Source: Saprospiraceae bacterium (GTDB taxonomy: Bacteria > Bacteroidota > Bacteroidia > Chitinophagales > Saprospiraceae). From it: DNA of 56,025 bases. Below, one piece after another: positions 1-56,025 of this stretch. The stretch spans positions 1-56,025 of the forward strand of contig JAHDDE010000021.1 of assembly GCA_020629515.1 (NCBI GenBank), in the 5' to 3' direction. The notes beneath the pieces are model-generated. The model was given only the letters and a program-made list of their open reading frames with translations, was not told the DNA's origin and ran no database searches. Position numbers and translations under genes: made by a program. The first letter of the stretch is position 1, and each line of letters begins with the position of its first letter.

Positions 1-1451
1 TCTTTTAGATTGATTTTTCCTTTCATAGCCAGTTGCCCAACAGAACCAATTAACATCAATGCAACTTTTCTAAAATTCTTTACAGCTCTTTCCTCTTCAG
101 ATATCGCCCCATCAGAGGTTGGCGTACCCGTCAATAACTCTTGTTGAACTGCCATGGCAGGAGTAGCGAAATCCAAGGCCCCTTTCATCGCATTTTTAAA
201 AATAATGTTGAGCATCAACATTCTATTGATCTCATTGGTGCCTTCATATATCATGGCTATGCGAGCATCACGGTATCCTCTTGCGGCGGCAGACTCCTCA
301 CTGTATCCCATACCACCATGTATTTGAACTGTCTCATCCGCCACGAAATTTACATTTTCTGATAATACGATTTTAAGTATTGAACTTTCTAATGCGTACT
401 CTTCTGCGGCGATTAATTCTGCTTCGGCATAAGACTTGCCTTGCTCCATTAATATCTCAGTATAATCATTAATCAATCCTGTAGCTCTATATACAGCGGC
501 CTCAGCAGCATATGTTCTAATCACTTGTTCTGCCACCTTCGATCTTATAGCTCCAAAGGTTGAAATGCTCTTTCCAAACTGCTCACGCTCAATAGCATAT
601 TTTATACCTACATCAATTAATCCTTTTGACCCTCCCAATGCGAAAGGACCTATTTTATATCTTCCTGCATTTAGGACATTAAATGCAATGTGATGTCCCT
701 TGCCTTGTTCTCCTAATAAGTTTTCTACCGGTACTTTCACATTTTCAAAAAATACCTGTCGCGTAGATGACCCTTTTATTCCCATCTTTTTCTCTTCAGC
801 TCCTAAAGTCAAACCAGGCATACCTTTCTCAAGAATAAAACCAGTAAAATCAATTCCGTTTATCTTAGCAAATACTACAAATACGTCTGCGAATCCTGCA
901 TTCGTTATCCACATCTTCTGTCCATTAAGGATATAATACTTACCATCTTCAGATAGGTCAGCACGAGTCTTAGCAGCTAAAGCATCAGAACCAGAACCCG
1001 GCTCAGTTAAACAGTATGACGCAATCAATTCTCCTGAGATCAATCCAGGTAAATATTTTGACTTTTGCTCTTCCGTACCAAAATATAATATGGGTAACAT
1101 ACCAATGCCCGTATGAGCCCCATAAGTAGTAGAAAATGCGCCTGTTGGCCCTATGGATTCTAATACCACCGCATTTGTGTTAGGATCCATTTGCATTCCT
1201 CCATACTGTTCTGGCATATGTGTCCCTAAAAATCCTAAATCACCTAACTTTTTTAGGAGATCTCGATTATGTTCAAATTCTCCTGCTTCCATTTTGTCGG
1301 CAACAGCAGCAAAATCATTTTTCACAAACTCCTTGATTGTTTCTTTTATCATAAGTTGTTCGTCCGTCATATCCTCAGGAGTAAAAACCCTTTCTTGATA
1401 ATCCTCAATTAAGAAGTGAGCTCCTTTCTGAATTTTCTCTGTTACTTCCAT
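1..1451 (-). CDS. Acyl-CoA dehydrogenase (3' end outside window)
   Basis: FAD-dependent acyl-CoA dehydrogenase that introduces the alpha-beta double bond in the first step of fatty-acid beta-oxidation. The minus-strand frame starts at ATG 1451 (MEVTEKIQKGAHFL) and stays open to base 1, giving 483 codons before the window edge. It shows the family signatures in order: an N-terminal helical domain, YCLTEPGSGSDA in the FAD-binding middle domain, KMWITNAGFAD, ERxQFGKSI-like helices, QIHGGMGYSEE, and IYEGTNEINR, whose Glu matches the catalytic base. The frame continues well past the usual ~380-residue core, so this is the long type with a C-terminal extension, common in Bacteroidota. Substrate chain length cannot be read from sequence. 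Family assignment is firm. Confidence 0.93.
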   Translation of the reverse strand, partial: MEVTEKIQKGAHFLIEDYQERVFTPEDMTDEQLMIKETIKEFVKNDFAAVADKMEAGEFEHNRDLLKKLGDLGFLGTHMPEQYGGMQMDPNTNAVVLESIGPTGAFSTTYGAHTGIGMLPILYFGTEEQKSKYLPGLISGELIASYCLTEPGSGSDALAAKTRADLSEDGKYYILNGQKMWITNAGFADVFVVFAKINGIDFTGFILEKGMPGLTLGAEEKKMGIKGSSTRQVFFENVKVPVENLLGEQGKGHHIAFNVLNAGRYKIGPFALGGSKGLIDVGIKYAIEREQFGKSISTFGAIRSKVAEQVIRTYAAEAAVYRATGLINDYTEILMEQGKSYAEAELIAAEEYALESSILKIVLSENVNFVADETVQIHGGMGYSEESAAARGYRDARIAMIYEGTNEINRMLMLNIIFKNAMKGALDFATPAMAVQQELLTGTPTSDGAISEEERAVKNFRKVALMLIGSVGQLAMKGKINLK

Positions 1452-1527
1452 TTATATTTTATTTACTATAAGTTAATTTATTAATAACCAATACATCCGC
1501 ATATCATGCGCATACAAGCTTACCTTC

Positions 1528-1535
1528 CAAAAATA
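1528..1535 (-). promoter_or_regulatory. Candidate -7 box for acyl-CoA dehydrogenase
   Basis: On the minus strand this reads TATTTTTG, matching the Bacteroidota TAnnTTTG element. It lies about 75 bases upstream of the dehydrogenase ATG. I see no TTG at the expected -33 distance, so this is a weak call. Confidence 0.35.
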
Positions 1536-1608
1536 TAACATTTTATTTAACTCTGAGTTCATTTTTGTGTCCTAAATTTTACTATATGAATTTTTATATC
1601 TTCATATA

Positions 1609-1971
1609 ATGGCACGACAACAAGATGTTGGTCAGATGGGAGAAGACCTTGCAACAGAGTATCTGTTCGGATTAGGCTATTCTATTAAAGAAAGAAATTG
1701 GAGATTCAGTCGTGCCGAGATCGACATAATCGCCTTTCACGATGATACTTTAATTTTTGTAGAAGTGAAAACTCGCTCATATGACTACTATGGACAACCG
1801 GAAGAATCTATTTCAGCAAAAAAAGAAAGACTCATTTGTGATGCAGCAGCTGCATATATGTCCAAGAACGAATATGAATGGGCATTTCGTTTTGATATCA
1901 TATCGATCCTATTAAGTAATACAGAACCCGTTATTAAACATTATGAAGACGCCTTTTTTCCTGGAATTTAG
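1609..1971 (+). CDS. yraN: YraN/UPF0102 family nuclease-fold protein
   Basis: Small protein (120 aa) of the UPF0102/YraN family, which has a PD-(D/E)XK-like nuclease fold. The family role is unsettled; links to DNA uptake and replication have been proposed. The sequence shows the family pattern: QMGEDLATEYL near the N-terminus, the RAEIDIIA segment carrying the acidic pair, and FVEVKTRS carrying the E-x-K motif. Length matches the family (about 115-130). It is divergent from the acyl-CoA dehydrogenase gene with about 157 bases between starts. I see no clear Shine-Dalgarno, as is usual in this phylum. Family assignment is firm, biochemical role is not. Confidence 0.85.
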   Translation: MARQQDVGQMGEDLATEYLFGLGYSIKERNWRFSRAEIDIIAFHDDTLIFVEVKTRSYDYYGQPEESISAKKERLICDAAAAYMSKNEYEWAFRFDIISILLSNTEPVIKHYEDAFFPGI

Positions 1972-2056
1972 ATTTTAAACAATTCAATTAATAATGAATT
2001 ACCAAGTATGTGATAAAAATTGAGTTCAGATACTTTCATAAGAAAAGAGAATGACA

Positions 2057-2064
2057 TACATTTG
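2057..2064 (+). promoter_or_regulatory. -7 promoter box for rpmE2
   Basis: TACATTTG followed by CAGCCC fits the Bacteroidota -7 element TAnnTTTG. It sits about 20 bases upstream of the ribosomal protein ATG at 2085, predicting a very short leader. No convincing -33 TTG was found at N17-23. Confidence 0.55.
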
Positions 2065-2084
2065 CAGCCCTAATAAAATTAGTG

Positions 2085-2375
2085 ATGAAAAAAGATATAC
2101 ATCCATCAGAATATAGATTAGTAGTTTTCAAGGATTTCTCTTGCGATAAATCTTGGTTATCGAGATCGTGTGCTAACACTAAAGACACAATTGTTTGGGA
2201 AGATGGGAATGAGTATCCTTTAGTGAAGTTGGAGATTTCAAATCAGTCTCATCCGTTTTTTACGGGTAAAATGAAATTTGTTGATACAGCCGGAAGAATT
2301 GATAAATTCAATAAGAAGTTTGCAAAATTTGCTAAGAAGACTGCATCTCCTGAAACTGAGGCTGCTGCTGAGTAG
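2085..2375 (+). CDS. rpmE2: 50S ribosomal protein L31 type B
   Basis: Ribosomal large-subunit protein L31 of the type B (zinc-independent) class, 96 aa. It begins [20 protein letters not shown] and contains [20 protein letters not shown], the diagnostic C-terminal half of L31. The zinc-binding CxxC pair of type A L31 is absent, which defines type B. The tail is acidic and alanine-rich. The frame can open three bases earlier at a GTG, but the ATG at 2085 is preferred because the protein then begins like its relatives. It has its own -7 box just upstream and a strong terminator after the stop, so it is probably transcribed alone. Confidence 0.95.
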
Positions 2376-2404
2376 TAATAATCTTATAAAGAAATAAATA
2401 GTAA

Positions 2405-2430
2405 CCTCGCTCTAAAAGCGGGGTTTTTTT
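2405..2430 (+). terminator. Intrinsic terminator after rpmE2
   Basis: CCTCGC pairs with GCGGGG (6 bp, one G-U) around the loop TCTAAAA, followed by seven T. It ends three bases before the ATG of the next gene. Confidence 0.8.
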
Positions 2431-2433
2431 GTT

Positions 2434-3612
2434 ATGAGTCAAGTGATACTTTTTGATGGTCCGGAATGGGAAAATTTATTCCCGCTGACTTTAACTCGTC
2501 CTGTCGGACACATCAGAATAGGCATATCGACAATATGTGAAAAATGGGAAAAATTCATAAAAAAGCCTATATACCTTCACACAATACAACATCTGAAAGG
2601 CCAATATCAATGTGCGGAAGATAAAGAGTCCATTCTAATCAATGGTTCCGTTCTACCCAGCGATAATATCTATTCAAAAATTAAAACACTTGAGATTAAT
2701 GAGGCTATATGCCATAAGGGCAATGTGATAGCACTTAGAGTAGAGAAATATGATCCTGATATTGATATCTCACAATTAATATATACAGAAAAGGAATCTC
2801 TATCTGAAGTTTCTAAAATCAACTATCCGGAAGATATTCTAAATATCAATGACAAGTTGTTGAGCGAAGAGATATACGCTCATATCCAACAGCATACTTC
2901 TCATGAATTAGATCCAACTATAGCTGTTATAGGCGATAAGCAGCAAGTATATATAGAAAATTCTGTAAGTATCTCACACTGCACACTCAATGTAAGTCAT
3001 GGGCCGATCTATATCGCCAAAAACGCTACCATCATGGAAGGCGCTATGCTAAGAGGGCCCCTATACATAGGAACTAATAGTGTAATAAAAATGGGGGCTA
3101 AAATATATGGCAACACATCTATTGGGCCTCAGTGTAAAATCGGTGGAGAAGTCAAAAGGACAATTGTAATAGGCAATAGCAATAAAGGTCACGAAGGGTT
3201 TGTAGGAGATAGTGTAATCGGCGAGTGGTGCAATTTTGGTGCAGACAGCAACACTTCTAATATGAAAAACACCTATGGTAAAATAAGCTTGTATGATATA
3301 GCTAGAAACAAGAAGCGAATAACCAATAATCAATTTTTGGGTTTGATGATGGGTGATCACAGTAAATGTGCAATAAATACACAATTTAACACTGGCACTG
3401 TAGTCGGGGTGTTTGCTAATATTTTTGGTGCGCCTCCTCCCACTTATATTCCATCATTTAGTTGGGGCAAAGGGCAAGTATATGATATTAATAAGGCATT
3501 AGAAGTCGCCAATATCGTGTATGGGAGAAGAAATAGACAATTGAGTGACTCTGAAAAGGATGTTCTTAAAAAAATCTACCAACAATATAGAATCCATGAT
3601 TGCCCTTCCTAA
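2434..3612 (+). CDS. GlmU-like putative sugar nucleotidyltransferase
   Basis: Protein of 392 aa resembling the Bacteroidota GlmU-family type (TIGR03991-like), thought to act in UDP-N-acetylglucosamine supply. The N-terminus (ILFDGPEWENLFPLTLTRPV, then HIRIGI) replaces the GxGTRM loop of classical GlmU. The C-terminal half is a left-handed beta helix with repeated hexapeptides (IYIAKNATI, GPLYIGTNSVI, SIGPQCKIGG), and GDSVIGEWCNFGADSNTSNM resembles the acetyltransferase active-site region of GlmU. The start codon directly follows a terminator hairpin, and I see no separate promoter or Shine-Dalgarno. It overlaps the next gene by 17 bases. Family is confident; the exact reaction is inferred. 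Confidence 0.85.
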   Translation: MSQVILFDGPEWENLFPLTLTRPVGHIRIGISTICEKWEKFIKKPIYLHTIQHLKGQYQCAEDKESILINGSVLPSDNIYSKIKTLEINEAICHKGNVIALRVEKYDPDIDISQLIYTEKESLSEVSKINYPEDILNINDKLLSEEIYAHIQQHTSHELDPTIAVIGDKQQVYIENSVSISHCTLNVSHGPIYIAKNATIMEGAMLRGPLYIGTNSVIKMGAKIYGNTSIGPQCKIGGEVKRTIVIGNSNKGHEGFVGDSVIGEWCNFGADSNTSNMKNTYGKISLYDIARNKKRITNNQFLGLMMGDHSKCAINTQFNTGTVVGVFANIFGAPPPTYIPSFSWGKGQVYDINKALEVANIVYGRRNRQLSDSEKDVLKKIYQQYRIHDCPS

Positions 3613-4285
3613 ATGGAAAATTTGGTTAAGCTACCTATGGGATATCCACATAGAAACAAGATCATCAGAATACAACCCTATTCTCAACATAGAATTAAGT
3701 AAAGGCAGATTCCTTTTAAGCACCCAAAATGCTGTTTATTCTCATGAAGATAAATATGAGAATTTCGGACTAATTTTCAATCAGACACTCGATATCAACC
3801 CATTAGCACTTAACAAAGTGCTCGTTTTAGGATTAGGTCTTGGCAGTATACCTATTCTTCTTGATCTCATGGCCCCTGGAGCATGGGATATTACTGCAGT
3901 AGAAATCGATGAAGAAGTCGTAGCTCTGGCTCACGATTATGCTTATCAAAAAATCCAATCCAATATTAATACCATAATTGCTGATGCCTCAATTTATATC
4001 CAAACTACAAGATCAGAATCGTTTGATATGATCTGTGTAGACCTATTTGTTGGAGATCAAACGCCTAACGAATTTCAAGAAATCTACTTTTTAGAAAAAC
4101 TAAAGAATCTTTTATCACCAGCTGGCATTTTGATTTACAATACATTAGCTTATACCGCGAAACACCAACAAGAATCAACTGATTTTTTCAATAACGCTTT
4201 TAAAAAAGTTTTCCCTCAAGCAGAAAAGGTATATGCCCATAGAAATTATATGTTAATCAACAATAAGGATTGGTTTGGCAGTTAG
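3596..4285 (+). CDS. Spermidine-synthase-fold SAM-dependent protein
   Basis: Protein of 229 aa with a Rossmann methyltransferase or aminopropyltransferase fold. Visible motifs are VLVLGLGLGSIPILL (glycine-rich SAM loop), VEIDEEVVALAHDY (acidic motif II), IIADASIYI, and DMICVDLFVGDQTPNEF (motif IV region), followed by LSPAGILIYN. This order is like spermidine synthase-related proteins, but polyamine-binding residues cannot be confirmed. I chose ATG 3596, overlapping the previous stop by 17 bases. GTG 3545 or ATG 3560 would add basic residues not typical of the family. Translational coupling to the GlmU-like gene is likely. Substrate is unknown. Confidence 0.7.
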   Translation: MIALPKWKIWLSYLWDIHIETRSSEYNPILNIELSKGRFLLSTQNAVYSHEDKYENFGLIFNQTLDINPLALNKVLVLGLGLGSIPILLDLMAPGAWDITAVEIDEEVVALAHDYAYQKIQSNINTIIADASIYIQTTRSESFDMICVDLFVGDQTPNEFQEIYFLEKLKNLLSPAGILIYNTLAYTAKHQQESTDFFNNAFKKVFPQAEKVYAHRNYMLINNKDWFGS

Positions 4286-4300
4286 CATGTTATACTTTTG
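4270..4300 (+). promoter_or_regulatory. Promoter (TTG-N20-TACTTTTG) for the TPR membrane protein
   Basis: TTG at 4270-4272 and TACTTTTG at 4293-4300 are separated by 20 bases, a full match to the Bacteroidota -33/-7 pattern. Part of it lies inside the end of the preceding gene. Transcription would begin about 10 bases before ATG 4317. Confidence 0.7.
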
Positions 4301-4316
4301 CACCAAATAAGAGACT

Positions 4317-4934
4317 ATGATCAATTTGAATATATATGTATTAATAGGCTTGACAGCCCTCTTCCTGATTGGAGGTATTATATCGGCGATATTTGCTGGA
4401 TTTTGGTGGGCCTTCCCATTACTATTAGTGGGAATTATTTTGCTTGCAGTGTATATATTCTTTGGCAGTGTGAATTCTGCTGCTAAGCACATCCAAGAGG
4501 AAGATTTTGATAAAGCCGAACAAAAGCTAAATTTAACACTAAAACCAGATTGGCTTTATATCACTCAGAGAGCATTCTATTATATCATGAAAGGATCTAT
4601 CGCCATGCATCGCAAAGATATGAAGCAGGCCGAAGAACTGTTCGATAAGGCATTAGCTATGGATCTTCCATCTGATAATGAAAAAGGTATGTTATTGCTA
4701 CAATTAGCCAATATTAATGGCTCAAAGGGCAAATGGCGCGCCGCTAAAAATTACTTCAGAGAAGCTAAAAAGCTAAAAATAACTGAAGGCCCTATAAAGA
4801 CTCAATTACTTCAATTTGAGAAAGCCCTTAATCAAAGCGGCCAAGCTAAAGCTGCCAGAAGCATGGGCAAACAAGGTATGTCCATGATGTCTCAAGGTGG
4901 AAAGTCTAAAAGACGTCGCCCAAAAATGAGATAG
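4317..4934 (+). CDS. Membrane-anchored tetratricopeptide protein
   Basis: Uncharacterised 205-aa protein. Residues about 5-50 form two hydrophobic helices (LIGLTALFLIGGIISAIF and FPLLLVGIILLAVYIFF) that anchor it in the inner membrane. Residues about 55-165 contain TPR-like helix pairs (KAEQKLNLTL, MKQAEELFDKALAMDLP, KWRAAKNYFREAKKL). The C-terminus is very basic (GKSKRRRPKMR). TPR units usually mediate protein-protein contacts, so a scaffold role is plausible, but no specific function is recognisable. It has its own promoter. Confidence 0.75.
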   Translation: MINLNIYVLIGLTALFLIGGIISAIFAGFWWAFPLLLVGIILLAVYIFFGSVNSAAKHIQEEDFDKAEQKLNLTLKPDWLYITQRAFYYIMKGSIAMHRKDMKQAEELFDKALAMDLPSDNEKGMLLLQLANINGSKGKWRAAKNYFREAKKLKITEGPIKTQLLQFEKALNQSGQAKAARSMGKQGMSMMSQGGKSKRRRPKMR

Positions 4935-5048
4935 GAATTAAAAAAAATCTAATCTCGAGGGATTTCAACTGTAGATATTTGATTAATGTCTAAAATATAT
5001 CTATTAAAATATAAGGTATCAATATTTAATTGATATTTATTAGAATAT

Positions 5049-5080
5049 TTGCAATTGAAACACATTGACCCTTATCTTTG
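5049..5080 (+). promoter_or_regulatory. Promoter (TTG-N21-TATCTTTG) for the tRNA-like pair
   Basis: TTG at 5049-5051 and TATCTTTG at 5073-5080 are 21 bases apart, a complete Bacteroidota-type promoter. A start near 5087 would place about 34 bases before the first tRNA-like gene. I see no second promoter before the second copy, so both are probably made as one precursor. Confidence 0.7.
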
Positions 5081-5120
5081 AAGTGTAATCAAAAGAGATT
5101 ATATCAATAGTTGATAATAC

Positions 5121-5260
5121 TGTGAGGTGATGAAACAGGTAGACGTGCCCTCTTGTCTCGAGGGTGGAGGTAAGCGATAAACGATGGATAGGGTTGACCA
5201 CAAATTTTCTTTTGTCCATTGGCTAAGCGCTCCGTGGAGGTTCGAATCCTTCTCTCACAG
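5121..5260 (+). tRNA. Class II tRNA-like RNA, copy 1, with 53-nt variable-arm insert
   Basis: A full cloverleaf can be drawn. The acceptor is TGTGAGG with TCTCACA (7 bp, extendable to 8 by C5120-G5260). The D arm has loop AAACAGGTAGA and is Leu-like. The anticodon stem is CCCTC/GAGGG with loop TTGTCTC. The T arm is GGAGG, TTCGAAT, CCTTC. The discriminator is G73. The reading position of the anticodon is GTC (5155-5157, Asp), followed by an unusual U37. The variable region is 71 nt. Removing 5171-5223, which is bounded by TAAGCG repeats, leaves an 87-nt class II tRNA with a normal GGAG/CTCC variable arm. The sequence ends GCA, not CCA. It may be a non-canonical tRNA or a tRNA-derived RNA; decoding is unproven. 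Confidence 0.65.
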
Positions 5261-5319
5261 CAAGATGCAGTAAAGATGTTACTGATTTACTGATTGTTTA
5301 ATATTTATTTTGACAATAC

Positions 5320-5437
5320 TGTGAGGTGATGAAACAGGTAGACGTGCCCTCTTGTCTCGGGGGTGGAGGTAAGCAACAAATTTTTGCAATAAGTAAAAAC
5401 TAAGTGCTCCGTGGAGGTTCGAATCCTTCTCTCACAG
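5320..5437 (+). tRNA. Class II tRNA-like RNA, copy 2, with 31-nt variable-arm insert
   Basis: Same cloverleaf as copy 1, with identical acceptor, D arm, anticodon loop (TTGTCTC, GTC at 5354-5356) and T arm. The anticodon stem is CCCTC/GGGGG, where the single change turns a U-A pair into U-G and keeps pairing. The variable region is 49 nt. Removing 5370-5400 between TAAGC and TAAGTG gives exactly 87 nt, as for copy 1. The insert shares no visible sequence with that of copy 1 but can form a GCAA/TTGC hairpin. Conservation of both ends with free change of the insert suggests the cloverleaf is under selection. Confidence 0.65.
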
Positions 5438-5442
5438 CAAAC

Positions 5443-5487
5443 AAAAGGGCGTCCTTAACGGTTTAGTATGTTAATGGACGCCCTTTT
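5443..5487. terminator. Bidirectional terminator between tRNA-like pair and M23 gene
   Basis: AAAAGGGCGTCC (5443-5454) pairs perfectly with GGACGCCCTTTT (5476-5487) around a 21-base loop, with T or A tracts on both sides. It serves the tRNA-like unit on the plus strand and the M23 operon on the minus strand. The M23 stop codon lies in the loop. Confidence 0.85.
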
Positions 5488-6143
5488 TGTATAAGATGCA
5501 TTGGATCTGGGCAATTCGAACTATAATAATTCACATCTTTTGAAGCACATACTCCAGGATAATCTGCTACCCAATTACCTAAATCCTTAATAATTTGAAA
5601 ATGTAAATGCGGAGGCCAGCCTCCATTCTCTTTCTTATCGCCGAATTCGGCAATTATTTCCCCTGCTTTGATCTCTTTCCCTCTGATCCAGCTATTAAAA
5701 TACTTCTTACTCAGATGACCATATAGAGTATGAAAAATACATCCACGAATATTATGTCTCAATATCAGTGTATATCCATAATCCAAGTGCTGGCTATTAT
5801 AGGCTCCATAGGCTACTTCTCCTGATAACGGGGCATATATGCGACTACTTGAAGGGCCCCATATATCAACTCCCAAATGAATATTTCTGACATCTTCACC
5901 CTCAAAATGCTCACTTCGCACATATAAATTGCGCCTCTCGAGATAACCTCCTATTGCCCATAGACAGGATTGAAGAGTCTTATAATCATTAACGAACAGA
6001 TCAATGTCATCAAAATTAGGAACATCAGGAAGTGCATCGTTGAATATAGAAAGATCAATATCAACGAAATCTTGATCATCGTAATTGACCCCCATAATAG
6101 GGAATACACTTGTAGATTTTAAAACATCAACAAAATCCATCAT
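5463..6143 (-). CDS. M23 (LytM-type) metallopeptidase
   Basis: Protein of 226 aa with a C-terminal M23 peptidase domain, a family that cleaves cross-links in peptidoglycan. Zinc ligands are visible as HLGVD (His89, Asp93) and PHLHF (His179, His181), with the catalytic-type YGH at 141-143. The N-terminal 85 residues are acidic and lack a clear signal peptide, so export is not obvious; some family members act on other substrates. The ATG overlaps the stop of the ABC permease gene as ATGA, indicating translational coupling. The last residues are encoded within the terminator stem. All metal ligands are present, so an active enzyme is expected. Confidence 0.85.
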
Positions 6144-7381
6144 TCGTAACGCAATGATTCTATTGGATCAAGTCGTGCGGCCTTCATGGCAGGATACAAA
6201 CCGCTCAAAATTCCTACAATTAAACAAACAAAAAAAGCCAAAATAATCCATGGCCAAGGGATGATAAAACTACTACCTATCATGACACTGACTAAATTGC
6301 CTACGAGGATGCCCAATAACATACCTACCAGACCACCAATCTGAGTAATAACAATAGCTTCTGTTAGGAACTGTATCAAAATATTCCTTCGCTTAGCACC
6401 TAACGCTTTTGACACACCTATTTCTCGGGTTCGCTCTGTCACTGATACGAGCATAATATTCATTAGTCCGATTGAAGCACCTAACAAAGTCATCAAGGCT
6501 ATAGCAATAGTACCCATACGTAGGTTAAAAGTCATATCCTTAAGTGTATTCATTATACTATCACTGGTAGATATTTCAAAGTCATTCTCTTCATTAGCCT
6601 TTAGCTTTCGGATATTTCTCATAGGGCCAATTGCCGCCATCTTAGCTCCTTCTACATCAGTCAAATTGGTTATCGCCACCGTTAGATTATAGCCCTTCTC
6701 TGCATAGCCATAAATCTGTTTTGCTTTCGTTAGTGTGATAAATATTCTTCGATCTTGACTATCTCCAAAAGCACTTCCTTTTGACTCTAACACACCAATT
6801 ACCTTGTAGCGAGCAGCATTGATTTGAACTATTTTATTAATCGCAGATTCAGGACTATCATCAAATAGTTCTTTAACTATATCCATTCCTATGATCGCTT
6901 TCTGAGATCCTTCTTGAGATTCTAATGCAGTGAAATTTCTCCCCTCAGCGAGCTTATAATTAGACACGTCAAGGTATAGATCATCAACCCCAAATATACG
7001 TACAGTAGGGTTAGTCGCCTTATCCTTATAGGCCACTTCGGCACTCCCCGTACAAAACATATCAATTGACACACGGGTGCCCGGATAGTCATACCTCTCT
7101 TTAAAATCCTTAGCCTGAGTATAGTAAATAGGATCAGCTCGTTTCGTTTGACGACCTCGTCTGTTAGATCTAATATTCTCCCGAGTAGGTTTGATGCTTA
7201 TAGAATTGGCTCCCAGCCTGTTAAAACTATCACTCATTGAAAAAAGAATAGAATCTATAGCTGTTAAGATACCCACTAGACAAGTGATACCCACTGCTAT
7301 TATCAAAAGTGTCAGAGAAGTCCTTAAAAAATTCGACTTCAATGACCTTAGTGCCATCCTTATATTTTCTAATAAATTCAA
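6140..7381 (-). CDS. ABC transporter permease, MacB/FtsX type
   Basis: Inner-membrane permease of 413 aa. It has the MacB layout: one N-terminal membrane helix (about 20-43, [19 protein letters not shown]), a periplasmic MacB-core domain (about 50-275), and three C-terminal helices forming the FtsX domain (about 285-400), including [19 protein letters not shown], which is diagnostic for the family. Relatives act with a separate ATPase as mechanotransmitters for lipoproteins, peptides or drug efflux. No ATPase gene is adjacent, so it must pair with one encoded elsewhere. It ends in an ATGA overlap with the M23 peptidase gene, suggesting a joint envelope role. Confidence 0.9.
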
Positions 7382-7485
7382 TGAATTACAATTAAATTTA
7401 AATTGGATTAAATATAGAGGGATAAATTAATAGTCATAGATTCTTTAGATCAGATATACATATTTGAGGATCAAAATCATTTCAA

Positions 7486-8286
7486 TCATATTCTAAAGTT
7501 CTTTTTGATTGCCTTAAGTGCCTCTTTATGTACTAATCCATTAGATGCTATTAACTCTTCTCCAAATAAATAATTTGAACCTCCTCTAAAATCACTCACC
7601 ATGCCTCCAGCCTCTTTCAAGATTATAGCTCCCCCCGCAGCATCCCATGCGCTCAGTGTCGTCTCATAATACGCATCAAACCTACCGCAAGCAACATAAG
7701 CCAAGTCCAATGCAGCTGCACCCATCCTTCTTACCCCTCGTGCATATCTCATAAAGTGACCCAGAGTCCTTATCAATGGAGCAACATCATCTACCTTATA
7801 AGGGAAACCTGTCCCCACCAAAGCCTCCGAAAGTGTAGGAGTAGTACTTACTTTAATTTTATCTCCATTCCTATATGCTCCTCCATCTTTCCAAGCATAG
7901 AATAGCTCTTTTGAATTCACTTCTAATACCAATCCCACCACAAGTTCATCATGTTGTAATAATCCAATACTGACTGCAAAATGAGGGATTCCGTGCAAAA
8001 AATTATTAGTACCGTCAAGAGGATCTATAATCCATAAGACATCCTTTCCACCTTGCTCTACAGTATTTTCCTCAGTAATAAAACCCGCTTCTGGTAAAAT
8101 TTCAGCTAATGCTTTGACCAGCATTTCTTCCGCCGTCTTATCCACATATGAGACTAAACTGTTCAATCCTTTGACTTCTATTTGCTCAGTAGAGACGCTT
8201 CCTAATTCTTTTTTAATGAAAGAACCGACATTATGAATCACAGGAAAACATTGAGTACAGATATTCTTATAATCTTTGTGGTCCAT
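7486..8286 (-). CDS. suhB: Inositol monophosphatase family protein
   Basis: Mg-dependent sugar/inositol phosphate phosphatase of 266 aa. Signatures are TEEN (Glu72-73), WIIDPLDGTNNF (Asp88, Asp91) and SAWDAAGGAIILKEAGG (Asp215), the metal and phosphate ligands of the IMPase fold. I chose ATG 8286 (MDHKDYKN). An upstream in-frame ATG at 8313 would fall inside the -7 promoter box, so it cannot be transcribed from that promoter. The gene is divergent from trmB with only 41 bases between starts. The natural substrate is not determined by sequence; SuhB-like proteins also affect rRNA transcription in other bacteria. Confidence 0.9.
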   Translation of the reverse strand: MDHKDYKNICTQCFPVIHNVGSFIKKELGSVSTEQIEVKGLNSLVSYVDKTAEEMLVKALAEILPEAGFITEENTVEQGGKDVLWIIDPLDGTNNFLHGIPHFAVSIGLLQHDELVVGLVLEVNSKELFYAWKDGGAYRNGDKIKVSTTPTLSEALVGTGFPYKVDDVAPLIRTLGHFMRYARGVRRMGAAALDLAYVACGRFDAYYETTLSAWDAAGGAIILKEAGGMVSDFRGGSNYLFGEELIASNGLVHKEALKAIKKNFRI

Positions 8287-8310
8287 AGTAATGATTCTCA
8301 ATTTAAACCA

Positions 8311-8318
8311 CAAATTTA
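8311..8318 (-). promoter_or_regulatory. -7 promoter box for the inositol monophosphatase gene
   Basis: The minus strand reads TAAATTTG, matching TAnnTTTG. Initiation near 8305 gives a leader of about 19 bases to ATG 8286 and supports that start. Confidence 0.55.
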
Positions 8319-8327
8319 AGCATTAGC

Positions 8328-9017
8328 ATGAGCAGGAGAAGAAAACTTGAAAAGTTTGCCGATATACTATCATTCCCTAATGTATTTGAGATTACAGAGA
8401 TCGGTAGTCCAATCTTAAGGGCAAGTGCGTTTGAGAATGTTGAACTCAAAGGTAAGTGGGCATCAAAAGTCTTTGACAATAATAATCCGATATGCCTCGA
8501 ATTAGCATGTGGTCGGGGCGAGTATACGCTTGCACTTGCTAAAAAATATCCGAACACAAATTTTATTGGAGTTGATATAAAAGGAGCAAGAATATGGCAA
8601 GGCGCGTCAAAAGCAATACATCAACAATTGTCGAATGTTGCTTTCCTTCGAATCAGGATCGAACAAATAGACGTCTACTTTGATAAGAATGAAATTGATG
8701 ACATTTGGATAACATTTCCGGATCCATTTGAGGCTAAAGAAAATCGGAGAACTACCTCTCCCCTTTTCCTAGATAAATATTATCAAATTGTTAAACCCTT
8801 AGGTAAGATCAATTTAAAAACAGATGACACCCCCTTTTATGAATATTCGGTAGAAAGTGTCAATGTGCACGAAAATTTTGATATTCTATATCAAAACGAT
8901 AACATATATGGCCAAACCTTATATAATCCAGATTTAGAGATTAAAACATATTACGAAATTCAACATTTGTCAAATAACAAGACCATCAAATATTTGCTTT
9001 TTAGTAAAAAAGCGTGA
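8328..9017 (+). CDS. trmB: tRNA (guanine-N7-)-methyltransferase TrmB
   Basis: SAM-dependent enzyme of 229 aa that makes m7G46 in the tRNA variable loop. The sequence shows LELACGRGEYTLALAKKYP (SAM-binding motif I), FIGVDIKGARIWQGA (motif II), IWITFPDPFEAKENRRTTS (the TrmB TFPDP signature, here with FEAKEN instead of the common PKKRH) and INLKTDD. Length and order match the family. It is divergent from the inositol monophosphatase gene. It may be relevant to the tRNA-like pair upstream, whose variable arms are altered around the site this enzyme modifies in ordinary tRNAs, but no direct link is shown. Confidence 0.93.
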   Translation: MSRRRKLEKFADILSFPNVFEITEIGSPILRASAFENVELKGKWASKVFDNNNPICLELACGRGEYTLALAKKYPNTNFIGVDIKGARIWQGASKAIHQQLSNVAFLRIRIEQIDVYFDKNEIDDIWITFPDPFEAKENRRTTSPLFLDKYYQIVKPLGKINLKTDDTPFYEYSVESVNVHENFDILYQNDNIYGQTLYNPDLEIKTYYEIQHLSNNKTIKYLLFSKKA

Positions 9018-9065
9018 ACTTTGCAGTATAATATTTTGTAATACCTCAATATTAAACTTTTTATT

Positions 9066-9272
9066 ATGAAAACGAGTATGGCATATAGGTTGTTCAGGTT
9101 GTATTTTAATTCTAATTCTGACAATCATGAATTATTTGGCAATAGGGTTCACAATCCACTTAACGGCGCTCAGAGGAAGGCGTTTTGGGCTAATAATGCT
9201 GAACTCTTGTTGAGAGGATCTGCTGTAATAGCCTTGGGCATAGCCCTTATCTATGCCTATTTATTGGCATAG
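9066..9272 (+). CDS. Small single-span membrane protein
   Basis: Unrecognised 68-aa protein. Residues 1-45 are polar and basic (YRLFRLYFNSNSDNHELFG), and residues about 47-67 form one hydrophobic helix (LLRGSAVIALGIALIYAYLL). It lies 48 bases after trmB on the same strand and may be co-transcribed. No function can be proposed from sequence. It is retained as real because of its good start, compact length and clear membrane segment. Confidence 0.55.
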   Translation: MKTSMAYRLFRLYFNSNSDNHELFGNRVHNPLNGAQRKAFWANNAELLLRGSAVIALGIALIYAYLLA

Positions 9273-9311
9273 TTCAACATCAACTTCCTTAGAATACAAT
9301 TTAATATCCGA

Positions 9312-10337
9312 TTAGAAATGATTCCAACCTTGGGCTTTCAAGGGATGGATATTGCCTCCAGTGGTATGAAGTTTTACTCCATCCTCTTCTGGAGTAATTT
9401 CCCCAATGATGTAAGCCCCAGGCATAAATCTTATTTTGTCTAAATCTTCTGGTGCAACGGTAAATAGCAACTCATAATCTTCTCCCCCGCTAAGTGCGCA
9501 AGTTACGGGGTCCATATTAAATTCCAATGCCAACTGTTTTGATTCAGCATTAAGCGGTATTTTGCTTTCTTCGAGGTATGCCCCGACACCAGATTGTTTA
9601 CATATATGCATGAGATCAGAACTTAGGCCATCGGAGACATCTATCATTGCGGTGGGCCGCAGATTAGACTTTCTGAAATATTCGATAGCATCCTTTCTGG
9701 CTTCAGGCTTGAGCTGCCGCTCTATTACATATTGATTACCACTAAAATCAGGCTTTATAGAATTGTCATTTAAGAAAAGTTGCTTCTCTCTTTCTAGGAG
9801 TTGCAAACCTAAGTAGGCAGCACCCAGATCACCTGTTACACAAATGACGTCACCTATCTTAGCCCCATTTCTATAAACAATATCTTTGAGCTTCTCAGTA
9901 TACCCAAGTGCTGACACGCTCAAGGCTAATCCTTTGGGAATTGAGGTAGTATCTCCTCCCACTAAATCAACCTTGTATATTTCACACGCCTTTTTGACTC
10001 CGGCATAAATCTCCTCCAATGCTTCCACAGAAAAACGATTGGATAAAGCCATACTAAAAGTGATCTGCGAAGGCAACATATTCATAGCATATATATCTGA
10101 TAGATTTACTATAACAGATTTATAGCCTAAATGCTTGAGCGGACAATAAGATAGATCAAAATGTATCCCTTCTATAAGCATATCAGTAGATATAGCCACA
10201 GATCCAGCCCCAGCTTTAATAATAGCAGCATCGTCTCCTATACTTTTAAGAGTGGACTTATTATGATTCTTAAAACCTTTTACTAAATGATCTATTAATC
10301 CAAATTCTCCTAGCTCATTGACATCTGTCCTCTTCAT
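9312..10337 (-). CDS. thiL: Thiamine-monophosphate kinase
   Basis: Enzyme of 341 aa that phosphorylates thiamine monophosphate to the cofactor thiamine diphosphate. The N-terminal GEFGLIDHL, SIGDDAAII (Asp pair binding Mg-ATP), ISTDMLIEGIHFDL, NLSDIYAMN and LVGGDTTS segments follow the ThiL pattern, and the C-terminal part has IDVSDGLSSDL and CALSGGEDYELLF. All the metal-binding aspartates I can identify are present and the length matches the family. It is downstream of a membrane glycosyltransferase gene by 9 bases, so it is probably the end of that transcription unit. No other thiamine genes are in the window. Confidence 0.94.
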   Translation of the reverse strand: MKRTDVNELGEFGLIDHLVKGFKNHNKSTLKSIGDDAAIIKAGAGSVAISTDMLIEGIHFDLSYCPLKHLGYKSVIVNLSDIYAMNMLPSQITFSMALSNRFSVEALEEIYAGVKKACEIYKVDLVGGDTTSIPKGLALSVSALGYTEKLKDIVYRNGAKIGDVICVTGDLGAAYLGLQLLEREKQLFLNDNSIKPDFSGNQYVIERQLKPEARKDAIEYFRKSNLRPTAMIDVSDGLSSDLMHICKQSGVGAYLEESKIPLNAESKQLALEFNMDPVTCALSGGEDYELLFTVAPEDLDKIRFMPGAYIIGEITPEEDGVKLHTTGGNIHPLKAQGWNHF

Positions 10338-10346
10338 AGTTTAAAT

Positions 10347-12176
10347 TTATTTTGCCCCAACGTATCTACTATATCTCTGAGGGTTCACTCTTTGCGCTTC
10401 TTTAAGAAAATATCCCAAGCTATCCTTTTGTCCTGTTTGATTATAGATCAAAGCAAGGTTGATATTTGCCTCAAAGTTATTTTGATCAACTGAGTAGTAT
10501 TCTAAAAGCTTAGATTTAGCCAAAGCTCTGTTACCAGCTTTAAGGTCATCGGCATAGCCAATTGAAGCTTTACTCGGCCTCTTGACAATAGCACACATTG
10601 GCTTACCATTTACATCTATTGTATGTATCGTGCCCGTTGGCGGATAAAGTTCATTTTTAAGCTCTGCTTGATCTATATATACATTAACATATAATGCATA
10701 GTCCCAATCATGATTTAATCGCTCATAATATCTAGTATAAACATCCCTGACATTATCATAATGTCTTGCATAATAGCTTACAGAATAATAGTGGTTCGTT
10801 CCTATCAAAATGCTATCCTTTTCATTAATTATCCCCTCTTCCATCAACCAATTCATCGCCGGCTTCAAGCTATGCATATAGTAATCCATTTCATACTCCC
10901 CATAGGCATTATCTAATCCACCACTTATTTCATTAAAATAAACATATTCTACAGGATGATTTTTAATAATGTGAATAATTGGATGTAGAGATAATAATCC
11001 CACAATACTATATAGCCCATAACTCGCCTTTGGACTCCAGTTATCTATAGTCTTAATCAAATAACGATAACCCGCCGCTGAAAGAATCACCAAGGATGGA
11101 TAAACAAAAATGAAATGCCTCCATCCACCATACACGTTACTATTCTGACTAATAGCATAAACAATAGGAAAAATGACCGAAAAAGCCAAGGTAATGAGAA
11201 TAAAGGACCGCTTTTTAGTACGGTATTTATAGTAGGTGAATGGTAAAAGAACTAACCCAAGTAAAACCACTGTGGGAATGGTCATATACATCCACTTATA
11301 AATGTAATTAGATGGCAAGTCTGTTGAGGTGACATTAACACCTTCAAAAAGCTGCCGAATCCCTACAGCAAAATTGGTCATTATTTCTAAAGCCTTAAAA
11401 GGATTAGAAAACGGCGCCTTCAAAGCAAAAGGCCAAAAAATTACCATTAAAATATATGCAAGAAAACTGGCTGCCAACCCCTTCAGTATTATAGAACCGT
11501 AGTCATTAAAATGATTCTTATTGAAAACTTTTGTTCCTCTTCTCATAATCAATCTGAGCATCACAAACAGGCCAAAATATGGTATCAAGAGTAACCCCCC
11601 TATCCTAAAATTCAAGCATAATCCTATAGCCAATCCAACAGCAATGGTGGCTCTCCATGTAGGTTTAGGCAATAAATCACAAAATCTATATATAAAATAA
11701 ATACTCAAAATATACCCAAAAGCAAAAGGTATATCCTTTGGATTATTCATACTATGACCTAAAAACTTTGGAGAAAAAGCCAACATAAAAACGGTCAAGA
11801 GAAATGCGTTCCATCCAAAATATCGCTTTGCTATAAATCCGGCAAACAGTATGATCAACCAACCGACAATCGAATTAAAAATATGTCTAAACATATATAC
11901 ATCTTCGACTCCCGCTATTCTATTAGCTAAATCAATAACGACATCAAAAGTGAAATTATAAGCATAGTCTGGTGCTGAGGCAAATCTAATACCAGTCATG
12001 TAGGATGTATCCTGTCCCAGAGTGGTATAATAATTTAAGACTTTAGAACCAGTAAGATGATGAATATCCTCGTCTCCGCTGATGGAGCTCCCGAAACTCA
12101 ATAAAATGTAAGTAAATAATACACCAATAAGAATTGCCCATTTTATGCGCTCTTGGCTAAGGTAAGATTTAGTCAT
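10347..12176 (-). CDS. GT39-like membrane glycosyltransferase with C-terminal repeat
   Basis: Integral membrane protein of 609 aa with about 10-12 hydrophobic helices through residue ~400. The first periplasmic loop contains SGDEDIHHLTG, an acidic loop like the catalytic loop of polyprenyl-phosphate-sugar glycosyltransferases (GT39/ArnT type). After the membrane part comes a soluble domain, then a short TPR-like segment (FEANINLALIYNQTGQKDSL) near the C-terminus. Such enzymes transfer a sugar from a lipid carrier to protein or glycan on the periplasmic side. Its neighbour encodes a polyprenyl-phosphate glycosyltransferase that could make the donor. The acceptor is unknown. Confidence 0.7.
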   Translation of the reverse strand: MTKSYLSQERIKWAILIGVLFTYILLSFGSSISGDEDIHHLTGSKVLNYYTTLGQDTSYMTGIRFASAPDYAYNFTFDVVIDLANRIAGVEDVYMFRHIFNSIVGWLIILFAGFIAKRYFGWNAFLLTVFMLAFSPKFLGHSMNNPKDIPFAFGYILSIYFIYRFCDLLPKPTWRATIAVGLAIGLCLNFRIGGLLLIPYFGLFVMLRLIMRRGTKVFNKNHFNDYGSIILKGLAASFLAYILMVIFWPFALKAPFSNPFKALEIMTNFAVGIRQLFEGVNVTSTDLPSNYIYKWMYMTIPTVVLLGLVLLPFTYYKYRTKKRSFILITLAFSVIFPIVYAISQNSNVYGGWRHFIFVYPSLVILSAAGYRYLIKTIDNWSPKASYGLYSIVGLLSLHPIIHIIKNHPVEYVYFNEISGGLDNAYGEYEMDYYMHSLKPAMNWLMEEGIINEKDSILIGTNHYYSVSYYARHYDNVRDVYTRYYERLNHDWDYALYVNVYIDQAELKNELYPPTGTIHTIDVNGKPMCAIVKRPSKASIGYADDLKAGNRALAKSKLLEYYSVDQNNFEANINLALIYNQTGQKDSLGYFLKEAQRVNPQRYSRYVGAK

Positions 12177-12195
12177 TTACAAGAGATTTGTATTA

Positions 12196-13137
12196 TTAGT
12201 GGTCATAAATTTCGTTGATTATATAAGTTGGCCTTCTCTTCACCTCCATATAGATTCTTCCAACATATTCTCCCATTATACCAAGCATAATCATTATCAG
12301 ACCAAATAAAAATAATACTCCTATCGTCAAAAAGGTAAGGCCTGGAGTTTCAGAAGCGGCTCCTCCTAAAAAAGTTGAACCAGTAAATTTCTGTATCAAA
12401 ATAACAACTCCAAAAATGAAAGAAGGAATAGCAATTAAAAATCCTAAATATGTCGAAATCCTTAACGGGAAAGAAGAAAAATCAAGTATCCCATCAATAG
12501 CTAACTTCAATAGTTTTTTAAAAGTATACTTCACTTCCCCTGCTGCTCTGCTGGCACGTTCTGATTTGACTCCGATTTGTCTAAATCCAGCATATGCTCT
12601 TAATCCACGTATAAACCGTTGAACTTCTATCATTTCATTATTCAGGACATTGATAACTCTTTTGTCCATCACACAGAAATCCCCAGAATCAAGAGGAATA
12701 TCTATATCTCCCAAAAAGGCCAATATCCTATAAAAAAGCTTATATGATATTCTTTTGAAAATATTTTCTTTCCGTTTTGTTCTTATCGCATAAACAACAT
12801 GATATCCCTCTCTCCACTTATCTAAAAATCGACTTAACTCTTCTGGAGGGTCTTGCAAATCTCCATCCATCACCACTACTGCATCTCCCTTGGCACATTT
12901 TATTCCTGCTGAAATGGCCGCTTGATGACCAAAATTACGTGACAAATCAACGACCTTCACTTTATTGTCTTTGCGATGACAATCTTTCAACAACTCAATT
13001 GTATTATCATAAGAACCGTCGTTAACAAAGATGAGCTCGTAGTCTTCTCCCCAAGTGTCACTTGCAGAAGTGAGACGTTGATGTAGCTGAACGACATTTT
13101 CTTCTTCATTATATAATGGAACAACTACAGATAACAT
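12196..13137 (-). CDS. Polyprenyl-phosphate glycosyltransferase (GT2, DPM1/GtrB type)
   Basis: Protein of 313 aa that transfers a sugar from a nucleotide donor onto undecaprenyl phosphate at the inner face of the inner membrane. The GT2 domain begins SVVVPLYNEEENVV and carries VMDGDLQDPPEEL, with the DxD-like metal site and the QDPPE signature of the DPM1/GtrB/ArnC group. Two C-terminal membrane helices follow (about 233-257 and 270-300), and the end is RRPTYIINEIY. I start at ATG 13137, because the upstream ATG at 13179 adds a stretch not seen in the family. It is 19 bases upstream of the GT39-like gene and is likely to supply its donor lipid. Confidence 0.88.
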   Translation of the reverse strand: MLSVVVPLYNEEENVVQLHQRLTSASDTWGEDYELIFVNDGSYDNTIELLKDCHRKDNKVKVVDLSRNFGHQAAISAGIKCAKGDAVVVMDGDLQDPPEELSRFLDKWREGYHVVYAIRTKRKENIFKRISYKLFYRILAFLGDIDIPLDSGDFCVMDKRVINVLNNEMIEVQRFIRGLRAYAGFRQIGVKSERASRAAGEVKYTFKKLLKLAIDGILDFSSFPLRISTYLGFLIAIPSFIFGVVILIQKFTGSTFLGGAASETPGLTFLTIGVLFLFGLIMIMLGIMGEYVGRIYMEVKRRPTYIINEIYDH

Positions 13138-13220
13138 ATTAGAAAAAATTGTAACCCAAAGATAGAATTTTGACACCATTCACCTATTTAATGTGATCAT
13201 AACATATCTATTGTTTAGTA

Positions 13221-13228
13221 TACCTTTG
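13221..13228 (+). promoter_or_regulatory. -7 promoter box for the class I methyltransferase
   Basis: TACCTTTG matches TAnnTTTG and lies 30 bases upstream of ATG 13258. No TTG is at the expected -33 distance. Confidence 0.5.
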
Positions 13229-13257
13229 TAAAATCAATAAAGCGACGATCAGAAAGA

Positions 13258-13995
13258 ATGCAAATTGAATATGAAAGGAAATATCACGAATTAGAGAAAA
13301 AACATTATTGGTTCAATTCTCGACGAAAGTTTATTCACCAACTCCTTAAACAGTATCCTAAAGACTCAAAAATTCTCGATATAGGCTGCTCTTCAGGCGT
13401 ACTTCTTAAAGAGCTCCTTGATTATGGGTACAGCGTGGACAACCTTTATGGTGTGGATATTAGCTCAAAGGCCATCGCTCTTTGCCAAGAAAATGGTATT
13501 ACAAACGCCTACCAAATGGATGCTCAAAATATTAATTTGGATGTAAAATTTGATCTAATTATAGCTTCAGACTGTCTTGAACATTTAGAATTGGACGAGA
13601 CTGCTTTATCTAATTGGTATAATCTTTTGAAACCAACAGGTATAGCTATGATATTCGTGCCTGCTTTTATGTCCCTTTGGAGCAATCACGATGTGGTCAA
13701 TATGCACTATAGACGATACACCAAATCCGAATTGAATCATAAATTAAAGCAAAATGGATTTACTATTCAACGATCCAGTTATTGGAATTTTTTGCTCTTT
13801 ACTCCAGTTTGGATATATAGATTTATTAGTAGATTAATCGGCTCAAAAGAAAAAGCTAATACAAAAGGTGATATTGAAGAAATTTCATTATTCAATTCTT
13901 TTTTACAAGGGATTCTATCATTTGAAAACAAAATGCTTCAAGGAATCAATCTACCAGTTGGAGTATCTGTATTTAGTATTGTGACCAAAAAATAA
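13258..13995 (+). CDS. Class I SAM-dependent methyltransferase
   Basis: Protein of 245 aa with a methyltransferase fold: KILDIGCSSGVLLKELLDYG (motif I), LYGVDISSKAIALC (motif II), FDLIIASDCLEHLELDETAL (motif IV) and LLKPTGIAMIFVPA (motif V). The N-terminus (YERKYHELEKKHYWFNSRR) and the MHYRRYTKSEL segment resemble methyltransferases found next to glycan-building genes. A hydrophobic stretch near 178-190 (FLLFTPVWIYRFI) may touch the membrane. It is divergent from the GT2 gene, which fits a role in modifying a glycan or lipid intermediate, but the substrate is unknown. Confidence 0.8.
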   Translation: MQIEYERKYHELEKKHYWFNSRRKFIHQLLKQYPKDSKILDIGCSSGVLLKELLDYGYSVDNLYGVDISSKAIALCQENGITNAYQMDAQNINLDVKFDLIIASDCLEHLELDETALSNWYNLLKPTGIAMIFVPAFMSLWSNHDVVNMHYRRYTKSELNHKLKQNGFTIQRSSYWNFLLFTPVWIYRFISRLIGSKEKANTKGDIEEISLFNSFLQGILSFENKMLQGINLPVGVSVFSIVTKK

Positions 13996-14023
13996 CTTGT
14001 TCTAACTAACTATATGTTGTTTG

Positions 14024-14087
14024 ATGAAAGGATATGAGTATAGATTATACATATTACTTTATCTTAATATGTATCTTTATCCTTCAT
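14024..14087. repeat. Two-tier hairpin upstream of the 2OG oxygenase
   Basis: The outer stem pairs ATGAAAGGAT (14024-14033, one bulged A) with ATCCTTCAT (14079-14087). The inner stem is a perfect 10 bp, ATACATATTA (14047-14056) with TAATATGTAT (14065-14074), around an 8-base loop. No T tract follows, so it is not a typical terminator. It ends 9 bases before ATG 14097. Confidence 0.6.
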
Positions 14088-14096
14088 TAGATTACT

Positions 14097-14930
14097 ATGA
14101 GCGATTATTTATCAAACGATTATAAAGATTTACTATCAATAGCGAAGGCTGAGCATACTAATTATTGCACCAATTCTCCTTTCCCCAACATCAGCTTTAC
14201 TAATTTTTTCAACGTCGACAAATTAAATGAGGTACTTGCTGAATTTCCCGATTTGTCAAAAGGAGATCAAATTAAATTCAATAACCCCAACGAAATCAAG
14301 CTTGGTTCTAAAGGCGAAAATCGTTTTGGCCCTAAAACGAAAGCTTTTATGCACTTTTTGAATTCTCAACCCTTCTTAGAGTTTTTACAGGAGCTAACCA
14401 ATATTGAAGAAACATTAATTCCTGATCCCTACTTCGAAGGAGGGGGATGTCATGAAAGCAAAGCGGGTGGTCTTCTAAAGATTCATGCTGATTTCAATAA
14501 AAACAGGCGAACAGGATTAGATAGAAGGCTGAATGTATTGATATATCTTAATAAAGATTGGGAAGATAGTTACGGTGGTCACTTCGAGTTATGGAATAAA
14601 GATATGACCAAATGTGTCACAAGAATTAGGCCCGATTTTAATACTCTTGCTATGTTCTCAACCACAGATTTCTCCTATCATGGCTTACCAGATCCTATTA
14701 CTTGCCCTCCTAACAGAAGTAGAAAATCAATTGCCTTATATTACTATTCAAATGGCCGTCCTCAGTCGGAGCTAAGTGATAGAGGAGCAGATGAGCATAC
14801 CAAGTTTGTAGATAGAAAAGGTAATAAATCTGAGTCGAAAATGCGTAAATTCAATACCCTTGTTAACATTGCTAACGAAATAACCCCGCCGATAATACTG
14901 AAGGGAATCAAAAAAATTATTACGTCGTAA
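14097..14930 (+). CDS. 2-oxoglutarate/Fe(II)-dependent oxygenase, prolyl-hydroxylase type
   Basis: Protein of 277 aa with the double-stranded beta-helix metal site: KIHADFN (His130, Asp132), FSYHGLP (His195) and NRSRKSIALYYY (Arg207 or Arg209, 2-oxoglutarate binding). DSYGGHFELWN and the following strands match the prolyl 4-hydroxylase-like subgroup of the superfamily. Substrates in this group range from proteins to glycans. It lies between a methyltransferase and glycosylation genes, so a modified sugar or glycoprotein is plausible but not shown. A large hairpin precedes the start. Its 3' end overlaps the convergent pseudouridine synthase gene by 11 bases. Confidence 0.82.
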   Translation: MSDYLSNDYKDLLSIAKAEHTNYCTNSPFPNISFTNFFNVDKLNEVLAEFPDLSKGDQIKFNNPNEIKLGSKGENRFGPKTKAFMHFLNSQPFLEFLQELTNIEETLIPDPYFEGGGCHESKAGGLLKIHADFNKNRRTGLDRRLNVLIYLNKDWEDSYGGHFELWNKDMTKCVTRIRPDFNTLAMFSTTDFSYHGLPDPITCPPNRSRKSIALYYYSNGRPQSELSDRGADEHTKFVDRKGNKSESKMRKFNTLVNIANEITPPIILKGIKKIITS

Positions 14931-15564
14931 AACAATTATTTGCGAGTTGCCATAAAGCATCTTGTGGCGGAGGGCATTCTATTTTCAATTTTTTTTCAAG
15001 AATAGTTAGTCGATAAGAATGCAAATAAATGCTTCTATCTCGATTTTTTCTTCGTGCACCGTACTTAACGTCTCCCTTAATCGGCGCACCGAGATGTGCT
15101 AATTGTGCCCTAATTTGATGAAATCTTCCTGTCCCTAATTCAATCATAAGTGCAAAATAATTATTTAACTCTTGCATATGTAAAATGGTCAATTTGATCG
15201 GTTTAAAACCTTTTTTTGGTTCAATAGAAATTATAGCTTTTTTCGACTTCCCATTCTTAGCATGATAATTGGCTATTAAGCCATTGGTCAACCTTTCACT
15301 TTTATGAGTTATAGCTATATATTGCTTTTTTATCTCCATTTGTTCTATCATAGCTTGCCCACTCGCACTATTGGCAAATAGCTGAATTCCACTTACTGGT
15401 CTATCTAATCTATTAATAGGGTATAATTCTCTATTACATTTATCCTGCATTCTATCTAAAAGTGAAATATCACCAGTCTTATCTGGCAAACACGGCCAAG
15501 TTGGTGGCTTATTAACGACGATGAGGTCTTTATCTTGATATAGAACTAATTGATCTATATTCAT
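14920..15564 (-). CDS. RluA-family pseudouridine synthase
   Basis: RNA pseudouridine synthase of 214 aa, shorter than full RluA or RluD enzymes because it has no N-terminal S4 domain. The catalytic motif is INRLDRPVSGI with Asp54, preceded by DLIVVNKPP. The C-terminal FHQIRAQLAHLGAPIKGDVK is also diagnostic. The RNA target (rRNA or tRNA position) cannot be assigned. The ATG overlaps the stop of the small membrane protein gene as ATGA, so the two are translationally coupled. Confidence 0.9.
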   Translation of the reverse strand: MNIDQLVLYQDKDLIVVNKPPTWPCLPDKTGDISLLDRMQDKCNRELYPINRLDRPVSGIQLFANSASGQAMIEQMEIKKQYIAITHKSERLTNGLIANYHAKNGKSKKAIISIEPKKGFKPIKLTILHMQELNNYFALMIELGTGRFHQIRAQLAHLGAPIKGDVKYGARRKNRDRSIYLHSYRLTILEKKLKIECPPPQDALWQLANNCFTT

Positions 15565-15698
15565 TCGAACTCCTCATAGTCTATATCAATCACCTTCGCT
15601 TCCTTATCTTCTTCCGTTGTTGTCGGCAATTTCTTAGCTGGAAAAATGAGACGGTACATTAAGAAACAGCACACTACTATCGTCGCTAATTTGACCAT
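15561..15698 (-). CDS. Tiny single-span membrane protein (DUF4834-like)
   Basis: A 45-aa protein, too short for common ORF cut-offs. It starts at ATG 15698 (MVKLATIVVCCFLMYRLIF), one hydrophobic helix, followed by a short charged tail ending VIDIDYEEFE. The acidic IDYEE ending is typical of DUF4834-type small Bacteroidota proteins. The frame is bounded by a 13-base overlap with the upstream gene and an ATGA overlap with the pseudouridine synthase gene, a strong sign of a real coupled gene. Function unknown. Confidence 0.65.
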   Translation of the reverse strand: MVKLATIVVCCFLMYRLIFPAKKLPTTTEEDKEAKVIDIDYEEFE

Positions 15699-16717
15699 TT
15701 ATTAAAGATATATATCGAAATTAATGCTATCAATCCAAATGTGACAACACAAATGATGTTTAAAATCAAATAGGTAATCATAGCGAAGGAAAGAGCCTCA
15801 GATGATGATACCCCCAGCATTGTCATACCTTCTATAACCATGGCATGATATCCGCCTATGCCTCCTGGTGTGGGTAAAATAGTTCCTAATGACCCACAAA
15901 CCGAAACCATCAACGCATCAGCACTTCTGAGTGATCGACTGTAGTCAAATATCAAAAAAGAACCATACATCATAAGATAATAACAGCTCCACAGTAATGC
16001 CGTGTAAAAAATGAATAGTCCCTTATTCGGTAGCTCGGCGAATGCAAATAAACCTCTACGAAGACCATCTATTAACTTAGAAAATCTTTGCTTAATAGTT
16101 CTACCCTTAATCCTTACCTTAAAAACTATATAAAGAACCAAGAGCCCAAAAATCCCTAAAAGACATAGAATCAATAATTTATTGGTTATAAATTCTTGAT
16201 CAATATGTGTCCTGAGATATTCCCCTAAGTAAGAATAGCTTAATACTATTCCTAAAGTAATAAAGATCAATAAAGCAATAAAATCAATGATTCTTTCGAA
16301 AATCAAGGTTCCGATTACTTCTTCATACTTCTGATCTTCGAATTTTGATATGATTCCTACTTGCACAAATTCTCCAGATCGTGCGACTACAAGATTACAT
16401 AAATAGGATATCATTATTGAAAATATTACGTTGACAAATCTTACTTCTTTTGACAACGTATTTAGCAATAGTTTCCAACGCAATGCTCTAATAAAATTGG
16501 ATAATAGATATATTAGACATACCACAACAATCCAAAATAAAGATGAGGCTTTTAGGTCCAATTGTAGCTTATGTAAAAGATTGCAATCCGAGAGGCCCGA
16601 ATTGATACAATCTTGCTCATACATAGCTGATTGTTTTTGCCAAATAAAATAGAGAATTGCCAAACCAATGGCAGTAAGCAATAACGTCTGAACAATAGAA
16701 CTAATCTTAAACCTCAA
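15686..16717 (-). CDS. Lysylphosphatidylglycerol synthase TM-like / flippase-like protein
   Basis: Integral membrane protein of 343 aa with about eight helices, matching the LPG_synthase_TM (UPF0104) family seen in the N-terminal part of MprF and in AglD-like proteins. The signature LPTPGGIGGYHAMVIEGM is near residue 280. It lacks any soluble aminoacyl-transferase domain, so it is not a full MprF. Relatives are proposed to flip or handle lipid-linked substrates. It lies beside glycosyltransferase genes and opposite the DUF2723 gene, so a lipid-linked sugar role is plausible. Confidence 0.8.
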   Translation of the reverse strand: MRFKISSIVQTLLLTAIGLAILYFIWQKQSAMYEQDCINSGLSDCNLLHKLQLDLKASSLFWIVVVCLIYLLSNFIRALRWKLLLNTLSKEVRFVNVIFSIMISYLCNLVVARSGEFVQVGIISKFEDQKYEEVIGTLIFERIIDFIALLIFITLGIVLSYSYLGEYLRTHIDQEFITNKLLILCLLGIFGLLVLYIVFKVRIKGRTIKQRFSKLIDGLRRGLFAFAELPNKGLFIFYTALLWSCYYLMMYGSFLIFDYSRSLRSADALMVSVCGSLGTILPTPGGIGGYHAMVIEGMTMLGVSSSEALSFAMITYLILNIICVVTFGLIALISIYIFNKWSN

Positions 16718-16779
16718 GATGGATCAAGTTAATGAATTCACAATGTATTAACTAAATACATAAAGTGTTCCTCAATTCT

Positions 16780-16787
16780 TATTTTTG
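16780..16787 (+). promoter_or_regulatory. -7 promoter box for the DUF2723 gene
   Basis: TATTTTTG matches TAnnTTTG and lies 17 bases before ATG 16805, predicting a leader of about 11 bases. No -33 TTG is evident. Confidence 0.5.
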
Positions 16788-16804
16788 TAGCTCAATAATA
16801 GCAT

Positions 16805-19800
16805 ATGCTGAAAAATTTGTCTTTTACTCGACTTGTATCACTATCTGTTATCCTGATAGCTTTTATTGTTTACTTCTTTTCTGTAGAGCGCACAGGAAGT
16901 CTATGGGATTGTGGAGAATTCATTTTAGGCGCTTATAAACTGCAGGTGGTTCACCCCCCTGGAGCACCTTTATTCCTCCTTATTGGCCGACTTTTTGCAT
17001 GGCTTGGAGACATTACCTCTTCTGATCCATCCAATATCGCTTTTGCAGTTAATCTAATGTCAGCCTTGTGTAGTTCATTAGTGGCAGGACTTGTTGCATC
17101 CATCACTATGAAGTTGGCAAAGATTCTTTATAAGACTGAAGAGGATTCAGTTACTAATAAGATCATTATAGGAAGTACTGGATTAGTTGCTGGACTCGCT
17201 ACTGCTTTTTGCAGTACCGTTTGGTTTTCAGCGGTGGAAGGGGAAGTATATGCTATGTCAACATTTTTCACGGCTCTCACTTTTTGGGCGGTCATAAAGT
17301 GGTACACTCTTGATGCCAATCCTAAAAATGACAAGTGGTTGGCTTTCGCAGCTTATAGCTCTGGACTATCAATTGGCGTACACTTACTGAGTTTGCTAAC
17401 TTTTCCCGCGTTGGCTTTATTGGTTTATTTCAAGAAATCTAAAGAAATTAAGCCTTTATCGATTTTAGGAATTTTGGCTGTTGGTGCGGCATCAATCCCT
17501 ATCATCCAAAAGTTGATCATCACAGGAATTCCAACTCTTTGGCTCGGTATGGAAAAGCTATTTGTAAATAGTATTGGGTTGCCTTTCCAGACTGGGATAA
17601 TACCAACCATTCTAATAGTGGCTGGTGTTTTCTACTTCGCTTTTAGGTATGCATACAAAAGACAGAATAGGCTTATGGAGCTTTTGGTTATGTCAGCTAT
17701 GCTCATAACTATTGGTTACTCTACAATAGGAGTAGTAGTGATCAGAGCTAATGCGGATACTCCAGTTAATATGAATGTACCTAGTGACGCATCGAGATTA
17801 CTACCCTATATCAATAGAGAGCAGTATGGGGAGAGAGCTTTACTTTTCGGTCCTCATTATGAGGCGTCACCTGTCGGATACGACCGAAATGAAAGATTCG
17901 GACGCGAAGATTTCCCTCCTTACTATAATGAAAGAACTAACAATGAAGAGTACATAAAAGTAGATGAGAAGATTAAGCCGCAGTATGCTGGAAAGGACAA
18001 AATTCTCTTTCCTCGTATATCTGATTCTAATATGGGTCGACCTGGACTATACCGTCAATGGTATCAGTCAATCTTTGATTCAGATGCTAAGCCAAATTTC
18101 ATGTTTAACCTGGCATTCTTTATGAAATATCAGGTCAATTGGATGTACTTTAGGTATTTCTCATGGAATTTCGTAGGTCGTCAGAATGGGAGTCAAGGTT
18201 TTTATGCGTGGGACAAGTCTTCTGGAAATTGGAGATCAGGTATCAAATTCATTGATGAAGCTAAGCTTTATAATGTGGATGAAGAACCACAAACGATGCG
18301 AGAAGATAAGTCCAATAATAACTACTACTTTCTACCAGTCATATTTGGCTTGTTAGGTTTGTTTTTTCATTTGTACAAAGATCAGAAATCCTTTTTCGCC
18401 ATACTTATTTTATTCTTAATTACAGGGTTAGGACTTATCATATACTCCAATCAACCTCCTAATGAACCTCGTGAGAGAGACTATGTTCTTGTAGGGAGTT
18501 TCTTCACTTTTTGTATATGGATAGGACTAGCTATTCCAGCTTTGTGCGAATTAATAAAAGAGAAGTTTAATATCAAAGGTGCGGGTCTCGCCGCTGGTAT
18601 GGCCCTAATAGTGCTATCTGCCCCATTAATTATGGGGTTCGAAAATTTTGATGATCACAGTAGAAGGCATCATACTGGATCTCGTGATTATGCATCTAAT
18701 TTTTTAAATTCTTTAGAACCTAATGCCATTATTTTTACCTATGGAGATAATGACACTTACCCATTATGGTATGCGCAAGAAGTCGAAGGAATTAGAACGG
18801 ATGTAAGAATTGTCAATTTAAGTCTGGTACAAGTAGATTGGTATATCACTAAACTCACTCGAAGAGTTAATGATTCTCCTCCTCTTAAACTAACCATTCC
18901 AACAGAAGCATATAGAGGAAATAAGAGGAATCAAATTCCTTTTTATTTGGGCAATCAAGATAGCAGGCCAATGGCTATCAATACTGTGCTAAAATTCATC
19001 GGAGACAACAACTCATTAAGAGGTTCTACCATGGATTTTGCCAGCTATGTTCCGACTAAGGATATAATCATTCCTACAAATAATAGTGCCATAGGAAGAC
19101 TCAATTTCTTTTCACCTGGAGACTCTGTTAAAATTGCTCCTGCTATTCAATTGAAATTTGGAGAAAACAAAAACTGGTTAGTAAAGGATGAGATTGCCAT
19201 TTTGGATATAATAGGAAGCAATCTATGGGAGCGACCTATTTACTTTGCCACCACATGTAAAAACGACAAACTCTTAGGTCTGAATGACTATATGCAATAT
19301 GAAGGTTTAGCATTGAGGCTTGTACCTACTAAAACTCCAAGTGATAGATCTTTATCCATTTATGGTAGTGGTCGTGTAGGCACTGAGAAAGTCTATAATA
19401 ATATCATGAATAAATTTAAATGGGGTGGTTTTGATAAAATGGACTTGTTTGTAGACAACTCTTATGGCGCAGCAGTACAGGCTCACAAGATGGTCTTTAT
19501 CAGAACTATTGAGGAACTCCTCGATAAGGGAGAAAAAACCAAAGGAATCAATCTTACTGATAAGTATTTTGAGGCTTTCCCACACATGAATTTTCCTTAT
19601 GATGCGACTATCACTCCTCTGATCAATGGATATCTAAGAGCACAAGAATGGGACAAGGCCAAAAAGCATTTAACCATACTTGCAGACGAAACCATTGATC
19701 ACTTAGAGTTTTATGAAAGTATAGATCCAGATATCATTCAAAGTAGCTTCAGAACGGATTATCAATATCGACTTAGAGCAGCGCAGAGTGTTCTATCAGC

Positions 19801-19885
19801 GGCGGATATCATACCTGATGAAGACTTTAAGAATAGAATCAACAATCTATTAAGTCGATATAAATCTAATACAGTACCTAACTAA
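16805..19885 (+). CDS. DUF2723 membrane glycosyltransferase
   Basis: Large inner-membrane protein of 1026 aa in the DUF2723 family, the family of human TMEM260, an O-mannosyltransferase. The N-terminal signature is RTGSLWDCGEFILGAYKLQV followed by VHPPGAPLFLLIGRLFAW, with the acidic loop expected of a GT-C enzyme. About 12 hydrophobic helices occur in residues 10-315 and 500-610. A long periplasmic C-terminal part follows (about 615-1026), with YGDNDTYPLWYAQEVEG and helical repeats near the end. The Bacteroidota members are often annotated as protein O-mannosyltransferases. It fits the neighbouring lipid-sugar genes, though donor and acceptor are not known. Confidence 0.88.
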   Translation: MLKNLSFTRLVSLSVILIAFIVYFFSVERTGSLWDCGEFILGAYKLQVVHPPGAPLFLLIGRLFAWLGDITSSDPSNIAFAVNLMSALCSSLVAGLVASITMKLAKILYKTEEDSVTNKIIIGSTGLVAGLATAFCSTVWFSAVEGEVYAMSTFFTALTFWAVIKWYTLDANPKNDKWLAFAAYSSGLSIGVHLLSLLTFPALALLVYFKKSKEIKPLSILGILAVGAASIPIIQKLIITGIPTLWLGMEKLFVNSIGLPFQTGIIPTILIVAGVFYFAFRYAYKRQNRLMELLVMSAMLITIGYSTIGVVVIRANADTPVNMNVPSDASRLLPYINREQYGERALLFGPHYEASPVGYDRNERFGREDFPPYYNERTNNEEYIKVDEKIKPQYAGKDKILFPRISDSNMGRPGLYRQWYQSIFDSDAKPNFMFNLAFFMKYQVNWMYFRYFSWNFVGRQNGSQGFYAWDKSSGNWRSGIKFIDEAKLYNVDEEPQTMREDKSNNNYYFLPVIFGLLGLFFHLYKDQKSFFAILILFLITGLGLIIYSNQPPNEPRERDYVLVGSFFTFCIWIGLAIPALCELIKEKFNIKGAGLAAGMALIVLSAPLIMGFENFDDHSRRHHTGSRDYASNFLNSLEPNAIIFTYGDNDTYPLWYAQEVEGIRTDVRIVNLSLVQVDWYITKLTRRVNDSPPLKLTIPTEAYRGNKRNQIPFYLGNQDSRPMAINTVLKFIGDNNSLRGSTMDFASYVPTKDIIIPTNNSAIGRLNFFSPGDSVKIAPAIQLKFGENKNWLVKDEIAILDIIGSNLWERPIYFATTCKNDKLLGLNDYMQYEGLALRLVPTKTPSDRSLSIYGSGRVGTEKVYNNIMNKFKWGGFDKMDLFVDNSYGAAVQAHKMVFIRTIEELLDKGEKTKGINLTDKYFEAFPHMNFPYDATITPLINGYLRAQEWDKAKKHLTILADETIDHLEFYESIDPDIIQSSFRTDYQYRLRAAQSVLSAADIIPDEDFKNRINNLLSRYKSNTVPN

Positions 19886-19895
19886 ACCACATATA

Positions 19896-20342
19896 ATGAG
19901 AATAGCCATAGGATGTGATCATGCAGGATATGAATATAAAGAAGCTATCAAAGGTCACTTGATAGAAAAAGGCCATGAAGTAAGTGATCATGGCACACAT
20001 GATACTTCTTCAGTTGATTATCCTGACTTCGTCCATCCCGTGTCCAAAGATATCAGCGATCAACACGCTCATTATGGTATATTGATTTGTGGTACAGGAA
20101 ACGGAGTATCTATGACAGCCAATAAATACAAAGAAGTGAGATGTGGTTTGTGCTGGAATGCGGAAATTGCTCAATTAATACGGCAACACAACAACGCTAA
20201 TATTATCTCTTTACCTGCGCGCTTTGTAGATATCAAAGACGCCATTCAAATGGTTGATGTCTTTCTATCTGCTCAGTTTGAAGGTGGTAGACATCAACGT
20301 AGAATTGATAAAATTACTTCTGAGATAAAATTCTCTTGTTAA
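19896..20342 (+). CDS. rpiB: Ribose-5-phosphate isomerase B
   Basis: Enzyme of 148 aa that interconverts ribose 5-phosphate and ribulose 5-phosphate in the pentose phosphate pathway. It begins MRIAIGCDHAGYEYKEAIKG and carries the catalytic Cys65 in LICGTGNGVSMTANK, with SVDYPDF as the other active-site segment and NAEIAQLIRQHNNANIIS. Length and motifs match RpiB (LacAB family). It starts 10 bases after the DUF2723 stop, so the two may be co-transcribed even though their functions seem unrelated. Confidence 0.95.
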   Translation: MRIAIGCDHAGYEYKEAIKGHLIEKGHEVSDHGTHDTSSVDYPDFVHPVSKDISDQHAHYGILICGTGNGVSMTANKYKEVRCGLCWNAEIAQLIRQHNNANIISLPARFVDIKDAIQMVDVFLSAQFEGGRHQRRIDKITSEIKFSC

Positions 20343-20369
20343 ATCTTATTCAAAGAAATAACCCCTATT

Positions 20370-21995
20370 ATGAGAAAAATCATTTTTTCGATCTTGTCGA
20401 TCATAATTAGCCCATCAATTGCACTACACGCCCAATATTTTGGAGGTAAAACAATGCCTGTTCAAGACAAAGAAGTAGTGCGTAATTTGAAGGATCATTC
20501 TTTTATGCTGAGCACTACTATTAATGCAAAAGATATGAAGGAACACCTGAGTATTTTGGCATCTGATGAATTTCAAGGTCGTGAAACTGGATCAGAAGGA
20601 ATAGAAAAAGCCGCATCATATATCAATTCTGAATTAGACAAATTGCAGCTGCCTTATGCAGTTGGTAATACTTCTCGCTTCCAACAAGTCGACTTCACCT
20701 TCTCATCTTGGATTGACAATGAAGTGAGAGTTGATGATAAGAGGTATAAACAACTTTGGGATTTTGTTGGCTTTCCACAATCAAGTAAAAGCTCAACCTT
20801 TTCTTTTGATGAGGTAGTTTATGTGGGATATGGTATTGATACGGAGTCATACAACGATTATGCTAATAAGGATGTCACTGGAAAAGCGGTTATAGTCTTT
20901 GATGGAGAGCCATTTAATAGCGATGGTGTATCGGGGATTACTGGCAATCAAAATGCGTCTGAATGGTCTGAAGATTATGAATTAAAAAGAGTCGCTGCTC
21001 AAAAACATGGAGCTGCTTTTTTAATGATTATATCTAATAATCTCAAAGAGGTTCTTAATGCCAATCGAAGAATGCTGGTCAATAGGGTTACTCAATTAGG
21101 AGATTACTCTAAAACTGATAAGTCACAAACCAATATGCTCATCATATCGACTAAAATGGCGCAGGACCTTTTAGGTGATCAGATTGATCTTGTTATAACC
21201 GATAGAGATAATATAAAAAAGAAATTAGCTCCTGGTAAGTTGATAAGCTCAAAATCTAATGTAGCAATTAACCAAAAGGTTCAAAAAGATGTGCTATCAG
21301 GTAAAAACATCTTAGGGTATATCGAAGGTACAGATAAGAAAGATGAATTGATAATAGTTAGTGCCCATTATGACCATGTTGGCACCAAAGGTAATGATGT
21401 GTATAATGGGGCCGATGATAATGGTTCTGGTTCTACTACCGTCCTTGAAATAGCAGAAGCCTTAGTTACGGCAAAGAAAATTGGTAAAGGCCCGAGGCGT
21501 AGTGTTTTATGTCTTTGGATGACAGGTGAAGAGAAAGGCCTGTTGGGTTCAGAGTATTATGTTAATAACCCAATTTTTCCAATATCCCAAACGGTTGCAG
21601 ATGTAAATATAGATATGGTTGGAAGATGGGGAGAAGAGTATCAAGGGACAGATCAGTCTTACTTATATGTCATCGGTTCTGACCGTCTAAGTTCTGAACT
21701 ACATGAAATTAATGAGTCAATGAATGCCAAATACAGCAATATGTTATTGGACTATAAATACAACGACGAAAATGACCCAAATCGATTTTATTTTAGATCT
21801 GATCATTACAATTTTGCTAAAAATGGTATTCCAGCCATTTTTTATTTTAACGGAGTCCACGAAGACTATCATCAGATTGGTGATGAAATTGATAAGATAG
21901 ACTTCGACCTAATGCAAGACAGAGGCCGCATGATTTTTCATACGGTCTGGGAATTGGCCAATAGAGATAAAAGAATTGAAGTTGATAAGGATTAG
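20370..21995 (+). CDS. M28 family zinc aminopeptidase, secreted
   Basis: Exported metallopeptidase of 541 aa. Residues 1-21 (IIFSILSIIISPSIALHAQ) form a signal peptide. The M28 zinc ligands are in order: SAHYDHVG (His), NGADDNGSGS (Asp bridging), GEEKGLLGS (Glu-Glu), DMVGRWG (Asp), and HEDYHQIGDEID (His). A PA domain-like insert lies around 130-250. Such enzymes cut amino acids from peptides and would act in the periplasm or outside. It follows rpiB by 27 bases and meets the response regulator gene tail to tail with a 4-base overlap. Confidence 0.92.
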   Translation: MRKIIFSILSIIISPSIALHAQYFGGKTMPVQDKEVVRNLKDHSFMLSTTINAKDMKEHLSILASDEFQGRETGSEGIEKAASYINSELDKLQLPYAVGNTSRFQQVDFTFSSWIDNEVRVDDKRYKQLWDFVGFPQSSKSSTFSFDEVVYVGYGIDTESYNDYANKDVTGKAVIVFDGEPFNSDGVSGITGNQNASEWSEDYELKRVAAQKHGAAFLMIISNNLKEVLNANRRMLVNRVTQLGDYSKTDKSQTNMLIISTKMAQDLLGDQIDLVITDRDNIKKKLAPGKLISSKSNVAINQKVQKDVLSGKNILGYIEGTDKKDELIIVSAHYDHVGTKGNDVYNGADDNGSGSTTVLEIAEALVTAKKIGKGPRRSVLCLWMTGEEKGLLGSEYYVNNPIFPISQTVADVNIDMVGRWGEEYQGTDQSYLYVIGSDRLSSELHEINESMNAKYSNMLLDYKYNDENDPNRFYFRSDHYNFAKNGIPAIFYFNGVHEDYHQIGDEIDKIDFDLMQDRGRMIFHTVWELANRDKRIEVDKD

Positions 21996-22708
21996 TCCTC
22001 TACTTCTCTTTTATCAATCAATCTAAATCCATTACCATGAATATTTACTATCTCTAAGTTTTCATCTCTTTTGAGGTATTTTCTCAACTTAGTGACGAAA
22101 ACATCCATACTTCTGGCTGTGAAATAATTATCCTCTTCCCATATCTCGGTTAGAGCTAATGAACGAGGGAGCACATCATTTTTATGTATGCAGAATAATC
22201 TTAAAAGATGTGCTTCTTTAGGGGATAATTTATCCTTAAAGACATCGTCTCCATCTTTATAAGTCAAAATACGTAGTGGATAATTAAAATGATACTGCCC
22301 AATATGAAATTCCTTCTTATTCTCTTCAGGGTTAGGAGCTACAACACTTCTTTTTAAGACAGCTTGCACTCGATATAAAAGTTCTTCCGAATTAAATGGT
22401 TTAGTAATGTAGTCATCGGCTCCAATCTTGAAACCATCAATTACATCTTCCTTAAGGGCTTTTGCAGTGAGATATATTAATGAAGTATCTCGGTTATCTT
22501 CTTTAATCTCTCGCCCAAGAGTGAAGCCATCTTTCTTAGGCATCATTACGTCTAAAATACATAAGTCAAACTTGCCGTTTTTATAGGCATGCCAACCTTC
22601 TTCTCCATCCGTAGCTAACGTCACATCATACGAATGCATCTCAAGATAAGACTTGAGCACATCCCCAAAGTTGCGATCATCTTCTACCAATAAAATATTC
22701 TGAGGCAT
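21992..22708 (-). CDS. rprY: OmpR-family response regulator (RprY-like)
   Basis: DNA-binding response regulator of 238 aa. The receiver domain has the acidic pair Asp10-Asp11, phospho-acceptor Asp53 in LCILDVMMPKKDGF, Thr in IYLTAKALKEDV, and the Lys in DDYITKPFNSEEL. The C-terminal domain (about 135-235) is a winged helix of the Trans_reg_C type (SPKEAHLLRLFC, SMDVFVTKLRKYL). It strongly resembles Bacteroides RprY, so the symbol rests on similarity to a recalled sequence, not on a search. It lies 38 bases downstream of the sensor kinase gene and should form a single unit with it. Confidence 0.88.
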   Translation of the reverse strand: MPQNILLVEDDRNFGDVLKSYLEMHSYDVTLATDGEEGWHAYKNGKFDLCILDVMMPKKDGFTLGREIKEDNRDTSLIYLTAKALKEDVIDGFKIGADDYITKPFNSEELLYRVQAVLKRSVVAPNPEENKKEFHIGQYHFNYPLRILTYKDGDDVFKDKLSPKEAHLLRLFCIHKNDVLPRSLALTEIWEEDNYFTARSMDVFVTKLRKYLKRDENLEIVNIHGNGFRLIDKREVED

Positions 22709-22746
22709 AGTAGTAGGATTTAGGTTTATTAAGTGTTGACGTAAGA

Positions 22747-24186
22747 TTATTCTTTGGTCACTTTTTTATGAGGAAAAAATACAGAAAAAATACTCCCCTC
22801 CCCTAATTCGCTTTTTACAGCAACGGTTCCATCGTGTGCATCAACTATTCCCTTAACATAGCTCAAGCCCAAACCAAAACCTTTTACGTTATGTATATTT
22901 CCAGTACTAACCCTATAAAATTTCTCAAAAATACGTTTTAAATCGTCTTTTGACATACCGATTCCTTTATCTCTTACTTCTATCTCTATACCATTAGGCA
23001 CGTCCTTGGTAGTTAATGTGATGTTAGGGCTATCTGCGGAGTATTTATTTGCATTATCAAGGAGATTGTGGATTACATTACTAATGTGATTTTCGTCTCC
23101 CTCTACAATAGCAGATTTGGCTTGTAAAAATGCCTTAATAACACCACCTCTCTGATTCACCTTTAGAGCCGTATGCTCTACTGCCAGTTTGGCTAATTCA
23201 TTTATGTTTACCTCTGTAAGTTTTAACTCAAACTCCTCCTTATCTAATTTGGCAATTTGTAGGACTTTTTCAACCTGCTTTAACATCCTTGCATTCTCTT
23301 GCTTTATAATCCCAGCATAACGCTTGATTTGATCAGGTTTAGACATGATCATCGGATTGTTAATAGAGTCAGCTGCAAGAGATATTGTAGCTATTGGTGT
23401 TTTAAACTCATGTGTCATGTTATTAATAAAGTCTGTCTTCATCAAAGACACTTTCTTCTGAGTAAGAATAATATTGATGGTATAAACAAAACAGAACAAT
23501 ATCAATCCTGTAAAGAGTATTGAGCTTATAACTGATGGTAATATGGCACTTAATAGGAAGGTACCCTTTTTAGGAAAAAAAATTCTTAAAGATCCAGCCG
23601 CATTTTCCCCTTCCGTACTAAATAGATTTACCTTATACTCAGATTCATACAATTTTTGGGTTTCGCCGCCGATACTGAACTGTTCTTCATTATCTATACT
23701 TACAGTATAACTACCATTAGCAATGATAAAGTTGTTCTCTTCATTAGAGAAAACGCCATAATCATAAAGTAAGTCAATATCCTGATCTTCTAACTCCGTA
23801 CGCAGATAGTTCTCAATGTCACTTATATTGATACCATTCAAGGCAATAGAAGGCTCTACGAACCACGCCGTACTTCCTATTTGATTTTTAAGTATTTCAC
23901 TTCGATATTTACTAAGTGGACTACTAACATCATTAAGAGGTTCAAGATCAATTTTAAATATGGATTCGCTTCTATTCTTATTATAGTAATTAGTGAAAGT
24001 CTCAACATTATTAGCATCATCTTCTAATTGTTGCTTCACCCTGTTCAAGGCGAATGTCACCTTATCGTCAAAATTTTTAGAATTAAGCTCTGTTCCTCTC
24101 TTAAGCCAAAAGTATTGGATAATAGCTATCCCAAGGAGAGCTATACTCATTAATACTATTATTGTTTGAATTACCTTTTTACTCAT
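22747..24186 (-). CDS. rprX: Sensor histidine kinase (RprX-like)
   Basis: Inner-membrane sensor kinase of 479 aa. A membrane helix at about 5-27 and a second at about 215-240 enclose a periplasmic sensing domain of roughly 185 residues with no recognised fold. The HisKA motif is NNMTHEFKTPIATISL, with the phosphorylated His, and the HATPase domain shows HNLLDNANKYS (N box), RDKGIGMSKDDL (G1) and GFGLGLSYVKGIVDAHDG (G2). The pair with the downstream regulator resembles RprXY. The upstream region holds a symmetric promoter shared with the PDZ protein gene, suggesting joint control. Signal unknown. Confidence 0.9.
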   Translation of the reverse strand: MSKKVIQTIIVLMSIALLGIAIIQYFWLKRGTELNSKNFDDKVTFALNRVKQQLEDDANNVETFTNYYNKNRSESIFKIDLEPLNDVSSPLSKYRSEILKNQIGSTAWFVEPSIALNGINISDIENYLRTELEDQDIDLLYDYGVFSNEENNFIIANGSYTVSIDNEEQFSIGGETQKLYESEYKVNLFSTEGENAAGSLRIFFPKKGTFLLSAILPSVISSILFTGLILFCFVYTINIILTQKKVSLMKTDFINNMTHEFKTPIATISLAADSINNPMIMSKPDQIKRYAGIIKQENARMLKQVEKVLQIAKLDKEEFELKLTEVNINELAKLAVEHTALKVNQRGGVIKAFLQAKSAIVEGDENHISNVIHNLLDNANKYSADSPNITLTTKDVPNGIEIEVRDKGIGMSKDDLKRIFEKFYRVSTGNIHNVKGFGLGLSYVKGIVDAHDGTVAVKSELGEGSIFSVFFPHKKVTKE

Positions 24187-24280
24187 CTACGTTAGAAAGC
24201 TTAAAACTATCACCAATTTTAGGTTTCACACTATCGTTTAACTAAGATTTAACTGATCCTTATGAAAATAATATATTAGG

Positions 24281-24294
24281 CAAAAATATTTTTG
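24281..24294. promoter_or_regulatory. Symmetric divergent -7 box between kinase and PDZ genes
   Basis: CAAAAATATTTTTG is a perfect 14-base palindrome. It holds TATTTTTG on the plus strand (24287-24294, toward the PDZ gene) and TATTTTTG on the minus strand (24288-24281, toward the sensor kinase), sharing the central TA. One element could drive both directions. Confidence 0.5.
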
Positions 24295-24337
24295 TCTAAT
24301 CATATGAATTCAACTTACTAAAAATAAAATATGCATC

Positions 24338-25348
24338 ATGGTTAAGGATATCTATCAGTTTTCGCTCGTACTAATCATAGGCTGTTTTGCTTTATCAGAT
24401 ATATCAGCTCAAGTAGATAAAGAGGTCATAATCATTGAGAAAACTATTGACGAAAACGGAAATGAAGTGTCTAAAAAGATCATTCGTAAAAATGGTTCAG
24501 AACTAAATGATGATGATTTAGATGAGTTGTTAGAAAACAGTGATACGCCATTTGGCCAATGGGACATCCAATCTTTGGGATTTGGGCCAGACGCATTTGA
24601 TGGTTGGGAAGAATGGGGTTACAGCAACAAAAAGGAGCCGACTGTTTCAATTGGTCTTCAATTGTCCTTTGATAACGGTAGAAATATTATCACAGATGTG
24701 GTTTCAGGGTCTGGCGCAAGTGATGCGGACATTAGATCCGGCGACGAATTAATAGCTATCGAAGGCAGTTCTATAAATTCGATTGATGATATTCATGACA
24801 TATTACAATCTAAGCAAATCGGGGATGAATTGCTATTAACTGTATATCGTGATGGACAGGAAATTGAAAAAATTGTCCTTCTCAAAAGCAATCGAAGTAA
24901 GAACAATCCATTCTCATTTTCTAATGAGCTTAATGGTCGATCCTTTCTTTTTGACTTAAACCAATCCTTCAATATGGATTCACTATTAAGTCAATTTGAA
25001 CAGCTTAATGTGGACTCCATTTTCAGAAATTTTGAACATGGATTTAATCTTCAACCTTTTCGATCTCAAAGCAAAAGCTATAATAACGAACCTAATCCTA
25101 AAGGATCCCTCGGCGTCTTTATTGATGAAGAAGGTCGAAAAGTAGTTGTTTCTGATGTGATTAAGGATTCTGCAGCTCAAAAGGCAGGAATCAAAAAAAA
25201 GGATACAATTCTTAGAATCGACGATAATATGATCACCTCCTACAGTGAGCTGGCGATGATAATGAACCAAAAGGTCAGTGGAGAAACAATTACGTTAGAA
25301 ATTGATCGAAATGGTAACAAAAAGAAAATAGAGGTAGTATTAGATTAG
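24338..25348 (+). CDS. Exported protein with two PDZ domains
   Basis: Protein of 336 aa with an N-terminal signal peptide (FSLVLIIGCFALSDISAQ) and two PDZ domains at about 100-190 (VVSGSGASDADIRSGDELIA) and 250-335 (VIKDSAAQKAGIKKKDTILR). It has no trypsin-like protease domain, unlike HtrA proteins, so it probably binds C-termini or unfolded segments of periplasmic proteins. The region between the PDZ units is low-complexity and rich in Ser, Asn and Phe. It is divergent from an envelope-type two-component system and could help sense or respond to envelope stress. Confidence 0.78.
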   Translation: MVKDIYQFSLVLIIGCFALSDISAQVDKEVIIIEKTIDENGNEVSKKIIRKNGSELNDDDLDELLENSDTPFGQWDIQSLGFGPDAFDGWEEWGYSNKKEPTVSIGLQLSFDNGRNIITDVVSGSGASDADIRSGDELIAIEGSSINSIDDIHDILQSKQIGDELLLTVYRDGQEIEKIVLLKSNRSKNNPFSFSNELNGRSFLFDLNQSFNMDSLLSQFEQLNVDSIFRNFEHGFNLQPFRSQSKSYNNEPNPKGSLGVFIDEEGRKVVVSDVIKDSAAQKAGIKKKDTILRIDDNMITSYSELAMIMNQKVSGETITLEIDRNGNKKKIEVVLD

Positions 25349-25360
25349 CAAAAAATATAA

Positions 25361-25391
25361 ATAATGAGACCAAATCAATTGGTCTCATTAT
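25361..25391 (-). terminator. Hairpin terminator after the SPFH-Arc unit
   Basis: ATAATGAGACCAA pairs with TTGGTCTCATTAT, a perfect 13-bp stem with a 5-base loop. On the minus strand a T-rich tract follows (TATTTTTTG). The stop codon of the small Arc-type gene sits at the loop. There is no T tract on the plus strand. Confidence 0.65.
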
Positions 25392-25548
25392 CGTTACTTA
25401 ATCGCTTATACCTACCTGAATCTTTCAATCCTTTGACTATGATCCACTCCAATTGACCATTGGTGCTTCTGAATTCATCAGCTGCCCATTTTTCAACCAT
25501 TTTCATCGTCTCTTCATCAATTCTCAAGACAAACTTCTTTTTGCTCAT
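25375..25548 (-). CDS. Small Arc-type ribbon-helix-helix DNA-binding protein
   Basis: Protein of 57 aa, missed by longer ORF cut-offs. It starts at ATG 25548 and reads SKKKFVLRIDEETMKMVEKW followed by AADEFRSTNGQLEWIIVKGLK. KFVLRID is the DNA-contacting beta strand, followed by two helices, which is the Arc/MetJ ribbon-helix-helix pattern. Such proteins bind palindromes as dimers. It lies 6 bases after the SPFH gene stop in the same direction, so it is the last gene of that unit. A 16-base palindrome upstream of the SPFH gene is a candidate operator. Confidence 0.8.
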   Translation of the reverse strand: MSKKKFVLRIDEETMKMVEKWAADEFRSTNGQLEWIIVKGLKDSGRYKRLSNDNETN

Positions 25549-25554
25549 AAGACA

Positions 25555-26412
25555 CTAAGTGAGTAGAGTTCCGGTATTAATTACTGGAGTAGCTTCTTTG
25601 TCAGAACAAAGTACAATCATCAGATTACTGACCATAGTAGCTCGTTTATCTTCATCCAAATCAATGATTTCTTTTTTAGACAGTTCATCTAAAGCGTTCT
25701 CAACCATGCTGACGGCACCTTCCACAATTTTTAACCTCGCAGCCACGATCGCCTCAGCTTGTTGCCTCTTCAACATTGCGGATGCAATCTCTGGGGCATA
25801 AGCCAAGTACCCTATTCTCGCCTCGATTACCTCAATACCTGCAATAGATAGTCTTTCATCAAGCTCTTTTTCTAATGCAATACTCACTTCTCCCGTATCG
25901 GATCTAAGTGTGATCTCCTCTTGATTATCATCAAAATTGTCATAAGAATACATTCCGGCTAACTTTCTCACAGCTGCATCCGTTTGAACTCTTACAAAAC
26001 TTTCATAATCACTCACATCAAATGCCGCTCTATAGGTTTCATCCACTTTCCACACCAAGATGACACTTATAAGAATGGGATTACCTCTTTTGTCATTTAC
26101 CTTAACTCTCTCACTATCAAAATTTCTCGCTCGTAGGCTAATTTTATAAGAACTATAAAGTGGATTAACCCATAAAAATCCATTGGTTTTAACTGTACCC
26201 ACATACTTCCCAAAGAAAGTTAAGACTTTAGACTGATTAGGATATATTACCAAAAAACCCTTGGCTAAAAAAATAGCTCCAATCACAATGGGGACCATAA
26301 TAGGAGGTGCGATCAATTGATTAGCGACACAATAGGCCCCGCCTATCAATAATATTAAGACAATGGGCAAGATGACCCATCCTGACATAGCAGTAATTAC
26401 TTTTTCTTTCAT
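25555..26412 (-). CDS. SPFH/band 7 domain membrane protein
   Basis: Protein of 285 aa with two N-terminal hydrophobic helices (about 12-30 and 37-56), then a SPFH domain (about 57-230). Features are VYPNQSKVLTFFGKYVGTVK-like start of the domain, SLRARNFDSERVKVNDKRGN, VRVQTDAAVRKLAG, and the coiled part EIASAMLKRQQAEAIVAAR, which is typical of stomatin and prohibitin relatives. SPFH proteins form membrane microdomain rings. It is co-transcribed with the small Arc-type regulator. The upstream palindrome at 26427-26442 suggests feedback control. Confidence 0.88.
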   Translation of the reverse strand: MKEKVITAMSGWVILPIVLILLIGGAYCVANQLIAPPIMVPIVIGAIFLAKGFLVIYPNQSKVLTFFGKYVGTVKTNGFLWVNPLYSSYKISLRARNFDSERVKVNDKRGNPILISVILVWKVDETYRAAFDVSDYESFVRVQTDAAVRKLAGMYSYDNFDDNQEEITLRSDTGEVSIALEKELDERLSIAGIEVIEARIGYLAYAPEIASAMLKRQQAEAIVAARLKIVEGAVSMVENALDELSKKEIIDLDEDKRATMVSNLMIVLCSDKEATPVINTGTLLT

Positions 26413-26426
26413 AGTATTATGATATT

Positions 26427-26442
26427 ATTTTGATATCAAAAT
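26427..26442. promoter_or_regulatory. Perfect 16-base palindrome upstream of the SPFH gene
   Basis: ATTTTGATATCAAAAT is its own reverse complement. It ends 14 bases before the SPFH start codon, in the position expected for an operator. The Arc-type repressor encoded in the same unit is a candidate binder, but this is inference. Confidence 0.4.
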
Positions 26443-26581
26443 ACCTAAACTATGGCATTAAATCGAACACTTTCGATAAAAGTCCTAACTGAGCAGACTA
26501 ATAGCTTAAATTGATCCATTACTCAATGGACAAAACATCTCATATCAATGCATTTTGACCTATGGATCGTACACCTAAAAT

Positions 26582-28207
26582 CTAAAAGACTTTCATTGTG
26601 GCAACATAATAATTACGATCAACTTCAACCAGTTCAATTGGCTGGTCAGTAGTGGTTGATTTCCAATATGAATTCGGAAATATCCTTATACTTTCCCCAT
26701 TTAGATTTATATCTACTGGCATATTAAATGCATTTAGACAGTTAGACCATCGGTAAGAAATACCATCTCTCTGAACTCGATATTCAAGAATTGGTATTTC
26801 GGCAGTACGGAGATATTGATCAAATACTGCACTTAAGTCTATATTGGATTTAGAAATAATATACTTTTCTATATCCTCTGTGGTGACCGTCTTGTGGTAA
26901 AAGGTATCGTTTAATCCTCGTAAAATATCTCTCCATAAATCATCATCGTCGATCACATGTCTAATCGTATGAAGGAGGTTACTACCTTTATAGTACATGT
27001 CTCCTGAGCCCCTTGAGTTAACTCCATATTGTCCTATTATGGGTATATCGTTATTAATTCTGGATCGAGTACCCAGAATATAATCTGATGCCGCAGCCTT
27101 ATTGTAATGATATTCTAAATAGAGCGACTCTGAGTACGCCGTAAAACTCTCGTGTATCCACATGTCGGCAATATCCTTGTAAGTAATATTATTCGCGAAC
27201 CATTCATGTCCAGCTTCATGTATGATGATAAAGTCAAATCTCAACCCCCATCCTGTTGCACTCAAATCCATCCCTCTATAACCATTGGTATATTGGTTAC
27301 CATAGGTGATAGAACTCTGATGTTCCATTCCTAAATAAGGAGCTTCCACTAGCTTAAATCCATCTTCGTAAAATGGATAGGGTCCAAACCAATACTCGAA
27401 TGCATCCAACATCATCGGCACTTGTTTAAATTGCTCCTTTGCTTTGTGAAGATTATCTCTTAAAACATAATAATCGCATTTAAGGTCCCCTTTTTCACCT
27501 TTATATATTTCATCAAAGTGGACGTAATCTCCAATATTTATGTTTACTCCATAGTTATTGATTGGATTTTGAACAAACCATTCGGTAGTCTTCTTTCCAT
27601 TAGACACTTTGGTATTTCTTAATTGACCGTTACCCACATTCATTAGAGTTTCAGGAACCGTCACTGACACCAACATGCTATCTACTTCATCGTACATATG
27701 ATCTTTACAGGGCCACCAGATACTAGCTCCTATACCTTGGCATGAGCTCGCAACAAATGGTTTATTATTGTTATCATAAGCCCAACTGATCCCTCCGTCC
27801 CATGGAGCGCGCACTGCCACATGGGGATGACCACTATAGTATACTATTATAAAATCTTCTTCTCCTATCTTAGGCTGCGACCGCAGTTGGACGAAATGTG
27901 CAGATCCCATCTTTTCCCACTTCAACTTGCGCCCCTTACAGTCTGTGATCTTATCTATAATAAGTGGCTCCTGAAGATCAATCTGCATAATGTCGTGTGG
28001 CTTAAGGGTCTTATACCTGATCTCATTGGACCCTACTATAGAACTATCCATTGGGTCAACCTCAATATCCAAATGATAATAAGTCAAATCCCACCACTCT
28101 CTCTCTGGGGTTATTGAGCCTCTCAGAGTATCAGCTTTAGTAAAACTGACTTGACTCCCAAGCCAGGTAGATGTACATAAGAATATTAGAACATAGATCT
28201 GCTTCAT
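26582..28207 (-). CDS. M1 family zinc metallopeptidase
   Basis: Aminopeptidase-like protein of 541 aa with an N-terminal signal peptide (IYVLIFLCTSTWLGSQ). The zinc site is intact: HEAGH (His330, Glu331, His334) and the third ligand Glu353 in WIHESF, spaced as in family M1. The substrate-recognition segment reads YLGMEHQSS (residues 291-299), so the usual GxMEN has His in the last position. It is shorter than full aminopeptidase N, since the large C-terminal helical domain is missing. An exported peptidase role is likely. Confidence 0.9.
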   Translation of the reverse strand: MKQIYVLIFLCTSTWLGSQVSFTKADTLRGSITPEREWWDLTYYHLDIEVDPMDSSIVGSNEIRYKTLKPHDIMQIDLQEPLIIDKITDCKGRKLKWEKMGSAHFVQLRSQPKIGEEDFIIVYYSGHPHVAVRAPWDGGISWAYDNNNKPFVASSCQGIGASIWWPCKDHMYDEVDSMLVSVTVPETLMNVGNGQLRNTKVSNGKKTTEWFVQNPINNYGVNINIGDYVHFDEIYKGEKGDLKCDYYVLRDNLHKAKEQFKQVPMMLDAFEYWFGPYPFYEDGFKLVEAPYLGMEHQSSITYGNQYTNGYRGMDLSATGWGLRFDFIIIHEAGHEWFANNITYKDIADMWIHESFTAYSESLYLEYHYNKAAASDYILGTRSRINNDIPIIGQYGVNSRGSGDMYYKGSNLLHTIRHVIDDDDLWRDILRGLNDTFYHKTVTTEDIEKYIISKSNIDLSAVFDQYLRTAEIPILEYRVQRDGISYRWSNCLNAFNMPVDINLNGESIRIFPNSYWKSTTTDQPIELVEVDRNYYVATMKVF

Positions 28208-28263
28208 ATCTCAATTATATTGACATGAAGTTAACAAACTTGATGAGTAACCGATAACCTAAA

Positions 28264-31200
28264 CTATTGAAGATTAAATCTGGCAGTAAGACCTCCATTG
28301 ATGTTAGTTACATCAAATCCTCCCAATGTCTTAGGTTTAGTTTGATTATAATCAACAAATAACCGGAGAGTGAAATACTTATTGATATCATAATCAAAAG
28401 AAGGACTAATCTGTAGGCTATAGGTACCTCTGGTAGCCTGTGCATCTCTCCCACTATCAAACTCATGAATATAAGTCGCATCATCCCTCAAACTAAAGTC
28501 AAAATTAAACTGGAGTCTTTTTTGAAAATCTTCCACTGGATTTCTTTGTCGTGCTGACTCAGGTTCTTCAGTAACCTCATCACTCTCTTCATTATTGCCA
28601 CGTCGCCCCCTACGTTTTCTATTCTTTTGACCTGTCAAAAAAGCAATGTTAATATCATCTATAACCCAACCAACTCCCGCCGTATATTCTGTGCTCCGAC
28701 GCTCGTTAATCTGACCTAATCCAGTCGATAATTGTAGCGTTCTTGACTTAGCGAATTCAAAGTTGGCCGAAATATTGGATTTAGTTTTGAAGTCTAAACC
28801 AATAATTGGTTGGAAACGCTCTTCTATAATCACTTCTGGTATCTCGAAGCGAGCAAAATAGTTCCTAGTAGATATATCTGGATCTATAAAATATTGATCC
28901 GTAGCCTTGTACTGTAAGTCGGTCTGATAGTTATTAACTCCCAAAGTAGATGTGTACCCATGAGAGATACTTACATTACTAAATATTTTTTTGAACCAAG
29001 GCAACTTGGATAATCCATTATAACGCAACTGCCAGTTAGGCTTAGGAATAAAGCCTCTTTTACTTATAGCATCGGTTAAGTTTAGATCAACAGTCTCTGG
29101 ATCTTTATTAGTATATGCTGCAATAAAAGATGGAATCAATACATCAATGTGCTGTCGTCCATATCCTTGGGCATAGCCTTGATCCAATTCATGCTGACCT
29201 GCACTTGCTTCATTAGGAAGACGATTTGATATAATTGCTCTATAAGATTCAAATCTAGTGAAAAGTCCATCAATATCTGAATCAAATAATGTTCCCAAAG
29301 CAAAATAACTGATCTCATAGCTTCCTAAGTCCCTTAGCGCTACTTGTTGTAGATCGATTTCTCCCGAACCTGGAATTGCCCTATTAACGAAATCCTCTGC
29401 ATGATTTCTCGTGTAGGTTTTATTAAATTTAAAATCAATATCAAAATCTTTCCAAGGCTCTATCTTCAGTCGGCCCTCATAATTTTGAGAGCTATTTTGG
29501 AGCACCTGTTGATTCTGAAATCTCGATGGAGTAATCCAGCCTTGGTTGGCTGCATTTCGCAACCAATTGCCTTCATTTGCTAAATTAATATCCGGTTGAA
29601 CACCAAATACAAATCCCCATCCAGGAGAACTGCCACTCATACCCATTAAATTGGGGGTATTAGCAAATCCAGGTACCACAGTAGAAAGATTCTCTCTATA
29701 GGTAAACTTCAATTCACGAATAGATAGAAGTGGTCGTAAAAATATCTTTTCAACTGTGGATATAGGACGATCTTTTTTGCGATCAGCTTTCTTAGTTTCT
29801 CCCTCTTCAGTCGAATCCGTACGACTGGATCGGACCCTACTTCTGGATCTTGTTCTGCCTCCTTGCAGTTTCTTCAGATAAGGAATTTTATCATAAAGCT
29901 TTTCAAATGAAAATGTAGAATTAATACTTCTATTTTGACTATTCTGTATGGTATGCCAAGGTTGCTCACCTTCATATTCAGGTTCGATGAGTCCTCTCAG
30001 ATTCAGTGAGCCAGCATTCCAAATATAATCGGCATTATACGACGCTCTTGCATTGATCCAGTCCAAGCCTGGGATATATTTGAACGGAATGGTATAGTTC
30101 ACACTTAATCCTTGATTATAATTCTTGAGTCTTCCTAAATCTCTTAAATTATCAGCTCTATATTGATTAGGAAGATCTGGATTAGCAGCTACTTGTTCCG
30201 AGACATTCTCTCCATATTCATTAGCCCAATCTCTTTCTGCGATAGTCTGAGCCACTCCAACTTGCCTTAATTCATCAACGACTGCTGACGCCGAGGCACT
30301 ATAATTTAATTTAAGGGCTTTTGCCAAATCCCACTGTAAACCATAATTTCTTGTCCAATCAAAGCGCTTATCGTCAAAAGCGTATTCTATACCTTCTACT
30401 TCTGGATCAGGCAATCGGAAGAACCGTTGATTATTCAAGCGCCTTAACTGAGTGTTAAAAGAAAATGAATTAGGAATTAGATTAAAATTAATTTCCTTTA
30501 TAAATCTCAGTGGCTTTGATTTTATGCCTTTAAATGGCATGATAGGTTTTGCTTTAGAATTATATCCATAAGAAATATCCCCCCTTTGATCTGTCGTAAC
30601 TTCTTCCTTTAGTATCGCATCACTATAAGTAGTTTTTGTATGCGAATAACTTAAGCTCACATTGGATATATCCCAAGGCTTAGGGGATGATCCGCCACCA
30701 GTACGTTGTTTTCGTACATTAGTAAAGTTAATCGTCTGAATGGTGGTTCTTTCTTTACTACGCTCATCGATATCTTCTATATCTGGATAGCCCTCGATAG
30801 TCTTTAGCGTATCTACTCTAAGGTCCAATTCATAGGGGTCAAATTCGGCCTGACGCACAGACTTAGCATATTGATAATAAAAAGGTATGCTTAATCCCCA
30901 ATTTTCTGGCGTAAACTTGCCCAATTCAAGATTGGTAGCTACATCAAACTCTGTCACATAATCTAATTGTCTCTCTTGCAATTGCTGATCAATCTGACCA
31001 AATCCTACCGTACTAAAATTCCCGCTCATAGTGAGATTACCCAGATCTGCTAACTGCATATCTACTCTTGCCGTACCCGCCGTACCGCCTCGATTATTCA
31101 ACCCTTTCAATCTCAACTCGTTAAACCAAACTTCTGCACAAATATTTTCTTCTCTACCTTTATTACTGCGCAATCCCAATACGATGCCCTTCACCTTTCC

Positions 31201-34200
31201 TGAGGTTGGATTTCCCTTAATTTTGATACGTGCATTTTCTTTGTTAGGATCTCCTCCTGGCAATTCGAATACAGCAGTTTTATCAAAACCCTCTAAGTTT
31301 CGCTGAATTTTGGCATCAGTAAATAGCTTTAGGGGGAAATTAAACCTATTCTCTTCCCTCCAGACTTCAGCTGTATATTGTTGTTGTTGTGATGCTGTTT
31401 GGCGCAGATTACCCAATAAATTAGTAGTGTCAGAGAGTGTTAGAGGAATTTCATACTCATAGTAATTATTCTTAAAATCTCGCCCAATTCTGATGAATGC
31501 AGATAGCTCTTCATCTTGCAAAAAGGCATCACGAGCTTCTGCATGAACGAATAATTCAAGTTCTTCATAGAGTCGCATGTCAAACTCCGTAAGTTTGTAT
31601 ACCATAGCCTCACAACTATCGGGCAAACCACAAATACGAATATTCATTGCATTTTCATCCTGCAATACATTAGAAAATGTACTTACAAATCGCTCTTGCT
31701 TAATTCCTCTCGGCAGGATATAGTTAAATGGTTGTTTACGACTATTCTCCTGAATCCCTACCTCGTCAATCACAAAATCTATTGAATTTGGATTTTGATC
31801 GCCTAAACATTCTTCGTCAAAAGGTAACCTTCTCCATTGATTCCTTACCAATTCGAATTCTGCTAAACGGAAAGTTTTAGGTGTAGCAAAATCAGTCATA
31901 TACATACGCATAAACTGTATCGACCTAAAACCTTGAATATCATTAATAGAAACTCCTTCATTAAGAGGAATCCTAAACCTATACCATTTTTCTTCTTCTT
32001 GAGTTTCTGGATTAGATATCACTCTTTCATCAGTAATGAAGTCATCTGGAGATCTCCTTAACTCACCATTTTCATTAGTGATATCTATCCTGTATTGCCA
32101 ATAACTTTCATTCTGTTCTAATGATCTATTACCATTCAGATCCTCTGTATCGGGTTGCGGATTACCGATACTTATTCTTTGATTTTGATTGTTGTTATTG
32201 TCTACATTGCCTTGAGGATGATTAAATCTTTTATACTTCTCCAATAAATTATCATTGTTATTGAACAACTCATCATTGAAAGAAACGAAATTATCATTAC
32301 TCGGATCGCTTAAGTCTACAAGACCTAATGCAGCATTCACTTCGTCAATATAAGTTCGAAACTGATTTCGCTCCAATATATCATCTATACCGTCTAAGCC
32401 TTGATCTTGGATCTCCGAATTAGTCCTATCAAATGCATCTACATTTGGAATAGATAGAGGTATCTCTCCCCAGGCTGTATTTCTTGTGGGTACATTTTCC
32501 TCAGGTAGCGGTATGGAGTTTTCGTAAAACTGCAGATTATCTTTTAAGATGTCTTCTGACACATTACCCAAATGAAAAAAGATAGTCCCTGATTCATCAT
32601 CTAAATGTTGACCGTCTCTACGATCCATATATGGATTTAACATCCAAAACTCTATGTACTCAATGTTTGATGCTTGAAAATCATTATTCCCGTCGATATA
32701 TCTCATGATGCCACCCCAACGTGATTCAGGGTCTTTCAATACAATATCACCTGTAGATTGATCTACATCTATCCCAGCAGAGAATGGCGTGCCTTGGGGT
32801 AAATCAAAATTATAGGGCCCTCTCTCCGAAGGATAATAGTTCACATCAAAAGTCAATAGATCAGGGATCTGGCTCAGGTCTAATTGTCTTTCGAATAACT
32901 CTGTTTGGTCAATTCTTCTTGTATAAGGATCTTCATTATCGGCCTGAGTTCTCAATCCAAAATCATTCACTACATACCAGTTGATCAAGGCACGATTGAC
33001 CCCATAAGTCAAATCATTATTCAACAGTGATTCTCTAAATCTACTTGGTGTACTTGCTAACTTCCATCTTTGTGGACTTGAGCCGAGAGGGATACTACTA
33101 CTTGCTCCTTCAAAGTCATCCAAACTCACCACAGGTTTATCACCATCTATCTCGGTTCCATCAGGTAGTCGAATTTTAGGTACATTAATCGCTCTTGAGC
33201 TGCCAGGTTTGATGGCAGCCACCTCAGCAGATAGTGTAAGGCTTGACTCGGCATTTGTACTATAAAATGGTAGTTTATCAACCAATCTTGTCAAAAATGG
33301 AGCTTCTGTGGTATAATTCACATCCAATCCAAACATCCTATTGTTAATAGGGTCATCACCGACATTAACCTTTTGAGTAAAAGGTCGCTCAAAAAGACGC
33401 ATATAGGTTCCACCAATAATAAGATTATCATTAACCTCATACTCCCCTCGCAGGCCAAACATGGTTTTTTGCTGAAGGCCAAAAAGATTTTGATCTTCGA
33501 AACTGACTCGGATAGGTACTCCCTGTTGGATGTATGCCTCATTCAATATTTTTATTCGACCGATGCCATAGTCTATATCGTAGTCAATCCCTTCTCTCAA
33601 TATCTGACTACCCGCACGAACCGTCACTGACCCTTGAGGGATATTAAATGCACCCAAACTGATCTCTGACGAAAAATTTGACTTTAATTCTCCTTTGATT
33701 AAAAATCTGTTCTTCTCTAACTGTTCTCGAGCTACTATTACAGTATTATCATATAATTCTGGGAATCCATACTTATCAAACAATACTTGATCATTGTTAA
33801 GAAGAGAGCGTAGACTCGAACCAAAAGGCTCTAATACAGGAAATATAATGCTTCCTGTCCTTGAATTAACAGTTACTCCTGGTATGAAGTCAAATATCCC
33901 ATCTTGCTGTGGATCTAATCTTGAATTCAACCGATCTAGTTGAAACAAGTCCAACAAAGGGGTGCGATCAAAACCAGGTTCGGGGATAAATCTTTTTAAT
34001 GTAGCCGTTGCATTGTCCTCAAAAAATATATCTAATTGAAAATCTTCCTCAGACAATTGAGAACTACTTAATGAATAAATATTTTTCATCATTAAATCCC
34101 ATGACGGCAAGTCTACTCTTTGATTAGAGCTCTTCAACATTTTGACATAAACCACATCTTCTGGCTCCGGATTCTGCTCATCATCCAGTCCCCCAGTATT

Positions 34201-35715
34201 ACTTTCGTTGGTAAGCTCACCCACTTTATATACCTCGCTCCCATTTAGTGAATAAGTGTATTCATAAGCTACCCCGAGTACTTGGTTTGGTTGTAATCGA
34301 ACATTGAGAGAGATAAATCCTAGCTCAGGATAGAAGGTAAACTCTGATGTTCTCAATTTCCTCATGCTTTGTACCTCAAAATCTCTTACTTGTTTCAATC
34401 CATAATTAGTTCTCAGCTGTGTGGAAGTATTAACGATCTGTCGTGTTTGCTCATCATTGACTAATTGTCTGAAGAGTTGAGAATTGTCATTATCTGGGAG
34501 CTGTTGACCATCTACGTCAAGATACAGCGGATTACCTGAGTTTTGAGGGGTCCACATGGTATTGGGATCAGAAAAATATTCAAGATCTGATTCTCCTAAG
34601 TAACTGATAGCTGCTACGGTAGTAGCATTCTGTAGATCATCATTAGGCTCACTAGTTACCCATACTTCTATGTTAGTGATTCGCATAAGCGACCTAATAG
34701 TTGGAATGGTACTTAGTGCAGACTCAAAATTATTTCTGTTATAATGTGATATAAAGAAATGTCGATTCTCATCATATTCATCTGGACGAAGTTCAAATTC
34801 CTGAATCAGCTTTCCATTTTCTAAAGATATGGTCTCGGCCTCTGATCTCGATTGAGAAGCAACACCAGTCAATCGAAAACGTCCAAATTGCAACTCTGTT
34901 TTTAATCCAAATAAGTCTTGACTACCATTGATCAACTGGGACTTAAGAGGAAAATTAATATCTCCTGCTTCGATATTCTTGATAATACCATCTTCATCAA
35001 AGGCATCTGCTAAGTAGCCTAAATTAAGTTGATTATCGAAGTCAAATGTGGCTTGCGTATTATAATTAAAACCGAGGTTCATTTTCTCTCCTATCTTCCC
35101 CTCGACTCCCATATTGATATCCATATCAAAATTAAACCCTCCTGTGCGCCGATTTCTTTCATTTACGTTGAGTCCATCCAATGTCTGCATATCAAAACCC
35201 ATAGTCACATCCACATTGCCAGTAGGTTCTATGGATACTTCAGTACCTCCGAATAATCTATCTAATAGTTGAGATGAAATATCGATTTCGGACATAGGAT
35301 CAATTTTAAATCCACGTCTGAAGTCCAAACTTTTAGTACCTGTTAACTTTCTGAGATAGTTTTCTTCTTGCTTTTCTTCTTGCCACTGTAGGTATTCTTC
35401 CAGAGAAAGATAAGAAGGGGTTCGATAAAACTGATCCCCAATTTTTTCCATCACCACATATTGTCCCGTCTCCATGTCATACTCTACAGTCTGCTCAACA
35501 ATTGAAGGAGTTATGTCAAATGGATTATAATATTCCTCTGTGATAAAATCACCATAGCGATCTCTTAATGGTATTGTATCTTGCTTAATATCATGGATAT
35601 AGATATCTAAATCATCATCCGGTCCGGGAGCAGCAAGGGACTCAGAAAAAGTGCCACATATAATTAGGACAACAATACAACACCATGCAATCAAACACTT
35701 CCTACTTATGTTCAT
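28264..35715 (-). CDS. sprA: SprA, outer-membrane translocon of the type IX secretion system
   Basis: Giant outer-membrane beta-barrel of 2483 aa that forms the channel through which T9SS cargo leaves the cell. It has a signal peptide (LIAWCCIVVLIICGTFSESL then AAPG), an N-terminal region with DFRRGFKIDPMSEIDISSQL, repeated barrel segments, and the family mid-region phrase RVGAGS-like VRAGSQILREGIDYDIDYG. Length is typical (about 2400). I begin at ATG 35715 because it places the signal peptide at the N-terminus; an in-frame ATG lies 36 bases earlier. The neighbouring gene is ruvA, and CTD-bearing cargo genes lie 11-12 kb away. Recognition is firm. Confidence 0.95.
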   Translation of the reverse strand: MNISRKCLIAWCCIVVLIICGTFSESLAAPGPDDDLDIYIHDIKQDTIPLRDRYGDFITEEYYNPFDITPSIVEQTVEYDMETGQYVVMEKIGDQFYRTPSYLSLEEYLQWQEEKQEENYLRKLTGTKSLDFRRGFKIDPMSEIDISSQLLDRLFGGTEVSIEPTGNVDVTMGFDMQTLDGLNVNERNRRTGGFNFDMDINMGVEGKIGEKMNLGFNYNTQATFDFDNQLNLGYLADAFDEDGIIKNIEAGDINFPLKSQLINGSQDLFGLKTELQFGRFRLTGVASQSRSEAETISLENGKLIQEFELRPDEYDENRHFFISHYNRNNFESALSTIPTIRSLMRITNIEVWVTSEPNDDLQNATTVAAISYLGESDLEYFSDPNTMWTPQNSGNPLYLDVDGQQLPDNDNSQLFRQLVNDEQTRQIVNTSTQLRTNYGLKQVRDFEVQSMRKLRTSEFTFYPELGFISLNVRLQPNQVLGVAYEYTYSLNGSEVYKVGELTNESNTGGLDDEQNPEPEDVVYVKMLKSSNQRVDLPSWDLMMKNIYSLSSSQLSEEDFQLDIFFEDNATATLKRFIPEPGFDRTPLLDLFQLDRLNSRLDPQQDGIFDFIPGVTVNSRTGSIIFPVLEPFGSSLRSLLNNDQVLFDKYGFPELYDNTVIVAREQLEKNRFLIKGELKSNFSSEISLGAFNIPQGSVTVRAGSQILREGIDYDIDYGIGRIKILNEAYIQQGVPIRVSFEDQNLFGLQQKTMFGLRGEYEVNDNLIIGGTYMRLFERPFTQKVNVGDDPINNRMFGLDVNYTTEAPFLTRLVDKLPFYSTNAESSLTLSAEVAAIKPGSSRAINVPKIRLPDGTEIDGDKPVVSLDDFEGASSSIPLGSSPQRWKLASTPSRFRESLLNNDLTYGVNRALINWYVVNDFGLRTQADNEDPYTRRIDQTELFERQLDLSQIPDLLTFDVNYYPSERGPYNFDLPQGTPFSAGIDVDQSTGDIVLKDPESRWGGIMRYIDGNNDFQASNIEYIEFWMLNPYMDRRDGQHLDDESGTIFFHLGNVSEDILKDNLQFYENSIPLPEENVPTRNTAWGEIPLSIPNVDAFDRTNSEIQDQGLDGIDDILERNQFRTYIDEVNAALGLVDLSDPSNDNFVSFNDELFNNNDNLLEKYKRFNHPQGNVDNNNNQNQRISIGNPQPDTEDLNGNRSLEQNESYWQYRIDITNENGELRRSPDDFITDERVISNPETQEEEKWYRFRIPLNEGVSINDIQGFRSIQFMRMYMTDFATPKTFRLAEFELVRNQWRRLPFDEECLGDQNPNSIDFVIDEVGIQENSRKQPFNYILPRGIKQERFVSTFSNVLQDENAMNIRICGLPDSCEAMVYKLTEFDMRLYEELELFVHAEARDAFLQDEELSAFIRIGRDFKNNYYEYEIPLTLSDTTNLLGNLRQTASQQQQYTAEVWREENRFNFPLKLFTDAKIQRNLEGFDKTAVFELPGGDPNKENARIKIKGNPTSGKVKGIVLGLRSNKGREENICAEVWFNELRLKGLNNRGGTAGTARVDMQLADLGNLTMSGNFSTVGFGQIDQQLQERQLDYVTEFDVATNLELGKFTPENWGLSIPFYYQYAKSVRQAEFDPYELDLRVDTLKTIEGYPDIEDIDERSKERTTIQTINFTNVRKQRTGGGSSPKPWDISNVSLSYSHTKTTYSDAILKEEVTTDQRGDISYGYNSKAKPIMPFKGIKSKPLRFIKEINFNLIPNSFSFNTQLRRLNNQRFFRLPDPEVEGIEYAFDDKRFDWTRNYGLQWDLAKALKLNYSASASAVVDELRQVGVAQTIAERDWANEYGENVSEQVAANPDLPNQYRADNLRDLGRLKNYNQGLSVNYTIPFKYIPGLDWINARASYNADYIWNAGSLNLRGLIEPEYEGEQPWHTIQNSQNRSINSTFSFEKLYDKIPYLKKLQGGRTRSRSRVRSSRTDSTEEGETKKADRKKDRPISTVEKIFLRPLLSIRELKFTYRENLSTVVPGFANTPNLMGMSGSSPGWGFVFGVQPDINLANEGNWLRNAANQGWITPSRFQNQQVLQNSSQNYEGRLKIEPWKDFDIDFKFNKTYTRNHAEDFVNRAIPGSGEIDLQQVALRDLGSYEISYFALGTLFDSDIDGLFTRFESYRAIISNRLPNEASAGQHELDQGYAQGYGRQHIDVLIPSFIAAYTNKDPETVDLNLTDAISKRGFIPKPNWQLRYNGLSKLPWFKKIFSNVSISHGYTSTLGVNNYQTDLQYKATDQYFIDPDISTRNYFARFEIPEVIIEERFQPIIGLDFKTKSNISANFEFAKSRTLQLSTGLGQINERRSTEYTAGVGWVIDDINIAFLTGQKNRKRRGRRGNNEESDEVTEEPESARQRNPVEDFQKRLQFNFDFSLRDDATYIHEFDSGRDAQATRGTYSLQISPSFDYDINKYFTLRLFVDYNQTKPKTLGGFDVTNINGGLTARFNLQ

Positions 35716-35879
35716 ATGGAGACCTTGATAGCTAGAATCTTTTCTTAACAAAATATAGTTTCTTATTCTTTGGGAGGTCTACTTTTGCGCAGTCCTCAGC
35801 CTACAGATTTTTAAGAACGTTTTAGTAACGCAAAAATATTGCCGAAGGTATCTTATTTGTAAGATTAGCTTAATGAATA

Positions 35880-36464
35880 TTAGCTTAATTGACTTAAAGC
35901 CGCCTTAATTATAGACTCTACGCTGTTATGATCAGATAAGTTTATCTGGTTTAAGAGCTTATTAACTTTCTGTTTTTGAAAACCAAGAGCTAAAAGCGCT
36001 TCTAAAGCTTCATCCTTTAATCCATGTGATATGGTCATATTACTGTCTATGGCACCACCATCTTTTCTCAACTTATCTTTTAAATCAAGAATGACTCTCT
36101 TGGCTGTTTTGGGCCCGACACCTTTAACTTTTTTAAATGCCACATCATTCTCCGTCACAATTGCGGTCCTTATCTCTATAGGTGGCATCGAGGATAAAAT
36201 AATACGTGCCGTATTAGGTCCAATGCCTGATACAGATATCAAGTGAATGAACAAGCTTTTCTCCTCTAAATCAGAAAAACCATATAAACTTAGATCATCC
36301 TCTTTGACATTCAGATAAGTATAGAGCATTCCTTCTTTTTCATTTTCAATCTTGGAGTACGTATTAAGACTGATGTGTAAGTGATAGCCTACCCCAGCAG
36401 TATTTTCAATATATACCTCTGTCGGAGTCTTGACGGTATAGGTGCCTTTTATATATGCATACAT
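35880..36464 (-). CDS. ruvA: Holliday junction branch-migration protein RuvA
   Basis: DNA-binding subunit of the RuvAB motor, 194 aa. It starts MYAYIKGTYTVKTPTEVYIE (OB domain), followed by two helix-hairpin-helix motifs (LISVSGIGPNTARIIL and VKGVGPKTAKRVILDL) and the small C-terminal domain (KDEALEALLALGFQKQKV) that contacts RuvB. A longer open frame reaches 36503, but it would begin upstream of the -7 box at 36492-36499, so ATG 36464 is correct. It lies upstream of sprA in the same direction, 164 bases away. Confidence 0.95.
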   Translation of the reverse strand: MYAYIKGTYTVKTPTEVYIENTAGVGYHLHISLNTYSKIENEKEGMLYTYLNVKEDDLSLYGFSDLEEKSLFIHLISVSGIGPNTARIILSSMPPIEIRTAIVTENDVAFKKVKGVGPKTAKRVILDLKDKLRKDGGAIDSNMTISHGLKDEALEALLALGFQKQKVNKLLNQINLSDHNSVESIIKAALSQLS

Positions 36465-36491
36465 AATCTTAATATGAACTATCAAAAAAGG

Positions 36492-36499
36492 CAAAAGTA
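36492..36499 (-). promoter_or_regulatory. -7 promoter box for ruvA
   Basis: The minus strand reads TACTTTTG followed by CC, matching TAnnTTTG. Its position gives a leader of about 22 bases to ATG 36464 and rules out the longer start. Confidence 0.6.
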
Positions 36500-36529
36500 A
36501 CAATAGACTTCAGAATACAGATAAAGACT

Positions 36530-36537
36530 TAACTTTG
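36530..36537 (+). promoter_or_regulatory. -7 promoter box for purD
   Basis: TAACTTTG matches TAnnTTTG and lies 26 bases before ATG 36564. It is back to back with the ruvA box, 30 bases apart. Confidence 0.6.
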
Positions 36538-36563
36538 CCTTTCTAATCATTTCTCATTATTTA

Positions 36564-37829
36564 ATGAATATACTTATACTGGGAAGTGGAGGTAGAGAAC
36601 ATGCCTTCGCTTGGAAACTCAGCCAAAGTCCTAACTGTGACAACCTATATATAGCACCAGGAAACGCTGGGACATCACAAATAGGTACTAATCTCGAAAT
36701 TGACATTATGGACTTTGAGCAAGTGCTCAAAGTCGTAGAAAAATTTGATATAGAAATACTACTGGTTGGTCCAGAGGCCCCATTAGTTGCTGGAATTACA
36801 GATTTTTTCAAAGCCGAAAAACCCTCTGTGCAAGTGATTGGTCCGAGTAAAAAAGGGGCACTATTAGAAGGTAGCAAAGCTTTTGCTAAAGAGTTCATGA
36901 AAGAATATGATATCCCAACAGCACAGTATCTCGAAGTCACAGAGCACAATCTGCAAGAAGGCTTCGAAAGAATAAATAACTCCAAAGGGCCATATGTGCT
37001 CAAAGCCGATGGCCTTGCCGCTGGTAAAGGAGTGTTAATTATTGATCAGGCGGAAGAAGCTAAAAGAGAATTAAAAGCCATGATCGAGGGGAAGTTTGGT
37101 TCTGCCAGCCAAACAGTGGTCATAGAAGAATTTTTGGACGGAATAGAATTTTCAGTTTTTATATTAACAGATGGCCAGTATTATGCTTTGCTACCTATAG
37201 CTAAAGACTACAAAAGAATAGGTGAAAAAGATACAGGCCCTAATACAGGAGGCATGGGAGCTGTATCACCAGTGCCATTTGTTGACAGAGAGTTGCTCGA
37301 TAAAGTACGACAAAAAATTATACTTCCCACCTTAAGTGGTTTACAAGATCGCCAGATCGATTATGAGGGTTTTATATTTTTTGGGCTAATCAATGTAGGT
37401 GGTGAACCATATGTGATAGAGTATAATTGTAGAATGGGAGATCCTGAAACTGAAGTCGTGTTACCCCGTTTAGAAAATGATCTTTTAGATCTATTTGAGG
37501 CACTTCGAGAGCAAGACCTCTACGAAATACCGATCGATAAGAAAGCTGGCTTCGCAACAACTATGGTTTTGGTATCCGGTGGATATCCCGGTTCTTACGA
37601 AAAAGGGAAAGAAATCTCCAATTTAACCGATTTTAAAGAATCTTTAATATTCCATTCTGGAACCAAGGAGAACCATGGAAAAGTTGTTACCAATGGTGGC
37701 AGAGTTTTAGCCTTAACATCATTTGGAGAGTCAATTGAAGACGCAATCGAGCAATCCAAAAAATTGGCTCAACAGATTAACTTTGAGGGTAAAAATTATA
37801 GGAAGGATATAGGCTTTGATTTAATCTAA
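36564..37829 (+). CDS. purD: Phosphoribosylamine-glycine ligase
   Basis: ATP-grasp enzyme of 421 aa that joins glycine to phosphoribosylamine in purine synthesis. Landmarks in order: LILGSGGREHAFAWKL (N-terminal domain), YIAPGNAGTSQIG, VGPEAPLVAG, VLKADGLAAGKGVLI (ATP-grasp loop), KRIGEKDTGPNTGGMGAVSP, and YNCRMGDPETEVVLPRL (metal site). Length and motifs match the family closely. It is divergent from ruvA, each with its own promoter box. Confidence 0.96.
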   Translation: MNILILGSGGREHAFAWKLSQSPNCDNLYIAPGNAGTSQIGTNLEIDIMDFEQVLKVVEKFDIEILLVGPEAPLVAGITDFFKAEKPSVQVIGPSKKGALLEGSKAFAKEFMKEYDIPTAQYLEVTEHNLQEGFERINNSKGPYVLKADGLAAGKGVLIIDQAEEAKRELKAMIEGKFGSASQTVVIEEFLDGIEFSVFILTDGQYYALLPIAKDYKRIGEKDTGPNTGGMGAVSPVPFVDRELLDKVRQKIILPTLSGLQDRQIDYEGFIFFGLINVGGEPYVIEYNCRMGDPETEVVLPRLENDLLDLFEALREQDLYEIPIDKKAGFATTMVLVSGGYPGSYEKGKEISNLTDFKESLIFHSGTKENHGKVVTNGGRVLALTSFGESIEDAIEQSKKLAQQINFEGKNYRKDIGFDLI

Positions 37830-37902
37830 TGTTTTGTATATCAGATAATGCTCTAATACCGTTTAAACTATCTATCACAAGAATTAATGTCTTAAGTAGA
37901 AA

Positions 37903-39867
37903 ATGATAAAGATAAATACCTCCTTTCTCGTCGCACTGGCTTTTATGATTTTTGGCAGCGTGATTGGTCAAGAAAACCCAATTCTATTCTCGGTTAAGGA
38001 TAATGATGTAACTGTTTCTGAATTTAAATATATCTACGAAAAAAATAATCGAGATGAAGCTGACTATTCTAAAGAAAGTATAGAAGAGTACTTAGATCTA
38101 TACATCAACTTTAAACTCAAGGTAGAAAGAGCCAAAGAAATGGGTATGCATACTAAAGAATCTTATCAAAAAGAGTTAGATGGATACCGAAAGCAATTAG
38201 CCGATTCTTATGTCATAGATAGAGAGGTAATTGACGAAATTGTTGATGAGATATATGAGAGAAAAAAATATGACATACAAGTCAAACATATCTTAATCAA
38301 TCTTAAAAGAAAGGCTAATGAGGGGGAGGAAAGATACGCCAAAATGCGCTTGTCTAAAGTGACAAAAGCTTTAAATGAGGGGCAAGATTTTGACGAAGTG
38401 GCTAAGACATATTCTGATGATAAAGGATCTGCACAATATGGTGGAGATATCGGATATATGACCGCTGCATTGCCTAATGGCTATGTAGAATTAGAGCATG
38501 CCATGTACACCACAGAAGTGGGCGAAATAAGTGGACCAATACGGACAGATCTGGGATACCATTATGTACAAGTTGTCAGTAAAAGACCTGCAAGGGGAAA
38601 AATTGAGGCTCAGCATATACTGGTGAAGAAAAAAAATCCGAAAAGAACACCAGAACAAGCGAAGAGCAAAATATATGACATCCACGCCAAACTGGTCAAG
38701 AATCCTAACCACTTCGATATGATGGCAAAAACGCTTTCGGAAGACAAAAAGACCAAGGACAAAAATGGAGAGCTAGGTTTTTTTGGTATAGGTGAATTAG
38801 AAACATCATTTGAAGACGCAGCTTTTGAGTTGAAAAACGATGGAGACGTCTCATTACCTGTCGAGACCGCTATAGGATGGCATATAATAAAACGAAAGAG
38901 TAAGAAAACCCCAGATACTAAAGAACAGTTGAAAGCAATGGTCAAAGGACAACTCAATACAGGAGAAAGATTTGATCTTCAAAAGATAAAAGTTGTTGAT
39001 AATATAAAGACAGAAGCAAATTTTAAAGAAAATAGAGCATTCCTTAGCTCATTCAGAGATTCTTTAGACTTTTCTTTTTTTGAATTTAATTGGGTTATCC
39101 CCGATTATCCAGATCTAGTACTCTTTAATTATGCTAAAGAGAACTTTACCTTGTCAGATTTCGCTCAATATGTCAAACAAAATAATAAAGGCAGACAAAG
39201 AGGTAAATCACAAGGACTGGATTGGGCTGTAGAAGACTTGTATAATCGCTATGTTCAGAATCAGGCTATTGCTTATGTGGAGAGCCAATTAGAGTCGAGA
39301 TACGTAGAGTTCAAAAATCTCTTGAGAGAATATGAGGAAGGTATTTTACTTTTTGAAATTACTAAAAATGAAGTTTGGGATAAAGCTTCAAGAGATACAT
39401 CTGCACTAACAAAATACTACAATAAGAACAAGAAAAAATATATTTGGGAGCCAAGAGCAGATATCACCAAGTTCACTCTAAGAACAGTCAACGAATCATT
39501 GATTAACAGTATTATGGTTTATGCAGCGACTCATAGCACGGAGGAAGTACTTGCCAAGTATAACTCTAGTAAAGAAATGGTTATGGCGGAAACCAATAAA
39601 GTAGAAATCAGCAGTGACCTCTCAAAAGGAATATTATTCAAACCAAGTAGTACCTCAAAGCCAAAAATCAATCAAAGATTAAAGCTTACTACATTTAGAA
39701 AAGTGGAAAAAACCTATCCTGCTGGACAAAAGACACTTAGAGAATCAAGAGGATATGTCATATCTGACTATCAAGATCAGTTAGAAAAAGATTGGATAGA
39801 GCAATTGAGGTCATCTTTTGATGTAAAAGTCAACAAGAAGGTACTTAAAAGCATAACCATTAAATAA
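37903..39867 (+). CDS. Periplasmic parvulin-type peptidyl-prolyl isomerase, two domains
   Basis: Exported foldase of 654 aa with a signal peptide (FLVALAFMIFGSVIG). An N-terminal helical region leads into two PpiC rotamase domains at about 120-225 (VKHILINL, GGDIGYMT, LGYHYVQV) and 230-335 (AQHILVKK, NGELGFFGIGELE, IGWHIIKR). A long C-terminal part (about 340-654) has no recognised domain. Family members assist folding of outer-membrane and secreted proteins. It is the first of three foldase genes in a row, and the next begins 9 bases later. Confidence 0.88.
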   Translation: MIKINTSFLVALAFMIFGSVIGQENPILFSVKDNDVTVSEFKYIYEKNNRDEADYSKESIEEYLDLYINFKLKVERAKEMGMHTKESYQKELDGYRKQLADSYVIDREVIDEIVDEIYERKKYDIQVKHILINLKRKANEGEERYAKMRLSKVTKALNEGQDFDEVAKTYSDDKGSAQYGGDIGYMTAALPNGYVELEHAMYTTEVGEISGPIRTDLGYHYVQVVSKRPARGKIEAQHILVKKKNPKRTPEQAKSKIYDIHAKLVKNPNHFDMMAKTLSEDKKTKDKNGELGFFGIGELETSFEDAAFELKNDGDVSLPVETAIGWHIIKRKSKKTPDTKEQLKAMVKGQLNTGERFDLQKIKVVDNIKTEANFKENRAFLSSFRDSLDFSFFEFNWVIPDYPDLVLFNYAKENFTLSDFAQYVKQNNKGRQRGKSQGLDWAVEDLYNRYVQNQAIAYVESQLESRYVEFKNLLREYEEGILLFEITKNEVWDKASRDTSALTKYYNKNKKKYIWEPRADITKFTLRTVNESLINSIMVYAATHSTEEVLAKYNSSKEMVMAETNKVEISSDLSKGILFKPSSTSKPKINQRLKLTTFRKVEKTYPAGQKTLRESRGYVISDYQDQLEKDWIEQLRSSFDVKVNKKVLKSITIK

Positions 39868-39876
39868 CCATCTCGG

Positions 39877-40737
39877 GTGTATACTAAGAAGATTAATAAG
39901 ATATCCAAAGGTTTAATCTTTTCATATAGTAGCGCCATTCTACTGATGGTCAGTTGTCAAAAAAATAGGAATACATCAAATGAAACCCACAAAATAGTTG
40001 TAGCCCAAGTTGACAATACCAAGCTCTATCAAAGTGAACTGAACACAGTAATTCATCCATCTATCAATAGATCTGATAGTACTGCCCTTGCGGATGCTTA
40101 TATTGATCAATGGGTTAGGGATCAACTCATCATGAAAGAAGCTGCCAAGTATTCTTCTCAGGACGGCGAGATTGAAAAATTAGTGAGAGATTATAGACAA
40201 AAACTTATTCGTTTCAATTTTGAAAATAAAATCATTAGCGAGAGGTTTGATACGATTGTTTCAGATAAAGAGATGACAGAATTTTATGAAAAACGTAAGG
40301 AACAGTTTGTACTTAAAGAAGCCTTATTCCTAATTGATTTAGTAAAGGTCCCAACCTCTACTAAAAAATTGTCGACCATTTATACTAATTGGAGTAATGA
40401 TAGACCACTATTGAATGTTTCTATTGACTCGACATTTCAAGCACTTGTTGAAAAAAGATGGTATACTTGGGCGCAAATTGAGCAAATCACTCAAAAATTC
40501 AATAAAACTAAGGCCCAGCGGCCTTCGTCACAGAGAATCAAAGAAGGTGAATATGAATATTTTCTTAAAGTAATAGAATATAGAGGATCAAAAGATATAT
40601 CACCACTACCTTACATCTCTGAACAATTGAAACAGATGATTTTGCATCAAAGAAAATTAGAATTGTTAGAATCTTACAAGAGCGAACTTTATAATCAGGC
40701 AATAGAGGACAATCTTATAAAAATTGGAGATAGATGA
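39877..40737 (+). CDS. Putative foldase-like lipoprotein
   Basis: Protein of 286 aa starting with GTG, with a hydrophobic N-terminus ending LLMVSCQK, which resembles a lipoprotein cleavage site (Cys as first mature residue). The following segment (VVAQVDNTKLYQSELNTVI, then ALADAYIDQWVRDQLIMKEA) looks like the SurA-type N-terminal chaperone region, but no PpiC rotamase domain is clear. It probably acts as a chaperone without isomerase activity. It lies between two PpiC-domain genes, 9 bases after the first and with an ATGA overlap with the third. The GTG start is the only plausible one for the signal. Confidence 0.7.
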   Translation: MYTKKINKISKGLIFSYSSAILLMVSCQKNRNTSNETHKIVVAQVDNTKLYQSELNTVIHPSINRSDSTALADAYIDQWVRDQLIMKEAAKYSSQDGEIEKLVRDYRQKLIRFNFENKIISERFDTIVSDKEMTEFYEKRKEQFVLKEALFLIDLVKVPTSTKKLSTIYTNWSNDRPLLNVSIDSTFQALVEKRWYTWAQIEQITQKFNKTKAQRPSSQRIKEGEYEYFLKVIEYRGSKDISPLPYISEQLKQMILHQRKLELLESYKSELYNQAIEDNLIKIGDR

Positions 40738-42104
40738 GAATTTTGTTTACCGTTATAATTGCAATATTTAGTGGCTATACTATTTTGGGTCAATCTCAAC
40801 CATTGATATTAGACAAAATAATAGCTAAAGTGGGTGGCGAATACATTCTTTACTCAGAAGTACAAGAATTGTATAGCTATGCCAAGGCTCAAAATCCTGA
40901 ATATGGTCCTGAAGTACAATGCCAGATTATTGAACAATTATTTGGTAAAGCCTTATTATTAGATCAAGCTAAGCTTGATAGTATCGAAATCTCTAATGTT
41001 GAAATAGAAGTCGAATTGCAAAGACGTATTGACTATATTTTACAGCAGATGGGTGGAAGTGAAGAGCAGTTCATCAACTATTATGGTAAAACACCATTGG
41101 AGCAAAAAGAAGAAATGAGAGAACCCCTTAAGGAAGATCTCATACAACAACGCATACAAGGACAATTAATTCAGGAAGTATCAATTACTCCCAAAGAAGT
41201 AGTGGCCTACTTCGAACAGATACCTAAGGATAGTCTTCCATTCCTAAATGCCGAAGTAGAGTTGGGAGAAATCCTCATGAAAACTATTATTTCTGAAAAA
41301 AATAAATCGGCAGCTAAAGAAAAATTGGAGAAAATACGAAAGAGGATTGTTGAAGACAACGAAGATTTTGCTGAATTAGCATCCATATTTTCTGATGATG
41401 GTTCCGCTCGATCAGGTGGAGACTTAGGCTGGGCAAAGAGAGGGTCATATGTCCCAGAATTTGAAGCAACTGCCTACAATTTAGAGATCGGCGAAATATC
41501 CGAAGTGATCGAAACACAGTTCGGCTATCACCTATTAGAATTATTAGGACGACGAGGCAACAATATTAATGTGCGCCATATACTTATCAAACCAGAAGTA
41601 ACTGAAGAGGATATCTCTCATACTAAGGCAGTTTTGGACTCGGTAGCACTTGCATTAAGAATTGATACGATAGACTTCGAAGTTGCAGTAAGATTATATT
41701 CTAATAGCGAATCACAGAGCTATAATAATGCGGGGAGAATGAATAATCCTAAATCTGGTGATACCTTTTGGGAGACAGCAGACCTACCCTATCAAATATA
41801 TTTTGCAATAGAGAACTTAGAAGTTGGTGATATTTCGGAAATCTTAGAATTTGAAGAGCGTGGGGAGAAGATATACAAGATCATAAAACTGTTATCTAAA
41901 ACTAAGCCTCACAGGGCAAGTTTAGAGACCGACTATGCCAAAATCCAAGATTATGCTAAAGAAAGTAAGAAGAATGAATACTTCAATAATTGGGTAGAAC
42001 AAAAGATCAACTCAACCTATATCACTATAATTGATGACTTCAAGTCTTGCCCAAATTTGGATAGATTTGTTAACAAAGAGAATTACTCTTCACTCCGCCC
42101 TTAA
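40734..42104 (+). CDS. SurA-like peptidyl-prolyl isomerase
   Basis: Exported foldase of 456 aa. Signal peptide at about 1-19 (ILFTVIIAIFSGYTILGQ), SurA-type N-terminal chaperone region (LDKIIAKVGGEYILYSEVQE), then a PpiC domain at about 175-265 (VELGEILMK, SGGDLGWAKRGSYVPEF, FGYHLLELLGRRG) and a second, more diverged one after VRHILIKPEV. SurA helps outer-membrane proteins reach the Bam complex. The gene starts in an ATGA overlap with the lipoprotein gene, so all three foldase genes form one unit. Large barrels such as SprA are possible clients. Confidence 0.88.
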   Translation: MRILFTVIIAIFSGYTILGQSQPLILDKIIAKVGGEYILYSEVQELYSYAKAQNPEYGPEVQCQIIEQLFGKALLLDQAKLDSIEISNVEIEVELQRRIDYILQQMGGSEEQFINYYGKTPLEQKEEMREPLKEDLIQQRIQGQLIQEVSITPKEVVAYFEQIPKDSLPFLNAEVELGEILMKTIISEKNKSAAKEKLEKIRKRIVEDNEDFAELASIFSDDGSARSGGDLGWAKRGSYVPEFEATAYNLEIGEISEVIETQFGYHLLELLGRRGNNINVRHILIKPEVTEEDISHTKAVLDSVALALRIDTIDFEVAVRLYSNSESQSYNNAGRMNNPKSGDTFWETADLPYQIYFAIENLEVGDISEILEFEERGEKIYKIIKLLSKTKPHRASLETDYAKIQDYAKESKKNEYFNNWVEQKINSTYITIIDDFKSCPNLDRFVNKENYSSLRP

Positions 42105-42224
42105 TAGAATTTCAAGTAAGTTTTAAACTTTGCATTAACATCTTTTCTACCACAAACACCAGTTGGTCGAAGAAACTCTTTGTGATGGAGTAATTGAGAT
42201 ATTTTTAATGAAAAAATATCAAAG

Positions 42225-43025
42225 ATGCTTTCACATGAAATAGACTATCGCATATATGGGGAGGAAATGCAGTATGTAGAGATTGAATTAGATCCCTACG
42301 AAACTGTAATTGCAGAGCCTGGCAGTTTTCTCATGATGCAAGAAGACATACAGATGAAAACAATTTTTGGCGATGGCTCCCAAAAAGACGAAGGAATCTG
42401 GGGAAAAGTTTTTTCTGCAAGCAAAAGAGTGTTAGTTGGAGAAAAACTATTTATGACGGCCTTTACCCATACGGGAGAGGGCAAACAAAAGGTTTCATTC
42501 GCATCCCCATATCCTGGTAAAATTATTCCCATACAACTGTCCCAGACTGACAACAAAATCATTTGTCAAAAGGACTCATTCCTATGTGCTGCAAAGGGTG
42601 CATCAGTAGGAATTGAATTTTCAAAAAAAATGGGTCGAGGATTCTTTGGAGGAGAAGGATTCATCATGCAAAAAATAGAAGGTGATGGGCTCGCCTTTCT
42701 CCATGCAGGTGGATATATAGTAGAGAAAGAACTGGAATATGGCGAACACCTAAGAGTAGATACAGGCTGCCTTGTCGGTTTTACTCAAGATATTGACTAT
42801 GATATTACTTTCGTCGGTGGGATCAAAAATACTGTCTTTGGTGGCGAAGGCTTATTCTTTGCTAGTTTGGTAGGACCAGGTAAGGTATGGATTCAGACAT
42901 TACCCATCAGCCGCCTAGCAGATCGTATTTTATCTAATTCTAAAGGCTATTTTGGTAAAGGTAAAGGAGAAGGAAGTATATTAGGAGGATTAGGAGATCT
43001 GTTAGATGGAGATGGTTTTTTATAA
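42225..43025 (+). CDS. TIGR00266/AIM24 family protein
   Basis: Protein of 266 aa of the TIGR00266 family related to yeast mitochondrial AIM24. Visible features are the start VEIELDPYETVIAEPGSFLM, MGRGFFGGEGFIMQKIEGDG with its glycine-rich turn, LRVDTGCLVGFTQDIDYDI, and the repeated NTVFGGEGLFFASLVGPGKV. The fold is a beta prism. The C-terminus is glycine-rich (GKGEGSILGGLGDLLDGDG). The biochemical role of the family is not established. No signal peptide is present. Confidence 0.88.
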   Translation: MLSHEIDYRIYGEEMQYVEIELDPYETVIAEPGSFLMMQEDIQMKTIFGDGSQKDEGIWGKVFSASKRVLVGEKLFMTAFTHTGEGKQKVSFASPYPGKIIPIQLSQTDNKIICQKDSFLCAAKGASVGIEFSKKMGRGFFGGEGFIMQKIEGDGLAFLHAGGYIVEKELEYGEHLRVDTGCLVGFTQDIDYDITFVGGIKNTVFGGEGLFFASLVGPGKVWIQTLPISRLADRILSNSKGYFGKGKGEGSILGGLGDLLDGDGFL

Positions 43026-43121
43026 AAATCCACATCAGGTAGAGATCTCCAACCGAAATTAAGGCCTTGATCAACTATAATAATTACATGGATATTCAAA
43101 CTACCTTGATTAGACTTGCAC

Positions 43122-43155
43122 AAAAAAAGAGCGGCATACCCCCCAGTAGCCGCTC
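43122..43155 (-). terminator. Minus-strand terminator hairpin in the intergenic region
   Basis: GAGCGGC (43129-43135) pairs with GCCGCTC (43149-43155), and the minus strand continues with seven T (43128-43122). No annotated minus-strand gene ends here. Confidence 0.6.
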
Positions 43156-43338
43156 CGAAATCTCCAATACTTAATCCCTTAAGTATTTTCAAAAGTTAAA
43201 GAACTTGTCTATCCTATAGCATAATTCTTGCCAGACTGCATTTACAATGTGGTAGAAAACATATTTAATTAATTATAATTGTATAAAATATTGAATTATA
43301 GCGATTAGAATAAATGGACAAATAGTATATGTTAAAAT

Positions 43339-43346
43339 CAAATGTA
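43339..43346 (-). promoter_or_regulatory. Candidate -7 box for a minus-strand RNA
   Basis: The minus strand reads TACATTTG, matching TAnnTTTG. It lies about 190 bases before the minus-strand terminator. There is no -33 TTG, so this is weak. Confidence 0.25.
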
Positions 43347-43361
43347 TCTTAACCCCCTTTC

Positions 43362-44072
43362 ATGGTAGTAAAAGCGCATTTTTCTCCTATTTGTTACCTC
43401 GCTTGTATTTTTCTAATTTTAATAGGATCCATCGTTCCTGTACGCTCTCAAAGTATTGATACCACTACGAGTAGATTATGGACCTCACTGTCATTTATGA
43501 CAATTGGAGTGATTACTAATCAATCCCCTCTAAAAGAAAATCTGCAGTCTGACCTAATCAATACGTTTGGTTCTACGGAGAGTAATATTGATGACTACAT
43601 ATCATATATACCCACTTTACAAGTTTTGGGACATAAATTATCTAAGGGGGACAAACATCAATATCATTTTGAACAATATCTCATAAGTACAGGGAGCTGC
43701 TTAATAGTTACCTATGGACTCAAATTCTTATTGAATCAGAAGCGGCCCAATGGAGGATCATTAGCTTTTCCCTCGGGACATACCTCATTTGCTTTTTCTA
43801 CAGCGACTGTCAATTTTCAAATTCTCAAAAAGGACTTTCCCTTTTGGGCTTATATGTCTTATCTCCCTGCAGCGGCAACTGGTATGTTTAGGATAATGCG
43901 GAATAAACATTGGCATTCAGATGTGCTGTTTGGGGCGGGATTGGGTATACTGAGCACACAACTAAGCTATAGATTGAGGCCAAATAAACTGACTAATTAT
44001 GCTAATAAAAACTCCAGCACCTTACATTTTGGCACAAATGTCAATGGCATCAGCCTGAGTCTACGCTTCTAA
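43362..44072 (+). CDS. PAP2 family phosphatase
   Basis: Membrane-associated acid phosphatase of 236 aa. The N-terminus has a signal or membrane helix (LACIFLILIGSIVPVRSQ). The three PAP2 motifs are KFLLNQKRP (Lys121, Arg128, Pro129), PSGHT (137-141) and FRIMRNKHWHSD (Arg177, His183, Asp187). These enzymes remove phosphate from lipids such as undecaprenyl pyrophosphate or phosphatidate. A link to lipid carrier recycling in this glycan-rich genome segment is plausible, but the substrate is unknown. Confidence 0.88.
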   Translation: MVVKAHFSPICYLACIFLILIGSIVPVRSQSIDTTTSRLWTSLSFMTIGVITNQSPLKENLQSDLINTFGSTESNIDDYISYIPTLQVLGHKLSKGDKHQYHFEQYLISTGSCLIVTYGLKFLLNQKRPNGGSLAFPSGHTSFAFSTATVNFQILKKDFPFWAYMSYLPAAATGMFRIMRNKHWHSDVLFGAGLGILSTQLSYRLRPNKLTNYANKNSSTLHFGTNVNGISLSLRF

Positions 44073-44163
44073 ATGACAAAATGTCCTCTAATCCCCGTTG
44101 GCATATGCTTTGATCAAGGTAGGGATATATTAAACTGAATAATTCCTTATAAAATAAAGTAAT

Positions 44164-46023
44164 ATGGCCAAAGGACAGATATCCGTACAAACGGAAAATA
44201 TTTTTCCAATTATCAAAAAATTCCTTTACTCTGATCAGGAGATATTCTTAAGAGAACTTGTTTCTAATGCTGTTGATGCCAGCAGTAAGTTGAGAACCTA
44301 TTCGTCAAAAGGCGAATTTAAAGGCGAGTTAGGAGATATGACCATTGATATTATCATAGAAGATGAAAAATTGATAATTAAAGATCGTGGTATAGGAATG
44401 ACTTCTGAAGAAGTAGATAAATACTTAAATCAATTGGCATTCTCATCCGCAGAAGAGTTTTTAGAAAAGTATAAAGATGAAGCTAATATTATAGGTCATT
44501 TTGGATTAGGATTTTACAGTGCATTTATGGTGGCTGACAAGGTTGAAGTATTGACCAAATCGCATAAAGGCGGTCCTGCCTCAAAGTGGAGCTGTACCGG
44601 TAGTCCAGAATATGATTTAGAAGAAACGGATAAAGAAGATAGAGGTACTGAAATAGTGCTTTATATCTCTGAAGACAGCAAAGAATTCTTAGAAAAAGCG
44701 AGAATAGAGACTTTACTTAATAAGTATTGCAAATTTTTACCTTTCCCTATCAGATTTGGGACCAAAGAGGAAAGCACGTGGGAAGGTGAGGGAGATGATC
44801 GTAAGGAGATCAAAACCGAAGTAGATAACGTAATCAATAGCAAGGATCCTTTATGGAAAAAGAATCCATCGGAACTTACGGATGAGGATTATAAAGAATT
44901 CTATTCTTACTTATATCCATATTCTATGCCTCCATTATTTTGGATACATCTGAATATAGATTTTCCATTTAACCTTACTGGAATACTGTACTTTCCAAAG
45001 GTGAACAACTCTATTGAGATACAGAAAAATAAAATTCAACTTTACAGCAATCAAGTATATGTGACTGATGATGTCAGTCAAATAGTACCAGAATTTTTGA
45101 CTTTACTTCATGGTGTTATAGACTCTCCTGATATACCGCTTAATGTATCTCGTAGTTATCTTCAGAGCGATAGTAATGTCAAAAAGATTACTTCATATAT
45201 CACTAAAAAAGTGGCTGAAAAGCTTAATAATTTATTCAAAGAAGATCGAAAGGCTTATGAGGATAAATGGAGCGAAATAAGTGTATTTGCCAAATATGGC
45301 ATGATATCGGAAGAAAAATTCTATGATAAAGCTGAGAAATTCTGTTTACTAAAAAATATTAAAGGAGAGCACTATACTATCTCAGAGTACAAAGAGAAAA
45401 TCGAAGCAACTCAAAAGGACAAACACGACAAACTTATTCATCTATATACCAATGATGTCAAAGGACATCATAGCTTTATTGAGAGTGCTGAAGGATACGG
45501 ATATGACATACTTGAGATGGATAATATCATCGATAACCACTTCATGCAACATCTTGAGCAAAAATTGGGTTATGGCACATTCGTAAGAGTCGATAGTGAT
45601 ACAGCCGACAACTTGGTTCAAAAGGACGAAACTAAAGAATCCGTACTATCACAAAAAGAACAAGAAAAAGTCGAAGGAATATTTAAATCTATATTACCCG
45701 AAAGCGGAGGGCCTAATCTTGAGATGAAAGCATTGTCCCCAAATGACTTGCCAGTGATCGTGACTAAGCCCGAATTCATGAGAAGAATGATGGAAATGCA
45801 GAGCTTGCAAGGAATGGGTGATAATGGTATGCCAGAGATCTTCAATGTCGTGGTGAATACCAATAATCCATTAGTTGCAGAAAAATTGGTTAAAATGAGG
45901 TCAGAGGAGAAGAAAGAGAAGTTTGCCAGTTATTTGTATGATTTGGCCCGACTTAATCAGAATATGCTCAAAGGGGAGGAGTTATCAGGATTCATTAAGA
46001 AAAGTCTTGAATTTGTAGGATAG
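44164..46023 (+). CDS. htpG: Molecular chaperone HtpG (Hsp90)
   Basis: Cytoplasmic ATP-dependent chaperone of 619 aa. The GHKL ATPase domain shows LRELVSNAVDASSKLR (Glu and Asn for catalysis and Mg), IKDRGIGMTSEE, and GHFGLGFYSAFMVADKV (the lid and G2 box). The middle domain has LNVSRSYLQSDSNVKKI with the arginine that contacts ATP, and the C-terminal dimerisation domain follows MPEIFNVVVNTNNPLV. Length matches the family. A palindromic terminator follows the stop. Confidence 0.96.
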   Translation: MAKGQISVQTENIFPIIKKFLYSDQEIFLRELVSNAVDASSKLRTYSSKGEFKGELGDMTIDIIIEDEKLIIKDRGIGMTSEEVDKYLNQLAFSSAEEFLEKYKDEANIIGHFGLGFYSAFMVADKVEVLTKSHKGGPASKWSCTGSPEYDLEETDKEDRGTEIVLYISEDSKEFLEKARIETLLNKYCKFLPFPIRFGTKEESTWEGEGDDRKEIKTEVDNVINSKDPLWKKNPSELTDEDYKEFYSYLYPYSMPPLFWIHLNIDFPFNLTGILYFPKVNNSIEIQKNKIQLYSNQVYVTDDVSQIVPEFLTLLHGVIDSPDIPLNVSRSYLQSDSNVKKITSYITKKVAEKLNNLFKEDRKAYEDKWSEISVFAKYGMISEEKFYDKAEKFCLLKNIKGEHYTISEYKEKIEATQKDKHDKLIHLYTNDVKGHHSFIESAEGYGYDILEMDNIIDNHFMQHLEQKLGYGTFVRVDSDTADNLVQKDETKESVLSQKEQEKVEGIFKSILPESGGPNLEMKALSPNDLPVIVTKPEFMRRMMEMQSLQGMGDNGMPEIFNVVVNTNNPLVAEKLVKMRSEEKKEKFASYLYDLARLNQNMLKGEELSGFIKKSLEFVG

Positions 46024-46054
46024 CGGATAGCAATATCTTATACAAGAACTTAAT

Positions 46055-46086
46055 AAAAAAGGGAACGAAATTTCGTTCCCTTTTTT
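46055..46086. terminator. Bidirectional terminator after htpG
   Basis: AAAAAAGGGAACGAAA is followed directly by its reverse complement TTTCGTTCCCTTTTTT, a 32-base perfect palindrome with A and T tracts on either side. It serves htpG on the plus strand and the first secreted-paralog gene on the minus strand. Confidence 0.85.
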
Positions 46087-46118
46087 ATTACTTGAAAGAA
46101 GCAATTTTATAATAAAAA

Positions 46119-46997
46119 CTATTTCATTATAGAGAGCTTCTTAGCGCTTCTCAGTTTATTCTTATTCGACAAGTTTTCAACTTCCAGTAAGTAATTACCT
46201 GCTGGAACTGCAGTTAAATCTATTAAGGCACTGATATTTCCTGATAAAACGGTGTTCGTCTGAACCACTACGCCAGCCATATTGATAAATCTCACTTGTA
46301 CACCATTTTTAAGTGATTTATCAAACTCAACTTTAACAAAATCAGTAGAAGGGTTAGGACCAAATTCAAAAGAAGCTATATCAGCAATAACTTCATCCTC
46401 AATATTATATGCTAGGTCTCCAAACTCATTGACCATCAATGAAGAGATCTTTTTGGGTGATAACCATTCTGCCATTTCTACATAAGCTGTAGCATATTCA
46501 TCACTTTTCCCATCTCTACCCCAAACTAACTCAATATCCTCAGCATCTTGCTTTAGATTAAATTTGAGTGTTGCAACAGTTGTCCAGAGTTGCCCACTAC
46601 TAACTTGAATGCCACCATGCTTATGGTCTTTAAGGTCTACCGAAAAATTTACAAAACCCAAATTGTCATCAAATGTCAATTCCCCAGATCCTGTGGCATC
46701 AATACCCTCTACGGATGAGTGAAATTTTAAGTTAGTGTATTTCTCTTGAGGTAAGCTGATTTCAGAATTATTCTGGTCTAATGACAATTTTTCTGAATCA
46801 TAAAATATTCTGTAGTTCTGTCCCGCCAAGATTAAACTCTTGTCATGAGCCTTTACTTGAATGTCTACATAAAGTGATTTGGTAGTATGATCTACAGAAG
46901 GAGTAGAAAATCTAATGTCGATTTGGTTGGTAGCGAATAATGCTGCTTGTGCTAGCAGAAATACGACAATAGTCGTAGTAATCATTCTCATTTTCAT
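46119..46997 (-). CDS. Secreted paralog P1 with T9SS type A sorting domain
   Basis: Protein of 292 aa with a signal peptide (ITTTIVVFLLAQAALFA), then a beta-rich domain of about 155 residues shared with three neighbours: IDIRFS, AGQNYRIFYDSEKL, GIDATGSGELTFDDNLGF, and LVWGRDGKSDEYATAYVE. The C-terminal ~80 residues (FEFGPNPSTDFVKVEF to KKLSIMK) are a T9SS type A sorting domain, so it should be exported through SprA and attached or released outside. It lacks the two cysteines conserved in the other three paralogs. A terminator separates it from paralog P2, so it is transcribed alone. The shared domain resembles a cohesin-like sandwich, but this is only by pattern. Confidence 0.8.
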   Translation of the reverse strand: MKMRMITTTIVVFLLAQAALFATNQIDIRFSTPSVDHTTKSLYVDIQVKAHDKSLILAGQNYRIFYDSEKLSLDQNNSEISLPQEKYTNLKFHSSVEGIDATGSGELTFDDNLGFVNFSVDLKDHKHGGIQVSSGQLWTTVATLKFNLKQDAEDIELVWGRDGKSDEYATAYVEMAEWLSPKKISSLMVNEFGDLAYNIEDEVIADIASFEFGPNPSTDFVKVEFDKSLKNGVQVRFINMAGVVVQTNTVLSGNISALIDLTAVPAGNYLLEVENLSNKNKLRSAKKLSIMK

Positions 46998-47089
46998 AAT
47001 TAAGCCAATTGATTCATAAATGTAAGCAAGCTGACACTTCTGTCGCTAACTCGGTTAAAATATAGTATAAAAAAATTCCCCAAATAGGA

Positions 47090-47125
47090 AAAACGTGAGA
47101 AATGTATAAACATATCTCACGTTTT
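47090..47125 (-). terminator. Terminator hairpin after paralog P2
   Basis: AAAACGTGAGA (47090-47100) pairs with TCTCACGTTTT (47115-47125), with an inner ATGT/ACAT extension. On the minus strand the stem ends in a T run. It separates the P2-P3-P4 unit from P1. Confidence 0.75.
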
Positions 47126-47217
47126 GTAATCAATTGGCTTATTTGGTTAGACTCTCGTCTATTATAAAGACACTATTGTATGAGTCTCCCCCCTATTTAT
47201 TTTATGATTAATTCAAT

Positions 47218-48036
47218 TTAATTTTTTGCGAGTGTTTTAATTACACTTTCGGAGTGTAGTACTTGACCTGAATCATTTAGCAGCTCCACTTTATATCTAC
47301 CACTCGGCCAGTTGCTCAAATCGTAGTATAGCCTATCATCACCTTCCACAGCTTGATACACCACCTCACGACCTATTACGTCGGTTATCATTATTGTCAT
47401 ACCTTCATCAAACTGTCCCTTAATATCCACATTTATATGGTTGGCAACAGGATTAGGATACACATTTAGAGATAAGAGTTCAGAATTTTTGATAGCTTCT
47501 TTACCTATATAGTCTATCATCATATTAGGAGTCAGAACGACTTGTTTATTGTCTTCGGCCCATTCAGATAATGCCACCTGAGCACTTGCAAAATGGCTTG
47601 TTCTATCATTTGCCCAAACCAAATCAAATTTTCTCTCATTTATTGGGCCAAAACATGCAGATGCCACTTTTTCCCACGATCCAGAAGACGGCAAGCTAAT
47701 GACAGATTCATTATTTTCCCTCGCATCAAGTGAAAGCGAGAAAAACCCGATTCCATTTTGTGCAGTACTGATGATGTCTGGTGTGCTATAAGCCTCTTGC
47801 GAAGCGAAAGTCTTTACGGACTTATCTAACAACTTGACATTGTTAGCATCAAAAAATATTCTAAAATTTTGTCCCGCTAATTTTATTTCCGTTTTATCTG
47901 AAGAACTCAGTTCTATGTCAAAACATGACATGTCAACAGAAGAGGAGACCTGGTTTAATCTTAGATCAACTTTGTTTTGGGCCCCTACTTTGGTGATCAT
48001 CAATCCAACCAAAAGGGTAAATAAGCAATTTTTCAT
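47218..48036 (-). CDS. Secreted paralog P2 with T9SS type A sorting domain
   Basis: Protein of 272 aa with a signal peptide (CLFTLLVGLMITKVGAQ), the shared domain (VDLRLN, AGQNFRIFFDANNVKLL, LVWANDRTSHFASAQVALSEW) and a T9SS type A sorting domain at about 190-272 (LNVYPNPVANHINVDIKG). The domain carries Cys in SCFDIEL and in SACFGP, which align with pairs in P3 and P4. The middle of the domain is shorter than in the others, since the GxDAxGxG strand is replaced by NGIGFFSLSL. It is the last gene of a three-gene unit with P3 and P4. Confidence 0.8.
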   Translation of the reverse strand: MKNCLFTLLVGLMITKVGAQNKVDLRLNQVSSSVDMSCFDIELSSSDKTEIKLAGQNFRIFFDANNVKLLDKSVKTFASQEAYSTPDIISTAQNGIGFFSLSLDARENNESVISLPSSGSWEKVASACFGPINERKFDLVWANDRTSHFASAQVALSEWAEDNKQVVLTPNMMIDYIGKEAIKNSELLSLNVYPNPVANHINVDIKGQFDEGMTIMITDVIGREVVYQAVEGDDRLYYDLSNWPSGRYKVELLNDSGQVLHSESVIKTLAKN

Positions 48037-48079
48037 AAGTACATATTATAAATATTTATAATATCAACTTTTGTGCCAG

Positions 48080-48658
48080 CTACCTCACTATGAAGTCTTT
48101 ATATTGGCTAATTTCAGTTGATTTCAATTCATTGACCTTATTTTGAGCAGATAATTCAATATATGCCCGGCCATAAGCAGCAGTGGTTTCTTCACGAGCC
48201 AAAACAATGGACATTGGCTCACTTGGATCCTCAACAGAAAAACACATTTCAACTATGCTTAGAGCGTCTTTACTAAGTTCAGATCCTTTTTGTTTTATAT
48301 TATTATGTACAATCGAAAAATTGATAAATCCCAAGTTATTGTCAAAATCTAAAGCGCCTCTACCTTGTGCATCAACACCTGATACATGCTGTACTAACTT
48401 CAGCTGATAGATTTCTTCAGGTAAGTTAAGGGACATTGATTCTTCTATTAATGACAAATTGGCTGAGCCATAATACATCCTATAGTTCTGACTTGATAAG
48501 TGGATCATTTCTGAAGATTCATTGCTTACCTGCAGATCAATGCATTGCTTCTTTTCCACTATGTCGGACTCAACTATTTTTACACTTAATCCCTCCTGCC
48601 CTATAATCATAGAACAAGTCACTGTCATTAAAAAAATGCTTGATATAATTCTTCTCAT
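48080..48658 (-). CDS. Exported paralog P3 without sorting domain
   Basis: Protein of 192 aa with a signal peptide (ISSIFLMTVTCSMIIGQ) and the shared domain: SSQNYRMYYGSANLSLIEES, SGVDAQGRGALDFDNNLGF, and AREETTAAYGRAYIELSAQ. Conserved cysteines are in KQCIDLQV and VEMCFSV. The protein ends shortly after the domain (QYKDFIVR) with no T9SS C-terminal domain, so it should stay in the periplasm or be carried out by another route. It is 29 bases after P4 and 43 before P2 in one unit. Confidence 0.75.
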   Translation of the reverse strand: MRRIISSIFLMTVTCSMIIGQEGLSVKIVESDIVEKKQCIDLQVSNESSEMIHLSSQNYRMYYGSANLSLIEESMSLNLPEEIYQLKLVQHVSGVDAQGRGALDFDNNLGFINFSIVHNNIKQKGSELSKDALSIVEMCFSVEDPSEPMSIVLAREETTAAYGRAYIELSAQNKVNELKSTEISQYKDFIVR

Positions 48659-48687
48659 GTCTATTTTCTTAGATTCAATTGACTTAT

Positions 48688-49320
48688 TTATTCTTTATTA
48701 CTGACAACATTATTATTGGCAGTATTTAGGTCTTCTGTTATGTTGTCGATATAATTGAGCTCAGCATTTGCCGGCAAGTTCAATTCATCAACAATGGCTA
48801 CACCAGTATAAGCTGTCGCATATCCATCAGTAAGTCCTTCTCTGGCCCAGACTAAATTAAGATTGCTCTTATCCATGTTTTTTTCAAAGCAAATCTGGGC
48901 TGTAGAAAGCCACTTATCTTGTATAAGGGACACCATATCGTCACGGTTACCACTATCAGTGATTGTTATATTAATAAAGCCAAGAGAAGAATCAAAGTTC
49001 AAGTTTCCGAAGCCTGAAGCATCGCTATTATAGATACTCTGAACGATTTTTAATCCGTATTGCTCCCCAATTAAATTGGTAGTTGCTGATCTTAAAAACC
49101 TGCCTTCTTCAGCATTATAAAAGATCCTGTAGCTCTGAGAGCCCAAAAGCTGCGATGAATTCTGGATTGCTTTTATTTGAAGTTGATAACATTTTTGATC
49201 TATATCGCTGTGACTAACTCCTTCAAACCGAATATCTAAATCCTTTTGGCCTACCATCCAATTAGGACATAAGACACCAATAGACAAGACTACATATAGT
49301 GTAGTTAACGCTTTCATCAT
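48688..49320 (-). CDS. Exported paralog P4 without sorting domain
   Basis: Protein of 210 aa, first gene of the unit. It has a signal peptide (LYVVLSIGVLCPNWMVGQ) and the shared domain: LDIRFEG, GSQSYRIFYNAEEGRFL, SDASGFGNLNFDSSLGF and LVWAREGLTDGYATAY. The conserved Cys pair is in KCYQLQI and AQICFEK. The C-terminus (LNYIDNITEDLNTANNN and VVSNKE) aligns with the linker just before the sorting domain of P2 but then stops; the 29-base gap to P3 leaves no room for a lost domain. Start could be either of two adjacent ATG codons. Confidence 0.75.
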   Translation of the reverse strand: MMKALTTLYVVLSIGVLCPNWMVGQKDLDIRFEGVSHSDIDQKCYQLQIKAIQNSSQLLGSQSYRIFYNAEEGRFLRSATTNLIGEQYGLKIVQSIYNSDASGFGNLNFDSSLGFINITITDSGNRDDMVSLIQDKWLSTAQICFEKNMDKSNLNLVWAREGLTDGYATAYTGVAIVDELNLPANAELNYIDNITEDLNTANNNVVSNKE

Positions 49321-49356
49321 ATTTAGATTTGTTAACAGCTATGCTGCTATTTCATT

Positions 49357-49364
49357 CAAATATA
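49357..49364 (-). promoter_or_regulatory. -7 promoter box for the P4-P3-P2 unit
   Basis: The minus strand reads TATATTTG, matching TAnnTTTG, 37 bases upstream of the P4 ATG. No -33 TTG is seen. The divergent lipoprotein gene has an identical box. Confidence 0.5.
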
Positions 49365-49430
49365 ACGATTAATCGTAATATGTTTTATTTTGAAAATATA
49401 TTAAATAATTTTATATATATAGATAATTTA

Positions 49431-49438
49431 TATATTTG
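49431..49438 (+). promoter_or_regulatory. -7 promoter box for the lipoprotein gene, leaderless type
   Basis: TATATTTG ends 4 bases before ATG 49443. With initiation 5-7 bases after the box the mRNA would begin at or near the start codon. It also excludes the upstream in-frame starts. Confidence 0.5.
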
Positions 49439-49442
49439 CTCC

Positions 49443-49931
49443 ATGCTACGGTTTGTATCATTATTATTTTCATTGTTATTGATCACTTGCTTCTCATGCC
49501 AAAGGAGTGAACTGACCAATTTATCGCCAGAAGGGATTAATAATATACTGGCTCAATTCAATGAAAATGATGCTGTCTTCACGCAAAAGGACGTTGAATT
49601 TGATTCTATCAATACTTTAGCGGGTATTAGAGATTATTCAAACGTTCAGCAGAGAGTAAAAGTGAAACTTTTTTACTTCGGTGACTATGCCAGAGGATAT
49701 TTTAATGTTTCGGATATAGATGATAGCAATCTTCAGATTTTTGGTAAAAAGATCCAAGATTATTGGGCTTTCAAATGTGTGACTAAAATAAATATGGAGG
49801 AAGTCGGAGGTTATATCATTCTCAAGAAAAACAATAGCGGAATATGGTCTAATGGCCATATCAATTTTAACATAGAAAAAATAAATCTTACCAAACAGAT
49901 GGTTGATTATAATAATCTCACCAATTGGTAA
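49443..49931 (+). CDS. Putative lipoprotein of unknown function
   Basis: Unrecognised 162-aa protein. The N-terminus LRFVSLLFSLLLITCFSCQR is a lipoprotein-type signal, with Cys after FS as the likely lipidated residue, although the lipobox is weak. The mature part is about 145 residues of mixed beta character, with YFGDYARGYFNVSD and GYIILKKNNSGIWSNG. I chose ATG 49443 because the longer frame from 49329 would start upstream of the promoter box and add an unlikely leader. It is divergent from the secreted-paralog unit, with identical promoter boxes, so a joint role is possible. A terminator follows. Confidence 0.6.
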   Translation: MLRFVSLLFSLLLITCFSCQRSELTNLSPEGINNILAQFNENDAVFTQKDVEFDSINTLAGIRDYSNVQQRVKVKLFYFGDYARGYFNVSDIDDSNLQIFGKKIQDYWAFKCVTKINMEEVGGYIILKKNNSGIWSNGHINFNIEKINLTKQMVDYNNLTNW

Positions 49932-49965
49932 TAAGACTTAAACTTGGGTTGGTTGGTCTATTATG

Positions 49966-49993
49966 TAGGGTCGAATATCGACCCTATTTTTTT
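49966..49993 (+). terminator. Intrinsic terminator after the lipoprotein gene
   Basis: TAGGGTCGA pairs with TCGACCCTA around a 3-base loop ATA, followed by seven T. Confidence 0.85.
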
Positions 49994-50019
49994 ATCTTTC
50001 GTTACTATAATTCAATTTA

Positions 50020-50841
50020 ATGATACTCCAACATTGTTATTATAACCAAGCTATTGTGCCCCATGATGATGTCAAAATAAGTCCGACGGATTTGGCTCTG
50101 CATAGAGGTTATGGAGTTTTTGACTACTTCACTTTCCATCATGGACAGAACAAATACATAGAATGGTATCTGGACCGATTTTATCGAAGTATAAAAGAGG
50201 CTAAGATCAAACTCTCAGAGTCCCGAGAAGACATTAAGGATATATGTGGCCAATTATCCAAAATAAATGATCATGCGCTAATCAATATAAAACTGATAGC
50301 AACAGGAGGCAATAGTACAAATGGTTATCACTCTCATGGGGATAATGCATTGCTAGTACTCGCTTATGCCCATAGGGCCAATCCAGAACATATGTATCAA
50401 AATGGAATCAATCTTATTTCTTTTGAATATCAACGACCCTTTGCTCATATCAAAAGCATAAATTACTTCAACTCATACCTACTCCAAGATAGAGTTCAAA
50501 AATATGCCGCCACTGATATTTTATATTACAACAATGGGGTCATCACAGAGACCACAAGAGCTAATATTTTTGTGATAAAAGAAGGTCAAATTATGACTCC
50601 AGCACGTAATATCCTACCTGGTATCACAAGGAAAGTAATTTTAGAAGACTATAAAATATCAAATATTGCAGAAGTAGATATCAGCTTTGATTCTATTATG
50701 CAAGCGGATGAAATATTCATAACAAGCACGACCAAGTATGTTATGCCCGTTGTGCAAATTGATCAACACAAAATAGGAACTGGACAGCCTGGCCCTGTAT
50801 CTAAGAAAATCTCTAATTGGATTTGTAACCAACTCTCTTAG
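50020..50841 (+). CDS. Class IV aminotransferase (PLP-dependent)
   Basis: Fold type IV PLP enzyme of 273 aa, in the group of branched-chain aminotransferase, D-amino-acid aminotransferase and aminodeoxychorismate lyase. It has ALHRGYGVFDYFTF at the start of the domain, the PLP-binding Lys in HIKSINYFNSYLL, ITETTRANIFVI (Glu and Thr contacting the cofactor), and FITSTTKYVMPVV. The short length favours a D-amino-acid or aminodeoxychorismate lyase-like function, but residues do not settle it. Its 3' end overlaps the convergent transporter gene by 29 bases. Confidence 0.85.
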   Translation: MILQHCYYNQAIVPHDDVKISPTDLALHRGYGVFDYFTFHHGQNKYIEWYLDRFYRSIKEAKIKLSESREDIKDICGQLSKINDHALINIKLIATGGNSTNGYHSHGDNALLVLAYAHRANPEHMYQNGINLISFEYQRPFAHIKSINYFNSYLLQDRVQKYAATDILYYNNGVITETTRANIFVIKEGQIMTPARNILPGITRKVILEDYKISNIAEVDISFDSIMQADEIFITSTTKYVMPVVQIDQHKIGTGQPGPVSKKISNWICNQLS

Positions 50842-51706
50842 AAATAAGAGGATACAAGAAAATCACTACAAGTATCAATACAACTCCTATATAAAATGTG
50901 GGATTGAGTTCCTCAAAATCCGATAAAAATATCCCCGCTAACAAAATCCCGTAAACAGGTTCTAAATTGATAACGAGATTAGACGCAAAAGCACTTATGT
51001 GACGTAATGCATATAAATGAATCATAAATGCCAAAGTCGTACATAGTAGTGATAATATGAGCAAATAAACCCAATCTGCTGAAGCCGGCAGCCATTGTAT
51101 CGAATCTGGTGTATACACTATCACGATGGGAATCAACAAACTCAAAAATAACCACGAGCTGCTCAATTCTATAAAAGTCATAACAATGGGTTCGGCGACT
51201 GAGATATATTTCTTGTTTATTACAGCGAATAAGGCAGCCAAAAAGGCACTTAACAAGCCAATAAAAAGTCCTAAAAGCATATCTCCTTTTAGATCGTTGA
51301 CAACTAAGGACATTCCAGGTATCACAGCTAATCCAAAAATAATATCCAACTTTTTAAGTCTCTTATTATTAAATATAGGCTCGATAAATGAAGTAAATAG
51401 TGCTGATGTGGACATAGCGACTAAAGCAACCGACGCATTTGCGTACTTTATTGACCCAAAAAAAGTAATCCAATGTATCGCTATGAGTACCCCAACTATT
51501 CCAAATCGTCTTAAATCAGCGAGAGGAATATTTTTGGCTTTTTTCAAAACATTGGGAAAAAACACCAAACTGAGTGAAGTAAATCCCACTCTCCACCAGA
51601 CCAACCAAAATGCCACCAATGATATAAGATCCCCTAATATCGCTGTAAAGCCCCATAGAAATATGGCAATATGCAATTGGAGATACGCTTTTTTTGTTGG
51701 ATTCAT
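50813..51706 (-). CDS. EamA/DMT family transporter
   Basis: Inner-membrane transporter of 297 aa with ten predicted helices in two EamA repeats (about 5-135 and 145-285). Typical motifs are FLWGFTAILGD at the N-terminus, FFGSIKYANASVALVAMST at the end of repeat one, and NLVINLEPVYGILLAGIFL in repeat two. Members export amino acids or other metabolites. No substrate is indicated by its neighbours. Confidence 0.9.
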   Translation of the reverse strand: MNPTKKAYLQLHIAIFLWGFTAILGDLISLVAFWLVWWRVGFTSLSLVFFPNVLKKAKNIPLADLRRFGIVGVLIAIHWITFFGSIKYANASVALVAMSTSALFTSFIEPIFNNKRLKKLDIIFGLAVIPGMSLVVNDLKGDMLLGLFIGLLSAFLAALFAVINKKYISVAEPIVMTFIELSSSWLFLSLLIPIVIVYTPDSIQWLPASADWVYLLILSLLCTTLAFMIHLYALRHISAFASNLVINLEPVYGILLAGIFLSDFEELNPTFYIGVVLILVVIFLYPLISKRVGYKSN

Positions 51707-51771
51707 AAGATCATAAAGCTAAGGCTATCACACTATTTATAAGTAGACGACAAAACATATAAATGAAAATA

Positions 51772-51801
51772 TTGATATCCATCAATTTTACCCTAAATTT
51801 G
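51772..51801 (+). promoter_or_regulatory. Promoter (TTG-N19-TAAATTTG) for the peroxiredoxin gene
   Basis: TTG at 51772-51774 and TAAATTTG at 51794-51801 are 19 bases apart, a full Bacteroidota-type promoter. The predicted leader is about 20 bases to ATG 51828. Confidence 0.7.
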
Positions 51802-51827
51802 TAAGGACTATACATTAATACACCTTT

Positions 51828-52298
51828 ATGAACATAAAAGTAGGTGACAAGGCTCCTAGCTTTACTTTGCGAGCTACCGACAAAAGTGAAATAAGTCTAA
51901 CAGATTATTCAGGAAAAAATCTGGTGCTATTGTTTTTCCCTCTAGCGTTTACTGGCGTTTGCACTAAAGAACTCTGTGGGATAAGAGATCAATTAGGAGA
52001 TTATAATGATCTTAATGCCGAGGTAGTTGCGATCTCAGTAGATAGCCTTTTTACTCTTGAAAAATTTAAGGAAGAACAGAAATATAACTTCCCACTACTT
52101 AGCGATTTTAACAAGGATGTATCTAAAGCCTATGACTCTCTATACGAAGATTTTGTGTTAGATATGAAAGGAGTCTCGAAAAGGTCCGCTTTTGTAATTG
52201 ACAAGGAGGGGACTATTAAATATGTCGAAATACTTGACAACGCTGGTGAGATGCCTAATTTTGCAGCGGTCAAAGCAACTTTAAGCTCATTATCTTAA
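51828..52298 (+). CDS. Peroxiredoxin (AhpE/BCP-like)
   Basis: Thiol peroxidase of 156 aa. It has the thioredoxin-fold start GDKAPSFTLRATDKSEISL and the active site FPLAFTGVCTKELCG, with peroxidatic Cys45 and a second Cys50 in the spacing seen in BCP/PrxQ enzymes. FPLAF is AhpE-like, so it combines features of both groups. It reduces hydrogen peroxide and organic peroxides, probably with thioredoxin as electron donor. It has its own promoter. The downstream clpS starts 29 bases later, so they may share the transcript. Confidence 0.9.
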   Translation: MNIKVGDKAPSFTLRATDKSEISLTDYSGKNLVLLFFPLAFTGVCTKELCGIRDQLGDYNDLNAEVVAISVDSLFTLEKFKEEQKYNFPLLSDFNKDVSKAYDSLYEDFVLDMKGVSKRSAFVIDKEGTIKYVEILDNAGEMPNFAAVKATLSSLS

Positions 52299-52327
52299 TT
52301 ATATATCTCAAAGCTCAATATAGATTA

Positions 52328-52636
52328 ATGAAATCAATAAAAAGTTCAATCAAAGAGATCGAGAAAACTACTGAGATAGAAGAATCGACAATAACTGATA
52401 TTGCCGAATTAATTGTCTACAACGATGACTATAATACATTTGATTGGGTGATCAAATGTTTCATGGAAGTATGTAACCACACCTTTGTACAATCTGAGCA
52501 ACTATCACTGATAGTACACTTCAAAGGAAAAGCTGTAGTTAAGACGGGTACTCTCGAAAAATTAATGCCAATGAAAGATGCATTAATTGATAGAGGCTTA
52601 TCTGCTGTAATAGAAACTTTTCAAGAAAAACATTAG
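52328..52636 (+). CDS. clpS: ClpS, ATP-dependent Clp protease adaptor
   Basis: Adaptor of 102 aa that binds proteins with destabilising N-terminal residues and delivers them to the Clp ATPase. The core shows LIVYNDDYNTFDWVIKCFME with the Asn-Asp pair of the N-degron pocket, then HTFVQSEQLSLIVHFKGKAV. The start of the protein is charged and probably flexible, as in known ClpS. It is directly followed by aat, whose product creates the N-degrons ClpS recognises, a clear functional pair. Confidence 0.92.
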   Translation: MKSIKSSIKEIEKTTEIEESTITDIAELIVYNDDYNTFDWVIKCFMEVCNHTFVQSEQLSLIVHFKGKAVVKTGTLEKLMPMKDALIDRGLSAVIETFQEKH

Positions 52637-52644
52637 TCCTCCTC

Positions 52645-52658
52645 AAGGAGTGTCATAA
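52645..52658 (+). promoter_or_regulatory. Shine-Dalgarno and hairpin before aat
   Basis: AAGGAG at 52645-52650 is a strong ribosome-binding site, rare in this window, and lies 8 bases before a TTG start. CTCC just upstream (52639-52642) can pair with GGAG around a 4-base loop. A ribosome ending at the clpS stop (52634-52636) would disrupt this stem, which suggests coupled translation. Confidence 0.5.
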
Positions 52659-53309
52659 TTGATTTATTTTCCACATCCTTTACTATCTGATATAGATGGT
52701 GTCTTAGCAATTGGTGGGGACTTGTCTACCGAGCGCTTATTATTAGCTTATCAATTCGGCATATTCCCTTGGTATGATCGTAAACCAATTTTGTGGTGGT
52801 GGACCCATCCAAGATGTGTGCTTTATCCTTCGGATATAAGGATATCAAAAAGCATGAGAAGTTATTTCAATCAAGACAAATTTAGAGTAAGCTATAACGA
52901 TGCCTTTAAGGAAGTAATAACCAATTGTAAAAATCACAATAGGAAAGGACAAACCGGAACATGGATCAACGAAGAAATTATTAACTCTTATTCTAAGCTA
53001 CATGATCTGGGCTATGCTCATTCTATCGAGGTATGGGATAATGAGGAACTCGTGGGTGGTTTATATGGGATTGCTATTGGAAAAATATTTTTTGGCGAAT
53101 CCATGTTCTCCAAAAGAAGTAATGCATCAAAATATGGCTTTATTACTTTAGCCAATAAGTTGAATGATCTTAATTTTGAACTAATAGATTGTCAACAAGA
53201 AACTAATCACTTGATGAGTCTTGGCGCCCAACTTATAAATAAAGAACGATTCTGGCAGCATATAAAAAATAACCTCTTATGCACCGAAGAGTTACTAATA
53301 TTAAAATAG
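52659..53309 (+). CDS. aat: Leucyl/phenylalanyl-tRNA-protein transferase
   Basis: Enzyme of 216 aa that adds Leu or Phe from aminoacyl-tRNA to the N-terminus of proteins with Lys or Arg, making them targets for ClpS-Clp degradation. Motifs are YFPHPLL, GVLAIGGDLSTERLLLAYQF, GIFPWY, PILWWWTHPRCVLYP and GGLYGIAIGKIFFGESMFS. It starts at TTG 52659, since this gives the family N-terminus and follows an AAGGAG ribosome-binding site. It is 22 bases after clpS. Confidence 0.93.
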   Translation: MIYFPHPLLSDIDGVLAIGGDLSTERLLLAYQFGIFPWYDRKPILWWWTHPRCVLYPSDIRISKSMRSYFNQDKFRVSYNDAFKEVITNCKNHNRKGQTGTWINEEIINSYSKLHDLGYAHSIEVWDNEELVGGLYGIAIGKIFFGESMFSKRSNASKYGFITLANKLNDLNFELIDCQQETNHLMSLGAQLINKERFWQHIKNNLLCTEELLILK

Positions 53310-53343
53310 CTTACATTCGAACCTTCTATCTTTTGATCATTAT

Positions 53344-54582
53344 ATGATAACATACAAAAAACAAATACTCGATAATGGCCTTACCGTATTAGTAGAACAG
53401 GATAAGTCTACCACTATGGCAGCTATCAATGTACTCTATAAGGTTGGATCTAAGCATGAATCTCCTGACAAAACGGGTTTTGCCCATTTATTTGAGCATT
53501 TAATGTTCGGTGGCTCCGATAATGCTCCAGATTTTGATACTCCACTTCAGATGGCCGGTGGAGAAAATAATGCATTCACCAATAATGATTATACTAACTT
53601 CTATGATATTCTACCCGTACAAAATATCGAAACCGCATTATGGCTCGAAGCCGATAGAATGGCTAATCTATCCCTAAACCCGAAAGCATTAGAAGTACAG
53701 AAAAAAGTCGTAGTTGAAGAATTCAAAGAAGTTTGCCTCAATAAACCATATGGGGACGCATGGCATGCGCTATCCAGTCTTGCATATAAAAAACATCCTT
53801 ATAGCTGGCCTACTATAGGTAAAGATATAGGTCATATCGAAAATGCGGTTATAGAAGATGTGGCCCATTTTTTTGACGTACACTATCAACCAAATAATGC
53901 GGTATTGTCTATATCAAGCCCTTTACCTCATAATGAAGTAATGGCGCTGGCTAGTAAGTGGTTTGGAGAAATTAAAAATGGTCCTGAACGAAATATATTT
54001 ATACCTAATGAACCTCCACAACAGGAATATAGAGAGAGTACAGTAAAAGCCAATGTGCCAACGCCTATGGTTTTGATGGCATTTCATATGCCCAGCAGAA
54101 ATTCTCCGGAATACTATGCATGTGATCTTATCTCTGATATTTTGGCCAATGGTCGTTCCGCTCGATTATACAGCAATTTGGTCAAAGAGAATCAAATCTT
54201 TAGTGAAATAGATTGTTACCTGACTGGAGCAATGGATAGTGGTCTTATAATTATAGAAGGAAGGACAATGCCTGAATATACACTCGAAGAGGGAATAGCC
54301 TATATATGGCAGGAGATTGACAATCTTAAAAATAATTCTGTTTCTGAGAGGGAATTGCAAAAGGTTAAAAATAAAGTGGTCAGCAGCTTGGCCATGAGCG
54401 ATCTAACCATTCTCAATAAGGCAATGTCTATGGCTTATTTTGAAGCAATCGGAGAGTTAGAACGCATGAATGCTCAAGAAGAGTTATACGAGGCCGTAAC
54501 ACCAGAAAACCTAATTAAATGTGCTAATAAGTATTTAGACAAAAATAATTTGAACACTCTATACTATTTACCCAATCAGTAA
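53344..54582 (+). CDS. M16 family zinc metallopeptidase
   Basis: Inverzincin peptidase of 412 aa. The zinc motif is HLFEH (His48, Glu51, His52), with the third ligand in VVVEEF around Glu125-126. It is one M16 unit with both halves (about 1-200 and 210-412), as in mitochondrial processing peptidase beta. No signal peptide is visible, so it may act in the cytoplasm or be exported by an atypical signal. In many bacteria a second, inactive M16 gene is adjacent; here the next gene is a metallo-hydrolase. Confidence 0.88.
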   Translation: MITYKKQILDNGLTVLVEQDKSTTMAAINVLYKVGSKHESPDKTGFAHLFEHLMFGGSDNAPDFDTPLQMAGGENNAFTNNDYTNFYDILPVQNIETALWLEADRMANLSLNPKALEVQKKVVVEEFKEVCLNKPYGDAWHALSSLAYKKHPYSWPTIGKDIGHIENAVIEDVAHFFDVHYQPNNAVLSISSPLPHNEVMALASKWFGEIKNGPERNIFIPNEPPQQEYRESTVKANVPTPMVLMAFHMPSRNSPEYYACDLISDILANGRSARLYSNLVKENQIFSEIDCYLTGAMDSGLIIIEGRTMPEYTLEEGIAYIWQEIDNLKNNSVSERELQKVKNKVVSSLAMSDLTILNKAMSMAYFEAIGELERMNAQEELYEAVTPENLIKCANKYLDKNNLNTLYYLPNQ

Positions 54583-54655
54583 ACACTAAAATTATTGATA
54601 ATACATCGATAGGGTTAACTTGTATTTTGAAAGCTATTGATATTAAATAAATAAC

Positions 54656-56025
54656 ATGCAGATAAAATTTTGTGGAGCAGCAAGAAATGTCACTGGTAGT
54701 TGCCATCTAATAACCCTTGACAATGGATATCGTATTTTGCTTGATTGTGGCCTTTTTCAAGGCGGTGGAAAGGATGACGATATTTCCAATAGGCTATGGC
54801 ATTTTGAGCCAAAAACAGTTGACTGTCTCATTTTATCTCATGCCCACATAGATCATACTGGTAGAGTCCCCTTACTTGTTAAAGAGGGATTTGATGGTTG
54901 TATCCATAGTACTCATGCCACGAGAAGTCTGTGTAGCATTATGCTCTTAGATAGCGCCAAAATTCAGGAACGAGAATCCGAACAAACCAATAAAAAGCTA
55001 CTAAAGAAAAAAAGTAAAGGAAAAAAGGTCCAATTAACGACTCCTCTTTACACTAAGCACGATGTCAGTGAGACAATGACTAAATTCAATAGTTACTCAT
55101 ATAATAGATGGCATAAAATACATGACAACGTCGAGCTATTATTCAGAGATCAGGGCCATATATTAGGATCTGGAAGTGTCACATTAAGGATAACAGAAGG
55201 ATCTAAAACCACCACGATAGGATTCACTGGAGATATAGGAAGACCCGATCGACCTATACTTAGAGATCCTGTACAGATGCCAGAAGTAGACTATCTCATA
55301 TGCGAGTCCACTTATGGAGATAAAGAGCATGAATCCAAGCCTGAACAATCAGAGATGTTCTTAAACATCATGAAAGAAACCTGCGTCGATCACAAAGGTA
55401 AATTGATTATCCCAGCCTTCAGCATCGGTAGAACCCAAGAGATCGTGTACATGATGGACCAAATGTATAACAACGGCTTGTTACCAAGAGTACCCGTGTA
55501 TGTGGATAGTCCTCTGGCAGTTAATGCAACAGAGATATATGGATCCCATCCCGAATGTTTTGACAATGATCTAAATGAATACCTCTTAGAAGATGATGAT
55601 CCATTTGGTTTTAACAGTCTTGAGTATGTCAGAAGTGTGGATAAGTCAAAATGGCTTAATGCCACAAAAGATCCTTGTGTCATAATCAGTGCGAGCGGCA
55701 TGATGAATGCCGGAAGAATCAGACATCATATGTTTCATAATCTTGAAGACCCCTTCTCCACATTTCTTATGGTCGGATACTGCTCTCCTGATACAGCCGG
55801 AGGAATATTAAAAGCAGGAGCTACAGAATTAAAATTACAAGGTCAAGTCCTACAAGTCAAAGCTAATATTAAGTCTATGGACTCCTTCTCCGCTCATGCG
55901 GATCGAAAAGAAATGGTCGAAAGCATATCCAATCAAAAAGGCAAAGTAAAAAAGATATTCTTGGTCCATGGAGAATATGACACACAACAAGAATTTGTAG
56001 AATACTTAGGTCAGAATGGATTTAA
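54656..56025 (+). CDS. MBL-fold beta-CASP metallo-hydrolase (3' end outside window)
   Basis: Metallo-beta-lactamase fold protein with a beta-CASP domain, as in bacterial and archaeal relatives of the CPSF73 RNA nuclease. It starts at ATG 54656 (MQIKFCGAARNVTGSCHLIT) and remains open to the window end, giving 456 codons. The metal motif is HAHIDH (His62, His64, Asp66, His67), then FTGDIGRPDRPIL, the beta-CASP segment IIPAFSIGRTQEIVY, SASGMMNAGRIRHH, SFSAHADRKEM and VHGEYDTQQEF. These match the RNA-processing group and an RNase role is likely. Confidence 0.9.
   Translation, partial: MQIKFCGAARNVTGSCHLITLDNGYRILLDCGLFQGGGKDDDISNRLWHFEPKTVDCLILSHAHIDHTGRVPLLVKEGFDGCIHSTHATRSLCSIMLLDSAKIQERESEQTNKKLLKKKSKGKKVQLTTPLYTKHDVSETMTKFNSYSYNRWHKIHDNVELLFRDQGHILGSGSVTLRITEGSKTTTIGFTGDIGRPDRPILRDPVQMPEVDYLICESTYGDKEHESKPEQSEMFLNIMKETCVDHKGKLIIPAFSIGRTQEIVYMMDQMYNNGLLPRVPVYVDSPLAVNATEIYGSHPECFDNDLNEYLLEDDDPFGFNSLEYVRSVDKSKWLNATKDPCVIISASGMMNAGRIRHHMFHNLEDPFSTFLMVGYCSPDTAGGILKAGATELKLQGQVLQVKANIKSMDSFSAHADRKEMVESISNQKGKVKKIFLVHGEYDTQQEFVEYLGQNGF

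Follow-up and report, generated by a model that had tools for sequence, protein, structure and literature searches.

The window, by which we mean the whole 56,025-nt stretch of Saprospiraceae DNA that was analysed, carries two tRNA-like genes on the forward strand (Table 1). As read from the sequence, copy 1 is 140 nt and copy 2 is 118 nt long, and each forms a full cloverleaf with a 7-bp acceptor stem, a 3-bp D stem, a 5-bp anticodon stem and a 5-bp T stem, together with a variable region of 71 nt (copy 1) or 49 nt (copy 2). The pair comprises one type A and one type B member of the family described below. Candidate promoter elements are located approximately 40 nt 5′ of copy 1, the Bacteroidota promoter consensus being TTTG/TAnnTTTG, and an intrinsic-terminator-like hairpin follows copy 2. 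ARAGORN reported no tRNA anywhere in the window, and a search of the window with Rfam 15 gave nothing reaching the gathering score; tRNA finders overlook this family because of its long arm. The genes that flank the pair, for an M23 peptidase (5463–6143, minus strand) and a TPR protein (4317–4934, plus strand), differ from the best-shared neighbours shown for the named loci of the family.

A sequence-only reading of this DNA had recognized both cloverleaves, variable regions of these lengths and TAAG repeats, and had pointed out that excising one stretch from each copy leaves 87 nt in both. The repeats and lengths are present as claimed, the arithmetic is correct, and the same fold, with covarying stems, recurs in widespread homologues. 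Its remark that it knew of no described tRNA of this kind also holds, within the reach of Rfam 15 and the literature searched.

Table 1. Features of the tRNA-like pair in the window
Feature	Position	Strand	Basis
Bacteroidota-type promoter-like elements, TTTG and TATCTTTG	5048..5051 and 5073..5080	+	read by eye
Copy 1, tRNA-like RNA of type A, apical GGGUUGACCAC, G73, CCA not encoded	5121..5260	+	alignment and model
Copy 1, anticodon arm including the 26-44 pair, loop UUGUCUC (G34 U35 C36 U37 C38)	5147..5165	+	
Copy 1, variable-arm domain: 4-bp stem, 3-bp stem, internal loop, long helix, apical loop	5166..5233	+	
Copy 1, internal loop, 5′ strand GAUAAAC (conserved)	5176..5182	+	
Copy 1, long helix (5183-5190 / 5213-5220) plus apical loop	5183..5220	+	
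Copy 1, conserved apical motif GGGUUGACCAC	5191..5201	+	
Copy 1, internal loop, 3′ strand CUAA	5223..5226	+	
Copy 2, tRNA-like RNA of type B, short domain, without GGRUUGACCAC	5320..5437	+	alignment and model
Copy 2, internal loop, 5′ strand AACAAA	5375..5380	+	
Copy 2, hairpin UUUUUGC-aauaa-GUAAAAA, closes internal loop	5381..5399	+	
Copy 2, internal loop, 3′ strand CUAA	5400..5403	+	
Intrinsic-terminator-like hairpin AAAAGGGCGTCC...GGACGCCCTTTT, 3′ of copy 2	5443..5487	+	read by eye

Distribution in Bacteroidota and their phages

A pattern search of 60 related genomes, the window's own among them, found matches in seven, frequently as tandem copies; blastn against phage records returned one uncultured phage of 636 kb, and a search of plasmid DNA gave zero matches. 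We built a calibrated covariance model from an alignment of 14 sequences, with a structure that we specified. Copies 1 and 2 scored 145.6 and 115.8 bits, both being training rows of the model. Full members scored approximately 77–150 bits, one odd copy 53.8 bits and one truncated copy 63.7 bits, and the ordinary tRNAs in the member loci 14–47 bits. With this model, the family turned up in 171 of the 298 genomes sampled from the order (E 1e-15) and in 40 of 395 genomes of a phylum sample, three of them from another class (E 1e-14); a tally of 177/199 at E 0.01 includes ordinary class II tRNAs, as do its copy numbers, and was left unused. Host arrays reached five strong copies. At one locus (L203, about 5180–5225), a partial tRNA-like sequence lies just 5′ of a full copy and looks like a decayed extra copy.

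At least 120 named loci carry the pattern, and the model matched 83 of the 85 that were scanned. The carriers listed include Chitinophaga, Niastella, Niabella, Segetibacter, Pedobacter, Spirosoma, Rudanella, Aquirufa, Flammeovirga, Sporocytophaga, Lewinella and Saprospiraceae, several of them as MAGs. Two pattern matches outside Bacteroidota (L204 and L315) had no model match and were counted as chance. In IMG/VR, 44 stretches fitted the pattern, and 42 gave a strong model match, most at 110–132 bits and the lowest at 90; the viral pattern matches L164 and L180 had none, and LR756504 also contained a strong match. Several viral copies sit inside tRNA arrays, 16 viral loci share a neighbour gene whose representative matches the terminase large subunit, and a portal gene recurs as well, indicating that the RNA is phage-borne, beyond mere host DNA.

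In six other member loci, the matches to Rfam 15 were confined to ordinary tRNAs lying apart from the family gene, and no description of such an RNA surfaced in the literature searched, which lay largely outside subscription journals and preprints. The family is large and apparently undescribed, and it occurs in Bacteroidota bacteria and in their phages. The full-member set used below comprises 206 sequences, those shorter than 105 nt being excluded.

The variable-arm domain

The structure was tested on a MAFFT alignment of 70 type A rows. Standard pairs filled 97.7% of the cells, compared with 83.6% after shuffling and 46–56% in slid-structure controls, the latter a comparison that leans towards the proposed structure because it was drawn from the same rows. 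Two-sided changes were found in 28 of the 37 base pairs (covariation score 0.481 versus 0.186): five of seven in the acceptor stem, five of six in the anticodon stem with the 26–44 pair, and, within the arm, three of four in the 4-bp variable stem, three of three in the 3-bp inner stem and six of nine in the long helix. Single-sequence folding was no better than shuffles (z −0.19 and −0.75), and the argument for the structure therefore depends on covariation. Judged by these substitutions, the tRNA fold of the family is maintained under selection, and the variable arm, a domain both structured and conserved, takes the place of an ordinary class II arm.

An internal loop, (R)AYAAA opposite CUAA, separates the inner stem from the long helix; a loose AYAAA...CUAA pattern matched 148 of 151 members of type A and 35 of 55 of type B. 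The top pairs of the long helix are U–G in 69/70 and A–U in 70/70 rows. Above this helix, type A members carry a nearly invariant GGRUUGACCAC with optional hairpins on either side, which type B members lack. The body of the RNA is closest to bacterial tRNA-Leu, also of class II: the D arm resembles tRNA-Leu most among ten tRNAs of the window's own genome (scores 8–12; seven others at most 4), and T8/G9, the position of the variable stem and the GU linker agree by eye. It differs from tRNA-Leu in having G73 instead of A73, a GUC-type anticodon loop, a pyrimidine at position 37 and a longer arm with the conserved domain.

These features bear on several claims of the sequence-only reading, which had proposed that the two inserts share nothing obvious and that the insert site is fixed and the content free. 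Both copies hold the AYAAA...CUAA internal loop closed by a helix (GAUAAA/CUAA and AACAAA/CUAA), and the conserved domain content contradicts the second proposal. What had been read as a bounding TAAG direct repeat consists, across the family, of a nearly invariant 3′ CUAA and a variable 5′ strand (CGG, AGC, TGG, AGT and others). The significance given to the 87-nt coincidence does not survive either, since full members span 108–218 nt (n = 206) and the match arises because the deletion takes both copies down to the same class II core. Of the origins it had offered for the stretch, the structured, strongly covarying arm common to bacteria and phages supports an extended arm with a new role.

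The segment that follows CCAC contains a palindrome of at least 6 nt in 27 of the 70 rows, compared with 9.4 expected and a maximum of 22 in 2000 shuffles. Examples are GCATGC, GCGCGC, GCTAGC and TGTGCACA, in rows such as L050, L065, L165 and L024. A short hairpin or a self-dimerising loop could explain this excess, and many of the rows are related phages.

Acceptor end, anticodon loop and the AsnC-type regulator gene

The anticodon loop could be parsed in 203 of 213 distinct sequences; the other ten are five non-members, three sequences truncated at a contig end and two with an odd D arm. Filters for a TG start and a CAG end removed nothing beyond these ten, and the loop of L298, whose stem pairs poorly, was set by hand to CTGTCTC. 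G73, U1–A72, U35, C36 and C38 are constant in all 203 parsed members and G34 is kept in 200, so that all five of the strong bacterial Asp determinants described in PMC9976931 (G73, G34, U35, C36 and C38) are kept in 200/203. One of the two sequences with an odd D arm is full-length (L305:3130–3293, 53.8 bits) and reads TTGTATC, with C36 lost. Two of the searches had required TGTCTC; a recount on the 71 members not matching that pattern gave G34, U35, C36 and C38 in 68/71 and a pyrimidine at position 37 in 70/71.

The marks of decoding behave differently. Of the 203 parsed members, 199 have U at position 37, 3 have C and 1 has A, a pyrimidine in 202, and U33 is retained in 191 and lost in 12. 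Three carrier genomes provided 53 different ordinary tRNAs (incomplete sets) for comparison, and of these all 53 have U33 and 52 a purine at position 37. A pyrimidine at position 37 alone does not prove an inability to decode. The molecule otherwise has an elongator tRNA cloverleaf with canonical D and T loops and a 7-nt anticodon loop. Ordinary tRNA-Asp is encoded in a carrier genome (G086) and, beside the family RNA, in two phage arrays (L049 and L053).

A member of 196 nt (L001:1593–1788, minus strand, and L351:4484–4679) carries the ordinary tRNA-Asp loop CTGTCAC, perhaps as a relic or a reversion. A tRNA-Lys(ttt) of the window's genome (G000:C36:41021–41092, L369) has the loop CTTTTTC, with a pyrimidine at position 37, on an odd body, and is possibly degenerate or foreign.

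At the acceptor end, pair 1–72 is U–A in 70/70 rows and never G–C, G2–C71 is present in 70/70 and R4–Y69 in 66/69. The base taken as 20a in our own numbering is A in 70/70 rows; it was read from the alignment, the parsing regular expression having fixed it. Pair 10–25 is A–U in 54, U–A in 7, G–C in 4 and otherwise in 5 of the 70 rows, so that G10 is absent from most. According to passages of PMC9976931, the G1–C72 pair assists the placement of the acceptor end within E. coli AspRS, and amidation of Asp-tRNA is conferred by U1–A72 and prevented by G1–C72 with U20a; U1–A72 is recognized by bacterial GatCAB, as stated in PMC4206432. Compared with bacterial tRNA-Asp, the family thus shares G73, G34, U35, C36, C38 and G2–C71, and differs in its class II body, in U1–A72 for G1–C72, in A for U at 20a and in lacking purine 37. 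With tRNA-Asn of the route through AspRS and GatCAB it shares U1–A72 with G73 and the absence of U20a, as these are described in PMC9976931 and PMC4206432, whereas it has GUC rather than GUU and a long arm, and its own amidation is putative. As far as the sequences speak, the RNA joins the marks of Asp with those of amidation and has shed the ones for decoding, which is a pattern and not proof of charging.

Some Bacteroidetes are among the genera that have AsnRS, GlnRS and GatCAB without an Asn synthetase (PMC4206432), and the main text of that paper names none of the carrier genera. Among 25 genomes chosen by hand, as were all the non-random genome sets for the synthetase, LPG_synthase_C, regulator, TROVE and endonuclease tests, 23 encode three class IIb synthetases each, carriers or not. 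An extra Asp-type synthetase thus gained no support, a fourth, partial match being found only in G805 (a carrier) and G071 (a non-carrier), and neither did LPG_synthase_C aminoacyl-tRNA transferases, which occur in 2 of the 25, neither a carrier.

A homologous regulator gene lies directly upstream, on the opposite strand, in 88 of the 120 named loci listed. The other 32 comprise 2 non-members, 11 loci with too little upstream DNA (0–706 nt) and 19 without the gene in the available DNA (14 of Saprospiraceae type, 2 of Flammeovirga, and L233, L279 and L299). For all five regulators tested, AsnC was the best NCBIfam model, at 157–179 bits with the next at 88 or below and all under the 227-bit cut-off; the single regulator searched against PDB matched AsnC best (2cg4, 115.9 bits; next 72). 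A close homologue is present in 19 of 19 carriers tested (E ≤ 6.4e-49), including the window's own genome, where the gene is located elsewhere and not adjacent to the RNA. Of 12 non-carriers, three have a close homologue; in five the match is weaker (E about 1e-35), and in four there is nothing at 1e-25. No diverged RNA was found beside the AsnC-like gene in the three non-carriers with the close homologue (G437, G199 and G097). Shared ancestry can account for part of the association. As described in PMC4482635, the asnA gene of E. coli is activated by AsnC, an effect that is lost in the presence of asparagine.

Candidate roles

These comparisons would be best explained by a tRNA-like RNA that is conserved, transcribed on its own and not used for decoding. 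The sequence evidence gives good support to the family, to its structure and conserved domain, and to the loss of marks for decoding. We further suggest that the RNA is tied to Asp/Asn metabolism and is probably aspartylated, and its arm may, to judge from its conservation, have a docking role. The mature RNA would very probably retain the variable arm and, with nearly the same assurance, would be trimmed and receive CCA as a tRNA does; it would also quite probably stay out of ordinary decoding. That AspRS charges it with aspartate is about an even proposition: the two secondary Asp features (G10 and G1–C72) are missing, and G34 is lost in three parsed members. More tentatively, the arm domain might dock on a protein or RNA, using the charged or uncharged state, within an Asp/Asn supply circuit overseen by the AsnC-like regulator. 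Taken as a joint claim, an aspartylated, non-decoding RNA with its arm as a docking module seems to us plausible, at somewhat less than an even chance.

Staphylococcal cell-wall synthesis uses a non-proteinogenic tRNA-Gly, which offers the same idea of a charged tRNA kept off the ribosome; the likeness drawn here is one of idea, and that tRNA is not known to have an arm domain. Bacterial tRNA mimics also exist, for example YrlA, a bacterial Y RNA that mimics tRNA as a noncoding RNA, has no acceptor stem and binds Ro. The family may be an uncharged regulatory mimic or decoy, an explanation that we regard as possible but rather unlikely, in which the fold would provide stability and processing, the UCUC loop and the arm would bind a protein or RNA, and aminoacylation would be irrelevant. 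Loop positions 35, 36 and 38 stay the same also in members that differ at 33, 34 or 37, and the nearly invariant apical motif of type A is no standard tRNA element; it has 8 perfect complements in the window's genome (one an RNA gene), compared with 2 for the reversed control. However, outside the loop it is marks of the acceptor end that are constant (U1–A72, G2–C71 and G73), as expected if that end is used, and, unlike YrlA, the family has a full covarying acceptor stem. Pooled over nine genomes, moreover, the perfect complements number 42 (seven of them RNA genes), as they do for the reversed control, which weakens the motif as an antisense to rRNA or to a common target. A Ro-bound Y RNA is likewise disfavoured, TROVE occurring in 4 of 31 chosen genomes and in 3 of 19 carriers, with no co-occurrence. 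One complement of the apical motif in the window's genome (C6:57490) is located inside a class IIb synthetase gene.

The phage copies raise the question of conflict, in which the RNA would act as a spare or decoy tRNA against anticodon-loop or variable-loop nucleases and be kept by hosts likewise. Septu and retron-Eco7 cleave the variable loop of tRNA-Tyr, and phage tRNAs counteract them, according to the portion of PMC13096335 that concerns these systems; the strong matches in 42/44 viral contigs and LR756504, with tRNA arrays and terminase genes nearby, and the host arrays of up to five strong copies agree with such a role. Deep presence beside the AsnC-like regulator across many genera nevertheless argues for a housekeeping role, and an arms race would not yield near-identical domain content, so that we consider this explanation doubtful at best. 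We give just as little credence to a serine-charged class II tRNA, similar to allo-tRNAs, that would misread or recode Asp codons or serve a special message. SerRS features include both G73 and a long arm (PMC7609411 and PMC9976931), which the family partly fits, and G2–C71 and R4–Y69 agree as well; allo-tRNAs and tRNA-Sec share the long arm, G73 and non-Ser anticodons including GUC, as reported in PMC7609411. Against this, the bacterial Ser set is largely missing (C72 0/70, G30–C40 0/70 and C11–G24 6/70), the branch is 7/5 instead of 8/4 or 9/3, the arm geometry and D arm are of the tRNA-Leu type, position 37 is a pyrimidine, and the family differs from allo-tRNAs in its internal-loop domain and its nearly fixed anticodon loop.

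Still less probable is an ordinary Asp-decoding tRNA bearing an ornate arm. The GUC anticodon and the Asp determinants are present, and engineered tRNAs with an aptamer at the arm tip were active in E. coli in the experiments described in PMC7590224, but purine 37 is lost in 202/203, U33 in 12 and G34 in 3 members, and an ordinary tRNA-Asp is already encoded in a carrier genome. The TAAG flanks and the 87-nt coincidence in the window had suggested an intron-like element or an insertion with target duplication that leaves an 87-nt tRNA, both of which are unlikely, and removal of the stretch is barely credible: its helices covary in a conserved domain that is shorter than a group I intron, the archaeal-type tRNA-splicing endonuclease (tRNA_int_endo, PF01974) was absent from 16/16 carriers tested and found in 4/14 control genomes, namely the four archaea, the direct repeat is unconserved, and the comparison of homologues with and without inserts proposed by the earlier reading showed no ordinary short-arm member in a set that excludes sequences below 105 nt.

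Returning to a non-decoding RNA that may be aspartylated, we also consider a bolder and improbable extension, in which it would serve tRNA-dependent asparagine synthesis as a dedicated cofactor or sensor. The RNA would unite the marks of AspRS (GUC, C38 and G73) with those of GatCAB (U1–A72, no U20a); an ordinary discriminating AspRS would load Asp, and GatCAB would convert it to Asn on the RNA. Pyrimidine 37 would disable decoding because Asn-RNA would otherwise insert Asn at Asp codons. Docking of the machinery or its user would fall to the variable-arm domain and the tuning of supply to the divergent AsnC-type regulator, in the place that AsnC of E. coli occupies as controller of asnA, a gene for asparagine synthetase.

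The present analysis adds a widespread RNA family that covariation supports well, in which the marks of being chargeable and of decoding are separated within one molecule. It also provides a natural tRNA-like RNA with a conserved variable-arm domain, something hitherto engineered (PMC7590224). If the charging is true, this would be a non-ribosomal use of an aminoacyl-RNA that is worth carrying for phages.

Phages also contain tRNA-Leu-like genes that lie outside the family, at L165:10174–10808 (three in a row), L192:3170–3298 and L173:7214–7350; at 107–158 nt, these appear to have a replaced or enlarged anticodon arm and variable region.
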